Assembly: GCA_945871905.1 (NCBI GenBank)
Contig: CAMBXL010000013.1
Span: forward strand, 1 to 56,747
Length of the DNA: 56,747 nt
Reading direction: 5' to 3'
Origin: Chitinophaga pinensis
GTDB lineage: Bacteria > Bacteroidota > Bacteroidia > NS11-12g > UBA955
Below the pieces are notes generated by a model that worked only from the letters and a program-made list of their open reading frames with translations, searched no databases and was not told where the DNA came from. Shown piece after piece: positions 1-56,747 of this stretch (positions are counted from its first letter, which is position 1; the number at the start of each line of letters is the position of its first letter). The position numbers and the translations under genes were made by a program.

Positions 1-195
1 GATTTGAGCCCCTGAAATTGGGTTGTTTCCTATGTCAAGAATGACACCTTGGATATACTGTTGACCAAAAAGAGGTGAGGAAAGAAAAATAGAACTTGTA
101 ATAAGAAGAAAACTGAGTTTTTTTTGCAGGGAAAAAAGAAGAAAATTCAATTCAATTTTAACTGCAAAATTGAGGTAATTCAATATTGCATTCAT
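1..195 (-). CDS. TonB-dependent receptor-type outer-membrane protein, N-terminal fragment (runs off window)
   Basis: The first 65 codons of a gene that leaves the window at its left edge. The start ATG is at 193-195. A hydrophobic signal segment (about residues 26-40) ends near SSPLFGQ, and then comes QYIQGVILD with NPISGAQI, the opening strands of a carboxypeptidase-regulatory-like domain, as found at the N-terminus of SusC/CirA-type TonB-dependent receptors. The start is 11 bases downstream of the HMA-like gene, so it is probably the third gene of a minus-strand operon with 207-548 and 606-941. This linkage to metal-binding proteins suggests metal (perhaps copper) uptake or efflux; that is inference. 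The plug and barrel are not visible, so another protein with the same N-terminal domain is possible. Confidence 0.7.
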   Translation of the reverse strand, partial: MNAILNYLNFAVKIELNFLLFSLQKKLSFLLITSSIFLSSPLFGQQYIQGVILDIGNNPISGAQI

Positions 196-206
196 CAGTA
201 AACAAC

Positions 207-548
207 TTAAGGGGTGCTTGATTTAACTTTGTGAATTTTGTCGTTTGGGTCTTCGCAAGTCCCTGTGTTTTCAATCACTGATTTGAGAGCATCAACAGTA
301 ATTTTACTTGGATTGTATGTAACGGTTACAGATTCGCCTTCTATTGTCACTTTTTTAACGCCCTTTTTTCTGTAAAGCGCAGTTTCTAGTATTTTTTGGT
401 CGTTGCTACACCCCATTTGTGTTACAGTAAATTGAACAGTTTGAGGGTCGTTATTTTGTGGTGTTTGTGCCACTAATGATGGTGTAAAGTATATTAAACT
501 TAACGCCATTAATATCGTCTTTATATGTTTTTTTATTGATAAATTCAT
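207..548 (-). CDS. Exported heavy-metal-associated (HMA-like) domain protein
   Basis: This 113-residue protein has a signal peptide (hydrophobic about residues 11-27, ending SLVAQ) and then an HMA/copper-chaperone-like fold: QFTVTQMGCSND, a helix, GVKKVTIEG, VTVTYNPSKIT and a final helix ALKSVIENTG. HMA domains carry Cu(I) or other soft metals on a CxxC motif. Here only one Cys remains at that place (MGCSND), with a second Cys near the C-terminus (GTCEDP), so metal binding may be altered. It lies between a Cys/His-rich exported gene and a TonB-receptor gene on the same strand, which supports a periplasmic metal-handling role. The fold assignment is fairly sure; the metal is inference. Confidence 0.75.
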   Translation of the reverse strand: MNLSIKKHIKTILMALSLIYFTPSLVAQTPQNNDPQTVQFTVTQMGCSNDQKILETALYRKKGVKKVTIEGESVTVTYNPSKITVDALKSVIENTGTCEDPNDKIHKVKSSTP

Positions 549-605
549 TTTTTGTGTTATTTTTTATTGATAAAATTTAGAGATAATGGTTTCGATAATT
601 TGAAA

Positions 606-941
606 CTATATCTTAGGCGGTTGCCACATTTTATTGACATAAAAAGACAAAAAGGATTCAGAGAAAGGGAATTTAAAACGGGGAGAACTAATGGTTTCTA
701 AAGATTCGTTATTGGTATAATTGGGAATAGTAACTCCTGCGCAAGACCCACAAGTAAAGAAAGGGGAACAGACATCGCAATGCTCATTTTCATTGTCAGT
801 TTCGGTGCAATGGTCATCCGAGTCACAGTGATTTTCTGTGTCGTTACTACTGGTTTGAAAACAATCAGTTTCGGGTGGGCAACATGGGATAAGGGAGAGC
901 CCTATAACCAATATAACCATTATTACCGAAACGAATTTCAT
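606..941 (-). CDS. Small exported Cys/His-rich protein (DUF6660 / HYC_CC_PP-like)
   Basis: This 111-residue protein has an N-terminal hydrophobic segment followed by CCPPETDC, an acidic His/Cys stretch (HCDSDDHC, HCDVC), SPFFTCGSCAG, and a C-terminal WQPPKI. The CSPFFxCxxC segment and the terminal W-Q-P-P-K are, as I recall them, marks of small Bacteroidota families (DUF6660, and the related HYC_CC_PP group) that sit beside TonB receptors and HMA proteins. The molecular role is not established; the many thiols and imidazoles point to soft-metal binding. It is the first gene of the operon and has a -7 promoter box 4 bases before its ATG. An antisense frame at 780-965 is a shadow. Confidence 0.7.
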   Translation of the reverse strand: MKFVSVIMVILVIGLSLIPCCPPETDCFQTSSNDTENHCDSDDHCTETDNENEHCDVCSPFFTCGSCAGVTIPNYTNNESLETISSPRFKFPFSESFLSFYVNKMWQPPKI

Positions 942-945
942 AATA

Positions 946-953
946 CAAAAGTA
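946..953 (-). promoter_or_regulatory. -7 promoter element TACTTTTG for the metal operon
   Basis: On the minus strand TACTTTTG matches the Bacteroidota -7 consensus TAnnTTTG, with a TTG about 23 bases further upstream. Only four bases (TATT) separate it from the ATG at 941, so the transcript should have almost no leader. Confidence 0.6.
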
Positions 954-1075
954 TATTTTTTTTAGAACAAATTGAACAATTAAACTGAAAAAATTGAGTT
1001 TTAATTTTGCCTTACAAAATTAAAAAGATTTGAAAACCCTCTTGGAATGTGTAAATATTGAAATGGTTTACAAGT

Positions 1076-1420
1076 TTAGTATTGGATAATACACTGGTAA
1101 AAAATAGTAGCGTTGATTGCAAGATATGATATTGCAGGAATAGAAACGAAAAGGCTGTCTTTGACTCTAATTCTAACTAAAAGTGCAAAAAACATTAATA
1201 ACGCCAATCCCGCTGAAGAGATGAGTAAAATAATATTAGATTGAAGACCTATTAATAGGCCTGTTGCACCTAACAATTCCAAAACAGCTGTTAGTGTCCC
1301 TATTTTTTCAAGTCCGAAGCGTTTGAATTCACTTTTCATTTTGGCCGAAACCAAATAAGCAATGCCATATCCCAAAAAAGAAATACTTGATATTAAAGTG
1401 AGGATATAGAGTAAACTCAC
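1076..1420 (-). CDS. DoxX-like small integral membrane protein (second of a tandem pair)
   Basis: A 114-residue, strongly hydrophobic protein with about four transmembrane helices. The arrangement, with EFKRFGLEKIG after helix 1, then ELLGATGLLIG, then two more helices, matches small DoxX-like (DoxX_2) proteins of the inner membrane, whose function is mostly unknown. It follows 1423-1767 by two bases and is similar to it in layout (F-x-x-F-G-L after helix 1), so the two look like a duplicated pair in one transcript. No cofactor or catalytic residue stands out. Confidence 0.65.
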   Translation of the reverse strand: MSLLYILTLISSISFLGYGIAYLVSAKMKSEFKRFGLEKIGTLTAVLELLGATGLLIGLQSNIILLISSAGLALLMFFALLVRIRVKDSLFVSIPAISYLAINATIFYQCIIQY

Positions 1421-1422
1421 TG

Positions 1423-1767
1423 TTATATTAGTTCTTTGCTAACCGCAGCGATAAACAAACACAAGAGTAGTAAAACCAATGAAGGCACTCTTTTGATCCA
1501 TGGATTGCCCGCTTTTAAATGGAAGTATTGAGCAGAAACCATCAGGAAGGCTATGAGTAATGAGGGGATTAATACCAACTCTGAATACCAAATGCCTGCA
1601 AATAATAGAGTAGATAATGCAATTTTTGAAGCACCAACTGTGCTGCGAATTAAAGTGCTAAGGCCAAATTGGTTAAACTCTTTTTCAACGTTGTGAAAAC
1701 GAAAAGTCCACACATAAAAAATTGAGATGGCAACAATGGCTTGGGCGAAAATAGAATATTGGTTCAT
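1423..1767 (-). CDS. DoxX-like small integral membrane protein (first of a tandem pair)
   Basis: A 114-residue protein with four predicted transmembrane helices and the segment EKEFNQFGLSTLIRS, which parallels EFKRFGLEKIG in its neighbour. The DoxX_2-type assignment rests on length, topology and this loop. It is the promoter-proximal gene of the pair. Upstream there is no clear TAnnTTTG box, but a perfect 11-base inverted repeat lies 19 bases before the start (1786-1796). The pair may form a membrane complex; this is inference. Confidence 0.6.
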   Translation of the reverse strand: MNQYSIFAQAIVAISIFYVWTFRFHNVEKEFNQFGLSTLIRSTVGASKIALSTLLFAGIWYSELVLIPSLLIAFLMVSAQYFHLKAGNPWIKRVPSLVLLLLCLFIAAVSKELI

Positions 1768-1785
1768 TATTATTATTGTTTTTAA

Positions 1786-1796
1786 GTCGTGACGAC
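1786..1796. promoter_or_regulatory. Inverted repeat GTCGTGACGAC upstream of the DoxX-like pair
   Basis: A perfect 5-1-5 palindrome in otherwise AT-rich DNA, lying 19 bases upstream of the start codon at 1767. Its position fits an operator for a dimeric repressor. No regulator gene is adjacent, so this is only a candidate. Confidence 0.3.
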
Positions 1797-2033
1797 ATTT
1801 TTTTTAGTTGTTGATTGAATCTATTGATAATATATATATTAAAAAAATAGAAAGTCATGTGCTTATCATCATTTGGCTAACAAAGAGGACGTGACACAAC
1901 AATATTAAGCTTTATTTAGTTCAAAAACGTTTTTTCTTAAGCTTTTTTATAAACTCTCTAGGTTTAAAAAAGATGTTAAATTGAGGTTTAATAGATAAGG
2001 TAGAATAATAAGTCAATTCGTAATAGTCTGGTA

Positions 2034-3002
2034 TTACTTTGATAATGTTTCTAATACATTAAATAAAGTATCAGAAAAATTAAAAATTTCATCAATAGAA
2101 TTAATTTCGTTTTTAATTTCTTTTTTCTGGTCATCTAACATAACAAAATATTTTTTTGCCCCGTTAAAATAGAATCTACAAATAGTTTTTCTGTTATTGT
2201 CATCTAACAAAATAGCGCAATATGATTGGGCATCTCTGTAAGATATTCTATCAGAACTTATTTTTTGTCTTAATATGGTTTTAACAATCATAAATGCCTC
2301 TAACTCTTCTTGAGTAGTGACAATTTTATTTTCATCAACTTTTAATTGTTCATTCAGAACTGCATCTTGTTTTTTTGCCTCTTCGTCTTCTTTTGATAAA
2401 GCTGTTTTTAATCTATCGGTTATTAAATCACTTATGTGGTGTTGAATGGATTTTTTCATTAAATTAGTAAATTGCTCCAAAACTTTTGCTGTTACAACGC
2501 TTGGATAAACTTGTTTTGCAAAGAATTTAAAAAATTCGGGACTAGGGTTTGATAATTCATTTTGAAATATATTTTTCAATTCATTAGTGTACTTCAATTC
2601 ACTTGCAGTATTGACAATTGATTCAGCATCAAAAATACTTTTATGAAACTTTTTCAACTCTTCAATTTGATTGTCTTTTATTTCAGTTATATTAAATTCT
2701 AAAAAGGGTTTTTCGTCCATTTTATTAGTATCCACTAAATCAGAATAAAATTTGTAAATAATACCATTAGTGAGTAACCCAAATTTAGCCTTTGATACAT
2801 GAAAATATCTCAATAATTGACCGTCATGTATATTTAAGTTTTGATTCCAATGTTTGCATTCTACTAAAATAGTAGGTTGACAGTCTTTGAAAATAGCATA
2901 ATCTATTTTTTCACCCTTTTTTAACCCAATGTCAGAAATAAATTCAGGTACAACTTCAATAGGATTAAAAACATCATAACCTAAAATTTGTATAAAAGGC
3001 AT
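2034..3002 (-). CDS. Type I restriction (HsdR N-terminal-like) endonuclease-family protein, N-terminus interrupted
   Basis: From the ATG at 3002 the product is 322 residues. It carries a PD-(D/E)xK nuclease signature: D34 in GEKIDYAIF and E48-C-K50 in PTILVECKHW, followed by LLRYFHVSKAKFGLLTNG, as in stand-alone proteins with an HsdR_N_2-type domain. The C-terminal block ISYRDAQSYCAILLDDNN is also typical of that family as I know it. Reading upstream in the same frame gives a family-like start, MIDF-stop-EQIKSLGERVNKLKEQ, then TEEATKNAFI leading into MPFIQ. An ATG at 3101 is therefore followed by TAA at codon 5 (3087-3089). The gene is either newly inactivated, translated from the internal ATG 3002 without its first helices, or affected by a sequencing error. 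No methylase or specificity gene is adjacent. Confidence 0.75.
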   Translation of the reverse strand: MPFIQILGYDVFNPIEVVPEFISDIGLKKGEKIDYAIFKDCQPTILVECKHWNQNLNIHDGQLLRYFHVSKAKFGLLTNGIIYKFYSDLVDTNKMDEKPFLEFNITEIKDNQIEELKKFHKSIFDAESIVNTASELKYTNELKNIFQNELSNPSPEFFKFFAKQVYPSVVTAKVLEQFTNLMKKSIQHHISDLITDRLKTALSKEDEEAKKQDAVLNEQLKVDENKIVTTQEELEAFMIVKTILRQKISSDRISYRDAQSYCAILLDDNNRKTICRFYFNGAKKYFVMLDDQKKEIKNEINSIDEIFNFSDTLFNVLETLSK

Positions 3003-3101
3003 AATAAAGGCATTTTTAGTAGCCTCTTCAGTTTTAATTTGTTCTTTTAACTTATTTACTCTTTCTCCTAGAGATTTAATTTGTTCTTAGAAGTCTATCA
3101 T
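3003..3101 (-). pseudogene. Remnant N-terminal coding sequence of the nuclease gene, with in-frame TAA
   Basis: Translation from ATG 3099-3101 runs in frame with the nuclease at 2034-3002. Only one stop interrupts it, at 3087-3089, where homologs as I recall them have Lys or Glu. The rest of the segment (GERVNKLKEQ, TEEATKNAF) is well formed, including the conserved Glu region of the first nuclease helix. This points to a single recent nonsense change and not to long decay. Confidence 0.65.
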
Positions 3102-3233
3102 ATTTTAATTTTAAAAAGGCAAATATATTGAATTTTAATAAAAAAATAATCAAATATAATATCCTATTTTTCATAGAAATTAACGGATTAAAACCTTAAT
3201 TAATTTTGAACTTATCAAAACACACTACCAAGT

Positions 3234-3326
3234 GGCTGGGTTCCGAGGCTTCGGAACAGCCAAGAAGTCCCGCTTTTTAGCGGGACTCCCTTTTGTGGAT
3301 AGGCAGCCGAGGTTGCAGCCACAAAA
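3234..3326. repeat. Three consecutive GC-rich stem-loops
   Basis: Stem 1: GTTCCGA (3240-3246) with TCGGAAC (3251-3257), extended by GGCT/AGCC. Stem 2: AGTCCCGCT (3266-3274) with AGCGGGACT (3279-3287), nine perfect pairs and a TTTT loop. Stem 3: TTTTGTGG (3291-3298) with CCACAAAA (3319-3326). They sit head to tail with 3-4 bases between them, in a background that is otherwise AT-rich. They could be a REP/BIME-like element or a structured RNA. Confidence 0.65.
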
Positions 3327-3352
3327 ACGGAATTTTTGATTGGGTGGTGGTT

Positions 3353-3382
3353 TTTTTTTCTTTTAACATTAAAAGAAAAAAA
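3353..3382. repeat. A/T-rich perfect inverted repeat, 14-bp stem, 2-base loop
   Basis: TTTTTTTCTTTTAA (3353-3366) pairs perfectly with 3369-3382 across a CA loop. It follows the triple stem-loop by 26 bases. A terminator role is possible but the stem has no GC core. Confidence 0.5.
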
Positions 3383-3476
3383 GAATTTTAAGTTAAGATA
3401 AAATTGTATTCTGAGCTGTAAACTTCATTCAAATGTGTTCGGTTTTACAACTTAGTTTTCATTTACTTCATGTCTT

Positions 3477-3510
3477 CTACTTTCTTTTTTCATTGCAAAA
3501 AAGAAAGTAG
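3477..3510. repeat. Perfect inverted repeat, 14-bp stem, 6-base loop
   Basis: CTACTTTCTTTTTT (3477-3490) pairs perfectly with 3497-3510 around CATTGC. Similar A/G-rich hairpins followed by an AAAGAAAAAG stretch are, from memory, common in intergenic DNA of Bacteroidota and probably belong to a dispersed repeat family. Confidence 0.6.
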
Positions 3511-3600
3511 CAAAGAAAAAGCTAGTGCCACAATGAGGTTTTTATTTCCAGAGCTAAATAAATTTTTGAGGGTTTGCTTTTTTTGACCTCTACAGGTGAT

Positions 3601-3622
3601 TTCCTCGAGTCCACTCGAGGAA
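3601..3622. repeat. Perfect 22-base palindrome with XhoI-like cores
   Basis: TTCCTCGAGT, a CC spacer, then ACTCGAGGAA: ten perfect pairs with a two-base centre. The centre is too tight for a normal RNA hairpin loop, so a DNA-level role (protein site or cruciform) is as likely as an RNA one. Confidence 0.55.
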
Positions 3623-3789
3623 CTTCCTTTGAGGTAACCCAAAAAAATCTAAACCCCCAAAAACCACCGCATTGAATGGCACGTTGGAAATCCTTGAAAG
3701 GATATTTAGCTTTATCAGGGGTAACTTCGTTGCACCTTTTTGGGTGGCCTAACAAGTTTCCCATTTTGCAAAATGCTATGCATTTTATT

Positions 3790-3845
3790 CAATAGTCATT
3801 TGCCTTTGCTTTGAAATGAATTTCAAGCAATGCAAATCACTATTG
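3790..3845. repeat. Long imperfect inverted repeat, 27-base arms, beside tRNA-Arg
   Basis: The left arm 3790-3816 (CAATAGT, ATTTGC, TTGCTT, GAAAT) mirrors the right arm 3819-3845 (ATTTC, AAGCAA, GCAAAT, ACTATTG) with a GA centre and a few mismatches. It ends 28 bases from the 3' end of the tRNA gene. A 7-bp stem at 3770-3786 lies next to it. Confidence 0.55.
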
Positions 3846-3873
3846 AGCCTACGGCTGCAAAATGAAAAGCTTG

Positions 3874-3945
3874 TGGCTTTATCAGGAGTCGAACCTGAAT
3901 TTAGGGCTTCGGAAACCCTCGTTCTATCCATTGAACTATAAAGCC
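3874..3945 (-). tRNA. tRNA-Arg(CCG)
   Basis: On the minus strand 72 bases fold as a complete cloverleaf. The acceptor GGCTTTA/TAAAGCC has 7 pairs, the D-stem is GTTC/GAAC, the anticodon stem AGGGT/GCCCT holds loop TTCCGAA, and the T-arm TCAGG-TTCGACT-CCTGA is standard. The discriminator is A. The anticodon CCG reads CGG (Arg). CCA is not encoded; the next bases are CAA. Its 3' end faces the inverted-repeat region and the interrupted nuclease gene. Confidence 0.92.
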
Positions 3946-3960
3946 TAAGTAAGTAAGGTA

Positions 3961-5376
3961 TTATTGTAATTGTTGTGCTAGTTGCAAAAGAGTGCTTTCT
4001 TCAAAGGGTTTGCCCATTATTTGCATGCCTATTGGTAAGCCATTGTCATCTGTTCCATAAGGGATAGACAAGGCCGGTATGCCCGCTAAATTCGCCTGCA
4101 CGGTAAACAAATCAGCTAAATACATCGCAATTGGGTTGTTCGATTTTTCTCCAATTTTGAATGCAACAGTGCTGGTTGTAGGGGTTAAAATAATGTCGTA
4201 ATTCTCAAAAATCTTTAATGTTTCTTGTCTTATAACTTGTCTCACTTTTTGAGCTTTGGTATAATAAGCATCATAAAAATCACTGGTCAATACAAAAGTT
4301 CCAAGCATTATTCTGCGTTTAACTTCAGCGCCAAACCCTTCGGATCGAGTGGTTTTGTACATGCTTTCCAAGTCTATGGCATTGTTGCTGCGATTGCCAT
4401 AAGTTAATCCCGAAAAACGACTTAAATTACTGCTAGCCTCTGCTGTTGTTAATATTTGATAACAAGGAACCATTTGGTCCAAGTATGGAAAATCGATAGG
4501 CGTAAGGCTGTGTCCTTTTTCTTTTAAGGCTTCAATAAATTCGAAAGTCTTCGTTTGAATGCTTTCCTCTAAACCTTCGTGATTTACGCAATCGTTGATA
4601 TAGGCGATTTTAAGGGGCTTGGTGTTATCGGTAAGTTGAATGTTTAATGCTTCAATTTGTGCCATACTTGCATCATTTTCATCCTTGCCTGTAATGCAAT
4701 TCATCAATAAACTCATGTCAGACACCGAAGAAGTAAATGGTCCAATTTGGTCAAAACTACTTGCAAAAGCAATCAAGCCCCAACGGCTAATAGCGCCATA
4801 GGTTGGATATAAACCGTAAATTCCTGTAAAGGCAGCAGGTTGTCGAATAGAACCACCCGTATCGCTACCCAAAGAGGCTAAACACATGTCGGCTTGCACC
4901 GCTACAGCACTTCCACCACTACTTCCTCCGGGAACTCGGGTGTTGTCAATGGCGTTTAAAACGGGTCCAAATGCTGAGTTTTCATTGCTAGCACCCATGG
5001 CAAATTCATCACAATTGGTCCTGCCAATAATAATGGCATCTTCGGCAAGTAATCGTTCTACAACGGTTGCTGAAAACAAAGAAGTAAACCCTTTTAGGAT
5101 TTGTGATGAAGCAGACGATTCATGGTCTTTGTAAACAATATTGTCTTTGATGGCAATAACCATCCCTGCCAATTTGCCCGCTGTTTTTAGTGTGATTTTT
5201 TTCTGAATTTCTTCAGCTTGTTCTTTAGCATCTTCTTCAAAAACTTCTAAAAAAGCATTTAAGTGCTTGTTTTTATTGATTTGAGTAAGATAATATTGGA
5301 CTAATTCGGGTAAATTAAGATTCCCTTCATTAATCTCTTTTTGAATTTCAATGAGGGATGAAAAACGCTTCTTCAT
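3961..5376 (-). CDS. gatA: Glutamyl-tRNA(Gln)/aspartyl-tRNA(Asn) amidotransferase subunit A
   Basis: A 471-residue amidase-signature enzyme. GatA releases ammonia from glutamine for the transamidation of Glu-tRNA(Gln), in complex with GatB and GatC in the cytoplasm. The catalytic triad is visible: K77 in AIKDNI, cis-Ser S152 in PGGSSGGSAVAV, and the nucleophile S176 in SDTGGSIRQP. The usual GatA landmarks follow (TYGAISRWGLIAFASSFDQIGP, and C-terminal IPALSIPYG, GLPIGMQIMG). The length fits the family, which is about 480-490. It lies nine bases after tatA and is probably co-transcribed with it; gatB and gatC are not in the window. Confidence 0.93.
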   Translation of the reverse strand: MKKRFSSLIEIQKEINEGNLNLPELVQYYLTQINKNKHLNAFLEVFEEDAKEQAEEIQKKITLKTAGKLAGMVIAIKDNIVYKDHESSASSQILKGFTSLFSATVVERLLAEDAIIIGRTNCDEFAMGASNENSAFGPVLNAIDNTRVPGGSSGGSAVAVQADMCLASLGSDTGGSIRQPAAFTGIYGLYPTYGAISRWGLIAFASSFDQIGPFTSSVSDMSLLMNCITGKDENDASMAQIEALNIQLTDNTKPLKIAYINDCVNHEGLEESIQTKTFEFIEALKEKGHSLTPIDFPYLDQMVPCYQILTTAEASSNLSRFSGLTYGNRSNNAIDLESMYKTTRSEGFGAEVKRRIMLGTFVLTSDFYDAYYTKAQKVRQVIRQETLKIFENYDIILTPTTSTVAFKIGEKSNNPIAMYLADLFTVQANLAGIPALSIPYGTDDNGLPIGMQIMGKPFEESTLLQLAQQLQ

Positions 5377-5385
5377 TAAACCAGA

Positions 5386-5592
5386 CTATTTCTCAGTTTC
5401 AGATTTGTCGTCTTTGATACCTTTTTCGATTTCGTCTTTTACTTTATTTTTGGCTTCATTGAATTCGCGAATACCGTTGCCCAAACCACGCATTAATTCA
5501 GGTATTTTTTTGCCACCAAAAAATATCAAAATAACAGCAATGATAAGAATCATAGAACCGCCACCAATGTTTTGTAAGAATAATAATGACAT
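5386..5592 (-). CDS. tatA: Twin-arginine translocase subunit TatA/TatE
   Basis: A 68-residue protein with a short N-terminal segment, one membrane helix (about residues 14-26), the hinge motif FFGGKKIPELMRGLG, an amphipathic helix (about 30-50) and a charged tail, which is the TatA/E plan. TatA oligomers form the pore that exports folded proteins across the inner membrane. It is the first gene of a pair with gatA. A -7 box TAATTTTG lies 20 bases upstream of the ATG. Confidence 0.9.
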   Translation of the reverse strand: MSLLFLQNIGGGSMILIIAVILIFFGGKKIPELMRGLGNGIREFNEAKNKVKDEIEKGIKDDKSETEK

Positions 5593-5611
5593 AATTAACT
5601 TATTTAGAGTG

Positions 5612-5619
5612 CAAAATTA
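5612..5619 (-). promoter_or_regulatory. -7 promoter element TAATTTTG for tatA-gatA
   Basis: An exact TAnnTTTG match on the minus strand, 20 bases before the tatA ATG at 5592, in the 133-base divergent gap between tatA and frr. No clear -33 TTG is seen. Confidence 0.55.
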
Positions 5620-5725
5620 CATATAAATTTATAAACTTATGGTTTTATTTTAGTGTTTTTTCGATAAAAATTTTTATAAGTTTCAAGAAATAGTTTATTT
5701 TGTGCTTAGTTTTTTTAAATAACCT

Positions 5726-6289
5726 ATGAGCCAAACGATAACTGAATTATTAAACGAGTATACTCTAAATTTAGACAAGTGTACCAAACACACCATTCAT
5801 GAATTCAATAACATTCGTGCCGGAAAAGCATCTCCGGGTATGGTGGAAAGTGTAATGGTAGATTACTATGGTGCACCTGTTCCATTAACCCAAGTTGCCA
5901 ATGTCTCTGCACCCGATGCCAGAACCATTGCCATTCAACCGTGGGAGCGTGCCATTATTTCTGATATTGAACGCGGAATTATTAACAGCAATTTGGGTTT
6001 TGCCCCTAATAATGATGGTCAAATGATACGTATTACTATACCACCTCTTACCCAAGAACGCCGTATTCAGTTGGTGAAAATGGTAAAACAAGAAGGCGAA
6101 GCAAGTAAAGTCGTTGCCCGTAATTACCGTAAAGACACCAATGAAAAGGTTAAAAAAATGCAAAAAGAGGGCTTAAGTGAAGATGAAGCCAAAGATGCTG
6201 AAGCTAAAGTCCAAAAGCAGTTAGACCAACTGATTGTCAAAATTGATCAAATGATTGTTGACAAAGAAAAAGAAATAATGACGGTTTAA
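5726..6289 (+). CDS. frr: Ribosome recycling factor
   Basis: A 187-residue RRF. With EF-G it splits the post-termination ribosome. Family landmarks: FNNIRAGKASPGMVESVMVDYYG, TPLxQVANVSAPDARTIAIQPW-type core, DIERGIINSNLGFAP, and the helical C-terminal part with RRIQLVKMVKQEGEASKVVARNYR. The length is normal (about 185). It is transcribed divergently from tatA and followed by an exported protein gene and tex on the same strand. Confidence 0.95.
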   Translation: MSQTITELLNEYTLNLDKCTKHTIHEFNNIRAGKASPGMVESVMVDYYGAPVPLTQVANVSAPDARTIAIQPWERAIISDIERGIINSNLGFAPNNDGQMIRITIPPLTQERRIQLVKMVKQEGEASKVVARNYRKDTNEKVKKMQKEGLSEDEAKDAEAKVQKQLDQLIVKIDQMIVDKEKEIMTV

Positions 6290-6333
6290 TTAAACCCATT
6301 CCCGCATTTGTCTCCTCATTCTTCTTGTCTCTT

Positions 6334-6891
6334 ATGTTTTTAAAACGCTTAAAAATACTGATATTGTTTTTTGTTTGCATGTCGCAATTGTCCCTTCTTG
6401 CTCAAGAAGAGGCAGATACCTCTGTAAATCTAAATATTAAAGAGTTAGAAGATTTGGATTGGATGATGGATACCACCTATAAAGTGTTTAAAACCAAACG
6501 TTTTTCAAACATGCAAACCGTTTTTCCTTCTTTTAAATCTTACAAAGCATTTATTAGCAAATCGGAAGCGGGCAAACAAACGGAATACACCCAGTTTGCT
6601 ATGTACAATGCGGTTTGGAATTCACTCCGATTCCAATATACTAAAACCATGAAAAAAGCACAAGATGCTAAAGTGGAATGGAAACAATCGCAATTGGATA
6701 CCTTTTATTACGAACACAGCTATTACTCAGGTGTGGAATACGCCTATGTAACTTGGGTGATATTGACTGTTAAGAATAAGAAGTTTAAAATTACCGCTAC
6801 TTGCTTGAAAATGGATGATAAATGGTTCATCATGGACGAACTTAAGTTTGCCGGAATTGTAGTACCCCCTAAAACAAAAAAGAAAAAGTGA
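6334..6891 (+). CDS. Exported protein of unknown function
   Basis: The ATG at 6334 gives 185 residues with a signal peptide (MFLKRLKILILFFVCMSQ, cleavage near SLLAQ). The start was moved from a TTG at 6325 because ATG 6334 begins the signal peptide cleanly. The mature part is rich in Lys and aromatic residues, contains DLDWMMDTTYKVFKTKRF and HSYYSGVEYAYVTWVILTV, and ends in a basic PPKTKKKK tail. I recognise no family. The stop overlaps the tex start by four bases (GTGA), so the two are translationally coupled. Confidence 0.7.
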   Translation: MFLKRLKILILFFVCMSQLSLLAQEEADTSVNLNIKELEDLDWMMDTTYKVFKTKRFSNMQTVFPSFKSYKAFISKSEAGKQTEYTQFAMYNAVWNSLRFQYTKTMKKAQDAKVEWKQSQLDTFYYEHSYYSGVEYAYVTWVILTVKNKKFKITATCLKMDDKWFIMDELKFAGIVVPPKTKKKK

Positions 6892-9011
6892 TCCTCCAAA
6901 TTAAGCTTATTGCCCAATGGACAGGTTTTGCAACCAATGCCATTGAAAATGTATTGAAATTGTCGGAAAGTGGTGCAACAATCCCTTTTATCTCCAGATA
7001 CAGAAAAGAACAGACAGGAAATTTAGATGAAGTTGCTATTCAAACAATCATTGAAAAAGGCTTGTTTTTTGAGGAAATAGAAAAACGGAAATTGTTCATT
7101 CTTGAAACCATTAAGGAGCAAGGAAAGTTGACCCCTGCACTCGAAAAGCAAATTACTGATTGTTACAACAAAACTGATTTAGAGGATTTGTATTTGCCAT
7201 ACAAAGTTCGAAAGAAAACCAAAGCAGATTTGGCTATCGAAAACGGACTCGAACCTTTGGCAAAAGTGATTTTAGAACAAAAGAATCCTGAAGTCGAGGT
7301 GTTGGCGAATCGCTATAAAAATGAGCTATACAATACCGTTCCATTGGTTTTGGAAGGAGCCAAAGCCATCGTTGCTCAATGGATTTCTAATGATTTGGAA
7401 ACAAGGAATATGCTCAGAGAACGTTTTGAGAAATATGCCGTTATTCAAACGAAGCCCAACAAAAAAGGACTTGAAAAATCGCCCGACTTAGCGCTGAAGT
7501 ACAAAGATTATTTGGAATACAACGAAAAAGCGAATTATGCCGCTTCTCACCGAATTATGGCTGTTTTTAGAGCCGAAGAGGAAGGCGTGTTGAAGTTGGA
7601 GGTGTCGCCAGATGAAGATAAAACTTTGGAAGCTTTAGATTTTAAATGGCTCAAAAGATACTCTAGTGTTAAAGATTTGATGCAAGATGTGATTGATGAT
7701 TCTTATAAAAGATTATTGAAACCATCTATTGAAAATGAATGCAAAACAAGCTTGTTTGAAAAAGCAGAAAAAGAAGCCTTAAAAGTATTTTCTGAAAATT
7801 TAAAACAATTACTATTGTCGCCACCTCTTGGTAACAAAGCTGTTTTGGCTATCGACCCAGGCATTAGGACAGGTTGTAAAACGGTCTGTCTCAATAAAAA
7901 TGGAGTTCTCCAATACCAAACGGTGCTGTTTTTTAATTCCCCTTCAAGTGCCCAATCATCCCTGTTGGAGTTGAAAAAAATAATGAGCAAATACAACATG
8001 GAAGCAATCGCTATTGGAAATGGTACTGCGGGTCGCGACGTGTTTGATGTTATTAAACAAAGTGATATTGATTGCCCGATTTTCTTAATCAACGAAGATG
8101 GCGCTTCTATCTATTCGGCCTCTGAAATAGCCAGAAAAGAATTCCCTGACTTGGATGTTACCGTTCGTGGTGCCATAAGTATAGGCAGGCGACTGATGGA
8201 TCCCCTTGCTGAATTAGTGAAAATAGACCCCAAAAGTTTGGGAGTCGGTCAATACCAACATGATGTAGATGGAAATCGTTTGAAAACAGCACTTAATGAT
8301 ACCATTGAATGGACCGTAAATAGGGTAGGGGTTAATGTAAATACAGCAGGTGAAGAGTTGCTAAAACATGTGTCAGGTTTAGGTCCTTTGTTAGCGAAAC
8401 ACATTGTTGAATACCGAGCTCAAAATGGTCCCTTTAAACAACGCAGTGATTTGAAAAAAGTATCGCGTATGGGAGAAAAAGCCTTTGAACAGTCAGCCGG
8501 TTTTTTAAGGGTAAAGGAAGGAAGCAATCCTTTAGACGCAAGTGGAATTCACCCTGAAAAATATGCAGTGGTAGAAAAATTAGCCAAGCAATACCAAGTG
8601 AAACCAAGTCAATTGATGGCGAATACTGAATTGATTGACAAAATTAAAAAAGACTCACATTGGGTTCAAGAAATAGGGGTTTACACATTTAATGACATCA
8701 TGAATGAATTATTAAAACCTGGATTAGACCCCCGCAATCAGATTACAGAAGATGAGTTTGATGCCTACATTCGAACTATCAATGATTTGGTAGAAGGGAT
8801 GTTTGTGAAAGGAATAGTGACCAATATTACCAATTTTGGGGCATTTATAGATATTGGAATTAAGCAAAAAGGTCTTTTACACATTTCTGAAATGTCCAAT
8901 ACTTTTGTTCAGTCGCCACACGAAGTGATAAAGTTGAACCAACGATTAACACTGAAAGTAAAAGAAATTGATATTCCTAGAATGAGAATTGCCCTAAGCT
9001 TAAAAGAATGA
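6888..9011 (+). CDS. tex: Tex family RNA-binding transcription accessory protein
   Basis: A 707-residue protein with the Tex order of domains: N-terminal helical part (SGATIPFISRYRKEQTGNLDE), YqgF/RNase H-like domain from about residue 317 (VLAIDPGIRTGCKTVCL), HhH region near 480-550 (VSGLGPLLAKHIVEYR), and a C-terminal S1 RNA-binding domain from about 637 (GIVTNITNFGAFIDIGIKQ, GLLHISEMS). Tex proteins bind RNA and affect transcription in several bacteria; their exact role is not settled. The start is GTG, overlapping the preceding stop by four bases. Confidence 0.93.
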   Translation: MILQIKLIAQWTGFATNAIENVLKLSESGATIPFISRYRKEQTGNLDEVAIQTIIEKGLFFEEIEKRKLFILETIKEQGKLTPALEKQITDCYNKTDLEDLYLPYKVRKKTKADLAIENGLEPLAKVILEQKNPEVEVLANRYKNELYNTVPLVLEGAKAIVAQWISNDLETRNMLRERFEKYAVIQTKPNKKGLEKSPDLALKYKDYLEYNEKANYAASHRIMAVFRAEEEGVLKLEVSPDEDKTLEALDFKWLKRYSSVKDLMQDVIDDSYKRLLKPSIENECKTSLFEKAEKEALKVFSENLKQLLLSPPLGNKAVLAIDPGIRTGCKTVCLNKNGVLQYQTVLFFNSPSSAQSSLLELKKIMSKYNMEAIAIGNGTAGRDVFDVIKQSDIDCPIFLINEDGASIYSASEIARKEFPDLDVTVRGAISIGRRLMDPLAELVKIDPKSLGVGQYQHDVDGNRLKTALNDTIEWTVNRVGVNVNTAGEELLKHVSGLGPLLAKHIVEYRAQNGPFKQRSDLKKVSRMGEKAFEQSAGFLRVKEGSNPLDASGIHPEKYAVVEKLAKQYQVKPSQLMANTELIDKIKKDSHWVQEIGVYTFNDIMNELLKPGLDPRNQITEDEFDAYIRTINDLVEGMFVKGIVTNITNFGAFIDIGIKQKGLLHISEMSNTFVQSPHEVIKLNQRLTLKVKEIDIPRMRIALSLKE

Positions 9012-9038
9012 TAATATAGAAAATTAAACGAAATAGTT

Positions 9039-9046
9039 TAATTTTG
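9039..9046 (+). promoter_or_regulatory. -7 promoter element TAATTTTG for the CBS gene
   Basis: An exact TAnnTTTG match. It ends 9 bases before the ATG at 9056 and overlaps a possible upstream TTG start (9044), which it rules out as the translation start. Confidence 0.55.
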
Positions 9047-9055
9047 TACTATACA

Positions 9056-9718
9056 ATGCTCACAAACCATTTTGTAGTTAATGATATAGAACCAATCAGT
9101 ACAGAAGATACTATAGCTTCGGCATTAGCCAAGTTGTCCTCTCAGTACTTAGAAATTCTTCCTGTTGTACACAATCATCAAGTTGTCAATTATGTCGATG
9201 TATACTCATTGAGTACTCTAAGTCCACAAATGTCTATCAATGATTTGCCATTGTACGCACCTCTATTGCCATTTGTAACACTTAACCAACATATAATTAA
9301 TGCATTGTCTCAATTAAAAACATTAAATATGTCTCTTTTGGCTATTTTAGATGAAAATGGGATGTATTTGGGGGTTATTAAAACCAAAGATATTGTATTG
9401 GCATTAAGCAAAAGTCTTACGGTGAAAGCGCATGGCAGTATTATTGTTTTAAAACTTAAACCAAATGATTATTCTTTAAGTGATATTGTCAGAATTATAG
9501 AATATGGCGATGCCAAAGTGTTGGGATTTTTTACGTTTGAACTGCCTGACACAAATGAAATTGAGTTGCATTTAAAATTGAATACCACAATTTTACGTAA
9601 TATTTTGGCAACCCTTGAAAGGTATGATTACCACGTTGAAGCTTATTATAACAGAGAAGATATGAGTGACGATAACGACTTGAGGTACGAAAATTTAATG
9701 AAAATCTTAGACTTATAG
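9056..9718 (+). CDS. CBS-domain pair protein with C-terminal ACT-like part
   Basis: A 220-residue cytoplasmic protein. Two CBS motifs can be traced (about residues 8-55 with LEILPVVHNHQVVNYVD, and 70-125 with SLLAILDENGMYLGVIKTKDI). The remaining 90 residues alternate beta and alpha elements like an ACT domain (GSIIVLKLKPNDYSLSDIVRIIE). The plan resembles AcuB-type proteins, which sense adenine nucleotides; the ligand here is unknown. In other Bacteroidota, as I recall, a CBS gene sits near the porG-uppS-bamA cluster; here that cluster is far away (41464-46588), but the next gene is an Omp85-like barrel. Confidence 0.8.
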   Translation: MLTNHFVVNDIEPISTEDTIASALAKLSSQYLEILPVVHNHQVVNYVDVYSLSTLSPQMSINDLPLYAPLLPFVTLNQHIINALSQLKTLNMSLLAILDENGMYLGVIKTKDIVLALSKSLTVKAHGSIIVLKLKPNDYSLSDIVRIIEYGDAKVLGFFTFELPDTNEIELHLKLNTTILRNILATLERYDYHVEAYYNREDMSDDNDLRYENLMKILDL

Positions 9719-9720
9719 TT

Positions 9721-11112
9721 TTGTCTAAAAGTTTTTTTTTATTGTTTTTATGTTTGGGTATAAGCTCAAAAATTCAGGCATCACAGCAAGATTCCTTAAT
9801 GAGTGTTATTGAGTCCATTGAAATAAAAGGGCACAAAAAAACCAAAGACAGAATTATTTTAAGGGAACTTACCTTTAAAATAGGAGATACCATTAATCCT
9901 GTTAATAAAAATTATCACACCGAACGAAGCCGACAACAATTGTTGAATTTGTATTTGTTCAACGAAGTGCAAATCACATTCGAAAATCATAAAGCGGTTA
10001 TATACATCAAAGAACGTTGGTATATTTGGCCCTCTCCCAAGTTGAACCATGCCGATAGGAATTTCAATCAATGGTGGTTGAGCAAAGACTCTGAACGCTT
10101 AACTTATGGTTTAGACTTAGAGTGGTATAATTTTAGGGGTAGAAATGAAACCCTTAAGTTTTATTTTCGTTCGGGTTATACCAAACAAGCTGCTTTATTG
10201 TACCAGTTGCCGTATTTCAATAAAAAGCAAACTTGGGGTGCTCAGTTGAACGCACATTATTCGAGAAATAAAGAGGTTTGGGTAGCCACAGAAGCCAATA
10301 AAGTTCAGTTTTTTAAAGCCAATGATCTCAATTTAATTGAACGAAAATCGATTGAATTGGCCTTTGTTCATAGAAAAAAAATTCTAAGTTACCATCGGTT
10401 TTATGGGGGGTATAGACAAATTCAAGTCAATGACACTGTTATAAAATCAAATCCTAATTATTTAGTAGGGTCTAATTTAAAACAACAAGAATGGTATTTG
10501 GGGTATTTATTCACTTATGATAAAAGAGATTTTAAAGGCTATCCACTCAAAGGGAGGTTGTTTAAAGCCAGCGCTGAATATGGGGTATTTGCGAGTGCCA
10601 TTCGTTCAAATCCCTTTACTCTAAAAATATCTTACAGTGAGTACACTCCAATAAGTAAGCGTTTTTTTAATTCAAGTTTGCTCACCCTACGCCGAATGGA
10701 AATGCCTTTCCCAGCTTATAATAAGTTATTGGCTTTGGGATATGAAAGGGATTTTATCAGGGGATATGAGTTGAATGTGATTGATGGTTTACATTTTGCT
10801 TTAGCCAAAACAGAGTTTAAATACAAATTATTCGACAAAAAGTTTCCTTTTGTAAAGCGATTTAGTAATTACGAAACCATCCCAATTGCCATGTATCTCA
10901 CGGCTTTTTCAGATGTTGGAAAAGTAGTAGCGCACCCTTTACTAGTGGAAAGTATAGTGAAAAATGGTAACACAATGGTTGGAGAATGGCAATATGGCGC
11001 AGGAATAGGTATGAATTTTGTTTTCTATTACGACTATTGCCTGAGAGTAGAATATTCAGTCAATCGGTTTTTATTCAACCGTTTTTATGTTCAATTTTCG
11101 GCAGCTATTTAA
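9721..11112 (+). CDS. Small Omp85/BamA-like outer-membrane protein with one POTRA domain
   Basis: A 463-residue protein starting at TTG 9721, which directly opens a signal peptide (MSKSFFLLFLCLGISSKIQA). Residues about 30-100 look like a single POTRA domain (IESIEIKGHKKTKDRIILREL, then NLYLFNEVQI and AVIYIKERW). The rest is beta-barrel-like with alternating aromatics and contains DKRDFKGYPLKG, ALGYERDFIRGYEL (equivalent to the RGY/RGF motif of the Omp85 L6 loop) and a C-terminal aromatic strand. One POTRA instead of five means it is not the main BamA, which is at 43985-46588. It may insert or secrete a specific substrate. Two bases separate it from the CBS gene. Confidence 0.78.
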   Translation: MSKSFFLLFLCLGISSKIQASQQDSLMSVIESIEIKGHKKTKDRIILRELTFKIGDTINPVNKNYHTERSRQQLLNLYLFNEVQITFENHKAVIYIKERWYIWPSPKLNHADRNFNQWWLSKDSERLTYGLDLEWYNFRGRNETLKFYFRSGYTKQAALLYQLPYFNKKQTWGAQLNAHYSRNKEVWVATEANKVQFFKANDLNLIERKSIELAFVHRKKILSYHRFYGGYRQIQVNDTVIKSNPNYLVGSNLKQQEWYLGYLFTYDKRDFKGYPLKGRLFKASAEYGVFASAIRSNPFTLKISYSEYTPISKRFFNSSLLTLRRMEMPFPAYNKLLALGYERDFIRGYELNVIDGLHFALAKTEFKYKLFDKKFPFVKRFSNYETIPIAMYLTAFSDVGKVVAHPLLVESIVKNGNTMVGEWQYGAGIGMNFVFYYDYCLRVEYSVNRFLFNRFYVQFSAAI

Positions 11113-11133
11113 AAAGATATTTTAAAAAGATAT

Positions 11134-11164
11134 TTGTTTTTGTAGTACTTATTGTTTAATTTTG
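11134..11164 (+). promoter_or_regulatory. Promoter TTG-N20-TAATTTTG before the Cys-rich pair
   Basis: TTG at 11134-11136 and TAATTTTG at 11157-11164, 20 bases apart, match the Bacteroidota -33/-7 arrangement. The TTG start at 11172 lies only 7 bases after the box, so the transcript would be nearly leaderless. Confidence 0.6.
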
Positions 11165-11171
11165 TGTAGAT

Positions 11172-11573
11172 TTGAGATTAAAAGCCTACATATTAACCCT
11201 TTTGTTCTTGTTAGGTAGCAATGGAATTTCTATTGATATTGCCACTTGTTGCGACTCAATATCAGGGTTTTCTATTGGATTTCAGTCGGCAGACAATCAC
11301 CTTCCTTGCAATAATTGCACTTCTTGTGTTTCAAAAACAAAGTCTTCTTGCTGTGATTTGTTTCAAATCAATACCGTTATTAATCCTGTTTTATTTTCAG
11401 GTAATGTACAACAGCTTAAAGTCAAAGATTTAAAGTTTAATCACTTTGCTTTTAATTCTAACTCTAATCAAGTTACTTATCCTCTAATTGATGATATTCA
11501 ATTTATTTCACAATACTCTGAACAAATACCCGGAGTTCCCATTCTTTTGAAAAAAAGAGTGTTACAAATTTGA
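11172..11573 (+). CDS. Small exported Cys-rich protein (HYC_CC_PP-like, degenerate)
   Basis: A 133-residue protein beginning with TTG 11172, which gives a good signal peptide (MRLKAYILTLLFLLGSNGIS). The mature part has ATCCDSISGFSIGF, CNNCTSC, SSCCDLF and a C-terminal PGVPILLKKRV. Order and spacing recall the Bacteroidota HYC_CC_PP family (His-x-Cys near the N-terminus, CC in the middle, a proline motif near the end), but the His-Tyr-Cys and Pro-Pro motifs are altered. The role is unknown; metal-binding is likely from the eight or so thiols. It is followed, 139 bases on, by a metallothionein-like protein gene on the same strand. Confidence 0.6.
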   Translation: MRLKAYILTLLFLLGSNGISIDIATCCDSISGFSIGFQSADNHLPCNNCTSCVSKTKSSCCDLFQINTVINPVLFSGNVQQLKVKDLKFNHFAFNSNSNQVTYPLIDDIQFISQYSEQIPGVPILLKKRVLQI

Positions 11574-11616
11574 TAAAAAGCAAAAGTAGGTGATTTATCA
11601 ACTGTAAAGCTTTTGC
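11570..11616 (+). promoter_or_regulatory. Two overlapping, mutually exclusive stem-loops between the Cys-rich genes
   Basis: TTGATAAA (11570-11577) pairs with TTTATCAA (11594-11601), and GCAAAAG (11580-11586) pairs with CTTTTGC (11610-11616). The two stems cross, so only one can form unless a pseudoknot is made. They start at the stop codon of the first Cys-rich gene and precede the metallothionein-like gene, which suggests attenuation or coupling; no experiment supports this. Confidence 0.35.
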
Positions 11617-11712
11617 AATACTTCCGAAACTTTTCTTATGCGTTTTGAGTTATTGTTTTGCGCTTTTTCAAAACGATACAAACCCAAATTTAAAAATTTT
11701 AAACAAAATAGT

Positions 11713-12078
11713 ATGAACAAAAAAATCATTTTAGGCTCATTAGTAGCCGTTATAGCCATCGTTGCATCTTTCTTTATTGTCAATCAGTCAAGTCAATCAA
11801 ATTGCTACAAAGTTAAATCAACAGCTTCTACCGAAAAGTGTTGCGACACTCAATGTGAGTGTGGAGATACTTGTATAGGAGAAGGTTGTGATTGCATTGA
11901 TGCCTGTCAAGCAAATGCAGGTGCAAAAGACGAATGCTGCGATTCGGAAAGTACAGCAATGACTAGTTCAGTAGAATTTACTGAAAGTTGTGCCAATGAC
12001 TCATGCAATGAAAAATGCACATGTGGTGAATCTTGCACAGGTGCAAATTGTGATTGCCCTTGTGGGTCTTGCAAATAA
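11713..12078 (+). CDS. Membrane-anchored or exported metallothionein-like Cys-rich protein
   Basis: The ATG at 11713 opens a 121-residue protein with one N-terminal hydrophobic helix (MNKKIILGSLVAVIAIVASF) and no lipobox. An upstream in-frame ATG at 11638 was rejected because it only adds a charged extension. The mature part has 20 Cys and two copies of CxCGx(S/T)CxGxxCDC: CECGDTCIGEGCDC and CTCGESCTGANCDC, the second followed by PCGSCK. This C-x-C spacing is that of metallothioneins, which hold Cu(I), Zn or Cd as thiolate clusters. Bacterial metallothioneins known to me are cytoplasmic and shorter, so an exported, tandem-repeat form would be unusual. It shares a strand and perhaps a transcript with 11172-11573. 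Confidence 0.7.
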   Translation: MNKKIILGSLVAVIAIVASFFIVNQSSQSNCYKVKSTASTEKCCDTQCECGDTCIGEGCDCIDACQANAGAKDECCDSESTAMTSSVEFTESCANDSCNEKCTCGESCTGANCDCPCGSCK

Positions 12079-12097
12079 TTATTAACTTGTATCTTTT

Positions 12098-12128
12098 AAG
12101 AAAAGGGCTGTTTTTTAGCCCTTTTCTT
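12098..12128. terminator. Bidirectional terminator between convergent genes
   Basis: AAGAAAAGGGCT (12098-12109) and AGCCCTTTTCTT (12117-12128) pair perfectly over 12 bases. T-runs exist on both strands, so it can end both the metallothionein-like transcript and the opposing HTTM/rho transcript. Confidence 0.8.
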
Positions 12129-13464
12129 ATTTAAAATCTTGAGGAGCGTCCAATATCCATGATTGTGTGCCCCAATAATTCCATTTTTCATCAGCTAAGT
12201 TAACTTGAGAATTGATAAATGGATACCAAGGGCCTCGGTTTACAGAAATTTGACAGTCAGCATAAACTTCTATTTGTTTGCCTTGTTTTAAATAATGCTG
12301 TTTTAAATGCTGAGCAAATTGCCAAATCATATCAGGTTTTGACTGAAAGTCGTTGATTTGTTCTTTGCTTAGGTAGTCTGAAAAATTAACGATTTCAAGT
12401 TGATTGTTTAGTTTGATGTAAAAATTGCAATTCCCAGTTCTTGACCTCAACATCATTCGCCAAGACAAGCGGTGTCCTGTTTCATTCCACAATACTGGTC
12501 CCTTCATAAAATAATGCCTTATGGGTAATAAAACTTGTATGCTGATAAAAACGATGACAAATGCTTGAATAAGTTTAGCGTTTTTAGGGAGGTTTGTTTC
12601 GTGTTCTGTCTCAAAATAAGGTTTACGGCGCAGGAATTTGTGGTGGATGTTTTTGCGCTCGAAAAAAAACAATGAGAAAGCCAAAGCAAAATAGGGAAAA
12701 ATACCAATGTGTAAGGTAATAGAATTAAATAAATGGAAGCCTATGGCAGCAAAAAACGCCAAAAGACGAGTTCTCTTCCAAAGCAAAGCAGGAAACATTA
12801 GCAAATCGAATAATATCCCAGAATAAGCTGTAAAAAGATGAAAATGATGGTTCCCAAGTAAGTTTATAAAAGGTTCCCAATTCATGTGTTTCTCATACCA
12901 ATGGGCAGAGTTTGAAAAAATAATACTGATAAAGTTGCCACTTAACCAATCGGGATAAAGTTTGGCAAAAGAAGCATAAGTGTAAACAATAAAAACCTGA
13001 ACCATTAAAAGGAGTTGAACCCAATAGTGGTAATAATTGACGGATTCTGTTCTTTTGTGTTTTACATCCAAAGATATTTGCGCATTAGCAGGAAAAAATA
13101 TCATCAGAAAAGAGATAAGGACTATTAAATAATAGTGGTTGTTATACTCTGTTTTTTGCAAGAAATAGGTGGTGCTCCAAAACAAAAAGAATAAAGTGGA
13201 ACTCAGTTTGTATCGATAGCCAAGGGCAATACCCAAACCAAAAATGCCCATAATAATATAATGGACATACATGTAAGGCCCTTGTAAAATTTGAAATAAC
13301 TCAAATCCTATAAAGCTAAACAGATAGCTAGGTTTTATAAAAGTGGAATGAACCCAACCTGTAAGAATAGCTCCCCATGATTCAATAAGCATGAGTGAGC
13401 CAAAGAAAATTCTAAAGAGAATTAGTGGCGAATTGTCAACTTTTTTGAATAGAAGTTGATTCAT
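12127..13464 (-). CDS. HTTM domain (vitamin K-dependent gamma-carboxylase-like) membrane protein
   Basis: A 445-residue inner-membrane protein with about eight to ten hydrophobic segments up to residue 310 and a soluble C-terminal part. LFRIFFGSLMLIESWG, GWVHSTFIKPSY, MYVHYIIMGIFGLG, TEYNNHYYLI and IGFHLFNSITLHIGIFPY match the HTTM family, related to vitamin K-dependent gamma-carboxylase. Bacterial members are widespread in Bacteroidota and their substrates are unknown; carboxylation is not shown. It follows rho by 14 bases on the minus strand. The stop codon overlaps the terminator stem. Confidence 0.85.
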   Translation of the reverse strand: MNQLLFKKVDNSPLILFRIFFGSLMLIESWGAILTGWVHSTFIKPSYLFSFIGFELFQILQGPYMYVHYIIMGIFGLGIALGYRYKLSSTLFFLFWSTTYFLQKTEYNNHYYLIVLISFLMIFFPANAQISLDVKHKRTESVNYYHYWVQLLLMVQVFIVYTYASFAKLYPDWLSGNFISIIFSNSAHWYEKHMNWEPFINLLGNHHFHLFTAYSGILFDLLMFPALLWKRTRLLAFFAAIGFHLFNSITLHIGIFPYFALAFSLFFFERKNIHHKFLRRKPYFETEHETNLPKNAKLIQAFVIVFISIQVLLPIRHYFMKGPVLWNETGHRLSWRMMLRSRTGNCNFYIKLNNQLEIVNFSDYLSKEQINDFQSKPDMIWQFAQHLKQHYLKQGKQIEVYADCQISVNRGPWYPFINSQVNLADEKWNYWGTQSWILDAPQDFK

Positions 13465-13478
13465 AGTTGTTTGTTTAA

Positions 13479-15230
13479 TTAGCCATTCATACTTACCAAG
13501 AACTCATTGTTGTCTTTAGTTCCGGTCATGTATTTTAGCATCATTTTCATTGCTTCTTCACTGTTCATGTCAGCCAAGTGATTTCTTAAAACCCACATTT
13601 TTTGTAGAGTTGATTTATCTAAAAGCATATCATCTCTTCTTGTACTTGAACTTACTATATCAATGGCAGGATAAAGACGTTTGTTAGATAATTTACGGTC
13701 TAACTGTAATTCCATGTTACCAGTACCTTTAAATTCTTCAAAAATAACTTCGTCCATTTTGCTACCGGTTTCAGTTAATGCAGTAGCTATAATTGTTAAA
13801 GAGCCTCCATTTTCAATGTTTCTAGCAGCTCCAAAAAAACGTTTTGGTTTTTGAAGAGCATTGGCATCCACACCACCTGATAATATTTTACCCGATGCCG
13901 GTTGAACAGTATTATAAGCACGTGCTAATCTGGTAATTGAGTCAAGCAATATTACAACGTCGTGTCCACTTTCTGTCAATCTTTTGGCTTTTTCTAAAAC
14001 GATATTTGCCAATTTTACGTGTTTTTCTGCAGGTTCATCAAAAGTACTCGCTACGACTTCTGCATTTACACTTCTTGCCATGTCTGTTACCTCTTCCGGA
14101 CGTTCATCTATAAGCAATATGATCATGTAAACCTCAGGGTGATTGGTTGCAATAGCATTGGCAAGACCTTTTAATAGTTGAGTTTTTCCTGTTTTAGGTT
14201 GAGCAACAATAAGTCCACGTTGACCTTTACCTATAGGAGAAACTAAATCTATAATACGGTTGCTATAATTGTCATTTTTGTCAACCAAATTAAGCTTTTC
14301 TTGAGGAAACAGGGGCGTTAAATGCTCAAAGCTAACACGGTCACGAATTTCTTCAATGCTTTTCCCGTTGATTTTCTCAACTTTCACCAATGCAAAGTAT
14401 TTTTCACCTTCTTTGGGTGGTCTTATCGTTCCAAGAACAGTATCACCTGTTTTTAGTCCATTGGAACGGACTTGGTGCGAAGCCAAATACACGTCATCAG
14501 GTGATGCCATGTAGTTGTAATCTGCTGATCTCAAAAAGCCATATCCCTCATTGGTAATTTCCAAAACACCTTGGGTTTGAATAATACCTTCAAGCTCAAC
14601 TAGTTGTTGAATTCTCTCACGTTTGGCATTTTCTTTTTCAAGGCGTTCTTTCTCTTGTTTTTCTTTGAGTTGTTGTTGCTCTTCAAGATGTTTTTGACGT
14701 TCTATTTCAGCCTCAGACAATACTTTTTCTTGAGGTTGTTTGTTTTCGTTGTTTTGGTGATGGTGTTGTTGTTTGCCTTTGTGATTTCTTTCTTGTGGCA
14801 AAGGTTTGTGATCAGGTTGTTTTTTTTCAACAACAACTTCTATTTGATTCTCTTTCTCAGAATTTTCAACTTCTACAATTGGCAATTCTTGAGTAATTTC
14901 GGGAATTTCTTCAATAATTTGAGGCGTTTCCTCTATTTCAAGTTCTGCGATTTCTTGTTTTATTTCATCTGAACCAAAGTCACTTTGAATTTCGGTAGTA
15001 TTGGCATTGGTTTCAGGATTGGTTTTTGGTTTACGTTTCCCTTTGGCTACTTTTTTTACTTTAATGTTATTATTTGAAGCGCTTTCTGGTTTTGCTGATG
15101 CATTTTCCAAAGCGGTTATTTTTGAAATGATTTGTTCTTTGTTCAAGGAATCAGTCCCTTCGATTCCAATTGCATTAGCAATAAGCTGTAACTCGTCTAA
15201 AGGTTTTTCAAATAGGTTTTTATAATCCAT
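13479..15230 (-). CDS. rho: Transcription termination factor Rho, with long N-terminal insertion
   Basis: A 583-residue Rho; E. coli Rho is 419. It has the N-terminal helical domain ([19 protein letters not shown], residues 1-42), then about 165 residues of low-complexity charged sequence (acidic runs, [23 protein letters not shown]), the primary RNA-binding fold near 218-290 ([17 protein letters not shown]), and the RecA-like motor with Walker A AQPKTGKT at 343-350 and Walker [18 protein letters not shown]. Rho is the hexameric ATP-driven terminator. Insertions between the N-terminal parts are known in Bacteroidota and other phyla and affect RNA binding or condensation. The leader contains a hairpin (15271-15315). 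Confidence 0.95.
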
Positions 15231-15270
15231 TATGGGAAAAATATTGTGTGTGAATAAAATAGAAGTGTAA

Positions 15271-15315
15271 GAGTTGAAGAATATTTCAGAGAAATCTGTT
15301 AGATTTTTTCAACTC
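15271..15315 (-). promoter_or_regulatory. Stem-loop in the rho leader
   Basis: GAGTTGAA (15271-15278) pairs with TTCAACTC (15308-15315), enclosing a second stem AAATCT/AGATTT (15292-15306). It lies 41 bases upstream of the rho ATG and downstream of a TAAAATTG -7-like box. Rho genes of other bacteria are autoregulated through their leaders, so this is a candidate site. Confidence 0.4.
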
Positions 15316-15358
15316 TGCAATTTTAGATAAAAATAACCTTAAAAAAAAATATTTTTTA

Positions 15359-16324
15359 TTAGGGCTTAGTTTCACTCGCTTCCATAGCTTTTTTACGTTG
15401 CTTTTTGGTAAATGGAATTGGAATGTACTTAGCAGGATGTTTGTTCAAGTCCTTTAAAATAATATCAAGGTCAACGGCAACTTTGTTCAAATTAGTGTAG
15501 AGTGCAGGGTCGTTCACAAGCAATCCTAAACTTCCTTCGCCTATATTGATTTTACCCATTACTTGGTCAAGTTTGTAAAGCATGTCGTTGGCTTTGTCAA
15601 CGGTTTCTTTCAGTTTTGCGGCCGCTAAATTGTCTGTTGTGGCTTTTAAATTCGAAATGATTAAGGCAATACTTTGGTTGTTGTTTTTCAAATTTGTAGT
15701 AATGCTCTCAACATTTCCTAATATAGCAGTCAACTTAGGAACATTCGCTTCTAATAATTCTGAAGTATTGTCGCTTGTTCTTTTAAAAGAAATAAGAGAT
15801 TTATTGAGACTACTGATTGAGTTTTTAAGGTCATTGCTCGCCAATAAACTGTCAAGAGAATTTACGATGCTCGTAATTTTGTTGCTTAGTGGTTTCATTA
15901 CACCACTTACAGACTCTATTATACTGGTATCTGCAATAGAGGCCAAAATGGATTCATCGTGAGACATTTTACTTGAGTTGCCTAAGATGAGGTTTAAAGA
16001 TTTGCCGTTCAATAAAGTTCCTTTTACTTGGATTTTGGAATCTTCAGGGATAGACAATTTTTCATTAATAACGAAATAGACTTTAAATTGTCCTTGTATA
16101 TCACTCATCTCAATATCGTTAACATTTCCAACTTTGTATCCGTTTAATAAAATTGGCGTTGATGTGTTTATTTCATTCACGTCATGAAGTAAAGTTTGTA
16201 ATTCAAATTTATTAGAGAATAAACTGCCTTTACCAGCCAAAAAGTTATAACCTAACACTAAAAATGTGATAGAAACTGCTGCTAATGCCCCAACTTTTGT
16301 CTCGTTTGATACTTGAAATGCCAT
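15359..16324 (-). CDS. MCE/MlaD family protein (phospholipid transport substrate-binding)
   Basis: The ATG at 16324 gives 321 residues; a TTG at 16342 overlaps the promoter box and was rejected. One N-terminal membrane helix (about residues 10-28), an MCE domain (about 35-115; TSTPILLNGYKVGNVNDIEM, VKGTLLNGKSLNLILG), then a long helical coiled-coil region with NxxL repeats (120-260) and a basic tail. MlaD-type proteins form hexamers that pass phospholipids between inner and outer membranes with an MlaE/MlaF transporter. The permease and ATPase genes are not here. It may share the minus strand transcription unit only with itself. Confidence 0.85.
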   Translation of the reverse strand: MAFQVSNETKVGALAAVSITFLVLGYNFLAGKGSLFSNKFELQTLLHDVNEINTSTPILLNGYKVGNVNDIEMSDIQGQFKVYFVINEKLSIPEDSKIQVKGTLLNGKSLNLILGNSSKMSHDESILASIADTSIIESVSGVMKPLSNKITSIVNSLDSLLASNDLKNSISSLNKSLISFKRTSDNTSELLEANVPKLTAILGNVESITTNLKNNNQSIALIISNLKATTDNLAAAKLKETVDKANDMLYKLDQVMGKINIGEGSLGLLVNDPALYTNLNKVAVDLDIILKDLNKHPAKYIPIPFTKKQRKKAMEASETKP

Positions 16325-16339
16325 TAATATATAGAATTG

Positions 16340-16347
16340 CAAATATA
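16340..16347 (-). promoter_or_regulatory. -7 promoter element TATATTTG for the MCE gene
   Basis: An exact TAnnTTTG match on the minus strand, 15 bases before ATG 16324. It decides the start: the in-frame TTG at 16342 lies inside the box. Confidence 0.6.
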
Positions 16348-16473
16348 ATACCTGCTTAACAAAAAAAAAATTATATTGTGTTAACGATTAATTATTTGAT
16401 TTTTAGTATTTAATGAATTGAATGGAGTTTTAGAATAATTGTTGTATTATTGCCGCCTAATTTTTAAACAATA

Positions 16474-17718
16474 ATGAAATATTTTCTATTAGCGCTTACT
16501 TTAAGCGTTTTTCATTTTGGTTTTTCTCAAAAAATAAACGAAGAAAAAATCAAATTTACCGACACAAGATTGCCTTTAAAACCAATTAAAACAATTAAAT
16601 CTTACAATTTTACAGTTGTCTCTCCTTATCCGGAAAACAATAATTCAGTGAAAGAGTTTGCTCAAAAAAAATACCAAGAAGAATTGGCAAATTACCCAAA
16701 TGTTGTGGCAGAGTCAGAGAGAAAGTATGACGAGCAATTGAAAAAACACGAAGATGATGTAGCAACTGCAAGAGAAAACTTTAGAATTGAAAACGAGGCA
16801 TTCGATAAAATGACATTAATAGAAAGAATGGCATTGAAAGATCAAAAACCAGTTTTAAGATTGCCAACTAAACCAACTTATTACAAACCGTCTGAACCTA
16901 GGTTTGTAGAGCCAGATTTAACCAGATCAATCACCTTTGACACTAAAATGTTATCTACTATGTATTTGAAACTACATGGTTTTGAAAAAGGGTCAGACCA
17001 AGCTTTAGTAGGAAAAGTAACCATTTACAACTTTGAATATACAGAGCCTGAAAGAAAAAGCAGAGAATACAATGTTTATGACAAAGCTTCAGGTAGAACA
17101 ATTCCCAAAATTGAATATTATTATGTTGCAACCTACAGAAGAACTGTTGAAGTTTCTTTAGAACATAACGGAGCAGGAATATACAGTGGTATTTTAGAAA
17201 GCACTACAGAATACAAAAAATATGAAGGAGTAAATCCCCCTAATATGATTGCTATTGAGAAAAAATCTGTTGAAGATGCTCTTGTAATTGCCAATGATTT
17301 TATTAATAATAACTATGGTTACAGTCCATTGGATGTTGATAGAGAAGTGAGTTTTGTGAAAAACAAAGATGGAGATTATGACGATTTAGAAAAAGCAAAA
17401 GGTTTTGCAGTTTCAGGATATACTTCATTGAAAAGAGATGTTAAAAACACTGATTTGGAAGATGCAATTGCAATATGGATAAAAGCATTAGGAGAATCTG
17501 ATTTGGAAGACAAAAAAGCGAGAATTGATGAAAAAGTAACGCGTGTATTGTTAGTTAATACAATTGATGCTGCAATTACGATTAATGATTTCAAAACGGC
17601 TGAAACTCAAATTAAAGCATACGAAGCATTGAAGAATAGCAATAGTGAGAAAAAGATGATTGAAGCTTTGAGAGCTCAATACAGTGACAAAAAAGCCCGT
17701 TTCGAAGCGGCTATATAA
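16474..17718 (+). CDS. Exported protein of unknown function, helical
   Basis: A 414-residue protein with a signal peptide (MKYFLLALTLSVFHFGFSQ). The mature part has a charged helical segment (about residues 70-115, KKYQEELANYPNVVAESERKY), a middle beta-rich portion (YLKLHGFEKGSDQALVGKVTI, EYYYVATYRRTVEVSL) and a C-terminal alpha-hairpin region that looks TPR-like (ALVIANDFINNNYG, KALGESDLEDKKARIDEK). I do not recognise a family. A -7-like TATTATTG box lies 25 bases upstream of the ATG, and a terminator follows at 17740. Confidence 0.75.
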   Translation: MKYFLLALTLSVFHFGFSQKINEEKIKFTDTRLPLKPIKTIKSYNFTVVSPYPENNNSVKEFAQKKYQEELANYPNVVAESERKYDEQLKKHEDDVATARENFRIENEAFDKMTLIERMALKDQKPVLRLPTKPTYYKPSEPRFVEPDLTRSITFDTKMLSTMYLKLHGFEKGSDQALVGKVTIYNFEYTEPERKSREYNVYDKASGRTIPKIEYYYVATYRRTVEVSLEHNGAGIYSGILESTTEYKKYEGVNPPNMIAIEKKSVEDALVIANDFINNNYGYSPLDVDREVSFVKNKDGDYDDLEKAKGFAVSGYTSLKRDVKNTDLEDAIAIWIKALGESDLEDKKARIDEKVTRVLLVNTIDAAITINDFKTAETQIKAYEALKNSNSEKKMIEALRAQYSDKKARFEAAI

Positions 17719-17739
17719 ACCTAATTTTTTATTAAATTG

Positions 17740-17773
17740 AAAGGCTTTTTCCTAATAAGAAACAGCCTTTTTT
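17740..17773 (+). terminator. Rho-independent terminator
   Basis: AAAGGC (17740-17745) pairs with GCCTTT (17765-17770), with TTTC/GAAA inside and a loop of seven bases, followed by a T-run. It ends the 16474-17718 transcript. Confidence 0.7.
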
Positions 17774-17826
17774 TATTTTTGTGAATGTGGTCAAGTTAAA
17801 AGTTAATCATTTTTGATTTTTTTTAG

Positions 17827-17834
17827 TATTCTTG
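17827..17834 (+). promoter_or_regulatory. -7-like element TATTCTTG for the POT transporter gene
   Basis: Seven of eight positions match TAnnTTTG. It ends 18 bases before ATG 17853. The upstream in-frame TTG at 17832 lies inside it. Confidence 0.4.
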
Positions 17835-17852
17835 CAAAGTAAAATTTTAAAA

Positions 17853-19502
17853 ATGTCAAAAAATAGCACTTCAAAACATCCTAAAGCCTTACCATACTTA
17901 TTTTTCACTGAAATGTGGGAAAGGTTTGGGTATTATTTAATGATTGGAATATTCGTTCAATACCTTCAGGAGAAATGGGATGGAGGAGGTTTTGCTATGA
18001 GCAAAAAGGAAGCGTATGATATTTTTGGGACTTTTATTGCATTTGTGTTTTTAACCCCATTTATTGGTGGCTTGTTAGCGGATAGAAAACTTGGTTATGT
18101 AAAGTCTATTATTATTGGTGCAGTTCTAATGGGTTTGGGGTATTGCGGCTTAGCAATTCATCAGTTGGAGTTTTTTTATGTTAGTTTGTTGCTTATTGTG
18201 CTTGGAAATGGATTTTTCAAACCCAATATTTCAACTTTGTTAGGGAATTTGTACAATCAAGAACAATACAAACCGATGAAAGATTCTGGTTACAATATCT
18301 TTTACATGGGGATAAATGTAGGTGCTTTGATTTGCAATTTCTTTGCTGCTTATTTAAGAAATAAATACGGTTGGGGGTATGCCTTTATTGGGGCAGGGGT
18401 TGGTATGTTTCTTGGGTTAAGTGTATTTCTAGTTGGGCTACAACATTATAAAATTGGGGATATAAGAAAACCAAGCTCTCCCGAGGATGTCTCTTTAGGG
18501 CGAATTTTTGCAACCATTTTTTTGCCAGCCATCGCCTTCGGTATTATAGGTTGGGTGTGGCCCGATAATATTTTTGGAAGCGACAGTTCTGATGCGTTTT
18601 TATTTTCAACATTACCCATTATCTACTTTTATATTTCATTGTATACCAAAGCTTCAGTGGTTGACAAAAAACCAATTTCTGCTTTATTGCTAGTGATGCT
18701 TGTGTCGGTAATGTTTTGGGCCGTATTTAAACAAAATGGAACAGCGCTAACGACTTGGGCTAAGTTTTACACCGACAGAAGTGGCATAGAACAATTTCAG
18801 CCATTGATGTCAGATCTGCATCAAACAGAATCTATAGATTATCAAAACATAGAAAGAGAGACTTATGATAAGAATTTCAATTTAATTAAAGATGATTCAG
18901 GCATTGTGGTTAAAGCCATAACCAATGATGTTTATTTTAGAAATTTACCAAAAGAACAACATCCTCAAGAGGGAACTACAGTAAAAGTTGTAAGTACGGA
19001 GTTGTATCAATCCATAAATCCTTTTTGGGTTGTGGCCTTAACACCTGTTGTGGTGGCTTTCTTTTTGTTTATGAAACGCAGAAAAAAAGAATTAAGTACA
19101 CCCTCTAAAATAGCTTGGGGTTTGTTTATTTCAGCATTGTCACCACTAGTAATGGTTATTGCAGTGTTTTATTGTCACAATGGAGCAGAAAAAGCGTCTT
19201 CATGGTGGCTTTGGGGAACTTATGGCGTAATTACAATAGGGGAACTTTTTCTTAGTCCTATGGGTTTGAGTTTAGTGTCTAAATTGAGCCCTCCAAGACT
19301 AACCGCATTAATGATGGGAGGCTGGTTTTTAAGCACATCTATTGGAAATAAATTGTCGGGAATTCTGGCGTCAATGTGGGATAAATATGAATACAAAGGT
19401 TATTTTTTCTTAACCAATTCAATTTTGTTATTGGTGGCAGCGATAGCCATATTTATCATGTTAAAATGGCTCAACAAAATTTTTAAAGAACATGCCAATT
19501 GA
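17853..19502 (+). CDS. Proton-dependent oligopeptide transporter (POT/PTR family)
   Basis: A 549-residue inner-membrane symporter of the MFS superfamily with about 12-14 helices. The POT proton-coupling signature ExxERFxYY is exact (E20-M-W-E23-R24-F25-G-Y27-Y28), and the second PTR signature region is visible as GNGFFKPNISTLLGNLY. The C-terminal half has GELFLSPMGLSLVSKLSP, also typical. A periplasm- or cytoplasm-facing insert (about residues 300-385) separates the two halves. It imports di- and tripeptides with protons. The start is set by the signature spacing and by the promoter. It has its own terminator at 19581. Confidence 0.92.
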   Translation: MSKNSTSKHPKALPYLFFTEMWERFGYYLMIGIFVQYLQEKWDGGGFAMSKKEAYDIFGTFIAFVFLTPFIGGLLADRKLGYVKSIIIGAVLMGLGYCGLAIHQLEFFYVSLLLIVLGNGFFKPNISTLLGNLYNQEQYKPMKDSGYNIFYMGINVGALICNFFAAYLRNKYGWGYAFIGAGVGMFLGLSVFLVGLQHYKIGDIRKPSSPEDVSLGRIFATIFLPAIAFGIIGWVWPDNIFGSDSSDAFLFSTLPIIYFYISLYTKASVVDKKPISALLLVMLVSVMFWAVFKQNGTALTTWAKFYTDRSGIEQFQPLMSDLHQTESIDYQNIERETYDKNFNLIKDDSGIVVKAITNDVYFRNLPKEQHPQEGTTVKVVSTELYQSINPFWVVALTPVVVAFFLFMKRRKKELSTPSKIAWGLFISALSPLVMVIAVFYCHNGAEKASSWWLWGTYGVITIGELFLSPMGLSLVSKLSPPRLTALMMGGWFLSTSIGNKLSGILASMWDKYEYKGYFFLTNSILLLVAAIAIFIMLKWLNKIFKEHAN

Positions 19503-19580
19503 TTTATGGCGATTTTATAAGAATCATACTTATTAAGTCAAGTTAGTCTGCCTTGTTGTTTTAATCTACTTTTAGCTAAA

Positions 19581-19614
19581 AAGAGAAATAAAGTTTGCTT
19601 ATTTCTCTTTTTTT
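19581..19614 (+). terminator. Rho-independent terminator
   Basis: AAGAGAAATAA (19581-19591) pairs perfectly with TTATTTCTCTT (19599-19609) around a seven-base loop, followed by T-rich sequence. It ends the transporter transcript. Confidence 0.75.
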
Positions 19615-19663
19615 GTTATTTTTACAAATTAATCAATTTATTCATTATAACTTGTTGTAAATT

Positions 19664-22600
19664 ATGGTAAAAAACTACAAAATTTATTCCTTATTAATAG
19701 TATTGTTTGCTGTGTTACAAAGCATGGTTGCTCAAGTAACAACTATTGGTAATGGAACTTTTCAAAACTCAAATTTTGGCGGTCCTGCATACACATCAAC
19801 TATTCAAGGAGCTCATTCAAGGTATGCTTATATTTTCCCGTCTTCTGTTTTAGGAGGCTTGCAACATGGCGATAGTATCAGGTCATTAGCTTTTCTCAAA
19901 AACGGAATGGGTAGCATAACCGGTACCTGTAGCATGAAGATATATATCAGAAATACAGTTAACACAACATACGGAAGCCGAAATGTGATTTGGAATAACC
20001 AAGTTAACGCCACAAGAATGAGGCTTTTTTATGATAGAAATCCAGCCAATGAAATTGGAAGTAATCCGGGGTGGAAGAGGTTTAGTTTGGACTCGGCTTT
20101 TGTTTTTGACACAGCTTGGGGTTTTAATATTGAATTGTTGGTTGAGTATTATCAAGCCTCATCACAAAATGCAAATGTTTTTTGGTCTTATGAAAATGCA
20201 AATTCAGTATTTGGATATTCTTCTAATCAAACCAAATTTATTCGCGTTAATAATTTTACAATGCCCGATTCAACCAACAGTTCTTCGGATGTTCACCCAA
20301 CGATAAAATTTGAATATCCTAGATTCGATAGAGATATAACTGTATCCAAAATTTATAGTTTAGGTAAATTGCCTGTACCTATAGGAAATCCTGACACCAT
20401 CAAAGCAATTATTAGTAATGTTGGCAAAAAATCAAACAATACATTCAAGCTTTACATCATAAGTAAAGGCGCCAATAGACTGATTGATTCAGCCTCTTAT
20501 TCGCTTAATTTGTTTGAGGAAAAATTGGTATCACTGCCCCTTATTTATCCTCAAAATATTGGGAGGGATACGATTGAAGTTAGGGTCGTGAATGACCAGA
20601 ATAGTAGTAATAACAGTTTGAGTTTGGTTAGATTAGCCACAGAAAATATATATTCATACAGGGATGTCACTCAACCCATTGCTGGAGGAATAGGTTTTAA
20701 TGGAGCAACAGGTGATTTTGTGGCTAAGTTTTTTTCCAACAGCCCCAAATCTATCAATCAGATAAGTGTCAATTTTGCGGGCTCGAATCAGCGTTTTAGA
20801 TTAGGTATTTGGGATGTTGACAGTTTAAAAGGAAATCCTAAAAACAACTTATGGACTTCAGATACACTCGTTTCTGCCCCTAATTTTATTACGCCAGTTT
20901 TACCCTCTGTAAAGGTGAATGGTTCGTTCTTTGTTGGGGTTAGGCAAATTGGTCTTCAAAATGTGGCCTTTGGATATCAGCCCGACCAACCTGTTCGTAC
21001 ACAAACTTTTTATTACACCTCACCTTCAGGGGATACCAATTGGGTGGATTTTTCTCCAGGAGCGCCTTTTAAATTTGTCATTGAACCAAGGTTGCAAGCA
21101 CTTAATGATGTGGCTCCTATCCGATATAATTTTCCAAGAGATACTGTTGACTTAACCAATGTGAGAACAATGGCCCCCAAAGCAACTATTATTAATTTTG
21201 GTTCGAATAATCAAACAACACCTTTTGCTACTAGCTTAATTATTAGAAGGAATAATAATATAGTATACTCTTCTAATATTTTCGATACCCTTTCAAGCGA
21301 ACGAAGAAGGGTTATCACATTTGACTCTAGCTTTTTGCCTGTCTCTGCCGGTACTTATGATGTGTTGTTGATTACAAGATTAGCCAATGATCAAATGAAA
21401 GACAATGACACTATTAGAACTTCATTTGTGTGTGCAACCTACAATGATGTGGGATTAGGTTCTGTTTTTGATCCAAGTAGTTTTATGGATTATGAGCAAT
21501 TTATTGATACTGTATACCCAACTGTGTTTGTTCAAAATTTTGGACTCGATACTAAAGGGCCATTTAATGTGGTTGCTCAAATTTTTGATTCATTAAATAA
21601 TAAACTTTTTGAACAATCTAAATTATACACCTTGGGCCCGTTGAATAGTGTTTTAGCTTCTTTTGATGCTTTTCCTTGCAGTAAATACGGAACTCTTTAT
21701 TTTAGAGCTTTTACAAGATTATCTACTGATATAAACAGAACGAATGATACAGCAAAACGTGTTTTTAAAATAATAAGAAGTAATGATGTTGCTGTTACTG
21801 AAGCTATTTATCCAACCCAGTTTCAAGTGCTTGTTCCTCCTGTAGCAAACCTTAATCCTCAATTGAAAATTGAAAACAAAGGAGATGCCAATCAAGATAT
21901 TCCATTTAAAGTTCAAGGCGAAATTTGGTATGGTGATAGTTTGATTTTTAAAGACTCATCTACTACGAATAGTTACAGAAATATCTCAAGTTTTGTATTT
22001 TTTAAGAAATTTCAACCTACTCAACTAGGCTATTATAAGATGATTACTTATACGCAATTGGAAAATGATCAGTTTAGAAATAATGACACTTTAATTACTG
22101 ATTTTGCAGTTGGATTGCTAGACGATGTAGAAGTTGTGGAAGTAACACCAACGCTTAATTCTAGTGTTCAAATAGGAAAGACTATTGCACCTAAAGTTAA
22201 ACTAAAAAACAACGGTTTATTGGATCAAAATACGCCATTTTCGCTAAACATGAGAGTGCGTTTAAACAATAGTTTAGTTTATTCTAGTACTAAAATGGTA
22301 ACTATAGACAGTGCTCAAACTAAAGTAATAACGATGGACAGTACTATGCTGCTTTCTGAACCTCAAAATTATGACGTCGAAGTCTGGATTCAGTTGTCGA
22401 AAGATTTTGACACATCAAATAATCAATTGGTTGGGAAATACATCGCAATTAAGGATTTTGATATTGCCGTTACCGAAATACTAAACCCAAAAATAAGTGA
22501 TATATTGTTGGTGGGCATATCTTCGCCTAAACCACTGGTAAGGGTTGAAGACAAAGGTGAAAAATTAAGTAAAGATCTATTTACTCTGACTTTCAAAATG

Positions 22601-23422
22601 TTTAATGCAAGTAATAATAACTTGTTATACTCCAAAGATATGGATACGAGTTTTACATCAACAAGTATTTTGGACATAGAATTCCCAGAGATTCCAGTTC
22701 AGTTTAATGTTATGGCTGTTAGATTTGAAACAATATTGTTCTACAATAAAGACCAATACGCGCAAAACAATGCATTGGTAACAAATTCTAGTTACAGATT
22801 GTTAAATGATGTAAAAGTAAATTCAATTGTATTGCCTGAAAATAATAGAACTTACCGATTGAGTAGTGCTAATGTTCTTCCAAGAATTGAAGTGGAAAAC
22901 GAAATTGCCGATACCAGTTTCCCTGTAAAAGCTGTGCTTACAATCCAATTTATAGATACAGTTCAGAATAAATTGGAAACGGTATACTCGGATAGTTTGT
23001 CCATTCCATTTTTGTTAAGCAACGAAATTAGAACTTTGAATCTGAATAATAGTTTTAGTTTTGCGAGTCAAAAATTAGGGAGATATCAAGCGGTGTTGAT
23101 AAGCCAATCTACTCTAGACCAAATAAGTACTAATAATGTAGTATCTACCAATTTTAGAATTGCAGAATCGGTTGGTTTAAATAGTTTGCAATTAAATGAG
23201 GTTTCTATAAATCCTAATCCAGCGAATATTGAGTTTATTGTAAGTTTGTCATCAAGCCAATTTGAAAATGAAAATATCACGATTTACAATTGTTTCGGGC
23301 AAGTTGTATACGAGCAAGTGATTAATGGGAATCAAATTCGTGTTTCTACCCAACATTTAAGTTCGGGGATTTATTACGTAAAAATTGGAAATGAGTATAA
23401 TAAGTTGATTGTTAGTCATTAA
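19664..23422 (+). CDS. Large secreted multi-repeat protein with T9SS C-terminal sorting domain
   Basis: A 1252-residue exported protein. After the signal peptide (ending SMVAQ) there is an N-terminal beta-rich domain (25-220), then repeated Ig-like/CARDB-like units. Repeats beginning with (N/D)DV or FDI occur near residues 481, 594, 707, 820, 932 and 1048, a period of about 113, with an earlier relative near 223. Each has a conserved end such as NDQxxxNDTI. The last 75 residues have INPNPANIEFIVSL, a middle strand and SSGIYYVKIGNEYNKLIVSH, which is a type A T9SS sorting domain. Such proteins are moved across the outer membrane and anchored or released. A role in adhesion or gliding is possible. 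No catalytic motif was seen. Confidence 0.85.
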   Translation: MVKNYKIYSLLIVLFAVLQSMVAQVTTIGNGTFQNSNFGGPAYTSTIQGAHSRYAYIFPSSVLGGLQHGDSIRSLAFLKNGMGSITGTCSMKIYIRNTVNTTYGSRNVIWNNQVNATRMRLFYDRNPANEIGSNPGWKRFSLDSAFVFDTAWGFNIELLVEYYQASSQNANVFWSYENANSVFGYSSNQTKFIRVNNFTMPDSTNSSSDVHPTIKFEYPRFDRDITVSKIYSLGKLPVPIGNPDTIKAIISNVGKKSNNTFKLYIISKGANRLIDSASYSLNLFEEKLVSLPLIYPQNIGRDTIEVRVVNDQNSSNNSLSLVRLATENIYSYRDVTQPIAGGIGFNGATGDFVAKFFSNSPKSINQISVNFAGSNQRFRLGIWDVDSLKGNPKNNLWTSDTLVSAPNFITPVLPSVKVNGSFFVGVRQIGLQNVAFGYQPDQPVRTQTFYYTSPSGDTNWVDFSPGAPFKFVIEPRLQALNDVAPIRYNFPRDTVDLTNVRTMAPKATIINFGSNNQTTPFATSLIIRRNNNIVYSSNIFDTLSSERRRVITFDSSFLPVSAGTYDVLLITRLANDQMKDNDTIRTSFVCATYNDVGLGSVFDPSSFMDYEQFIDTVYPTVFVQNFGLDTKGPFNVVAQIFDSLNNKLFEQSKLYTLGPLNSVLASFDAFPCSKYGTLYFRAFTRLSTDINRTNDTAKRVFKIIRSNDVAVTEAIYPTQFQVLVPPVANLNPQLKIENKGDANQDIPFKVQGEIWYGDSLIFKDSSTTNSYRNISSFVFFKKFQPTQLGYYKMITYTQLENDQFRNNDTLITDFAVGLLDDVEVVEVTPTLNSSVQIGKTIAPKVKLKNNGLLDQNTPFSLNMRVRLNNSLVYSSTKMVTIDSAQTKVITMDSTMLLSEPQNYDVEVWIQLSKDFDTSNNQLVGKYIAIKDFDIAVTEILNPKISDILLVGISSPKPLVRVEDKGEKLSKDLFTLTFKMFNASNNNLLYSKDMDTSFTSTSILDIEFPEIPVQFNVMAVRFETILFYNKDQYAQNNALVTNSSYRLLNDVKVNSIVLPENNRTYRLSSANVLPRIEVENEIADTSFPVKAVLTIQFIDTVQNKLETVYSDSLSIPFLLSNEIRTLNLNNSFSFASQKLGRYQAVLISQSTLDQISTNNVVSTNFRIAESVGLNSLQLNEVSINPNPANIEFIVSLSSSQFENENITIYNCFGQVVYEQVINGNQIRVSTQHLSSGIYYVKIGNEYNKLIVSH

Positions 23423-23430
23423 TTTTATCA

Positions 23431-23438
23431 TAAATTTG
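23431..23438 (+). promoter_or_regulatory. -7 promoter element TAAATTTG for the biotin carrier operon
   Basis: An exact TAnnTTTG match ending five bases before ATG 23444, so the mRNA for this operon should be leaderless or nearly so. Confidence 0.55.
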
Positions 23439-23443
23439 CAAAA

Positions 23444-23941
23444 ATGATTCAAGCTATTCTGAACAATACAAGTCGAAATGTAGAAATTAAAGATTCTGAA
23501 ATATTCCTTAACGGAGAATTAAGAGAATTTGATTTTCAAGTAATTGAAAATCAGAAGTTTTTTCATGTATTGTATCAAAATCAGACTTTTTATTTTGAAA
23601 TAGTTGGTTTTGATAGTGAAAATAAGGTCTACACAATTGCTTATCAAGGTCAAAAGTTTGAAATTGGCATTAAGGATAGGTTCGATCAATTGTTATCTAG
23701 TATGGGATTAGATGCGGTTTCAAAGCCAAAAGTAAATGATGTTAAAGCGCCTATGCCAGGATTGGTATTGAGTATCAAAGTCCATGAAGGTATGGAGGTG
23801 AAAAAAGGAGATCCAATTTTAATATTAGAAGCCATGAAAATGGAAAATATCATTAAATCACCTGTGGATGGAATTGTTAAATCCATCTCTGTTTCAGAAA
23901 AACAAGCCGTAGATAAAAATCAAACACTAATTAACTTTTAA
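23444..23941 (+). CDS. Biotin/lipoyl-attachment (biotin carboxyl carrier) protein
   Basis: A 165-residue protein. The C-terminal 70 residues form a biotinyl domain with VKAPMPGLVLSIKVHEG and the biotinylation site EAMKMEN (K132). The N-terminal 95 residues look like the domain that precedes biotinyl domains in acyl-CoA carboxylase alpha chains (FYFEIVGFDSENKVYTIAYQGQ). It is the MKM type typical of propionyl- or other acyl-CoA carboxylases and decarboxylases, distinct from the AccB in this window (MKL type, 49467). No carboxylase subunit is adjacent. It is first in a tight operon with a YqaE-like lipoprotein (2 bases) and oxyR (4 bases). Confidence 0.88.
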   Translation: MIQAILNNTSRNVEIKDSEIFLNGELREFDFQVIENQKFFHVLYQNQTFYFEIVGFDSENKVYTIAYQGQKFEIGIKDRFDQLLSSMGLDAVSKPKVNDVKAPMPGLVLSIKVHEGMEVKKGDPILILEAMKMENIIKSPVDGIVKSISVSEKQAVDKNQTLINF

Positions 23942-23943
23942 AT

Positions 23944-24558
23944 ATGAAATCAAACTTTAAAAAACTAAGCATTTTCACCATTGCAGTTTTGTTGTTATCG
24001 GCTTGTGGAAGTATATCAATCTCACAAAAAAGATACAGTAATGGACTTAACATAGATTGGTTTGCCGGAAAAGATAAAAAAGCAGAAAGTACCAAAGTTG
24101 CAAAGAAAACCAAAAAGAATAATCAAGTTGCTGTTTTGGAAACAATTGCGAATGAGGATATACAAACTCAATCTAATGAATTCGTTTCTGCAGCACTTCC
24201 CTCAGAATCTGTTGAGATAGATTTGTCGCAATCAAACATTAAAGAACAATTAAAAAAGCACATAAGTAAGGTTAATGTAAGAACTAACACAACAAAAGAA
24301 AAGTTAGGAGTAAATAAGCTAAGTGCCATTAAAAATTTAAATAAAATCAAAAAATCTGGGATTGCGAAAACGGATGACAGTGTAAATATATTATACTTAA
24401 TTATGGCATTTTTCCCAATTTTGTGTTTAATCGCAGTATATCTTTATGATGGACAAGAGTTAACAACTAATTTTTGGGTTGATTTAATACTACATTTAAC
24501 TATAATTGGTGCCATGGTGTTTGCGGTTTTAGTGGTTTTAGGGTTGGTTTCTCTTTAG
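23944..24558 (+). CDS. Lipoprotein with C-terminal YqaE/Pmp3-like membrane part
   Basis: A 204-residue protein with a lipobox (LLLSACGS, Cys at about residue 21), a Lys-rich linker (about 45-135) and two C-terminal membrane helices: YLIMAFFPILCLIAVYLYDG, then ELTTNFWVDLILHL and a hydrophobic end. The P-x-x-C-x-x-A-V-Y-L...F-W-x-x-L-x-L pattern resembles YqaE/Pmp3 (UPF0057) proteins, small stress-induced membrane proteins. Bacteroidota often have this lipoprotein-YqaE fusion. A lipid anchor plus two helices is topologically odd and suggests both ends touch membrane. Function is unknown; the link to oxyR suggests stress. Confidence 0.7.
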   Translation: MKSNFKKLSIFTIAVLLLSACGSISISQKRYSNGLNIDWFAGKDKKAESTKVAKKTKKNNQVAVLETIANEDIQTQSNEFVSAALPSESVEIDLSQSNIKEQLKKHISKVNVRTNTTKEKLGVNKLSAIKNLNKIKKSGIAKTDDSVNILYLIMAFFPILCLIAVYLYDGQELTTNFWVDLILHLTIIGAMVFAVLVVLGLVSL

Positions 24559-24562
24559 TATT

Positions 24563-25498
24563 ATGACTATTACACAGTTAGAATACCTTATTGCATTAGA
24601 TACTCACAGGAATTTTGTGAATGCAGCAGAAAGTTGTTTTGTAACACAACCAACTTTAAGCATGCAAATACAGAAACTTGAAGATGAGCTTGGGGTAAAA
24701 TTGTTTGACCGAAGTAAGCAGCCTGTAGTTCCAACGCATTTAGGGGAAGCTATAATAACTCAAGCCCGAAATGTATTAAAAGAACATGGCAAAATCCTTG
24801 AATTAGTTCAAGATGAAAAAGGAATTATCAAAGGAGATTTAAAAATGGCTATAATCCCAACTATAGCGCCCTATTTAATTCCTCGATTTTTGGTGCGTTT
24901 TCTCAATAAGTATCCTGATGTGAATTTGATTATAAATGAGTTAACAACTGAGCAAATAATTCAGCATCTAAAAAATGATCAATTAGATTGTGCTATTATG
25001 GCTTCACCTGTTAAAGATAAAAGCTTAAATGAGCAAACTTTATATTACGAGGAGTTTGTAGCTTATGTTTCAAAAAGTGATCGATTGTTCAAAAAAAATA
25101 CCTTAAAAACAGATGATTTAGATTTAAAAGATATTTGGATTTTGACAGAAGGGCACTGTATGAGAAATCAAGTTTTGAATATTTGTGGTGAAAGAAAGAA
25201 GGATAACAATAAATCTAGATTTGAATATCAAACGGGTAGTATTGAAACATTAAAAAGGATTGTTGAGCAAGACGATGGCGTTACCATTCTTCCTGAATTA
25301 GCAATAATGGATATGAGCGACGAACAAATGGAGTTAGTGCGTTATTTCAAAGGGCCTGAACCTGTTCGCGAGGTATGTATGTACACTCATAGAAATTTGG
25401 TTAAGAAAAAGCTTATCAAAACAATGGTTGATGAAATTTTAGAATCTCTTCCCAACAAAATGAAAAAGAAAGATAAAAGAGAGGTTATTTCTATTTAG
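24563..25498 (+). CDS. oxyR: Hydrogen-peroxide-sensing LysR-type regulator OxyR
   Basis: A 311-residue LysR-family regulator with the N-terminal winged HTH (ITQLEYLIALDTHRNFVNAA, SMQIQKLEDELGVKLFDR) and a substrate-binding-type effector domain. The redox pair of OxyR is present with the same numbering and spacing as in E. coli: C199 in EGHCMRNQ and C208 in VLNICGE. Peroxide oxidises this pair to a disulfide and activates transcription of catalase, Dps and similar genes. It is the third gene of an operon with a biotin carrier and a YqaE-like lipoprotein. The stop overlaps the converging MORN gene by four bases. Confidence 0.92.
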   Translation: MTITQLEYLIALDTHRNFVNAAESCFVTQPTLSMQIQKLEDELGVKLFDRSKQPVVPTHLGEAIITQARNVLKEHGKILELVQDEKGIIKGDLKMAIIPTIAPYLIPRFLVRFLNKYPDVNLIINELTTEQIIQHLKNDQLDCAIMASPVKDKSLNEQTLYYEEFVAYVSKSDRLFKKNTLKTDDLDLKDIWILTEGHCMRNQVLNICGERKKDNNKSRFEYQTGSIETLKRIVEQDDGVTILPELAIMDMSDEQMELVRYFKGPEPVREVCMYTHRNLVKKKLIKTMVDEILESLPNKMKKKDKREVISI

Positions 25499-25956
25499 TA
25501 AGAAATAGATTCAATCAACTCGCCTTTATCGTTGTAAGTTTTCCAATTGCCGGTTCTTTTTCCGTTTTTGTAATAGATAACACTTCTTAGTGTTCCTTGG
25601 GCATCCCAAACTTTCCAAGTGCCATGTTTTAAATCATTTTTGTAGAACGCTACAGACTCGATTTTACCAGATTCGTTATAAGCAGTCCATTCTCCTTGCT
25701 TAAATCCACTGTTAAATTTGCCAGTCTCTTTCAATGAGCCATTCATGTGAAATACAGAAAGATGTCCATCTTTTACTCCATCATTGATTTCGTAGATGCT
25801 TTCAATATGACCACCTAAATAATAAGTTTCATACGAACCATTGAATGCCGCTCCATTTACATCCGTGAAAAAACCATTGCTAATATTAATTTCAGTTTGT
25901 GCATTTATTGTAATGAAGGAACTGAAGAAAAACGATAAGATTAATAATTTATTCAT
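25495..25956 (-). CDS. Exported MORN-repeat-variant protein
   Basis: A 153-residue protein with a signal peptide (ending ITINAQ) and at least four MORN-variant units of about 23 residues: GxxKDGHLSVFHMNGSLKETG, FNSGFKQGEWTAYNESGKI, YKNDLKHGTWKVWDAQGTL, YKNGKRTGNWKTYNDKGEL. Such units are common in Bacteroidota exported proteins and in the YwqK family; their role is mostly unknown. It converges on oxyR with overlapping stop codons. Confidence 0.85.
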   Translation of the reverse strand: MNKLLILSFFFSSFITINAQTEINISNGFFTDVNGAAFNGSYETYYLGGHIESIYEINDGVKDGHLSVFHMNGSLKETGKFNSGFKQGEWTAYNESGKIESVAFYKNDLKHGTWKVWDAQGTLRSVIYYKNGKRTGNWKTYNDKGELIESISY

Positions 25957-25994
25957 GACTTGTTAATAATTTAGTAACAAAGATAATAAATTTT

Positions 25995-26300
25995 TTATCT
26001 TTTTTCTATAATTATTTTAGAATTTTTTGCAGAAAGTTGAATTTGTTTTGATTTGTAAGAGATGTAATCTACAACAATGTTGCTTTGATTGTGTAATAAA
26101 TATGAGGGAATGTGACATTCGCCTTTTGAATTTGTATAGTAAACTTCGTTTGTGCCATTTATGGTTATCTTAGCACCAGAAATCAATTCATTGTTTGTGT
26201 CTAGTATTTTAATGATAAAATTTTGTTGTTCTATTTGTTCAGCGGAAAGAGTTCCGATTACTAAGTTTAGAAACATTATAACAATAATTTTTTTCATCAT
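25995..26300 (-). CDS. Small secreted carboxypeptidase-regulatory-like domain protein
   Basis: From ATG 26300 the product is 101 residues (the start could also be ATG 26297 or 26315). A signal peptide (MMKKIIVIMFLNLVIGTLSA) is followed by FIIKILDTNNELISGAKITING, a loop, NSKGECHIPSYLL and a short C-terminal strand: the beta-sandwich found at the N-terminus of TonB-dependent receptors, here alone and small. It is divergent from a TonB receptor gene with the same fold at its N-terminus. Both genes have the same motif TCAATTTTGTA just before the start, so they may be controlled together. Confidence 0.65.
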   Translation of the reverse strand: MMKKIIVIMFLNLVIGTLSAEQIEQQNFIIKILDTNNELISGAKITINGTNEVYYTNSKGECHIPSYLLHNQSNIVVDYISYKSKQIQLSAKNSKIIIEKR

Positions 26301-26501
26301 TACAAAATTGAACATTGAAGGTTACAGTAAGTTAAAGCCAATATTACTATATTGTTAAGTTTTAATATAGGCTTAATTTGAAATTAATCTTATGTTTATA
26401 GTTAATACTTCACATTTCGTCATATTACTTTACTTATATTGCTAACTTAAATTTCACTAATAGTTAAGATAGAATTAATATAGTATGGTCAATTTTGTAT
26501 C

Positions 26502-29330
26502 ATGGAATTTCATAAAAAAGTTGCATTTCTTACTTTAGTAAACATCTTGTTTTTTTCTTCACTATTAAATGCTCAAACAACTGGCGGAATCAAAGGTAAA
26601 CTAATCGATTCCTCCAAGGTTGAAACAATACCAAATGCTAGTGTTATTATCCAAGGTACAAGTAGAGGAGTTTCAAGTAATGCTAGTGGTGAATTTGAAC
26701 TTTCTAAATTAAAAGCAGGTAAATACAATATAATAATAGCTTGTACTGGTTACGAAACAGACACTATATTTAATTTAGAGGTTTCTACAGGTTTAATTAA
26801 TATTGGCAACGTGTATTTAACAACCTCATACCAATTAATAGGTGGAGGAGGGAAAGCGGTTACTAGAAAGACAAATTCCATAAAAGCAGGTATACAAGAA
26901 ATTAAAAAATCTGAAGTTGTTGCGAATAATATCACATTCGAACAACTAAAAAATTCGCAAGATAATGATGCAGCCAAAGCAGCTGCTAGAGTTCCCGGAG
27001 TTACCCTTATAGAAAATAGGTTCATTATGCTGAGAGGGTTAAGCCAACGCTATAACAGTGTTCAAATAAATGGCATTAATGCTCCAAGTACTGAGGTTGA
27101 TAGAAGAGCATTTTCTTTTGATTTAATTCCTTCTAGTATGTTGGATAAAATGATGATATACAAATCACCTTCATCTGATTTGGCTAGTGATTTTGCCGGT
27201 GGTGTAATCAAAATAGGTACAAAAAGTAATGTAGAACGCGACTTTATAACATTTGGATTAGGAGTAGGTTTCAGAGTTAGAACTACACTAGCTGTTGCGC
27301 AACATAACAGTGTTGGTTCTGCAACAGATTATTTAGGTTTTGACAACGGTACAAGGTCTTTGCCTGACGGATTCCCAAGTTCTATTGCAGGTCTTAATAC
27401 CTCTCAGTCTATTCAATATGGCAAACTATTAGAAAATAATTATAGCTTAAATGAAGTTAGGTCGCCTCTTGATTTTAGTTGGTCTTTAAGCCAAGGTAAA
27501 AATTGGAAGATTAAAAAAATGAAGTTGTTTACCACAAACAGTTTTAATTATTCAACAAGTTATCAAAAAAACACAACCAAAAGATACCGTTATCAAAATG
27601 ACCAAATTGAATATGTAAGACAAATGTTCAATTATAGTGATGAGAACTATGCAGTTGAAACCAAAATTAGTGTTTTGAGTAATTGGATTCTTAAAATTAA
27701 TAAAAATCATACGATTGCTTTCAAAAATATTTTCAATCAAATTGGAGAAAATGAAACAACCATTAGAACAGGTGTTAATCCAACTGAGAGACCGCAAGAT
27801 GAATTTAAGAATTATGGATTTCACTATACTTCGAGAAGAATCTATTTTGGTCAATTAGAAGGTGATTTGAAAAATAAAGACAAAAACACTAATTTGAATT
27901 ATGGATTAGGCTTTAGTAACGTTAGAAGAAATGAACCAGATTACAGACGTTTTAGAACTTCAAGAATTATTGGTTCAAATGAATCATTTACGTTAATAGA
28001 TCCTCCAAGTGCAAGTTTGTTTGATGCCGCTAGATTCTATTCATTGTTGAATGAGAATACAGTGTCAGGAACCATTCAATATGACAAATCATTCAGAACA
28101 AATTTGGATACATCAAGTGATCTAAAATTAAAAGTAGGGGCTTATGTAGAAAATAAAAGCAGAAGTTTTGATGCCCGTTGGTTAAGTTATTCTTATGTAG
28201 GAAATCCAGTTTTGAAAAATGATTTTTTAACCCAATCTGTTGGTGAGTTATTTAAAGTAGAAAATATTAACAACGTTTCTGGATTTAAACCCAATGAAGG
28301 AACCAATCCAAATGATAAGTATAGAGCTAATAATCAATTATTAGCTTCCTTTGTAAATGCTTCTATTCCAATTAATAATTTTAAATTTAATTTTGGCGTA
28401 AGAGCTGAGTATTTTAATCAATCTTTAGAAAGTGCTGATCAAAGTGGCCCAATAAATGTTTCTTTGACTAACCTTAATATTTTACCTTCCATCAACACTA
28501 TTTATTATTTAAATGATAAAAATTTATTTAGGCTAGCATATGGTAAAACAGTGAACCGTCCTGAGTTTAGAGAGTTGGCGCCTTTTGTATACTATGACTT
28601 TATGTATGATGTAAACATTGTAGGTAATCCTAATTTGAAATCTTGTTTGATTGATAACCTTGATTTTCGTTTCGAAAAATATCCAAGTAGTTCCGAAACT
28701 ATTAGTTTAGGATTGTTTTATAAACGTTTCTTAAATCCAATTGAAAACTATGTTGTGCCAGTTGGTTTGAGTCAACAGTTTTCATTAAATAATGCCAAAA
28801 GTGCAACAAACAGAGGGCTTGAGTTTGAATACAGAAAATCATTAGAAAACGACTTTCAAAATAAATTCTTAAAGAAAATTTCAATGAATATTAATGCTTC
28901 TTATATTTTAAGTAATGTTGATTTAGGAAGTGATAGCACGCTGAGTCAAGACAGAACAAGACCACTACAAGGGCAATCGCCATACATCATTAACATGGGG
29001 TTGTTGTATGATGATACCAAAAAAGGTTTAACAGTGAACATGTCTTATAATATTTTTGGAGCAAGAATAGCTTATGTAGGAAATGATATTTTCCCAACTG
29101 TTTATGAAATGCCAAGACATGCTGTGGATTTAACTGTTGTTAAGGAGTTTTCAAAACGTTTTACAATGAAATTTGGAGTTAGTGATTTGTTGAATTACAA
29201 AACACAATTGTGGCAAGATACAGATGGTAATGGTAAAATAGACATGAAAACCAATAAAACAGATCATGAAATTATGTCATTCAGAAGAGGCCAATTGATT
29301 AACGTAGGATTGTCATATAAAATTAAATAA
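26502..29330 (+). CDS. TonB-dependent outer-membrane receptor
   Basis: A 942-residue protein with a signal peptide (ending LLNAQ), a carboxypeptidase-like domain (about 27-110; GGIKGKLIDSSKVETIPNAS, SNASGEFELSKLKAGKYNI), a plug domain (about 140-245; GVTLIENRFIMLRGLSQRYNSVQINGINAPS, SDFAGGVIKIGTKSN) and a 22-strand barrel to the end (GQLINVGLSYKIK). The ligand is not evident. No SusD-like gene follows; instead a small lipoprotein gene overlaps its stop (TAATG). The RGLSQRYNSVQINGI pattern is that of a group of receptors lacking SusD partners. Confidence 0.9.
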   Translation: MEFHKKVAFLTLVNILFFSSLLNAQTTGGIKGKLIDSSKVETIPNASVIIQGTSRGVSSNASGEFELSKLKAGKYNIIIACTGYETDTIFNLEVSTGLINIGNVYLTTSYQLIGGGGKAVTRKTNSIKAGIQEIKKSEVVANNITFEQLKNSQDNDAAKAAARVPGVTLIENRFIMLRGLSQRYNSVQINGINAPSTEVDRRAFSFDLIPSSMLDKMMIYKSPSSDLASDFAGGVIKIGTKSNVERDFITFGLGVGFRVRTTLAVAQHNSVGSATDYLGFDNGTRSLPDGFPSSIAGLNTSQSIQYGKLLENNYSLNEVRSPLDFSWSLSQGKNWKIKKMKLFTTNSFNYSTSYQKNTTKRYRYQNDQIEYVRQMFNYSDENYAVETKISVLSNWILKINKNHTIAFKNIFNQIGENETTIRTGVNPTERPQDEFKNYGFHYTSRRIYFGQLEGDLKNKDKNTNLNYGLGFSNVRRNEPDYRRFRTSRIIGSNESFTLIDPPSASLFDAARFYSLLNENTVSGTIQYDKSFRTNLDTSSDLKLKVGAYVENKSRSFDARWLSYSYVGNPVLKNDFLTQSVGELFKVENINNVSGFKPNEGTNPNDKYRANNQLLASFVNASIPINNFKFNFGVRAEYFNQSLESADQSGPINVSLTNLNILPSINTIYYLNDKNLFRLAYGKTVNRPEFRELAPFVYYDFMYDVNIVGNPNLKSCLIDNLDFRFEKYPSSSETISLGLFYKRFLNPIENYVVPVGLSQQFSLNNAKSATNRGLEFEYRKSLENDFQNKFLKKISMNINASYILSNVDLGSDSTLSQDRTRPLQGQSPYIINMGLLYDDTKKGLTVNMSYNIFGARIAYVGNDIFPTVYEMPRHAVDLTVVKEFSKRFTMKFGVSDLLNYKTQLWQDTDGNGKIDMKTNKTDHEIMSFRRGQLINVGLSYKIK

Positions 29331-29887
29331 TGAATAAATTATATTTAACGTTATTTTTAGCATTTTTTAGCGCTTGTTCCAATTCAAAACAATCAACTTT
29401 GATTGAGGATTATGCCCTAGACAAAGATTCTTTAATGATGCAATTAGTGCCTTTTATAGCTAAGTTACACGACAGTATTTCTAACCAAAACAGATTTTTA
29501 GATAAAAATATGTCATACATGGAAAGTCATATTATTGAACGCCAATATCAATGGTTGAATTTTTATACAGACAAAGACAGTTGGAGTTATTTTCAAGTTT
29601 CTAGGTTAGAACCAAGTTTGCAAAATGATAAATTTTCTGCTATTTGTGGTCGATTTAAATTGAATGCTAAAAACATAATTGATTCATCATCTTTTACGGA
29701 AATCTATTGGACTTGGAAAATGAGAGAAGATTTACTTAAAGTTAAATCAAGTAAATTGTTTGATTTGGTGATTAGTAAACAGTCTATTTTGCCGTATCAA
29801 TATCCACAAGCTAGCGAAGATTGGATTGAGTTCCCAAGCGACAAGGTTTATTATGATTCCAACACCAAAACTTGGATGTTGAAATAA
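29330..29887 (+). CDS. Small lipoprotein encoded with the TonB receptor
   Basis: A 185-residue protein with a lipobox (LAFFSACSNS, lipidated Cys at residue 16). The mature part has MSYMESHIIERQYQWLNFYTD and EDWIEFPSDKVYYDS and no family I can name. The ATG overlaps the stop of the receptor gene (TAATG), so the two are translationally coupled. It may be a surface partner of the receptor; this is inference. It abuts the converging thioredoxin-fold gene with no gap. Confidence 0.7.
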   Translation: MNKLYLTLFLAFFSACSNSKQSTLIEDYALDKDSLMMQLVPFIAKLHDSISNQNRFLDKNMSYMESHIIERQYQWLNFYTDKDSWSYFQVSRLEPSLQNDKFSAICGRFKLNAKNIIDSSSFTEIYWTWKMREDLLKVKSSKLFDLVISKQSILPYQYPQASEDWIEFPSDKVYYDSNTKTWMLK

Positions 29888-30499
29888 TTATCTCTTTTTC
29901 CATTTAATTCCACATCCAATTGCTTTAGTGGTTTTAGTCTCTATGGCTCTGTTTTGAAGTAATGCATTAACAGCCTCTTCAACATATTTTCTTTTAACGT
30001 CTTTCTCGTTTTCGTAGTTATCATCAATAGCACCAATGTATTTTACAACCCAATTGTTTTTATCTTTTTTAAGTACAAATACGTGGGGTGTTTTGTTTGC
30101 CCCATACGTTTTTGCTATGTTTTGTGTTTCATCTAATAAATAAGGGAAGGTAAATCCTTTTTCTTTGGCCCTAATTATCATTTTTGAATATGAGTCTTCG
30201 GGATAAGCCAAAGAGTCATTCGAATTAATAGCAACAACGGGATAGCCTTTTCGTTTGTATTTTGTGTTCAAGGCTATAATTCTGTCTTCGTATGCTTTCG
30301 AATAAGGGCAGTGGTTACAAGTAAAAATAACAATCGCTCCTTTAGCTCTTTTTAATGAAGAAAGTGAAAAAAGGGAGCCATTGGTGTTTTTTAGACTAAA
30401 ATCTACAGCTATTGACTCAGGTTCATAGGGATTGGTAATGTGCTGTAATGAAAATAAAAAAATACTTGAAAAGGCGAGAATGTAAAAGGCTTTTTTCAT
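29888..30499 (-). CDS. Exported thioredoxin-fold (redoxin) protein with CNHC active site
   Basis: A 203-residue protein with an N-terminal hydrophobic anchor or signal (residues 4-19) and an AhpC/TSA-like domain: DFSLKNTNGSLFSLSSL, then IVIFTCNHCPYSKAYEDR with the active pair C61-N-H-C64, VVAINSND, and the cis-Pro region NKTPHVFVLKK. It ends with AIGCGIKWKKR; the terminal GC-x-IKW is, as I recall, conserved in this subgroup and adds a third Cys. It is likely a periplasmic reductase or peroxidase. It follows a TlpA-like gene by one base. Confidence 0.8.
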   Translation of the reverse strand: MKKAFYILAFSSIFLFSLQHITNPYEPESIAVDFSLKNTNGSLFSLSSLKRAKGAIVIFTCNHCPYSKAYEDRIIALNTKYKRKGYPVVAINSNDSLAYPEDSYSKMIIRAKEKGFTFPYLLDETQNIAKTYGANKTPHVFVLKKDKNNWVVKYIGAIDDNYENEKDVKRKYVEEAVNALLQNRAIETKTTKAIGCGIKWKKR

Positions 30500-30500
30500 G

Positions 30501-30980
30501 TTACAATTTTTCTTGAGTTAAAAGCGAGTGTAATTGTTCGTAACTGTCAAAAGAGCCCTCATGTACACTTTTCGATTTTGTTTTTATGACCAATGTAAAT
30601 GGAATAGATCCTTGCCATCTTGAATCTACATTTTCTATAAAAGTATTGGTGTTAGATAGGGTTGCTAAATAATGATTCCCTTTAATTTGGTAGTGCTTTA
30701 TTAACCATTCAGCCGATTTTTTAGCTTTTTTATTGTCAAGGGAAATGAAGATGAATTGGTAAGTGCTGTCCATGTTTGCTTGAGCTTGTGCAAAATAAGG
30801 TAATTCCTCTATACATGGCTTACACCATGATGCCCAAAAATTAATAACGGTTGTTTTCCCAGTATCGGCTTTTTGCTGAGTAATGATTGTAGCACTATCT
30901 TGATTAATGACTTGGCAGGTTTGCGACCATGCCGAAAAAGCCGTTAAAAAGGTTGTTAATAATAAAATTACGATTTTCAT
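30501..30980 (-). CDS. Exported TlpA/ResA-like thioredoxin
   Basis: The ATG at 30980 gives 159 residues with a signal peptide (MKIVILLLTTFLTAFSAWS). An upstream in-frame ATG (30998) lies at the promoter box and is rejected. The active site is FWASWCKPCIEELP (C53, C56), and the cis-Pro loop is GSIPFTLVIK. This is the plan of TlpA-like periplasmic reductants used in cytochrome c maturation and disulfide reduction; the target is not known. It is the first gene of a two-gene operon with another thioredoxin-fold protein. Confidence 0.85.
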   Translation of the reverse strand: MKIVILLLTTFLTAFSAWSQTCQVINQDSATIITQQKADTGKTTVINFWASWCKPCIEELPYFAQAQANMDSTYQFIFISLDNKKAKKSAEWLIKHYQIKGNHYLATLSNTNTFIENVDSRWQGSIPFTLVIKTKSKSVHEGSFDSYEQLHSLLTQEKL

Positions 30981-30987
30981 ATAAGAA

Positions 30988-30995
30988 CAAAAATA
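30988..30995 (-). promoter_or_regulatory. -7 promoter element TATTTTTG for the thioredoxin pair
   Basis: An exact TAnnTTTG match on the minus strand, seven bases before ATG 30980. Confidence 0.5.
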
Positions 30996-31086
30996 CAATT
31001 ATCAATAGGGATTAAGCAAGTTTAAATTGCCGATTTGTGAAAATTGAGTATAAGATGCTAGTGGTATAAAATGCTAAAACACTAAA

Positions 31087-31116
31087 AAAAGGGACCTCTT
31101 TTCAGAAGTCCCTTTT
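31087..31116 (-). terminator. Terminator after mdh
   Basis: AAAAGGGAC (31087-31095) pairs with GTCCCTTTT (31108-31116) around a 12-base loop. In the minus direction a T-run follows (complement of 31084-31090). It ends the mdh transcript. Confidence 0.75.
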
Positions 31117-31140
31117 GTGAAATTTATTTTTAGGTTAAAA

Positions 31141-32076
31141 TTACATGCTCATTGTTCCAAGAACGCTGTTCATGTTTCTTACCGCTTCAGCAGATTTGTT
31201 GAAAGCTTCTTTTTCAGAATCCGTTAATTTGTAATCAACGATTTCTTCCCAACCATTTTTGCCAATAACAACAGGCACACCCAAGCAAATGTCGTTTTGA
31301 CCATATTCGCCCTCAAGGTAAACACAACAAGGCATTACTTTTTTCTCGTCTCTAACAATAGCTTCAACCAATGCAGCACCTGCAGCACCAGGAGCGTACC
31401 ATGCACTTGTTCCTAAAAGGCCTGTAAGTGTTGCCCCGCCAACCATAGTGTCAGCAGCGACTTTATTAAGCGCTTCTGGACTTAGTTTTTCAGAAACAGG
31501 TAAACCGTTAATAGTAGCAAGTCTAGTTAATGGAATCATTGTAGTATCACCATGACCACCAATAACAACACCATGAATGTCGTTAGTAGATGCGCCTGTA
31601 GCAAGAGATAAATAACATTTAAAACGTGCACTGTCCAAAATGCCGCCCATACCAATGATTCTGTTTTTAGGCAAACCACTTGATTTAAGTGCTAAATATG
31701 TCATAGTATCCATAGGATTACTAATTACAATGATGATTGCATTTGGAGAATGTTGTAAGATGTTTTCAGTTACAGATTTAACAATACCTGCGTTAATGCC
31801 AATGAGTTCTTCTCTTGTCATACCCGGTTTTCTTGGTATCCCACTGGTAATAACCACAACATCAGAATTAGCTGTTTTGGTGTAATCGTTAGTGCTTCCA
31901 ACAATTCGGGTGTCAAAACCTAATAAAGAAGAAGTTTGAAATAAATCTAAAGATTTTCCTTCACTTACACCTTCTTTAATGTCTAACAAAACTAAATCAG
32001 AACATAATTCTTTACGTGCAATGTTATCTGCACATGTTGCGCCAACGGCTCCGGCTCCTACAACTGTAACTTTCAT
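31141..32076 (-). CDS. mdh: Malate dehydrogenase (LDH-like type)
   Basis: A 311-residue NAD-dependent malate dehydrogenase of the LDH-like group. The Rossmann motif VGAGAVGATCADN is at the N-terminus with D32 for NAD(H) preference. Substrate residues are in place: R82 and R88 in GIPRKPGMTRE, N120 in VISNPMDTM, R151, and the proton-relay H175 in VIGGHGDTTM. Arg at the specificity position (R82) marks malate over lactate. It works in the TCA cycle in the cytoplasm. It stands alone between its own -7 promoter (32108-32115) and terminator. Confidence 0.95.
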   Translation of the reverse strand: MKVTVVGAGAVGATCADNIARKELCSDLVLLDIKEGVSEGKSLDLFQTSSLLGFDTRIVGSTNDYTKTANSDVVVITSGIPRKPGMTREELIGINAGIVKSVTENILQHSPNAIIIVISNPMDTMTYLALKSSGLPKNRIIGMGGILDSARFKCYLSLATGASTNDIHGVVIGGHGDTTMIPLTRLATINGLPVSEKLSPEALNKVAADTMVGGATLTGLLGTSAWYAPGAAGAALVEAIVRDEKKVMPCCVYLEGEYGQNDICLGVPVVIGKNGWEEIVDYKLTDSEKEAFNKSAEAVRNMNSVLGTMSM

Positions 32077-32107
32077 ATTTATTATTTAATATTAATGGAA
32101 TTTTTGG

Positions 32108-32115
32108 CAAAGGTA
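32108..32115 (-). promoter_or_regulatory. -7 promoter element TACCTTTG for mdh
   Basis: An exact TAnnTTTG match on the minus strand, 31 bases before the mdh ATG at 32076. Confidence 0.55.
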
Positions 32116-32241
32116 ACAATTTTATTTTAATAAAAAACAGACCAGAAATGACACTTTTTGGTCATTTATTTCATTTTTATTGTCGTTTATAAATAGTTCA
32201 AAATCATATTTTTTAGTTAAAGAAAATAAAAGCTTAACCTA

Positions 32242-32249
32242 TAAATTTG
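32242..32249 (+). promoter_or_regulatory. -7 promoter element TAAATTTG for the HD-domain gene
   Basis: An exact TAnnTTTG match, five bases before ATG 32255, so a nearly leaderless mRNA is expected. It rejects the longer frame that starts at 32180. Confidence 0.6.
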
Positions 32250-32254
32250 CAACA

Positions 32255-33478
32255 ATGAATAGTAGTAAAATTGTTAACGATCCCGTTTATGGATTTCTTA
32301 CCATTCCAAGTGCTTTGATTTTTGATTTAATTGAACATCCTTTTTTTCAAAGATTAAGAAGGATAAAACAGCTTGGGGTAACGGATTTTGTATATCCCGG
32401 AGCTACTCATACACGCTTTCATCATGCTTTAGGTGCGCTTAATTTGATGGTTAAGGCAGTGGAAACCCTTAAGCAAAAAGGGGTTAAAATTACAGATGCA
32501 GAGTCGGATGCACTTTATGCAGGAATACTGCTGCACGACATAGGGCACGGTCCATACAGTCACTCTTTGGAGAATTCAATTATTGAAGGCGTTGCACATG
32601 AGAGGATTTCTTATTTGCTGATGAAAAAACTAAACGAATCTTTGGAAGGAAAGCTAGATTTAATGATTTCAATATTCAGTAATCAATACAAAAAGAAGTT
32701 TTTATACCAATTAATCTCAGGTCAGTTGGACATGGATCGCTTAGATTATTTAAGTAGAGATAGTTTTTTTACAGGCGTAGTTGAGGGGCAAGTTGGGGCA
32801 GAAAGAATTATCAATATGTTGAATGTCGTAGGAGATGAATTGGTAGTTGAGGAAAAGGGAATTTACAGTATAGAAAAATTTATCATTGCCCGAAGAATGA
32901 TGTATTGGCAAGTCTATTTGCATAAAACGGTTGTTGGGGTTGATGTGATGCTCATCCAAATAATGAAAAGAGCTAAGTTTTTGGGACTTCAATCGTTACT
33001 AAAAGAACCCATTTCTCCTGCTTTAAACTACTTTCTGAGTCATACAATCAGTGTTGATGCGATAGAAAACAACGAAGAGGTTTTGAAATGTTTCATTCAA
33101 TTGGACGATTCGGATATTCTAAATGCAATTAAACAATGGCAATTTTCAGAAGACAAAGTTTTGAGAATATTAAGTGAAAGTTTTATTAACAGGAAGTTGC
33201 CAAAAGTAATGGTTTCTGATAAGCCAATTCCTCAAGAAGAGATAGAAAAAATTAAAAAAAGCACCATTAAGAAGTTTAAAATCAAAGAAGAGGAAGTGTC
33301 CTATTTTGTAAATCACAGTATTATGAAAAATGATGCTTACAGGGTTGATAAGTACAATGGGATTAAAGTTTTGAAAAAAAATGGTGAGGTTTTGGATGTT
33401 GCTGAGGCCAGTGATAATTATACATTGAAGGCTTTAAAAGACACTGTAAAAAAATATTATTTAAGCTTTTATCGTTAA
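32255..33478 (+). CDS. HD-domain phosphohydrolase (dGTPase/SAMHD1-like)
   Basis: A 407-residue cytoplasmic hydrolase. The HD metal site is visible: FQRLRRIKQLGVTDFVYPGATHTRFHHALGAL-type N-terminal block with H56/H57, H94-D95 in LLHDIGHGPYSHS, and the distal Asp in QLDMDRLDYLSRDS. These are features of the dNTP triphosphohydrolase superfamily. Whether the substrate is a dNTP is not shown. It comes directly upstream of lpxD (21 bases), an arrangement I recall from other Bacteroidota. The start is ATG 32255, supported by the promoter box and by homologous spacing. Confidence 0.88.
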   Translation: MNSSKIVNDPVYGFLTIPSALIFDLIEHPFFQRLRRIKQLGVTDFVYPGATHTRFHHALGALNLMVKAVETLKQKGVKITDAESDALYAGILLHDIGHGPYSHSLENSIIEGVAHERISYLLMKKLNESLEGKLDLMISIFSNQYKKKFLYQLISGQLDMDRLDYLSRDSFFTGVVEGQVGAERIINMLNVVGDELVVEEKGIYSIEKFIIARRMMYWQVYLHKTVVGVDVMLIQIMKRAKFLGLQSLLKEPISPALNYFLSHTISVDAIENNEEVLKCFIQLDDSDILNAIKQWQFSEDKVLRILSESFINRKLPKVMVSDKPIPQEEIEKIKKSTIKKFKIKEEEVSYFVNHSIMKNDAYRVDKYNGIKVLKKNGEVLDVAEASDNYTLKALKDTVKKYYLSFYR

Positions 33479-33499
33479 ATTGTATCTTCGCAGCTTTGT

Positions 33500-34540
33500 A
33501 TGGTTCAGATAACAGCAGAAATTATAGCACAACTAATTGGTGGAAAAATAGAAGGTAACCCTTCTGCAACTGTTACTCGTGCCGGAAAAATCGAAAGTAG
33601 TACTTCTGAAGATATTAGCTTTTTAGCCAATCCTAAATATTCTCATTTCTTACATGAAACAAATGCTTCTATAGTTATTGTTTCGAATGATTTGGTGATA
33701 AATCAACCTGTAAAAGCAACATTAATTAGACATGCAATGCCTTATTATGGTTTTTGTATGGTTCTTAATCAGTTTTTCAATCCCCATGTTAATAGAGTAG
33801 GCATTGATAGTTCTGCTATAATTCATCCTACGGCTCAAATAGGTAAGGATGTATACATTGGACCTTACGTTGTTATTGAAGAAAATGCAAGAATTGGAGA
33901 TGGTGCTCAATTGTATGCACATGTTTTTGTGGGCAGAAATGCACATGTAGGGACAAAAACAATTCTCTATTCTAGTGTTTCTGTTTATTCAGAATGCTTG
34001 GTTGGTAATTATTGTATCATTCATGCAGGAACTGCCATAGGCTCAGATGGATTTGGATTTGCTCCCACTCCAGACGGTTCTTACGCTAAAATACCACAAA
34101 TAGGAAATGTTATTATAGAAGATAACGTGGAAACAGGGGCTAATTGTTGTATAGACAGAGCAACAATGGGAAGCACAATACTAAGAAAAGGCGTTAAGTT
34201 GGACAACATGGTTCAAATAGCCCACAATGCTGAAGTTGGTGAAAATACCGTCATCGCAGGATTGAGTGGTGTAGCGGGAAGTACTAAAGTTGGAAAGCAA
34301 TGCGTTATTGGAGCACAAGTTGGTATTGTAGGGCATATTACAATAGCTGATGGCACTCAAATAGGAGGTCAGTCGGGTATCCCTAAGTCAATATTAGAAC
34401 CCAATCAACAGTTTATAGGTTCCCCTGCTATGCCTGTAAAGGAAGCCTTTAAAAGTCAAGTTTTACAAAGAAATTTACCTGCTCTTGAAAAAAGAGTAAG
34501 GGAGTTGGAACAAATTATAAAAGAATTAAAAAAAGCATGA
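33500..34540 (+). CDS. lpxD: UDP-3-O-(3-hydroxyacyl)glucosamine N-acyltransferase
   Basis: A 346-residue LpxD, the third enzyme of lipid A synthesis, which transfers a 3-hydroxyacyl chain from ACP to the 2-amino group of UDP-3-O-acyl-glucosamine. An N-terminal uridine-binding domain (1-100; EDISFLANPKY) is followed by hexapeptide repeats of a left-handed beta-helix. The catalytic His is H242 in MVQIAHNAEVGENTVIAG; GSDGFGFAP is also characteristic. Its stop overlaps lpxC by four bases (ATGA), so it is translationally coupled in the lpxD-lpxC/fabZ-lpxA operon. Confidence 0.95.
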   Translation: MVQITAEIIAQLIGGKIEGNPSATVTRAGKIESSTSEDISFLANPKYSHFLHETNASIVIVSNDLVINQPVKATLIRHAMPYYGFCMVLNQFFNPHVNRVGIDSSAIIHPTAQIGKDVYIGPYVVIEENARIGDGAQLYAHVFVGRNAHVGTKTILYSSVSVYSECLVGNYCIIHAGTAIGSDGFGFAPTPDGSYAKIPQIGNVIIEDNVETGANCCIDRATMGSTILRKGVKLDNMVQIAHNAEVGENTVIAGLSGVAGSTKVGKQCVIGAQVGIVGHITIADGTQIGGQSGIPKSILEPNQQFIGSPAMPVKEAFKSQVLQRNLPALEKRVRELEQIIKELKKA

Positions 34541-35931
34541 AACAAACTACCCTAAAACAAGCGGTTACTATTTCAGGTGTCGGATTACATACTGGTGCAA
34601 ATGTAAATTTAACATTTACTCCTGCTCCAATCAATCATGGATACAAATTTCAAAGAATAGATGTTGAAGGTCAACCAATTATTGAAGCTGATTGCGATTT
34701 AGTTGTTGATACATCTAGAGGAACAACCTTGGAAAAAAACGGAGTTAGAGTAAGCACGGTTGAGCATGCGTTAGCCGCTTTAGTTGGTTTGGAAATAGAC
34801 AATGTTCTTTTGCAAATTGATGGTCCCGAAATGCCTATTATGGATGGCAGTTCATACCCTTTTATTGAAAAGATTTTAACGGTTGGGATTGAAGAACAAG
34901 ATGCTGAAAGAGAATATTTTGTAGTTCCTAATAACATTCATTACAGTGATGCAGAAAATCAAGTTGAAATGGTTGCTATGCCATTAGACGATTATAGACT
35001 TACTGTAATGGTGGATTATAACAGTCCTGTTTTGGGAAGTCAACACGCTACAATTACTAATTTATCTGAATTTCAATCGCAAGTTTCTTCATGCAGAACC
35101 TTCTGTTTTTTACATGAATTGGAAATTATGCTCAATAACAATTTGATTAAAGGCGGAGATTTGAACAATGCAATTGTTATTGTAGACAGAGTGGTGGAAG
35201 ATGCCGAAATGGAGAGATTGGCAAAGGTTTTTAACAAGCCGAAAGTGGAGGTTAGAAAAGAAGGAATTTTAAACAATGTTGAATTGCGTTTCCAAAATGA
35301 ACCTGCAAGACATAAATTGCTTGACTTGATTGGAGATTTGGCTCTAGTTGGAATGCCCTTAAAAGCTCAAATAATGGCAGCAAGGCCTGGACATGGAAGT
35401 AATGTTGCTTTTGCCAAGAAAATAAAAGCACTAATTAAAAAGTCAAAGAAAAAACAAGCAAACGAAGCGCCGATATACAATCCAAATCAAAAAGCAATTT
35501 TTGAATACAAAGACATCAATCGTTTTTTACCACATGCGCACCCATTTTTATTGGTAGATAAAATCATCGAAAAAAGTGAAAAAGAAATTATAGCGGTAAA
35601 AAATGTAACGGGCGACCAATACTTTTTTGCGGGTCACTTTCCTGGAGATCCTATTATGCCAGGCGTTTTACAGTTGGAAGCCATGGCACAAGCCGGTGGA
35701 ATTCTTATATTAAGTGAAGTGCCTGATCCCGAAAATTATGCTACTTATTTTATGAAAATAGATAATGCTAAATTTAAAGAAAAAGTAGTTCCTGGAGATA
35801 CGTTGGTGATGAAAATGGAGTTGTTAGAGCCAATCAGAAGAGGCATTTGCCTAATGAGAGGTAGAGCTTATGTAGGAGAAAAATTAGTAAGCGAAGCAGA
35901 AATGATGGCTCAAATTGTTAAAATTAAATAA
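34537..35931 (+). CDS. lpxC/fabZ: Bifunctional UDP-3-O-acyl-N-acetylglucosamine deacetylase / 3-hydroxyacyl-ACP dehydratase
   Basis: A 464-residue fusion. Residues 1-300 are LpxC, the committed zinc deacetylase of lipid A: ligands H77 (VEHALAAL), H259 and D263 (RHKLLDLIGD), general acid H286 (GHGSNV), plus IMDGSS. Residues 320-464 are FabZ, which dehydrates 3-hydroxyacyl-ACP in fatty-acid synthesis: H333 in LPHAHPFLLVDKI and E381 in GDPIMPGVLQLEAMAQ. The fusion is known in Bacteroidota and joins the two uses of 3-hydroxyacyl-ACP, lipid A and phospholipid. It overlaps lpxD by four bases and precedes lpxA by 49. Confidence 0.96.
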   Translation: MKQTTLKQAVTISGVGLHTGANVNLTFTPAPINHGYKFQRIDVEGQPIIEADCDLVVDTSRGTTLEKNGVRVSTVEHALAALVGLEIDNVLLQIDGPEMPIMDGSSYPFIEKILTVGIEEQDAEREYFVVPNNIHYSDAENQVEMVAMPLDDYRLTVMVDYNSPVLGSQHATITNLSEFQSQVSSCRTFCFLHELEIMLNNNLIKGGDLNNAIVIVDRVVEDAEMERLAKVFNKPKVEVRKEGILNNVELRFQNEPARHKLLDLIGDLALVGMPLKAQIMAARPGHGSNVAFAKKIKALIKKSKKKQANEAPIYNPNQKAIFEYKDINRFLPHAHPFLLVDKIIEKSEKEIIAVKNVTGDQYFFAGHFPGDPIMPGVLQLEAMAQAGGILILSEVPDPENYATYFMKIDNAKFKEKVVPGDTLVMKMELLEPIRRGICLMRGRAYVGEKLVSEAEMMAQIVKIK

Positions 35932-35980
35932 TTGATTAGGGGATAGCTTAATAAATATTGTAATACAATCATATAAAACA

Positions 35981-36763
35981 ATGATACAACCATTAGCATA
36001 CGTTCATCCAAGCTCTAAAATTGCAGAGAATGTTGTCATAGACCCATTTGTTACTATTCATAAAAATGTCGAAATTGATGAGGGTTCTTGGATTGGTTCT
36101 GGCGTTACCATTTTTGAAGGTGCCAGAATTGGTAAAAATGTTAAAATTTTTCCAGGGGCAATCGTTTCAGCTATTCCACAAGATTTAAAGTTTGATGGTG
36201 AAGATTCCTTAACAATCATCGGAGACAATACTGTAATTCGTGAGTGTGTTACTTTAAACAGAGGAACGAAAGACAGAGGCAAAACAGAGATTGGTAAAAA
36301 TGTGTTGATTATGGCCTATAGTCACGTTGCACACGACTGCGTTGTAGGAGATAATGTAATATTAGCAAACAGTACCCAAGTAGCTGGACACGTAGTTGTT
36401 GGAGAGTACGCTATCCTTGGTGGTGCCACTTTGGTTCATCAGTTTGTGCATATTGGAAAACATGCCATGATAAGTGGTGGTAGTTTGGTAAGAAAAGATG
36501 TACCTCCTTTTACAAAAGCGGCAAGAGAACCTCTTAGTTATGAAGGGGTCAATTCAATCGGTTTAAGAAGAAGAGGTTTCCCAAGTGAAAAAATTGCGGA
36601 AATACAAGAAATATACAGAACATTGTATGTCAGAGGTTTAAATAATGCAAAAGCAATAGCCGAAATCGAAGCAAACATGCAAGCAACCCCCGAACGTGAT
36701 GAAATATTGTTGTTTATTAAAAACAGCGACAGAGGAATCATGAAGGGTTACATCTCTAAATAA
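35981..36763 (+). CDS. lpxA: UDP-N-acetylglucosamine O-acyltransferase
   Basis: A 260-residue LpxA, the first enzyme of lipid A synthesis, which moves 3-hydroxyacyl from ACP to the 3-OH of UDP-GlcNAc. The left-handed helix of hexapeptide repeats is clear (HPSSKIAENVVIDPF onwards). The catalytic His is H118 in SHVAHDCVVGDN, equivalent to H125 in E. coli. LVHQFVHIGKHAMISGGS and RRRGFP near the C-terminus are typical. The helical tail ends the protein at a normal length. It is co-oriented with lpxD and lpxC/fabZ. Confidence 0.95.
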   Translation: MIQPLAYVHPSSKIAENVVIDPFVTIHKNVEIDEGSWIGSGVTIFEGARIGKNVKIFPGAIVSAIPQDLKFDGEDSLTIIGDNTVIRECVTLNRGTKDRGKTEIGKNVLIMAYSHVAHDCVVGDNVILANSTQVAGHVVVGEYAILGGATLVHQFVHIGKHAMISGGSLVRKDVPPFTKAAREPLSYEGVNSIGLRRRGFPSEKIAEIQEIYRTLYVRGLNNAKAIAEIEANMQATPERDEILLFIKNSDRGIMKGYISK

Positions 36764-36777
36764 GTCATTACTTATTA

Positions 36778-37374
36778 ATGGATAATCTTAAAGTCGAAAA
36801 TATAGGGAAACACTATCTTTCTCAATGGTTATTCAGAAACATCTCTTTTAGTTTAAATACGGGCGAAAGTATCGCTATTACAGGTCACAATGGAAGTGGT
36901 AAATCTACACTATTGCAAATTGTGTATGGTCTAGTTCAACAGTCGGAAGGGGCTGTATTTTTTAATGAAAGAAGTGTTGAGAAACCTGAATTGGTTTATT
37001 CAATAACGACACCTTCACTTGAATTACCAATGGATTTTTCCATGAATGATATTCTTAAATTATACCAATCTTTGAATAAAATAAGTATGGATTCTGAAGT
37101 TTTTGGATTGCAGTCTATGTTTTCTAATAAACAAATGAAGCAGCCGTTAAAGAATTTTTCATCGGGTATGTTACAGCGTTTCAAAACAGCATTATGTCTT
37201 TATTCAGACAGTCCAATATTGTTGTTAGATGAACCTTTGAGCAATATGGATTCAAAAGGTGAAAAATGGTATCAAAATTGTATTAATGGAATTAAAGAAA
37301 ACAAAATAATTTTGTTTGCAGGAAATCAAAAAAATGAAATTGAATTAGCAACAAATCTCATTGAAATTGTATGA
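36778..37374 (+). CDS. ABC-type ATP-binding protein, orphan
   Basis: A 198-residue ATPase with Walker A GHNGSGKST (36-44) and Walker B PILLLDE (146-152). The signature motif is degenerate (NFSSGMLQR instead of LSGGQxxR), and the H-loop position has AGNQ (N183) instead of His. It resembles CcmA-type short ATPases that I recall downstream of lpxA in Bacteroidota. No permease gene is present, so its partner is unknown. It lies 14 bases after lpxA and overlaps the next gene by four bases (ATGA). Confidence 0.8.
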   Translation: MDNLKVENIGKHYLSQWLFRNISFSLNTGESIAITGHNGSGKSTLLQIVYGLVQQSEGAVFFNERSVEKPELVYSITTPSLELPMDFSMNDILKLYQSLNKISMDSEVFGLQSMFSNKQMKQPLKNFSSGMLQRFKTALCLYSDSPILLLDEPLSNMDSKGEKWYQNCINGIKENKIILFAGNQKNEIELATNLIEIV

Positions 37375-38207
37375 AAATAATATTTAGCTTAACCTTAGCC
37401 TTTTTCTCAATGTCTTTAATGGCGCAACTTTCTGACAAGGAGGTGAAAAAACATCAAAAAAAGGTTCTAGAATCTCTTGAAAAAAAGAAAGGCATCAGCA
37501 GTTTGGATACTTTGTTTTGTAAAGGCAAACCCAATGCACTTGTGAATGTAATCAGTAAAAGTTTTTTATTAGGGGCTGAAGAGCAAACGATACAGGGATT
37601 AGAGAATAAAAAAGACTATATAATCATCTCATTGAAAAATTACAAGGATCAAAATCAAGTGGTTAGATATTACCACCATTATCAATTCCCTGGTTTGAGA
37701 ATGCAATGTGATGTTCCTTCAGAAATTGGGAGTTTAGATGTTTACGAAACCATTTGTAAATACCAATTAATCAATGAGCATGGTTTAGATACGATGAAAG
37801 TAGAATTATTCACAGTTTTAAAAGGGACAATTAATCCAAGTATTAGTGTTTCTATCGATCAAAATAGGGTAAACGTTGCTCAACAAGATATAAATAATTA
37901 TAACGTAATTGTTCCAAGAAATAAACAATCTTTTTTGATGTTTTTGGGGGACAATATACAACAAGACAGTAAAATGATTGGTTCTATTGTAAAGTCCACT
38001 ATCAATGGGAAGGACGGGTTATTAACTCAGTATTCTGTGTTTAATTCTGTTGGGGCTATGATATGTACGGCTACAGAAACAAAGTTTATGTCATATGAAT
38101 GGAATTTGTTGACTTATAAAAATAATCGTTTTAATTCTCTAACATCTTCGATAGGTAAGGATAAGGACGATATTGTAAAGTACTTAATTGACAACGGATT
38201 TTTATAA
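37371..38207 (+). CDS. Exported protein of unknown function
   Basis: A 278-residue protein with a signal peptide (MKIIFSLTLAFFSMSLMAQ), a Lys-rich helix (residues 23-42) and a mixed alpha/beta remainder (DTLFCKGKPNALVNVISK, YYHHYQFPGLRMQCDVPSEIG, LLTQYSVFNSVGAMICTATETKF). I recognise no family. The start overlaps the ABC ATPase stop by four bases (ATGA), so the two are translated together; a role with that ATPase is possible. A strong terminator follows at 38211. Confidence 0.7.
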   Translation: MKIIFSLTLAFFSMSLMAQLSDKEVKKHQKKVLESLEKKKGISSLDTLFCKGKPNALVNVISKSFLLGAEEQTIQGLENKKDYIIISLKNYKDQNQVVRYYHHYQFPGLRMQCDVPSEIGSLDVYETICKYQLINEHGLDTMKVELFTVLKGTINPSISVSIDQNRVNVAQQDINNYNVIVPRNKQSFLMFLGDNIQQDSKMIGSIVKSTINGKDGLLTQYSVFNSVGAMICTATETKFMSYEWNLLTYKNNRFNSLTSSIGKDKDDIVKYLIDNGFL

Positions 38208-38210
38208 AAT

Positions 38211-38238
38211 AAAAAAGCAACCAAAAGGTTGCTTTTTT
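38211..38238. terminator. Bidirectional terminator between convergent genes
   Basis: AAAAAAGCAACC (38211-38222) and GGTTGCTTTTTT (38227-38238) pair perfectly over 12 bases with an AAAA loop. A- and T-runs flank it, so it can stop both the lpx operon and the RRM gene. Confidence 0.85.
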
Positions 38239-38258
38239 CAATAGTTGTTAAGATAGGG

Positions 38259-38543
38259 TTAATCACCCGCAGTTTCATTGACATTGCCAAACTCTTGATT
38301 TTCTCTTGGTTTTGCAACAGTTACGATCATTTTCCGACCGCTAAGATCTTGACCATTTAGGGCTTCAATTGCCCTTAAACCATCATCCTCGTTTGCCATT
38401 TCTACAAAACCAAAACCCTTGCTTCGCTTGGTTTCTTGGTCTCTAACGATTTTGGCTCCAATGACTTCACCGAATGGTAAAAAAGAATTCTTTAATTCTT
38501 CTGTTCGAAGTCTGTAGTTTAAATTTCCAATGTAAATTCTCAT
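38259..38543 (-). CDS. RRM-domain RNA-binding protein
   Basis: The ATG at 38543 gives 94 residues: almost nothing but one RRM. RNP2 is IYIGNL (residues 3-8) and RNP1 is KGFGFVEM (42-49), both with the aromatic residues that stack on RNA. Short RRM proteins of this kind occur in Bacteroidota and Cyanobacteria; their targets are little known, though in Bacteroides related ones act as global RNA regulators. An in-frame longer start (38588) is rejected because the promoter box lies inside it. Confidence 0.9.
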   Translation of the reverse strand: MRIYIGNLNYRLRTEELKNSFLPFGEVIGAKIVRDQETKRSKGFGFVEMANEDDGLRAIEALNGQDLSGRKMIVTVAKPRENQEFGNVNETAGD

Positions 38544-38575
38544 TTCAATAAGCAGATTAATTTTAATGTTGAAAA

Positions 38576-38605
38576 CAAAACTAATCAAATGAAAATAATT
38601 TCCAA
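38576..38605 (-). promoter_or_regulatory. Promoter TTG-N19-TAGTTTTG for the RRM gene
   Basis: On the minus strand TTG (complement of 38603-38605), a 19-base spacer and TAGTTTTG (complement of 38576-38583) match the Bacteroidota promoter exactly. The ATG is 32 bases further on. Confidence 0.7.
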
Positions 38606-38743
38606 TAGTTTTTTTTAAAAAAGTAGAATAACTCTGTAAATCAGTTATTTAATTTTAATATACAAGTTCTTTTATAAGATATAATACCTAAAATTGAGTG
38701 ATTAATACATCATTTGTATAAAGAAACTTAAAAATCGTTCACA

Positions 38744-41314
38744 TTATTTTGCTTGTGATGCGTTTAAATGGTTTTTAATTAATAAAAGTAAATAATTGCG
38801 GTGCTCTTTGGTTTCTCCGGTTGATGTAGTATTGGCGGTTTGCAACATTTTTTGAATATTGGAAATTTGGCTACTTGCTTTAGATTGCGAAAGTAAATCG
38901 TAATTGTTGCGACTGTCACAAATGTCGATTAACATGTTTAAATATAAAATCTGTAAGTTTTGTCTTGATGAATTAACAGAACCCTGCATATCTGCTTGAA
39001 AAATAGATTGACTTAAATCTTTCAGAACATCACTCAAATTGTAGGTGTTGCCATATAATTTAGTGTCACTAATTCTTTTTAATGTTGTTGGGTGAAGTAT
39101 ATGAGAAAGAACAGATTTTTGCATATTTAATATTCTGTCGTGAATCTTAGGATCTTCGCCACTTGAGAAGAATCCAAATCCTCTTCTTTGTTGTTGCAAT
39201 AAAGTAATCATTTCAGCGTTAAATTCCACTGCTTGAGGGGCAAACAAATAGTCATTTAACCATTTCATAGCATTTTTTTGAACATCTACCGGAACTGGTT
39301 CAAATGGTTTTTTTGTGCTTTTTTGGTTTGTAAATGAACGGTCAACATAAACACCTCCTATGTATCTAGAAACAACACCAGCTTGTACACTCCATTCGCC
39401 TGTCAAAATTAAAAATTTAGAACGAAGAACTTCGTAACTTCTGTTGTCTGTTCCATAGTTTTGGTGAAGTGTGCTTAAGTTTCTTTTAATTAAATCAACC
39501 CTTTCTTTTGCAAAACCAATAGCATCATTGCTTAAGTCGCCAATCATAACTCTTGGGTCAATCCCTTTTCCAGGATTACGCATATCATCGGCATCATTAC
39601 CAAAAGTTAATTGAGGTTCTGTACTTCTATTCAATATTGAACTTAATCTTTTTTGCTCTTTTATTGAATCTGTTTCTTGAAAATAACCAAACTCAATAGC
39701 CCACAGGTCATATGGTCCTGGTTTTTGGGTGTAATAATGGGTGGTTTGGTTAATTCTATTGCTGAAATTAACAGCAGGATAATCCATTACACTTCCAATT
39801 AGGCCAATTTCTTCTATTTTCTTTATGTTATACAAGTCCTCAACAGAGTGAAGTTGGGACGCTTTCATGTTGTGATTTAGTCCAAGAGTATGACCAACCT
39901 CGTGAAGAATCAAATAATAAAGACCTTGTTTTAAAAGTTCATCTTTTTGTTTTTGGGTTGATTCCAAATTATTAGGAAGTAGAGCATCTCCCAATAAATT
40001 TTGGTTGTGCAGGATGTCATCAACCCCACAAAAATGGTGATGATCTTCGTTGTTAGTCAAACCCATTAGATTTTGATTTTCAAATGCTTTTTGTGATTTT
40101 AATCGGTTGGTAATAAACACCCATTCTAGCATAATATCAGCGCCTAGAATTTCTCCAGTACTTGGGTTTACAAAACTTGGTCCGTATCCACCAAATGGAG
40201 GTTCAGGACTGCTTGTCCATCTTAATACATTGTATCGTATGTCACCTGCATCCCAATCGCAAACGTCGGGTTGTTCGTTTATTTGAATAGCATTTTTAAA
40301 TCCAGCTTTTTCAAAAGCAATATTCCATTGAAGAATAGCCTCTTTAATAATTGGACGAATTTCAATAGGGGTGGTATTTTCTATCCACCAAGTAATAGGT
40401 TTTACTGGTTCCGACAAAGCGGCACTCGGGTCTTTTTTTTCTAAATTCCAACGGTGAATTAAGTCTCTGTAGTTAATGCCGTTTGTTGTCGTCATGTCAT
40501 TGGTTTGAGTAGTGAAATAACCAATTCTTGGGTCGTCAAAACGAGGCTTATAAGCATTTTTAGGCATTTCTATAAAGCTGTGTTGAAGGTAAATCTCAAT
40601 ATATCTAGCATCAGTAATTGCTTGAGATGGCGCACCTCTTGTTGCAGCATTGTCATATACATATTTAACAACAATGTCGGAATTTTCGGGATAGTTTTTT
40701 ATTTGATGGTAATGTGTTTTGGGTTTGCTCAAATTACCTAATCCAAATCCAGTAAATCCTAACATAGGACCACCTTGTTTGATTTGATACAACGCCTCAG
40801 TTAAAAAAAGATTATCCGCTTCAATTAAATACTCAGTTCCATTTTCATTTTGTGCAACAATTTTTTCACTTGCCATAACTGCATTAGAGATATTGGCATC
40901 AGATGATTTTGCCAGTGCGTGATTAGGGTCGAAATAATAGGCAGTATTTTGGGTTACAAATTCTATTTGATTAAAGTATTTGTTGATTTTAAAAATCTTA
41001 TTATCTCTGAATGTTCCTCTGTTGTGACCTGTATTGCTTATTCCATTTTCAACGTAACTAAAGTAAATAAACTCTTTATCCAATTGAGAGGATTTGATAT
41101 GCATGAATACAGAGCCGGTAGCAGTATCCTGGTACATTGTGAACAGACCTTCTATTTTTTTACAACTTTTTATTTTGTCTTTAATGAAATTTGTCTTAGG
41201 CATTACCTTAATAGGTTCTGCATTTTTGTTTTTTTTATCTTTTTTTTGCGCAAATGTTGAATTATAACAAACTGATAATGAGATAATTGATAGTATAACT
41301 ATTTTAAATGACAT
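38744..41314 (-). CDS. Exported zinc metalloprotease, DUF5117/DUF5118 type
   Basis: From ATG 41314 the product is 856 residues with a signal peptide (MSFKIVILSIISLSVCYNS). The N-terminal region carries SCKKIEGLFTMYQDTATGSVF and the DUF5117-like core; the catalytic site is the metzincin motif HEVGHTLGLNH (H471, E472, H475, H481) with a Met-turn candidate SVMDYPAVNF downstream. This family of large exported proteases is frequent in Bacteroidota; substrates are unknown. A longer start at 41389 adds 25 residues before the signal peptide and was rejected. No sorting domain is visible at its C-terminus. Confidence 0.88.
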   Translation of the reverse strand: MSFKIVILSIISLSVCYNSTFAQKKDKKNKNAEPIKVMPKTNFIKDKIKSCKKIEGLFTMYQDTATGSVFMHIKSSQLDKEFIYFSYVENGISNTGHNRGTFRDNKIFKINKYFNQIEFVTQNTAYYFDPNHALAKSSDANISNAVMASEKIVAQNENGTEYLIEADNLFLTEALYQIKQGGPMLGFTGFGLGNLSKPKTHYHQIKNYPENSDIVVKYVYDNAATRGAPSQAITDARYIEIYLQHSFIEMPKNAYKPRFDDPRIGYFTTQTNDMTTTNGINYRDLIHRWNLEKKDPSAALSEPVKPITWWIENTTPIEIRPIIKEAILQWNIAFEKAGFKNAIQINEQPDVCDWDAGDIRYNVLRWTSSPEPPFGGYGPSFVNPSTGEILGADIMLEWVFITNRLKSQKAFENQNLMGLTNNEDHHHFCGVDDILHNQNLLGDALLPNNLESTQKQKDELLKQGLYYLILHEVGHTLGLNHNMKASQLHSVEDLYNIKKIEEIGLIGSVMDYPAVNFSNRINQTTHYYTQKPGPYDLWAIEFGYFQETDSIKEQKRLSSILNRSTEPQLTFGNDADDMRNPGKGIDPRVMIGDLSNDAIGFAKERVDLIKRNLSTLHQNYGTDNRSYEVLRSKFLILTGEWSVQAGVVSRYIGGVYVDRSFTNQKSTKKPFEPVPVDVQKNAMKWLNDYLFAPQAVEFNAEMITLLQQQRRGFGFFSSGEDPKIHDRILNMQKSVLSHILHPTTLKRISDTKLYGNTYNLSDVLKDLSQSIFQADMQGSVNSSRQNLQILYLNMLIDICDSRNNYDLLSQSKASSQISNIQKMLQTANTTSTGETKEHRNYLLLLIKNHLNASQAK

Positions 41315-41463
41315 ATAATTGATTTTATAAAGTACAAGTTTATTGTAAAAATCTAAAATTTTACAATTTATATTTAAACAAATGTTCAAACATTGAAATA
41401 AAAAGATTTTTTTTTCGTTTATTATAAAAAAAACTTATTTTCGTGCTTTGTAATTCACCAATA

Positions 41464-42354
41464 ATGACACTTAATTTACGATTATTCATATTATTTACAG
41501 CGTTTAGCATACTCTCTTTATCTGCGCAGAAAAAGGAAGCATCTTTAGATTTCGGATTGTTTTTAGGCGCTTCTAACTACATGGGCGATTTTACGCAAGG
41601 ATCAATGCCTGTAATGGGAGAAACAAAGCCTGCAGGAGGATTAGTTGCTAGATATAATTATGGACCCTACTTAACCTTTAAGGGCACAGCATTGTATGGT
41701 AGAATTCAAGGGGGAGACTACAATTTTTCTGATGACCTTGGTAGAAGAAGAAGAAACCTAAGTTTTAGGTCAGATGTAGTTGAATTTTCGGTTCAAGGAG
41801 AATGGAATATTCGAGGTTATGAAAATACAAGAACATCTTACGCTTGGACTCCTTTTCTGTTTGGCGGCGTTTCCGTTTTTAGATTTAACCCAAAAGCACA
41901 ATTCAATTATATCGATGGTTTACATGACCCGTCTTTAAGAGTTCAAAATGGTGACTGGGTGGAATTACAACCGCTAGGAACAGAAGGGCAAGAAACAACA
42001 AAATTTAACGATAAAAGAAGATACTCACTAACGCAAATCAGCATTCCTATTGGTGTTGGTGCTAAATGGCAGTTAGACGACCATTGGGCATTGGGGTTTG
42101 AATTTGGATTAAGAAAAACTTTTACAGATTATTTGGATGATGTTTCAACCATTTATGTTGATGATATTATTGTTGGTGGCGCAAGTGGTCCTTTGGCTTT
42201 GGCTATGAAAGACAGAAGTTTAGAGGTTAACCAAATGAAATTTGAGAACAATGAAGCAAGGGGTGGTTCTGGAGGAAAAGATTGGTATATGATGACTGGT
42301 ATTACCATTACCTACAGAATATTAGGGGGCAGTCAACCTTGTTTTAACTTTTAA
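41464..42354 (+). CDS. porG: PorG-like (DUF6089) outer-membrane protein, first copy
   Basis: From ATG 41464 the product is 296 residues with a signal peptide (ending LSLSAQ) and a beta-barrel-like body starting DFGLFLGASNYMGDF. GTEGQ, RRYSLTQISIP, GLRKTFTDYLDDV and DWYMMTGITITYR are shared with the next gene. PorG is an outer-membrane part of the type IX secretion system that anchors the PorK/PorN ring; in P. gingivalis porG sits just before uppS and bamA, as here. Which of the two copies is the working PorG is unclear, so the symbol is tentative. A GTG at 41443 upstream is rejected. Confidence 0.75.
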   Translation: MTLNLRLFILFTAFSILSLSAQKKEASLDFGLFLGASNYMGDFTQGSMPVMGETKPAGGLVARYNYGPYLTFKGTALYGRIQGGDYNFSDDLGRRRRNLSFRSDVVEFSVQGEWNIRGYENTRTSYAWTPFLFGGVSVFRFNPKAQFNYIDGLHDPSLRVQNGDWVELQPLGTEGQETTKFNDKRRYSLTQISIPIGVGAKWQLDDHWALGFEFGLRKTFTDYLDDVSTIYVDDIIVGGASGPLALAMKDRSLEVNQMKFENNEARGGSGGKDWYMMTGITITYRILGGSQPCFNF

Positions 42355-42385
42355 ATACAGCGCTTATAGACAATAACGCTACTAA

Positions 42386-43216
42386 GTGAAATTTATTAAA
42401 TCCATTTTGTTTATGGTGTTAATAATAACACCACTCATTACTTATTCCCAAAAATTTAGAAATGGGAAAAGTGAATGGGGGATTTTTATAGGTGGGAGTA
42501 ACTATTTTGGTGATTTAGCTCCTGAAATTGTACTAAAAGAAACTCAATTGTCCTATGCTTTGTTTTATAAATACCACCATTCCCGTTTTTTTACAAGCCG
42601 CTACCAGTTTGCGAAAGCAAGAATATCAGGAAATGATTTAAATTTTCAAGCCAATTCCTATCGCAATTTATCTTTTACAAGTAACATATACGAATTGTCT
42701 TATCTTACTGAATTTAATTTCAAGCCTTTTGGAATTAATGTAAGAGATGAAAAGCATACTTTTTTTATTTTTTCAGGATTTAATCTGTTTTTATTCAACC
42801 CTCAACGAGAATTAAAAAGCGGAGAACCTCTAAATTTACAAGAATTTGGGACAGAAGGCCAAGTTATTAATTATGAAAAAAGATACTCATTAATTCAACC
42901 TGCTATCACTTTGGGATTTGGTCATAAGTTTAATGTAGGACGAAGGTATGTAGTAGGAACTGAGATTGGATTTAGAAAGACATTTACAGATTATCTTGAT
43001 GATACCAAAGGGAATTATGCCTCGTATCAGCAGATTGCCGAAAAACAAGGTCAGAATGCAGCCCATTTGTCTCAAGGACAAACTTTAAACAATCAAAGAC
43101 CTATACAAGCGCAAACCATGAGAGGTGATGAACATTTAAAAGATTGGTATTTTTTATTTGGAATAACCCTTTCAAGAAGGAAAGTTAATTTACAACCCTG
43201 TGGCTCTCCATTATAA
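42386..43216 (+). CDS. PorG-like (DUF6089) outer-membrane protein, second copy
   Basis: A 276-residue protein starting at GTG 42386 with a signal peptide (MKFIKSILFMVLIITPLITYS). It shares with its neighbour the opening GIFIGGSNYFGDL, the FGTEGQ block, KRYSLIQP, GFRKTFTDYLDDT and a C-terminal KDWYFLFGITLSRR, and ends QPCGS. It is 31 bases from the first copy and 38 from uppS. The tandem arrangement indicates duplication inside the porG-uppS-bamA cluster. Either may be the T9SS component. Confidence 0.75.
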   Translation: MKFIKSILFMVLIITPLITYSQKFRNGKSEWGIFIGGSNYFGDLAPEIVLKETQLSYALFYKYHHSRFFTSRYQFAKARISGNDLNFQANSYRNLSFTSNIYELSYLTEFNFKPFGINVRDEKHTFFIFSGFNLFLFNPQRELKSGEPLNLQEFGTEGQVINYEKRYSLIQPAITLGFGHKFNVGRRYVVGTEIGFRKTFTDYLDDTKGNYASYQQIAEKQGQNAAHLSQGQTLNNQRPIQAQTMRGDEHLKDWYFLFGITLSRRKVNLQPCGSPL

Positions 43217-43235
43217 ACAATTGATAAAATAGAAT

Positions 43236-43243
43236 TACATTTG
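43236..43243 (+). promoter_or_regulatory. -7 promoter element TACATTTG before uppS
   Basis: An exact TAnnTTTG match, 11 bases before the uppS ATG at 43255. It gives uppS-bamA a promoter of its own inside the cluster. Confidence 0.5.
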
Positions 43244-43254
43244 CCCAATCATTA

Positions 43255-44001
43255 ATGGTAGAAAATATTTTAGATCAAATAGACGTTAATAAATTACCCA
43301 ATCATATTGCTATTATTATGGATGGTAATGGTAGATGGGCCAAAAAGCGTTCTTTGCCAAGGGTTGTAGGTCATGAATATGGCGTTAAATCAGTTAGATT
43401 AGTGGCAGAAACAGCTGCTAAATTAGGGGTTAAACATTTGACTCTTTACACATTTAGCAAAGAGAATTGGAATCGCCCACAGTTGGAAGTTAAGGCTATA
43501 ATGACATTATTGGTTAGAACAATCAGAAATGAAGTTAAAACCTTACAAAAAAACAACATAAGATTAAAAACAATTGGCGATATTGACTCTCTACCTGCAG
43601 ACGCTCTCAGAGAGTTGAAAGAAGCAATGGAGCTGACTAAAAATAATTCAAGAATGGACTTAATTTTAGCGCTCAATTACAGTGCTAGATGGGATATTAT
43701 TCAAGCAACTAAAAAAATTGCAACAGATGTCCTTAATAAAACAATTGATGTTAACGAGATTGATGAAGCGATGATCTCAAAAAACTTAAGTACTTCTTGT
43801 TTACCAGAACCCGAATTGTTGATTAGAACAAGTGGAGAGTATAGAATAAGTAATTTTATGCTTTGGGAATTGGCTTATGGAGAATTTTATTTTACCGATG
43901 TATTTTGGCCTGAATTTGATCAAAATGCATTTTACAAAGCAGTGTTAGATTATCAAAAAAGAGAACGACGATTTGGAAAAACAAGTGAACAAGTTAAATA
44001 A
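43255..44001 (+). CDS. uppS: Undecaprenyl diphosphate synthase (cis-prenyltransferase)
   Basis: A 248-residue enzyme that extends farnesyl-PP with isopentenyl-PP to make the C55 carrier for peptidoglycan and O-antigen. The catalytic Asp is D23 in IAIIMDGNGRWAKKR; HEYGVKSVRL, LTLYTFSKENW and RTSGEYRISNFMLWELAYGEFYF (split here by family spacing) are the other conserved blocks. The length is normal (about 250). It overlaps the start of bamA, so the two are coupled. Confidence 0.95.
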   Translation: MVENILDQIDVNKLPNHIAIIMDGNGRWAKKRSLPRVVGHEYGVKSVRLVAETAAKLGVKHLTLYTFSKENWNRPQLEVKAIMTLLVRTIRNEVKTLQKNNIRLKTIGDIDSLPADALRELKEAMELTKNNSRMDLILALNYSARWDIIQATKKIATDVLNKTIDVNEIDEAMISKNLSTSCLPEPELLIRTSGEYRISNFMLWELAYGEFYFTDVFWPEFDQNAFYKAVLDYQKRERRFGKTSEQVK

Positions 44002-46588
44002 ATTAAGATACAAACTAATCGTTTGTTGGGTGTTATTGTTGATTGGGGTTTCCAATGATTCAGTAGCGCAGGATACTTCCTTTGTCAAAGAATACATTCA
44101 GTTGGATTACAATAAGCCGGTAGAATACACAATTGCTTCTATCGAAACATTAGGGAATAAATACATAGATAAAAATCTTATTATTGTTCAGTCGAATCTT
44201 TCTTTTAATCAAAAAATTAAAGTCCCAGGAAACGAGATTTCATTGGCAATTGATAACTTATGGAAACAAGATTATTTCTCTCACGTTGCCATTTTAATTA
44301 AGAAAATAGAGGGGAATAAAATCCATTTAGTAATTCAAGTAAACGAAAGACCTCGCTTGTCCAAGTTTTCGATACGAGGTATAGGGAAGGCTGAAGCCAA
44401 AAGTTTAAGGGAAGAACTTACGGTTAAAGCAGGAATGGTTATTAATGAAGATATGCTCAACCGTTTGAGAAGAGAAGTTAAAAAACATTATTACAAAAAG
44501 GGATTCTATGGAGTGAAAATTGACTTAAAACAAGACAAGGAAGATACATTACCCAATAAAGAAATTTTGAGAATCTTTATCGCAAAAGGTTCCAAGGTAA
44601 GGGTTCAGGATATTGAATTTGTAGGAAATGTTGATTTAACAGATGCCGAACTTAGAGGAGCCCTATCAAAAACAATAAGAAAACGCAAGAAAATTAAACT
44701 TTGGAAATCTTCTAAGTTTATTGAGGATGAATATAATGAAGATAAAAAAGGAATTATAACCAAATACAACAGCAAAGGATACAGAGATGCCTCTATTGTT
44801 TTCGATTCCATTTATCAAATTAACGAAAATCGTGTAGCGATTAAAATAAAGGTGAATGAAGGTCGTCAATACAAGTTTAGACATATTTCATTTTCAGGAA
44901 ATAACAAGTACAGCAGTCAAGATTTATCAAAGGTTTTAGGTATTAAAAAAGGCGATATTTACGACAATTCACTTTTAGAGGAAAGATTACAATCAAGTCA
45001 AAATGGAACAGACATAGCAAGTTTGTATATGGATGATGGCTATTTGTTTTTTGGAATACAAGCATTAGAAACCAATGTAGAAAACGACAGCATAGATATT
45101 GAAATTAGGCTTAACGAGAGAACACAAGCTACCTATAACAGGATTATAATAAAAGGTAACACCAAAACAAGTGACCACGTGGTTTTAAGAGAATTGAGAA
45201 CTAAGCCAGGTCAGAAATTTTCAAAAAGTGATATTACACGTTCGTTAAGAGAATTGTCACAGTTGGGTTATTTTGACCCTCAAGCAATGGGCGTGAATCC
45301 AATTCCTAATCCTCAAGACGGAACAGTTGATATAGAATACACAGTCTCAGAAAAAGCAAATGACCAAATAGAATTGTCTGGCGGTTGGGGTGGAAATAAC
45401 AGAAACAGAAACTTTCAAAACATCAATCCACAATTAATGCAACAGGGAGGATTTGGAGGTTTTGTTGGGACTTTGGGTTTGACGTTGAATAACTTCTCAA
45501 CCAGAAAGTTGTTTAAGCCATCTATGTGGAATCCTCTTCCATCGGGTGATGGACAAAGATTAAGTATCAGAGCACAATCGAATGGTTTATTTTACCAATC
45601 TTATAATTTCTCATTGACAGAACCTTGGTTAGGTGGTAAAAAACCCAATTCATTTACAACCAGTTTGTACCGAACCAATCAATCATTTGATAGTAAAAAG
45701 AACAAAGACCCTACCAAACAATTTATTAGAATTACAGGTGCGTCTATATCACTAGGAAAGCGATTAAAATGGCCAGATGATTTCTTTTCAGCCTTTTACT
45801 CATTAAGTCTTCAGCAGTATGATTTACAAAATGCAGGAGGTGCATTTGGTTTACAAATAAACACGGGTAAAAGTAATAATTTGGAATTCAAATATGTGCT
45901 TACAAGAAGCTCTGTCAATGAACCTATTTTCCCAACTACAGGGTCAACTTATTCATTTAGCATTGCTGCTACACCACCTATTTCATTGTTAAGCAATAAA
46001 GATTATACCAAATTAAACGAAACAGAAAAGTTTAAATGGATAGAGTATCACAAATGGAAATTTGATGCAGAAAGCTATAATAAATTGTTCGGTAAATTTG
46101 TGTTAGCAACCAAAGTTAGATTTGGTTATTTAGGTTATTACAATAAAGTGATTGGATATTCTCCATTTGAGCGATTTATGGTTGGAGGAAGTGGATTAAA
46201 TAGTTTTGGGCAAATTGGAACAGAAATAATATCAATGAGAGGGTATCCAGACAGAAGTATAACCGAAAATGCAGTTGGTTCATCTACAACATCAGGGGCT
46301 ACGATTTTTAACAAATATACCTGTGAGATTAGATATCCAGTTACTAATTCACCTAGTGCATCTATCTATCTGCAAACCTTTGTAGAGGCTGGAAATGCTT
46401 GGGTTAATACAAGGAATTTTAATCCTTTTGATTTGAAGAGAACAGCAGGAGTGGGCGTAAGATTATTCTTACCTATGTTTGGGTTGTTGGGGTTAGACTA
46501 TGCTTATGGGTTCGATTGGCGAACATTAAATAGAGGTTTAACAGACAAGCCGGCTCAGTTTCACTTTTTTATTGGACAACAATTTTAA
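43985..46588 (+). CDS. bamA: Outer-membrane protein assembly factor BamA
   Basis: An Omp85 protein of 867 residues from GTG 43985 (a TTG at 43973 would add four residues). The signal peptide ends near SVAQ. Five POTRA domains can be traced (for example IETLGNKYIDKNLIIVQ, LSKFSIRGIGKAEAKSL, VQDIEFVGNVDLTDAEL, FRHISFSGNNKYSSQDL, YNRIIIKGNTKTSDHVV), then the 16-strand barrel with the L6 motif SMRGYPDRS and a C-terminal strand ending FFIGQQF. BamA inserts beta-barrel proteins in the outer membrane. The start lies inside uppS. The skp/ompH gene that often follows is not here; DUF177 follows with its own promoter. Confidence 0.93.
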   Translation: MNKLNKLRYKLIVCWVLLLIGVSNDSVAQDTSFVKEYIQLDYNKPVEYTIASIETLGNKYIDKNLIIVQSNLSFNQKIKVPGNEISLAIDNLWKQDYFSHVAILIKKIEGNKIHLVIQVNERPRLSKFSIRGIGKAEAKSLREELTVKAGMVINEDMLNRLRREVKKHYYKKGFYGVKIDLKQDKEDTLPNKEILRIFIAKGSKVRVQDIEFVGNVDLTDAELRGALSKTIRKRKKIKLWKSSKFIEDEYNEDKKGIITKYNSKGYRDASIVFDSIYQINENRVAIKIKVNEGRQYKFRHISFSGNNKYSSQDLSKVLGIKKGDIYDNSLLEERLQSSQNGTDIASLYMDDGYLFFGIQALETNVENDSIDIEIRLNERTQATYNRIIIKGNTKTSDHVVLRELRTKPGQKFSKSDITRSLRELSQLGYFDPQAMGVNPIPNPQDGTVDIEYTVSEKANDQIELSGGWGGNNRNRNFQNINPQLMQQGGFGGFVGTLGLTLNNFSTRKLFKPSMWNPLPSGDGQRLSIRAQSNGLFYQSYNFSLTEPWLGGKKPNSFTTSLYRTNQSFDSKKNKDPTKQFIRITGASISLGKRLKWPDDFFSAFYSLSLQQYDLQNAGGAFGLQINTGKSNNLEFKYVLTRSSVNEPIFPTTGSTYSFSIAATPPISLLSNKDYTKLNETEKFKWIEYHKWKFDAESYNKLFGKFVLATKVRFGYLGYYNKVIGYSPFERFMVGGSGLNSFGQIGTEIISMRGYPDRSITENAVGSSTTSGATIFNKYTCEIRYPVTNSPSASIYLQTFVEAGNAWVNTRNFNPFDLKRTAGVGVRLFLPMFGLLGLDYAYGFDWRTLNRGLTDKPAQFHFFIGQQF

Positions 46589-46637
46589 ACAAAATAATAG
46601 ACGATATTTAGAGATAATTTATGCAAAGAAATAAGTT

Positions 46638-46668
46638 TTGGAAAAATAATTTTAAAACTTTACCTTTG
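46638..46668 (+). promoter_or_regulatory. Promoter TTG-N20-TACCTTTG for the DUF177-fatty-acid operon
   Basis: TTG (46638-46640), a 20-base spacer and TACCTTTG (46661-46668) match the Bacteroidota consensus. The first ATG follows 29 bases later. It is the clearest promoter in the window. Confidence 0.7.
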
Positions 46669-46697
46669 CAGTCCGTTTTTTAAACGCGTTCTTAAAA

Positions 46698-47210
46698 ATG
46701 AATTTATTGAGAGAATATGATGTTGAGTTTGTTAAGCTCAAAGATGGTCTTCATTCATTTGAATTCAATTTAGAAGATAGCTTTTTTAAAGCGTTCAACA
46801 GTTCTTTGTTAGTGGATCATATCAAAGTTCATTTAGATTTTTTAAAGTCACCGTCCATGTTCACATTAACATTCAGGATAGATGGCGATTTAAAATCAGA
46901 ATGTGATAGATGTTTAAATGATATTACCCTCCCAGTTCATGGTCAGTATGTCTTACTTGTTAAGGTCACTGAGCAGGAGTTAGAGGATCAAGATGATTTA
47001 ATTTACATCAATTCTGCGGCGCATAAAATTAATGTATCACAACCTATTTTTGATTACATTCATTTGTTACTCCCAATTAAGAAAACTTGTACTGATGTTG
47101 GATTGAAATGCAATCCAGAAATCACAGGCAAGATTACAATGTTAATTGATGTAGACACCGTAGGCGATGATATACCAGACAGAGATACCGATGATGATGA
47201 AGAAGAATAA
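46698..47210 (+). CDS. DUF177/YceD family protein
   Basis: A 170-residue cytoplasmic protein of the YceD family, which in other bacteria is needed for proper 23S rRNA accumulation. Conserved: CDRCLNDITLPVHG with the two Cys, and KKTCTDVGLKC near the end, together a possible metal site. Its place just before rpmF is conserved across most bacteria, which strengthens the call. It opens the DUF177-rpmF-plsX-fabH-accB-accC operon. Confidence 0.88.
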   Translation: MNLLREYDVEFVKLKDGLHSFEFNLEDSFFKAFNSSLLVDHIKVHLDFLKSPSMFTLTFRIDGDLKSECDRCLNDITLPVHGQYVLLVKVTEQELEDQDDLIYINSAAHKINVSQPIFDYIHLLLPIKKTCTDVGLKCNPEITGKITMLIDVDTVGDDIPDRDTDDDEEE

Positions 47211-47241
47211 CATACAACGTAACCCAAAATAAAGTAAGAAT

Positions 47242-47424
47242 ATGCCAAATCCTAAACGAAAAATATCCCGAACCAGGAGAGATAAACGTAGAACTCACCA
47301 CAAATTGGATAACAGACAATTTATTGCTGACCCAACAACAGGTGACATTTCTTTATATCACCGTGTAAACCTTGAGACAGGTATGTACAGAGGTGTTAAG
47401 GTAATGAAAGGTCGTAACGACTAA
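47242..47424 (+). CDS. rpmF: 50S ribosomal protein L32
   Basis: A 60-residue basic protein with MPNPKRKISRTRRDKRRTH-type N-terminus and YHRVNLETGMYRG at the end. It has none of the four Cys of zinc-binding L32 forms, so it is the zinc-independent type. It is between DUF177 and plsX, the usual place. Confidence 0.95.
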   Translation: MPNPKRKISRTRRDKRRTHHKLDNRQFIADPTTGDISLYHRVNLETGMYRGVKVMKGRND

Positions 47425-47438
47425 TTATCATCAAAGAG

Positions 47439-48371
47439 ATGCGCATTGGAATAGATGCAATGGGAGGCGATTTTGCCCCATTAGAAGCTGTAAAAGGATG
47501 CATTGCCGCAAAGAAAATGTTTCCTCACATTACACCTGTGTTGTTTGGTCAACAAGATAAAATTCTTGAGTCCTTCCAACAATTAGGTGTTCCTGACTCT
47601 TTGTTTGAAATTGTTCACGCCCCAGAAGTAATCGAAATGGGTGAACATGCTACTAAAGCTATATCTCATAAGAAAGGTTCTAGTATAAACATCGCTTATA
47701 AACACCTTACTGAAAAAAATATCGAGGCTCTAATTGGAGCAGGAAATACTGGAGCTATGTTAGTAGGTTCTTTATTTTCTGTTAAATCAATTGAAGGAGT
47801 CCAAAGACCAACAATTACTTCTATCTTGCCAAAATTAGATGGAGGATTTGGTGTTCTATTAGATGTAGGAGCCAATGCAGATTGTAAACCCGAAGTATTG
47901 AATCAATTTGCAATACTTGGGTCATTGTATGCTCATTATGTGTTTGGAATTGAAAATCCTAAAGTAGCACTTCTTAGCATTGGCGAAGAAAAAGAAAAAG
48001 GGAATATACTAAATCAAGCGGCATACCCGCAGCTTGAAATGAATGATAGAATCAATTTTGTTGGAAATGTAGAGGGTCGTGATTTGTTTAATAGCAAAGC
48101 CGATGTAATTGTATGTGATGGATTTACAGGTAATATTGTATTGAAATTGTGTGAAGATTTTTACTACACATTCTCCAAATTAGGCGTGAATAACGACTAT
48201 TTAAACCGTTTTAATTTCAGAAATTATGGTGGATCGGCCATACTTGGAGTTAATGAACCTGTAATAGTTGGTCACGGTATTTCTAAAGAGGATTCTTTCT
48301 GTAACATGTTTAAATTAGCTATCGATGTAGTTAATTCTAAACTAATTGAAAAAATAAAGCAATCTTTTTGA
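47439..48371 (+). CDS. plsX: Phosphate acyltransferase PlsX
   Basis: A 310-residue enzyme that makes acyl-phosphate from acyl-ACP for phospholipid synthesis (PlsX/PlsY route). Landmarks: MRIGIDAMGGDFAP, EMGEHATKAISHKKGSS, GAGNTGAMLVGSL, LDVGANADCKPE and DVIVCDGFTGNIVLK. The length fits (about 310-340). It is 14 bases after rpmF and is followed by fabH. Confidence 0.95.
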   Translation: MRIGIDAMGGDFAPLEAVKGCIAAKKMFPHITPVLFGQQDKILESFQQLGVPDSLFEIVHAPEVIEMGEHATKAISHKKGSSINIAYKHLTEKNIEALIGAGNTGAMLVGSLFSVKSIEGVQRPTITSILPKLDGGFGVLLDVGANADCKPEVLNQFAILGSLYAHYVFGIENPKVALLSIGEEKEKGNILNQAAYPQLEMNDRINFVGNVEGRDLFNSKADVIVCDGFTGNIVLKLCEDFYYTFSKLGVNNDYLNRFNFRNYGGSAILGVNEPVIVGHGISKEDSFCNMFKLAIDVVNSKLIEKIKQSF

Positions 48372-48429
48372 TTATTTTTCACAACTTATTTTTAATTTGC
48401 AACCCTATTACAAACATTACTGATTTTTA

Positions 48430-49428
48430 ATGAGTAAAATAACTGCTGCTATAACTGCAATTGGAGGCTATGTTCCTGAAACAAAGTTAACCAACCTCGA
48501 TTTGGAAAAGTTGGTTGATACCAATGATGAATGGATTACCTCTAGAACAGGCATTAAAGAAAGAAGGATTTTAAAAGAACCTGGCAAAGCAACTTCAGAT
48601 ATGGCAATGGAAGCTGTCAATGAATTACTCAGAAAAAGAGGAATTTCAGCAGAAGAAATTGATTTATTGATAGTAGCAACAGTAACGCCTGATTTGGTTT
48701 TTCCTTCATGTGCCAACATTGTCTCTGATAAAGTTGGTGCCAAAAATGCTTGGAGTTTTGATGTTGCCGCTGCCTGCAGTGGTTTTTTATATGCATTGGA
48801 AGTAGGTTCTAAGTTTATTGAAACTGGGAAACACAAAAAAGTAGTGGTTTGCGGATTTGATAAAATGAGTGCTATTATTGATTACACAGACAGAAATACT
48901 TGCATAATATTCGGTGATGGTGGTGGGGCAGTATTGCTCGAACCAAACTTTGAAGGTTACGGTATTATAGACTCTGTGTTGAAATCTGACGGAAGTGGGA
49001 GAGAGTTCTTGCACCAAAAAGCTGGAGGCTCACTTAAGCCACCTACTCATGAAACCATAGATGCAAGAGAGCATTATGTTTATCAAGAAGGAAAAACAGT
49101 ATTTAAATTTGCAACGACCAATATGGCTGATGTTTCTACTCAAATAATGGAACGCAATCATTTGCTTTCGGATGATGTGACTTATTTATTGGCACATCAG
49201 GCCAATAAAAGAATTATAGATTACACAGCAGAGAAAATGAAATTACCAACTGAAAAAGTATTAATGAATATAGAAAGATACGGGAATACAACCAGTGGAA
49301 CAATACCTTTGTTGTTTTGGGATTACGAAAAACAATTCAAAAAAGGCGACAATCTTGTATTAGCAACATTTGGAGGAGGATTTACATGGGGAAGTATGTA
49401 TATCAAATGGGCGTACGATAGTCAATAA
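48430..49428 (+). CDS. fabH: 3-oxoacyl-ACP synthase III (beta-ketoacyl-ACP synthase III)
   Basis: A 332-residue condensing enzyme that starts fatty-acid synthesis from acetyl-CoA or branched acyl-CoA and malonyl-ACP. The triad is C116 (AAACSGFLYAL), H256 (LAHQANKRIID) and N286 (ERYGNTTSGTIPL). SRTGIKERRI and the C-terminal GGGFTWGSMYIKW are also typical. The length is normal. It is 58 bases after plsX. Confidence 0.95.
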   Translation: MSKITAAITAIGGYVPETKLTNLDLEKLVDTNDEWITSRTGIKERRILKEPGKATSDMAMEAVNELLRKRGISAEEIDLLIVATVTPDLVFPSCANIVSDKVGAKNAWSFDVAAACSGFLYALEVGSKFIETGKHKKVVVCGFDKMSAIIDYTDRNTCIIFGDGGGAVLLEPNFEGYGIIDSVLKSDGSGREFLHQKAGGSLKPPTHETIDAREHYVYQEGKTVFKFATTNMADVSTQIMERNHLLSDDVTYLLAHQANKRIIDYTAEKMKLPTEKVLMNIERYGNTTSGTIPLLFWDYEKQFKKGDNLVLATFGGGFTWGSMYIKWAYDSQ

Positions 49429-49466
49429 ATTAAAATTTAAAAAAAGAATAAATAAATATACAACTT

Positions 49467-49958
49467 ATGGATATTAAAGAAATCGAAAATTTAATCAGAT
49501 TTGTGTCTTCACAAAAAAACGTTGGAGAAGTCGAAATTGAAAAAAAAGACTTTAAATTAGTGATTAGAAAACCAGCACAAAATATTGTTGCGGCTCCACA
49601 ATATATTCAAGCTACCGCAGTGCCAGCTCCTCAAATGTCTGCACCTGCAGCTCAACAAACGATTGAAGCGCCAAAAGCAAATGCTGAAAATAACGCACCT
49701 GCGGCAGTTGCTTCTAATTTAATTACTATAAAATCTCCAATGATTGGAACTTTTTATCGTTCTTCTTCTCCAGATAAACCTTCTTTTGTTAATGTTGGTG
49801 ACGAAGTTAAGCCTGGTAAACCAGTTTGTATTATTGAGGCAATGAAATTGTTCAATGAAATTGAGTCTGAAGTAAGCGGTAAAATCGTGAAATTATTAGT
49901 TGATAATGCAACTCCTGTTGAATACGATCAACCTTTATTTTTAGTTGAACCTAACTAG
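49467..49958 (+). CDS. accB: Biotin carboxyl carrier protein of acetyl-CoA carboxylase
   Basis: A 163-residue BCCP. An N-terminal helical part ([16 protein letters not shown]) is followed by an Ala/Pro-rich linker (about 36-82) and the biotinyl domain with the thumb-containing segment [19 protein letters not shown] and biotin site EAMKLFNEI (K127). It carries CO2 between AccC and AccAD to make malonyl-CoA. accC follows 10 bases on. Confidence 0.95.
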
Positions 49959-49968
49959 TTTTTAAATT

Positions 49969-51306
49969 ATGTTTAAAAAGATATTAATTGCCAATAGGGG
50001 AGAAATCGCCCTTAGAATAATCCGTACTTGTAAAGAAATGGGTATCAAAACTGTGGCAGTTTATAGCACCGCTGATAAAGAAAGTTTACATGTTCGATTT
50101 GCGGATGAAGCCGTATGTATTGGTCCAGCTCCTAGCAATCTATCTTACTTAAAAATACCTAACATCATAGCAGCTGCTGAAATAACAAACGCAGATGCCA
50201 TTCACCCTGGTTATGGTTTTTTGAGTGAAAATGCTAAGTTTAGCCAAGTTTGTAAAGATCATGGAATTAAATTTATAGGTGCTACGCCTGAGCAAATTAA
50301 TGGCATGGGCGATAAAAGTAATGCTAAAGATAGAATGAAAAAAGCAGGGGTCCCTACAATCCCTGGAAGTGATGGTTTATTGAGCTCTGCAGAGGAAGGT
50401 ATTAAACTTGCTCAAACAATAGGGTATCCAGTTATCATAAAAGCCACTGCAGGTGGTGGTGGTAGAGGTATGCGTGTTATTTGGAAAGACGAAGAGTTTG
50501 AAAAAGCTTGGGATTCAGCCAAAACAGAAGCAGGGGCTGCCTTTGGTAACGATGGTATCTACATGGAGAAATATATTGAAGAGCCTCGTCACATCGAAAT
50601 TCAAATTGCTGGCGACCAATATGGCAAAGTTTGCCATTTGAGTGAACGCGATTGCAGCATTCAAAGACGTCACCAAAAATTAATTGAAGAATGCCCTTCT
50701 CCTTTTATGACGCCTGAACTTAGAAAACAAATGGGTGATGCAGCCAAAAAAGCAGCACAATGTATCAACTACGAAGGCGTAGGTACGGTTGAGTTCTTGG
50801 TTGATAAATACCGTAATTTCTATTTCATGGAAATGAATACCCGTATTCAAGTTGAACATCCTGTAACGGAAGAAGTAATCAATTATGACTTAGTTAAAGA
50901 GCAAATATTAATTGCAGCTGGTCAACCTATTTCAGGAAAAGATTATGAACCATTTAAACATGCTATTGAATGCAGAATAAATGCAGAAGACCCATACAAT
51001 AACTTTAGACCAAGTCCAGGTAAAATCATTAACTTTCATATTCCCGGAGGCCACGGTATAAGAGTAGATACTCATGCTTATGCCAATTATGTAATTCCTG
51101 CCAATTATGACAGTATGATTGCTAAATTAATTGTTAGCGCTCAAACAAGAGAAGAGTGTATTGTAAAGATGGAAAGAGCTTTGGAAGAATTCGTTATTGA
51201 AGGAGTTCACACTTCTATTCCGTTACAAAGACAAATTATGGCCAATAAAGACTTTAGAGAAGGAAATTTCACAACGGCTTTTATGAACACTTTTGAACTT
51301 AAATAA
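49969..51306 (+). CDS. accC: Acetyl-CoA carboxylase biotin carboxylase subunit
   Basis: A 445-residue ATP-grasp enzyme that carboxylates the biotin of AccB. Landmarks: [30 protein letters not shown], the glycine-rich ATP loop [43 protein letters not shown]. Length as expected (about 445-450). The stop is directly followed (1 base) by the ATG of an exported protein gene. Confidence 0.96.
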
Positions 51307-51307
51307 T

Positions 51308-51736
51308 ATGAAACTAAAAGTCATTCAATTATTTTTTTTTATTTTCATAATCAATGGATTGAGTGCGCAAAATTTTGTTGGAAAATGGAATGCCTCCCAA
51401 CGAGGTACTTCCTTTTTCCTTGAAATAAACAAAGACAGTACTTTTTTATTGATCAAAGAAAAAGATACTTTAATAGGTAATCCAATGGTTTACCAAGACT
51501 CCTTAACTGTGTCTAAAATACAGTTAGATACTACCACTACTCCTCATCAAATAGATTTGTTAGTTTTTAGCAATGACAAGAAAGAGAAAATTACAGTATT
51601 CAGTTATTTAGGTATTTACGAGTTGCTTTCTGCTGATCGTATCCGAATTAGATTCAATTTTGGACAAACAGACAGGCCTGTTGGATTCTTTCCTAAAGGG
51701 AATTTGGAAACATTGATTTTTGTCAAAACTCCATAA
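51308..51736 (+). CDS. Small exported protein, possibly lipocalin-like
   Basis: From ATG 51308 the product is 142 residues with a signal peptide (ending NGLSAQ). NFVGKWNASQRGTSFFLEI at the mature N-terminus, followed by alternating strands to ETLIFVKTP, recalls lipocalin-like beta-barrels that begin with a G-x-W motif. This is only a fold guess. It starts one base after the accC stop and is probably the last gene of the operon. Function unknown. Confidence 0.65.
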   Translation: MKLKVIQLFFFIFIINGLSAQNFVGKWNASQRGTSFFLEINKDSTFLLIKEKDTLIGNPMVYQDSLTVSKIQLDTTTTPHQIDLLVFSNDKKEKITVFSYLGIYELLSADRIRIRFNFGQTDRPVGFFPKGNLETLIFVKTP

Positions 51737-51797
51737 AAACTAAGAGATATTCACAATTGTAAACAAACAATCGTGTTAATTTTCTTCTATTCTTGTG

Positions 51798-51805
51798 TAT
51801 ATTTG
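51798..51805 (+). promoter_or_regulatory. -7 promoter element TATATTTG for glmS
   Basis: An exact TAnnTTTG match, 28 bases before the glmS ATG at 51834. The leader is too short for a glmS ribozyme, which is known from Gram-positives. Confidence 0.55.
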
Positions 51806-51833
51806 CTCACTTAAAATTTAATATTAATTATTC

Positions 51834-53678
51834 ATGTGTGGAATTGTTGCGTATATTGGAAGTAGACAAGCTTATCCTATTGTCATCAAAGGTTTAAAAA
51901 GACTAGAATACAGAGGTTATGACAGCGCAGGTGTTGCCTTGGTTCATGATGGTGAAATGAACCTTTACAAAACCAAAGGTAAAGTGGTTGATTTGGAAAA
52001 TGTTGTTTTAGGAAATGACACCAATAGTCACTTAGGAATGGGACATACCCGTTGGGCAACCCACGGCGAACCAAATGATGAAAATGCACATCCACACCTT
52101 TCTCAATCAGGTAATTTAGCAGTTATTCATAATGGTATCATAGAAAATTATGCAACCATTAAAGAAGCACTTATTAATAGAGGGCATCATTTTTTAAGTG
52201 ATACTGATACTGAAGTTTTAATTCACTTAATAGAAGACATACAAGATCATGAAAAAATAAGTATTGACGAAGCAGTTCGACTTGCTTTGAATCAAGTGGT
52301 AGGTGCTTACGCTATTGTAATTTTAGTAAAAAACGAACCTGCTAAGTTAATTGCTGCTAGAAAAGGAAGCCCACTTGTAGTTGGTATTGGCGAAGAAAAG
52401 GGGGAATATTTTATGGCAAGTGATGCATCGCCTATTGTTGAATATACAAAAAATGTTATTTATCTAAATGATGGTGAAATTGCCATTGTCAAAGACGGTG
52501 AATTAAGTGTAAAAACAATCGATAACGTTACTAAAACACCTTTTATCCAAAAATTAGAAATAAATCTTGAAGAAATTGAAAAAGGAGGATATCCTCATTT
52601 CATGATTAAGGAGATTTATGAACAACCTAAGTCAATATTGGACAGTATTCGTGGTCGTTTGGATTCTACTTCTGGAAGATTTGCCATGAAAAGTATTCAT
52701 GAATATGAAGACAAACTTAGAAACGTTAAACGTTTAATTTTGATAGGTTGCGGAACCAGTTGGCATGCTGCTTTGGTCGGAGAATATTTATTCGAAGAGT
52801 TTACTCGTATCCCTGTTGAAGTTGAGTATGCGTCTGAGTTTAGATACAGAAATCCAGTAATTTATCCTGATGACTTAGTTATTGCTATTTCACAAAGTGG
52901 TGAAACTGCTGATACTTTGGCAGCCATAGAATTGGCAAAAGAAAAAGGAGCTACTGTTTTTGGGGTTTGTAATGTCGTTGGTTCATCCATTCCAAGAATG
53001 TCTCATGCAGGCGCATATACGCATGCAGGACCGGAAATAGGTGTGGCTTCAACAAAGGCATTTACTGCGCAAGTTTCTGTTCTTACATTATTGTCATTAG
53101 CGGTTGCTCAAATCAGAGGAACAATATCCAAAGATCGCTTACATTTATTGATGGCAGAGTTGGAAAATATTCCTCATTTGGTTGAAAGAGCTCTTAAAAC
53201 CAATGATAAAGTGATGGAAATTGCTCAACTGTTTAAGGATTCTAAGAATTTCTTATACTTAGGTAGAGGATTCAATTTCCCTGTTGCTTTGGAAGGGGCG
53301 TTAAAATTAAAAGAAATTTCATACATCCACGCTGAAGGATATCCTGCCGCTGAAATGAAACACGGACCGATTGCTTTGATTGATGAAGAAATGCCGGTTG
53401 TAGTGATAGCACCTAAACGTGGTATTTACGAAAAAGTGATGAGTAATATTCAAGAGGTAAAAGCGCGTAAAGGAAAGATTATCGCAATAGTAACAGAAGG
53501 TGATGAAAAAATAAAGGAAATGGCTGACCATTACATAGAAGTACCTGATTGTGACGAAGCTTTGTCTCCTTTGGTAACAACCATTCCATTACAGTTGCTA
53601 AGTTATCACATAGCGGTTCTTAGAGGTTGTAACGTAGACCAACCAAGAAACTTGGCTAAATCTGTAACGGTGGAGTAG
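51834..53678 (+). CDS. glmS: Glutamine-fructose-6-phosphate aminotransferase (isomerizing)
   Basis: A 614-residue enzyme that makes glucosamine-6-phosphate for peptidoglycan and LPS. The N-terminal glutaminase domain has the nucleophile Cys right after Met (MCGIVAYIG), then KRLEYRGYDSAGVA, HTRWATHGEPND and HNGIIENY. The C-terminal half has two SIS domains (CGTSWHAALVGEYLFEEF; SQSGETADTLAA; GRGFNFPVALEGALKLKEIS) and the conserved end PRNLAKSVTVE. The length is normal. It meets the converging MscS gene without a gap. Confidence 0.96.
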   Translation: MCGIVAYIGSRQAYPIVIKGLKRLEYRGYDSAGVALVHDGEMNLYKTKGKVVDLENVVLGNDTNSHLGMGHTRWATHGEPNDENAHPHLSQSGNLAVIHNGIIENYATIKEALINRGHHFLSDTDTEVLIHLIEDIQDHEKISIDEAVRLALNQVVGAYAIVILVKNEPAKLIAARKGSPLVVGIGEEKGEYFMASDASPIVEYTKNVIYLNDGEIAIVKDGELSVKTIDNVTKTPFIQKLEINLEEIEKGGYPHFMIKEIYEQPKSILDSIRGRLDSTSGRFAMKSIHEYEDKLRNVKRLILIGCGTSWHAALVGEYLFEEFTRIPVEVEYASEFRYRNPVIYPDDLVIAISQSGETADTLAAIELAKEKGATVFGVCNVVGSSIPRMSHAGAYTHAGPEIGVASTKAFTAQVSVLTLLSLAVAQIRGTISKDRLHLLMAELENIPHLVERALKTNDKVMEIAQLFKDSKNFLYLGRGFNFPVALEGALKLKEISYIHAEGYPAAEMKHGPIALIDEEMPVVVIAPKRGIYEKVMSNIQEVKARKGKIIAIVTEGDEKIKEMADHYIEVPDCDEALSPLVTTIPLQLLSYHIAVLRGCNVDQPRNLAKSVTVE

Positions 53679-54440
53679 TTACTTCTCTAAATTAGGAATG
53701 GTTGGGCTGAATTTTAACCAATCAGAAATAATTTCCTTCTTGAATAAACGCTCGTTTTTAATACTGTATTCAATCAGTTTTACTTCAAATCTAAGTGTCA
53801 TGATGTTTTTTCTAACTTCCAATATTTTAATGTGTAAAGAATCACTCACAATTAATTCAGGAATATTTTCAAGTTTCTCTCTGTAAAATTTTTCAATTTC
53901 CTCATATTGCTGAATAAGTTTGATGTCTCCTGTAATATCAAAATAGGAGATTATATTGTCACTCTTAGAGTAGTTAACAACATCCATGCCTAACATATTG
54001 GTATTGGGAATGTAAACCAATTCATTTTCGTGACTTAGAATTTGAACATTAAGCAACGAAATATTGATAATTCGACCTTTGTGCTGACCAATCCTTATGT
54101 TGTCTCCTATAGAAAATTGATTGTTGAACATCAAAATCATTCCATTTACAACTTGGGCAATGTAATCTTTAGTGACAATAGCTAAGGCTGCTGCAATTAT
54201 TGAAATGGAGGTGAAAAACTCTCTTAAACTAACCCCTAGAACTGACATTATAAAAAGGACAAGTAATATCGATAGTATAACGTAATAGATTGAATTAATC
54301 CCAACTATAAAATTGTCTGACCTTTTAATGTTATTCCTTTTTTTGTAAACTAATAAAGCAAAATATTTTAGTAAAAATAAGCCGACAATTAATATCAGCA
54401 GAGGTAGGTATTTTGGGTATTGTTGAATGTCAATAATCAT
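53679..54440 (-). CDS. Small-conductance mechanosensitive channel (MscS family)
   Basis: A 253-residue protein with three N-terminal membrane helices (about 10-28, 48-68, 75-100), the third being the pore helix with small residues (IIAAALAIVTKDYIAQVVNG). The MscS beta domain follows: FSIGDNIRIGQHKGRIINISLLNVQI and ELVYIPNTNMLG. Channels of this family open on membrane tension and release solutes in osmotic downshock. It is shorter than E. coli MscS (286) at the C-terminal part. It converges on glmS. Confidence 0.88.
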   Translation of the reverse strand: MIIDIQQYPKYLPLLILIVGLFLLKYFALLVYKKRNNIKRSDNFIVGINSIYYVILSILLVLFIMSVLGVSLREFFTSISIIAAALAIVTKDYIAQVVNGMILMFNNQFSIGDNIRIGQHKGRIINISLLNVQILSHENELVYIPNTNMLGMDVVNYSKSDNIISYFDITGDIKLIQQYEEIEKFYREKLENIPELIVSDSLHIKILEVRKNIMTLRFEVKLIEYSIKNERLFKKEIISDWLKFSPTIPNLEK

Positions 54441-54531
54441 AAAAGAAAGATGAATTTAATGCAAATATAAATATTTCTGCAAATTATGGTATTTATAAAT
54501 TGCTGAAAAACTTATTATTTAGTAGAAAAAT

Positions 54532-54556
54532 ACAATGTAACACAAAGCTACATTGT
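54532..54556 (-). terminator. Terminator after the dehydrogenase gene
   Basis: ACAATGTA (54532-54539) pairs with TACATTGT (54549-54556) around a nine-base loop; in the minus direction ATTTTT follows. The stem is weak (mostly A-T). Confidence 0.5.
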
Positions 54557-54567
54557 TAAACAAGTAA

Positions 54568-55818
54568 TTATTTACTTGATACAGCAGCAGAACTAACCAA
54601 ATCAGTTAAACTTAATTCGAGTCCTTTGGCACTTAAACCAGTTGACTTAGGATTGAATTGATGCACTCTTATCAATGCTTGGTGAATGATTTCAGAAACA
54701 TCTTTTAATATTGCTAAGTCATTAACCTCAGAACCTTGTCTCATTAAATAGGCAAATACTCTTGCCATTCCACAATTGGCAATAAAGTCAGGAATTACAG
54801 CAGTGTTATTATCCATGTATTCTGAAATTGGTCCCATAAAGATTTCTTTGTCAGCGAAAGGAACATTAGCCCCACAACTTATGACTTCAACACCAGCATT
54901 GACCATTCTTTCTGCTTGGTTTTGAGTAATTAATCTTGAAGCTGCTCCTGGAATAAAGATTTCCATAGGTAAATCCCAGATTTTTTCATTTACCTCCTCA
55001 AAACTTAACATTTCTGGATGGTACAATTCATTCCCTTTTCTTTTTAAAAACAAGGATTTGATCTCTTCGTAAGTAAATCCTTTTTCATTGATTAAACCAC
55101 CGTTTCTGTCGATTATACCGTTAATAAGCACACCATTTTTTGACAAGTAAAAAGCCGCCGCAGCTGCCACATTCCCCCATCCTTGAATGACAGCAAATTT
55201 TCCATTCATGGTGCCACCCCATAAGCTATAATAATGACGCACAGCCTCAGCAACACCCCATCCTGTTATCATATCAGCAATGGTATATTGTTTGCTAACA
55301 TCAGGCGTAAATCTTTCATCTACAATAGGTAATAAAACGCCTTCTTGTAATCTACTAATACTTTTAAGTTTTTCCTCTGCAGAATAGTTTAAATGACCGT
55401 TTACAATTCCTTCTTGTGGATGTAATAATCCATTAGAGGCAGTCATAGGAATTACTTCATGTATTTCATCAACATTTAAGTCGCCACCAGTTCCATAGTA
55501 ATTTTTCAAAATAGGATGAACCGCTTTGTACCAACGTTTTAATACACCTTCTTTTCTTGGATCTTTAGGGTCGAAATTAATCCCAGATTTGGCGCCACCA
55601 ATAGGAGGGCCACACACTGAAAACTTAATTTCCATAGTTTTTGCTAAACTCTCAACTTCTCTTTTATCAAGCCCTTTTCTCATTCTAGTGCCGCCGCCTG
55701 CAGCACCGCCTCTTAGTGAGTTAATAACAACCCAACCTTCTGCTTCTGTCTCTGCATCTTTCCATTCAAATACGATTTCTGCTTGTTTATTTTCGAATTT
55801 TTCGAGTAATTTTTTCAT
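54568..55818 (-). CDS. Glu/Leu/Phe/Val family dehydrogenase (likely glutamate dehydrogenase)
   Basis: A 416-residue NAD(P)-dependent amino-acid dehydrogenase. Substrate Lys residues lie in AKTMEIKFSVCGPPIGGAK-type block (K65, K77 of IGGAKSGINF), with GTGGDLNVDE further on. The nucleotide-binding motif is QGWGNVAAAAAFYL near residue 216. The length matches hexameric GLFV enzymes (about 410-450). Many Bacteroidota proteins of this shape are named only Glu/Leu/Phe/Val dehydrogenase, so the amino acid is not certain. An inverted repeat overlaps its promoter (55851-55885). Confidence 0.88.
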   Translation of the reverse strand: MKKLLEKFENKQAEIVFEWKDAETEAEGWVVINSLRGGAAGGGTRMRKGLDKREVESLAKTMEIKFSVCGPPIGGAKSGINFDPKDPRKEGVLKRWYKAVHPILKNYYGTGGDLNVDEIHEVIPMTASNGLLHPQEGIVNGHLNYSAEEKLKSISRLQEGVLLPIVDERFTPDVSKQYTIADMITGWGVAEAVRHYYSLWGGTMNGKFAVIQGWGNVAAAAAFYLSKNGVLINGIIDRNGGLINEKGFTYEEIKSLFLKRKGNELYHPEMLSFEEVNEKIWDLPMEIFIPGAASRLITQNQAERMVNAGVEVISCGANVPFADKEIFMGPISEYMDNNTAVIPDFIANCGMARVFAYLMRQGSEVNDLAILKDVSEIIHQALIRVHQFNPKSTGLSAKGLELSLTDLVSSAAVSSK

Positions 55819-55846
55819 TTCCTGTTGATGTAATTTTAAGGGTTTG

Positions 55847-55854
55847 CAAAGATA
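55847..55854 (-). promoter_or_regulatory. -7 promoter element TATCTTTG for the dehydrogenase gene
   Basis: An exact TAnnTTTG match on the minus strand, 28 bases before the ATG at 55818. It overlaps the inner arm of an inverted repeat. Confidence 0.55.
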
Positions 55855-55885
55855 ATCCCAATTTACTTATTTTAAAAGGATTATC
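55851..55885. promoter_or_regulatory. Inverted repeat at the dehydrogenase promoter
   Basis: GATAATCC (55851-55858) and GGATTATC (55878-55885) are perfect 8-base inverted arms separated by 19 bases. One arm covers part of the -7 box, as an operator for a dimeric regulator would. Confidence 0.4.
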
Positions 55886-55910
55886 ACTGTTTGATTTTGC
55901 CAATTTTGGA

Positions 55911-56747
55911 TTAATTAAGCCGTTGTTTTTTCTTCTCCTTTTCTAAAGTGATTTTGTAATTATCGGTATTGCCAGACAATTTAATATTGACAAATTTTAC
56001 TTTTTTATTTGGATCTATCGTCGCAATTTCGTCTTCTTTTTCTGAGTCAATTTCCTCTGTTTTTTTGCCTAATAACTTACTCAACCCAGCCTTAGTAATT
56101 ATTTTTAAAGGAACTCGCATATAGTATTCAAAATTAAAATCCATGTCTTGTTTTCCCGATATTTCAATAAATCCAAGAGATGAATTGATTGTCATTTTCG
56201 GAATTGATGTAACCCCTTTGTTTATGTCTATAAGGTTTGATAAAGTATCAAATAAGACTTTAGATAGATTTTTGTCTTTAAAATAATCAGATAAATAAAG
56301 CATTGGGCTATAATTTTCTAACCTTCCTTTGGTGACTTCTACATCTAAATGAATTTCCGAGTCATTAATTATTGGTATCATATCGGCATGCATGTGAATT
56401 TTACCATACAGGCGTCCTGTTAATTTGCCGTGCAATTGTTCTGAGACCAAATGGTCCTGCCCAAAATTTTCAAACTTAAACAATAGTTTATCTAAGTCAA
56501 CTTGTTTTAATTTAATGTCGGGACTGAAGTAAATTTTATTTTTATCTGATCCATTAAAATGACCTTTGATATTTAAATTTCCTCCTGCAGCCATCAAACT
56601 CATGGTGTCAATATAGATGTGATGGTTAATTTGTGAGCGAAACGTCATATAAAAATCATCTAACATATAACGGTGGTATTTCAAATGTTTGATGTTAAAA
56701 TAAAAATCCATATCGGGAAATGGAATGTCAAATATATTAAAGGAGGT
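55911..56747 (-). CDS. AsmA-like protein, C-terminal part (continues beyond window)
   Basis: The frame is open from the right edge (56747) to its stop at 55911: 278 codons of the C-terminal part of a larger protein. GGNLNIKGHFNGSD, KLTGRLYGKIHMHADMIP, LDVEVTKGRLENYSPM, MTINSSLGFIEISGKQDM, YYMRVPLKII and FVNIKLSGNTDNYKI belong to the repeated beta-groove plan of AsmA/TamB-like proteins, which bridge inner and outer membranes and help lipid transport or outer-membrane homeostasis. The tail is Lys-rich. An internal ATG at 56711 is not the start because the frame continues upstream without a stop. Confidence 0.75.
   Translation of the reverse strand, partial: TSFNIFDIPFPDMDFYFNIKHLKYHRYMLDDFYMTFRSQINHHIYIDTMSLMAAGGNLNIKGHFNGSDKNKIYFSPDIKLKQVDLDKLLFKFENFGQDHLVSEQLHGKLTGRLYGKIHMHADMIPIINDSEIHLDVEVTKGRLENYSPMLYLSDYFKDKNLSKVLFDTLSNLIDINKGVTSIPKMTINSSLGFIEISGKQDMDFNFEYYMRVPLKIITKAGLSKLLGKKTEEIDSEKEDEIATIDPNKKVKFVNIKLSGNTDNYKITLEKEKKKQRLN

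Follow-up and report, generated by a model that had tools for sequence, protein, structure and literature searches.

A family of small cysteine-rich, metallothionein-like proteins with a predicted export helix, encoded next to HYC_CC_PP-like and, in relatives, MbnP/MbnH-like genes

The window analysed here is a stretch of 56,747 nucleotides from Chitinophaga pinensis (contig CAMBXL010000013.1 of assembly GCA_945871905.1). It encloses a small gene whose translation bore out what had been read from the DNA at the outset, namely a protein of 121 residues with 20 cysteines, one N-terminal hydrophobic helix and two modules of the form CxCGx(S/T)CxGxxCDC (Table 1). A gene encoding a HYC_CC_PP-like protein lies directly upstream, and the pair is flanked by an Omp85-like gene and by a convergent HTTM gene, with a terminator-like hairpin sitting between the latter and the metallothionein-like gene. 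The HTTM protein matches the vitamin K-dependent gamma-carboxylase lumenal domain (PF05090, 220.1 bits; PF22777, 149.5 bits), and no homologue of it was present in the 16 clustered stretches of relatives described below. Before the HYC_CC_PP-like gene the motifs TTTG and TAATTTTG are found 20 bases apart, an arrangement which presumably fits the Bacteroidota promoter consensus; a promoter at this place would put the start of transcription nearly on the TTG start codon.

Table 1. Features of the metallothionein-like locus, with positions given in the window.
Feature	Position	Strand	Remarks
Omp85-like gene	9721..11112		flanks the gene pair
Promoter-like motifs	11133..11164		TTTG and TAATTTTG
HYC_CC_PP-like gene	11172..11573	+	TTG start; hydrophobic N-terminus; directly upstream of the metallothionein-like gene
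Intergenic gap between the two genes	11574..11712	+	139 bases
Metallothionein-like gene	11713..12078	+	121 aa, 20 Cys; export/anchoring predicted
N-terminal hydrophobic helix	11725..11781	+	residues 5-23; Kyte-Doolittle mean 2.94; preceded by Lys-Lys
Cys module 1	11854..11895	+	CECGDTCIGEGCDC; residues 48-61; fits CxCGx(S/T)CxGxxCDC
Cys module 2	12016..12057	+	CTCGESCTGANCDC; residues 102-115; fits CxCGx(S/T)CxGxxCDC
Cys module 2 plus C-terminal CPCGSCK	12016..12075	+	reaches the protein end
Terminator-like hairpin	12097..12129	.	14-bp stem; -20.2 kcal/mol for 12095-12136
HTTM gene	12127..13464	-	convergent

The metallothionein-like gene is a real, conserved gene that is under purifying selection in the relatives. 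Alignment with these relatives backs the start at position 11713 against an in-frame ATG at 11638, which would yield a protein of 146 residues, and on the opposite strand several stops interrupt the frame. In a protein search homologues were obtained in 7 of 59 genomes, the window's own included, and a profile built from six sequences detected the gene in 18 of the 108 genomes of the order. Sixteen of these belong to the window's genus, where the only miss among 17 genomes was one of 68% completeness (G008), and the remaining two positives represent one genome each in two other genera of the family; over 395 genomes spread across the phylum the same profile matched the window's genome only. 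The ratio dN/dS, calculated with our own Nei-Gojobori script, was between 0.08 and 0.20 in eight of nine close pairs, and the ninth pair (G006/G011) showed two synonymous changes and none other.

Family counts were made over 17 full-length members, G016 being left out as it is cut by its contig. Fifteen of them are proteins of 62-71 residues with a single module, in which a Lys-rich start is followed by the hydrophobic helix, a short polar linker and a tail of 34-39 residues that holds 12-14 cysteines. These tails consist of cysteine to 35-39%, carry four or five CxC apiece and terminate in C-x-C-G-C-x-C-C-(K/E/N). Long members were found only in the window's species (121 residues) and in G001 (116 residues, with a degenerate first module). 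The duplicated form, on which the preliminary description laid weight, is thus present in the window, but it is not the essence of the family, all but two of the 17 full-length members carrying a single module; to judge from its rarity, the doubled module may well be a derived state in one corner of the family. It is the second copy of the window protein that matches the full seven-Cys pattern seen in the single-module relatives.

When 14 members are aligned, 13 positions prove invariant, and cysteine occupies 10 of them. The total number of cysteines ranges from 12 to 20 over the 17 members and is odd in seven of them, the window member having its 20 within the 91 residues from the first cysteine to the C-terminus. 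After the first cysteine no member has a histidine, and 16 of 17 have no Phe, Trp or Tyr either; the two aromatic residues of the window member are both outside its modules. The protein therefore shows the traits of a metallothionein in the broad sense, that is a small Cys-dense domain, CxC and CC clusters and modules without aromatic residues or histidine. SmtA/BmtA-type metallothioneins have histidine ligands in their zinc-finger part, and this feature is absent, there being no histidine.

All 17 full-length members possess the N-terminal helix, with a best 19-residue hydropathy mean of 1.55-2.94 starting at residues 4 to 7. In the window protein this helix is presumably a signal anchor or a signal peptide, which would leave the Cys part outside, and the acidic tail counts 17 Asp/Glu against 6 Lys/Arg. 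In most relatives the helix is closed by Tyr-Ala, which could be a signal-peptidase site; the window member has no Tyr-Ala. An AlphaFold model based on 14 sequences had a mean pLDDT of 44, exceeding 50 only in parts, chiefly the first 23 residues; this low-confidence model places a helix at residues 10-25 and holds no other confident structure beyond it.

Loosened to five Cys and one Gly, a DNA pattern for the module matches the window at two places and none of 100 shuffled versions, and when the last 96 residues of the protein were shuffled 200,000 times with composition preserved, C.CG..C.G..C.C appeared at least once in 22 cases and twice in none. The window protein matched no Pfam or NCBIfam family at E<=1, the SmtA/BmtA-type metallothionein families included, and none in NCBIfam at E<=10. 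The sole family match of the G007 form was DUF599, with an E value of 0.15 and below the cut-off of that family. Searches of solved structures, which are weak for so Cys-rich a region, gave no relative of the window protein at E<=1 and none for a 13-row profile of the module at E<=10. A mobile-element origin was also considered and dropped, as tblastn (with the BLAST low-complexity filter on) gave no match among plasmids or phages at E<=0.01. The same applies to a viral origin: of six viral contigs that matched the DNA pattern, five were open in frame and looked like poly-Cys stretches read in the wrong frame, and one was not open.

The cysteines of exported proteins are often paired, and export is predicted here, so the protein might be a disulfide-rich envelope protein in which paired cysteines knot the chain into a small fold that serves either binding or structure. 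We regard this as unlikely. An EGF-like or other known disulfide module, which the preliminary description had named as the finding that would tell against metal binding, did not emerge from Pfam or NCBIfam at E<=1, the number of cysteines varies from member to member and is often odd, and the module also exists in proteins without any helix; variable and odd totals together with helix-less versions make a fixed disulfide fold improbable. The oxidising envelope assumed at the outset is itself doubtful, since in the window's genome, which is 99.7% complete, no match to VKOR or DsbB was found, and both matches to the DsbA family look cytoplasmic, one having no signal and reading DIVCPFC and the other being fused behind a monooxygenase-like part. 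Oxidation of the cysteines in the envelope could nevertheless take place, and the evidence against a disulfide fold falls short of proving metal binding.

The upstream partner of the window scores 13.7 bits against the HYC_CC_PP model (NF047658), below the cut-off of 28, and reads TCC where members of that family read HYC. The genes at the same position in three relatives, scanned singly, gave 37.0 and 32.5 bits, which pass, and 25.5 bits, which fails. Sixteen such genes are known from the relatives and the window; 13 of them were aligned, all 13 matched NF047658 at E<=0.1 (best 4e-10), and we consider that the partner borders on or belongs to the HYC_CC_PP family, so that the label given to it earlier is a fair one. 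The co-occurrence of the two genes also held up, for in 16 of 18 genomes the gene directly upstream is HYC_CC_PP-like and has the same orientation, the exceptions being G027, which has none, and G011, where the contig ends. A conserved intergenic element was looked for and rejected, the gaps of 15 loci (113-206 bases) having no sequence common to all.

Of 296 Bacteroidota genomes, 90 gave a match to HYC_CC_PP at E<=0.001, and 83 of these exceeded the cut-off; the window's genome was not among the 90. The 30 best-scoring loci come mostly from a few families; around them, a gene for a CusA-type RND pump was near in 11, an HMA-domain gene in three, an AraC-type regulator with an MVCxRC motif in two and a TonB-dependent receptor in 18, the neighbours having been identified by Pfam for examples and by tblastn against those examples for the others. 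Because the TonB receptors have no known substrate, the link to metals is clear for just part of this family. In G693, a genome of another family, a weak match to HYC_CC_PP (17.2 bits, and 18.2 bits to VcpD, neither reaching its cut-off) at L170:13842-14165 is followed at 14250-14540, both on the minus strand, by a different Cys-rich protein of 108 residues with a signal-like start, 21 cysteines and no family match; the arrangement may be a comparable gene pair in which the Cys-rich partner is unrelated.

In the relatives the genes beyond the pair were surveyed in 16 stretches around the gene, the reading frames of which were clustered by BLAST together with those of the window. Directly downstream of the metallothionein-like gene, MbnP is encoded in 10 of the 17 testable genomes (G003, G005, G006, G007, G009, G010, G011, G013, G014 and G027), G016 being excluded as its contig ends inside the gene, and all ten were also recovered by a search with PF20243. 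After MbnP comes a MauG/MbnH-type di-haem gene in all nine testable loci, that of G005 being cut. In the G007 example the first protein scores 136 bits to PF20243 and 43.1 bits to TIGR04052 (cut-off 140), and the second 189.6 bits to CCP_MauG (PF03150) and 237.6 bits to the MbnH model TIGR04039 (cut-off 362.85); being below the NCBI naming cut-offs, they can be called only MbnP-like and MbnH-like. Neither of the two adjoins the metallothionein-like gene in the other seven genomes (G000, G001, G002, G004, G012, G015 and G022). As to the window, neither MbnP or MbnH nor a recognised metal transporter adjoins the gene, four neighbours having been scanned with Pfam and the others judged by eye, and its genome has two MbnP genes and five MauG-type genes elsewhere.

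MbnP is present in 103 of the 108 genomes of the order, so its mere presence is uninformative and adjacency alone counts, with the reservation that members of one genus share ancestry and the counts of adjacency are thus not independent. The unit was observed in three different surroundings, namely between Omp85-like and rho genes, with a CDF metal exporter (three loci) and an SDR gene, and in a third setting in G027, a pattern that fits a functional unit better than the common inheritance of a single chromosomal location. Omp85 and CDF were identified by a family scan of one example each, and rho and SDR by reading; of the three CDF exporters preceding the unit, one was recognised by family scan (236.8 bits to TIGR01297) and the others by BLAST clustering. 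The di-haem gene adjacent in relatives might suggest that the metallothionein-like protein buffers thiol redox state or scavenges oxidants on behalf of MbnH or further haem enzymes of the envelope, and that it binds metal only incidentally. This we hold to be very unlikely, given that the gene is retained with no adjacent MbnP/MbnH in 7 of the 17 testable genomes and that versions without a helix adjoin an AraC-type regulator instead.

These helix-less versions came to light in a search of genome contigs with the DNA pattern of the module (seven Cys, one Gly), which gave at least 118 stretches, all read in frame. Among the 118 matches listed the motif was open in a frame in 99, and most were judged not to belong to the family treated here, 11 alone passing a filter for reading frames of at most 130 residues that end near the motif and have no CCC. 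Four of these 11 were taken as members of the exported family (L054, L110, L117 and L148). A match in Thermoprotei (L091) was dropped as a probable wrong frame, and one in an Armatimonadetes MAG (L075:3746-3823, plus strand) may be a metallothionein-like peptide of 25 residues. The matches listed also include five relatives of 43-48 residues that have the module and no helix, from Phaeodactylibacter (L065), Rhodocytophaga aerolata (L074), Flavobacteriales (L103 and L116) and a Bacteroidetes bacterium (L138). When 395 genomes from the class were searched with a profile of the module, four matched, those of the window, G001, the L103 place and G693, the last being a sixth helix-less form of 39 residues. 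Four of the helix-less relatives were scanned and matched no Pfam or NCBIfam family at E<=10.

An AraC-type regulator with an MVCxRC motif at its N-terminus is encoded directly upstream in five of the six helix-less loci, and in the sixth (L138) none was found in the 581 bases upstream. By reading, this N-terminus appears HMA-like; Pfam recognises the HTH part only. The regulator occurs in 10 of the 17 genomes of the window's genus, and it was discarded as the window gene's own regulator, being absent from the window's genome at E<=1e-8. Six loci of the regulator were read in this genus: two have an HMA-containing P-type ATPase as neighbour, one has an HMA protein together with a multicopper oxidase, and in the remaining three no metal gene was recognised with confidence. 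The Rhodocytophaga locus also has a multicopper oxidase gene. Near the helix-less genes of L138 (6547-7212, minus strand) and L074 (3025-3672, minus strand) there are proteins of 222 and 216 residues which are alike by eye, the shorter having no Pfam match.

The helix-less Bacteroidota forms would be cytoplasmic, as SmtA is, and suggest that the module acts there. One could extend this to the window protein and suppose a reversed topology, in which the helix anchors an ordinary metallothionein on a membrane leash with its Cys tail in the cytoplasm. Such a topology seems extremely improbable to us, as the N-terminal lysines and the acidic tail fit an N-in/C-out orientation and, by reading, signal- or lipoprotein-like N-termini are seen in the HYC_CC_PP-like protein, MbnP and MbnH.

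Taken with its neighbours, the metallothionein-like gene probably encodes a metal-thiolate buffer of the envelope. The Lys-containing N-terminus and the hydrophobic helix would carry the protein through the inner membrane, leaving the acidic Cys-rich tail in the periplasm, either tethered or released, where each module (C-x-C-G-x-x-C-x-G-x-x-C-x-C with flanking cysteines) may wrap a cluster of soft metal ions. Together with the HYC_CC_PP-like protein and, in relatives, MbnP and MbnH, it might serve as a store or sink by which free metal is held low or metal is passed on. Such an envelope metal buffer had been proposed in the preliminary description, and the proposal is partly supported: richness in cysteine, CxC arrays, lack of histidine, the helix, conservation and metal-related neighbours in relatives all speak for it, while export and metal binding themselves are what we infer from these, and the copper-type neighbours MbnP and MbnH are seen only in relatives and not in the window.

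The metal would most likely be Cu(I), with Zn(II), Cd(II) and Ag(I) as further possibilities. CxC arrays also bind zinc and cadmium, and the CDF exporter that precedes the unit in three loci would suit a protein of the same architecture that buffers zinc and cadmium, or metals broadly, instead of copper. That reading deserves some weight, yet it is rather unlikely, since the MbnP/MbnH-like, CusA-type, HMA and multicopper oxidase genes found near the unit, near the partner family or near the helix-less relatives point to copper. If copper is the metal, we would tentatively entertain, as a speculative possibility, that the tethered metallothionein serves as copper reservoir to a relay in the envelope, in which Cu(I) held on the thiolate modules is delivered to the MbnP site and the HYC_CC_PP-like protein, MbnP and MbnH work as one unit. 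Species with no MbnP/MbnH at the locus would then retain the reservoir, and the window's species, which has two modules and no MbnP/MbnH at the locus, would have doubled it. A metallothionein in an MbnP gene unit would, if true, provide a direct and testable link to copper storage, and metal-thiolate buffering would be shown outside the cytoplasm. Within a single phylum the module exists both joined to a helix and free of one, which offers a clean test of what location changes.

The known bacterial metallothioneins (SmtA/BmtA/PmtA and MymT) are likewise small and Cys-rich, with presumed multi-metal thiolate clusters. The window protein differs from them in having no profile match, no histidine, an N-terminal hydrophobic helix and two modules, and in its neighbours, which are HYC_CC_PP-like and, in relatives, MbnP/MbnH. 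It had been stated beforehand that known bacterial metallothioneins are cytoplasmic; this is too strong, for PmtA of Pseudomonas is described as detected on the cell surface in the available text of PMC11237414, and Csp1, a thiolate copper store, is exported and carries a Tat signal according to the available text of PMC7558416, which names metallothioneins among the cytosolic copper binders. Csp1 combines thiolates with an export signal, as is predicted for the window protein, and it often co-occurs with methanobactin (PMC7558416, available text). It is a pre-folded four-helix bundle, whereas the window protein has a short tail of dense CxC and no Pfam match. What is new here is the gene context; the presumed metallothionein chemistry would operate at an uncommon location and within a gene unit not usual for it.

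The copper pairs MbnP/MbnH, MopE and CorA/CorB are related to our case by the MbnP- and MbnH-like genes that adjoin the metallothionein-like gene in relatives; they differ from the window protein in being single-copper-site proteins with a di-haem partner enzyme. MbnH is said to form kynurenine in MbnP, after which MbnP binds copper. In the somewhat similar CorA/CorB pair, kynurenine forms part of the site at which CorA binds one Cu(I) (PMC3912023, available text). A section of PMC3621798 (2013) is headed 'MbnP and MbnH: mysterious partners', and the text available from it describes the pair as conserved far outside methanobactin producers, with an unclear role there, and states that no data at that time tied close MbnP homologues to copper. 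The available parts of PMC3621798 and PMC3912023 make no mention of a metallothionein-like partner, and a literature search, with most subscription journals outside its coverage, returned no description of the family. A further Cys-rich protein is encoded in G003 a few kb from the metallothionein unit (L032:13940-14449, minus strand); it has 170 residues, a signal-like start and 13 cysteines.
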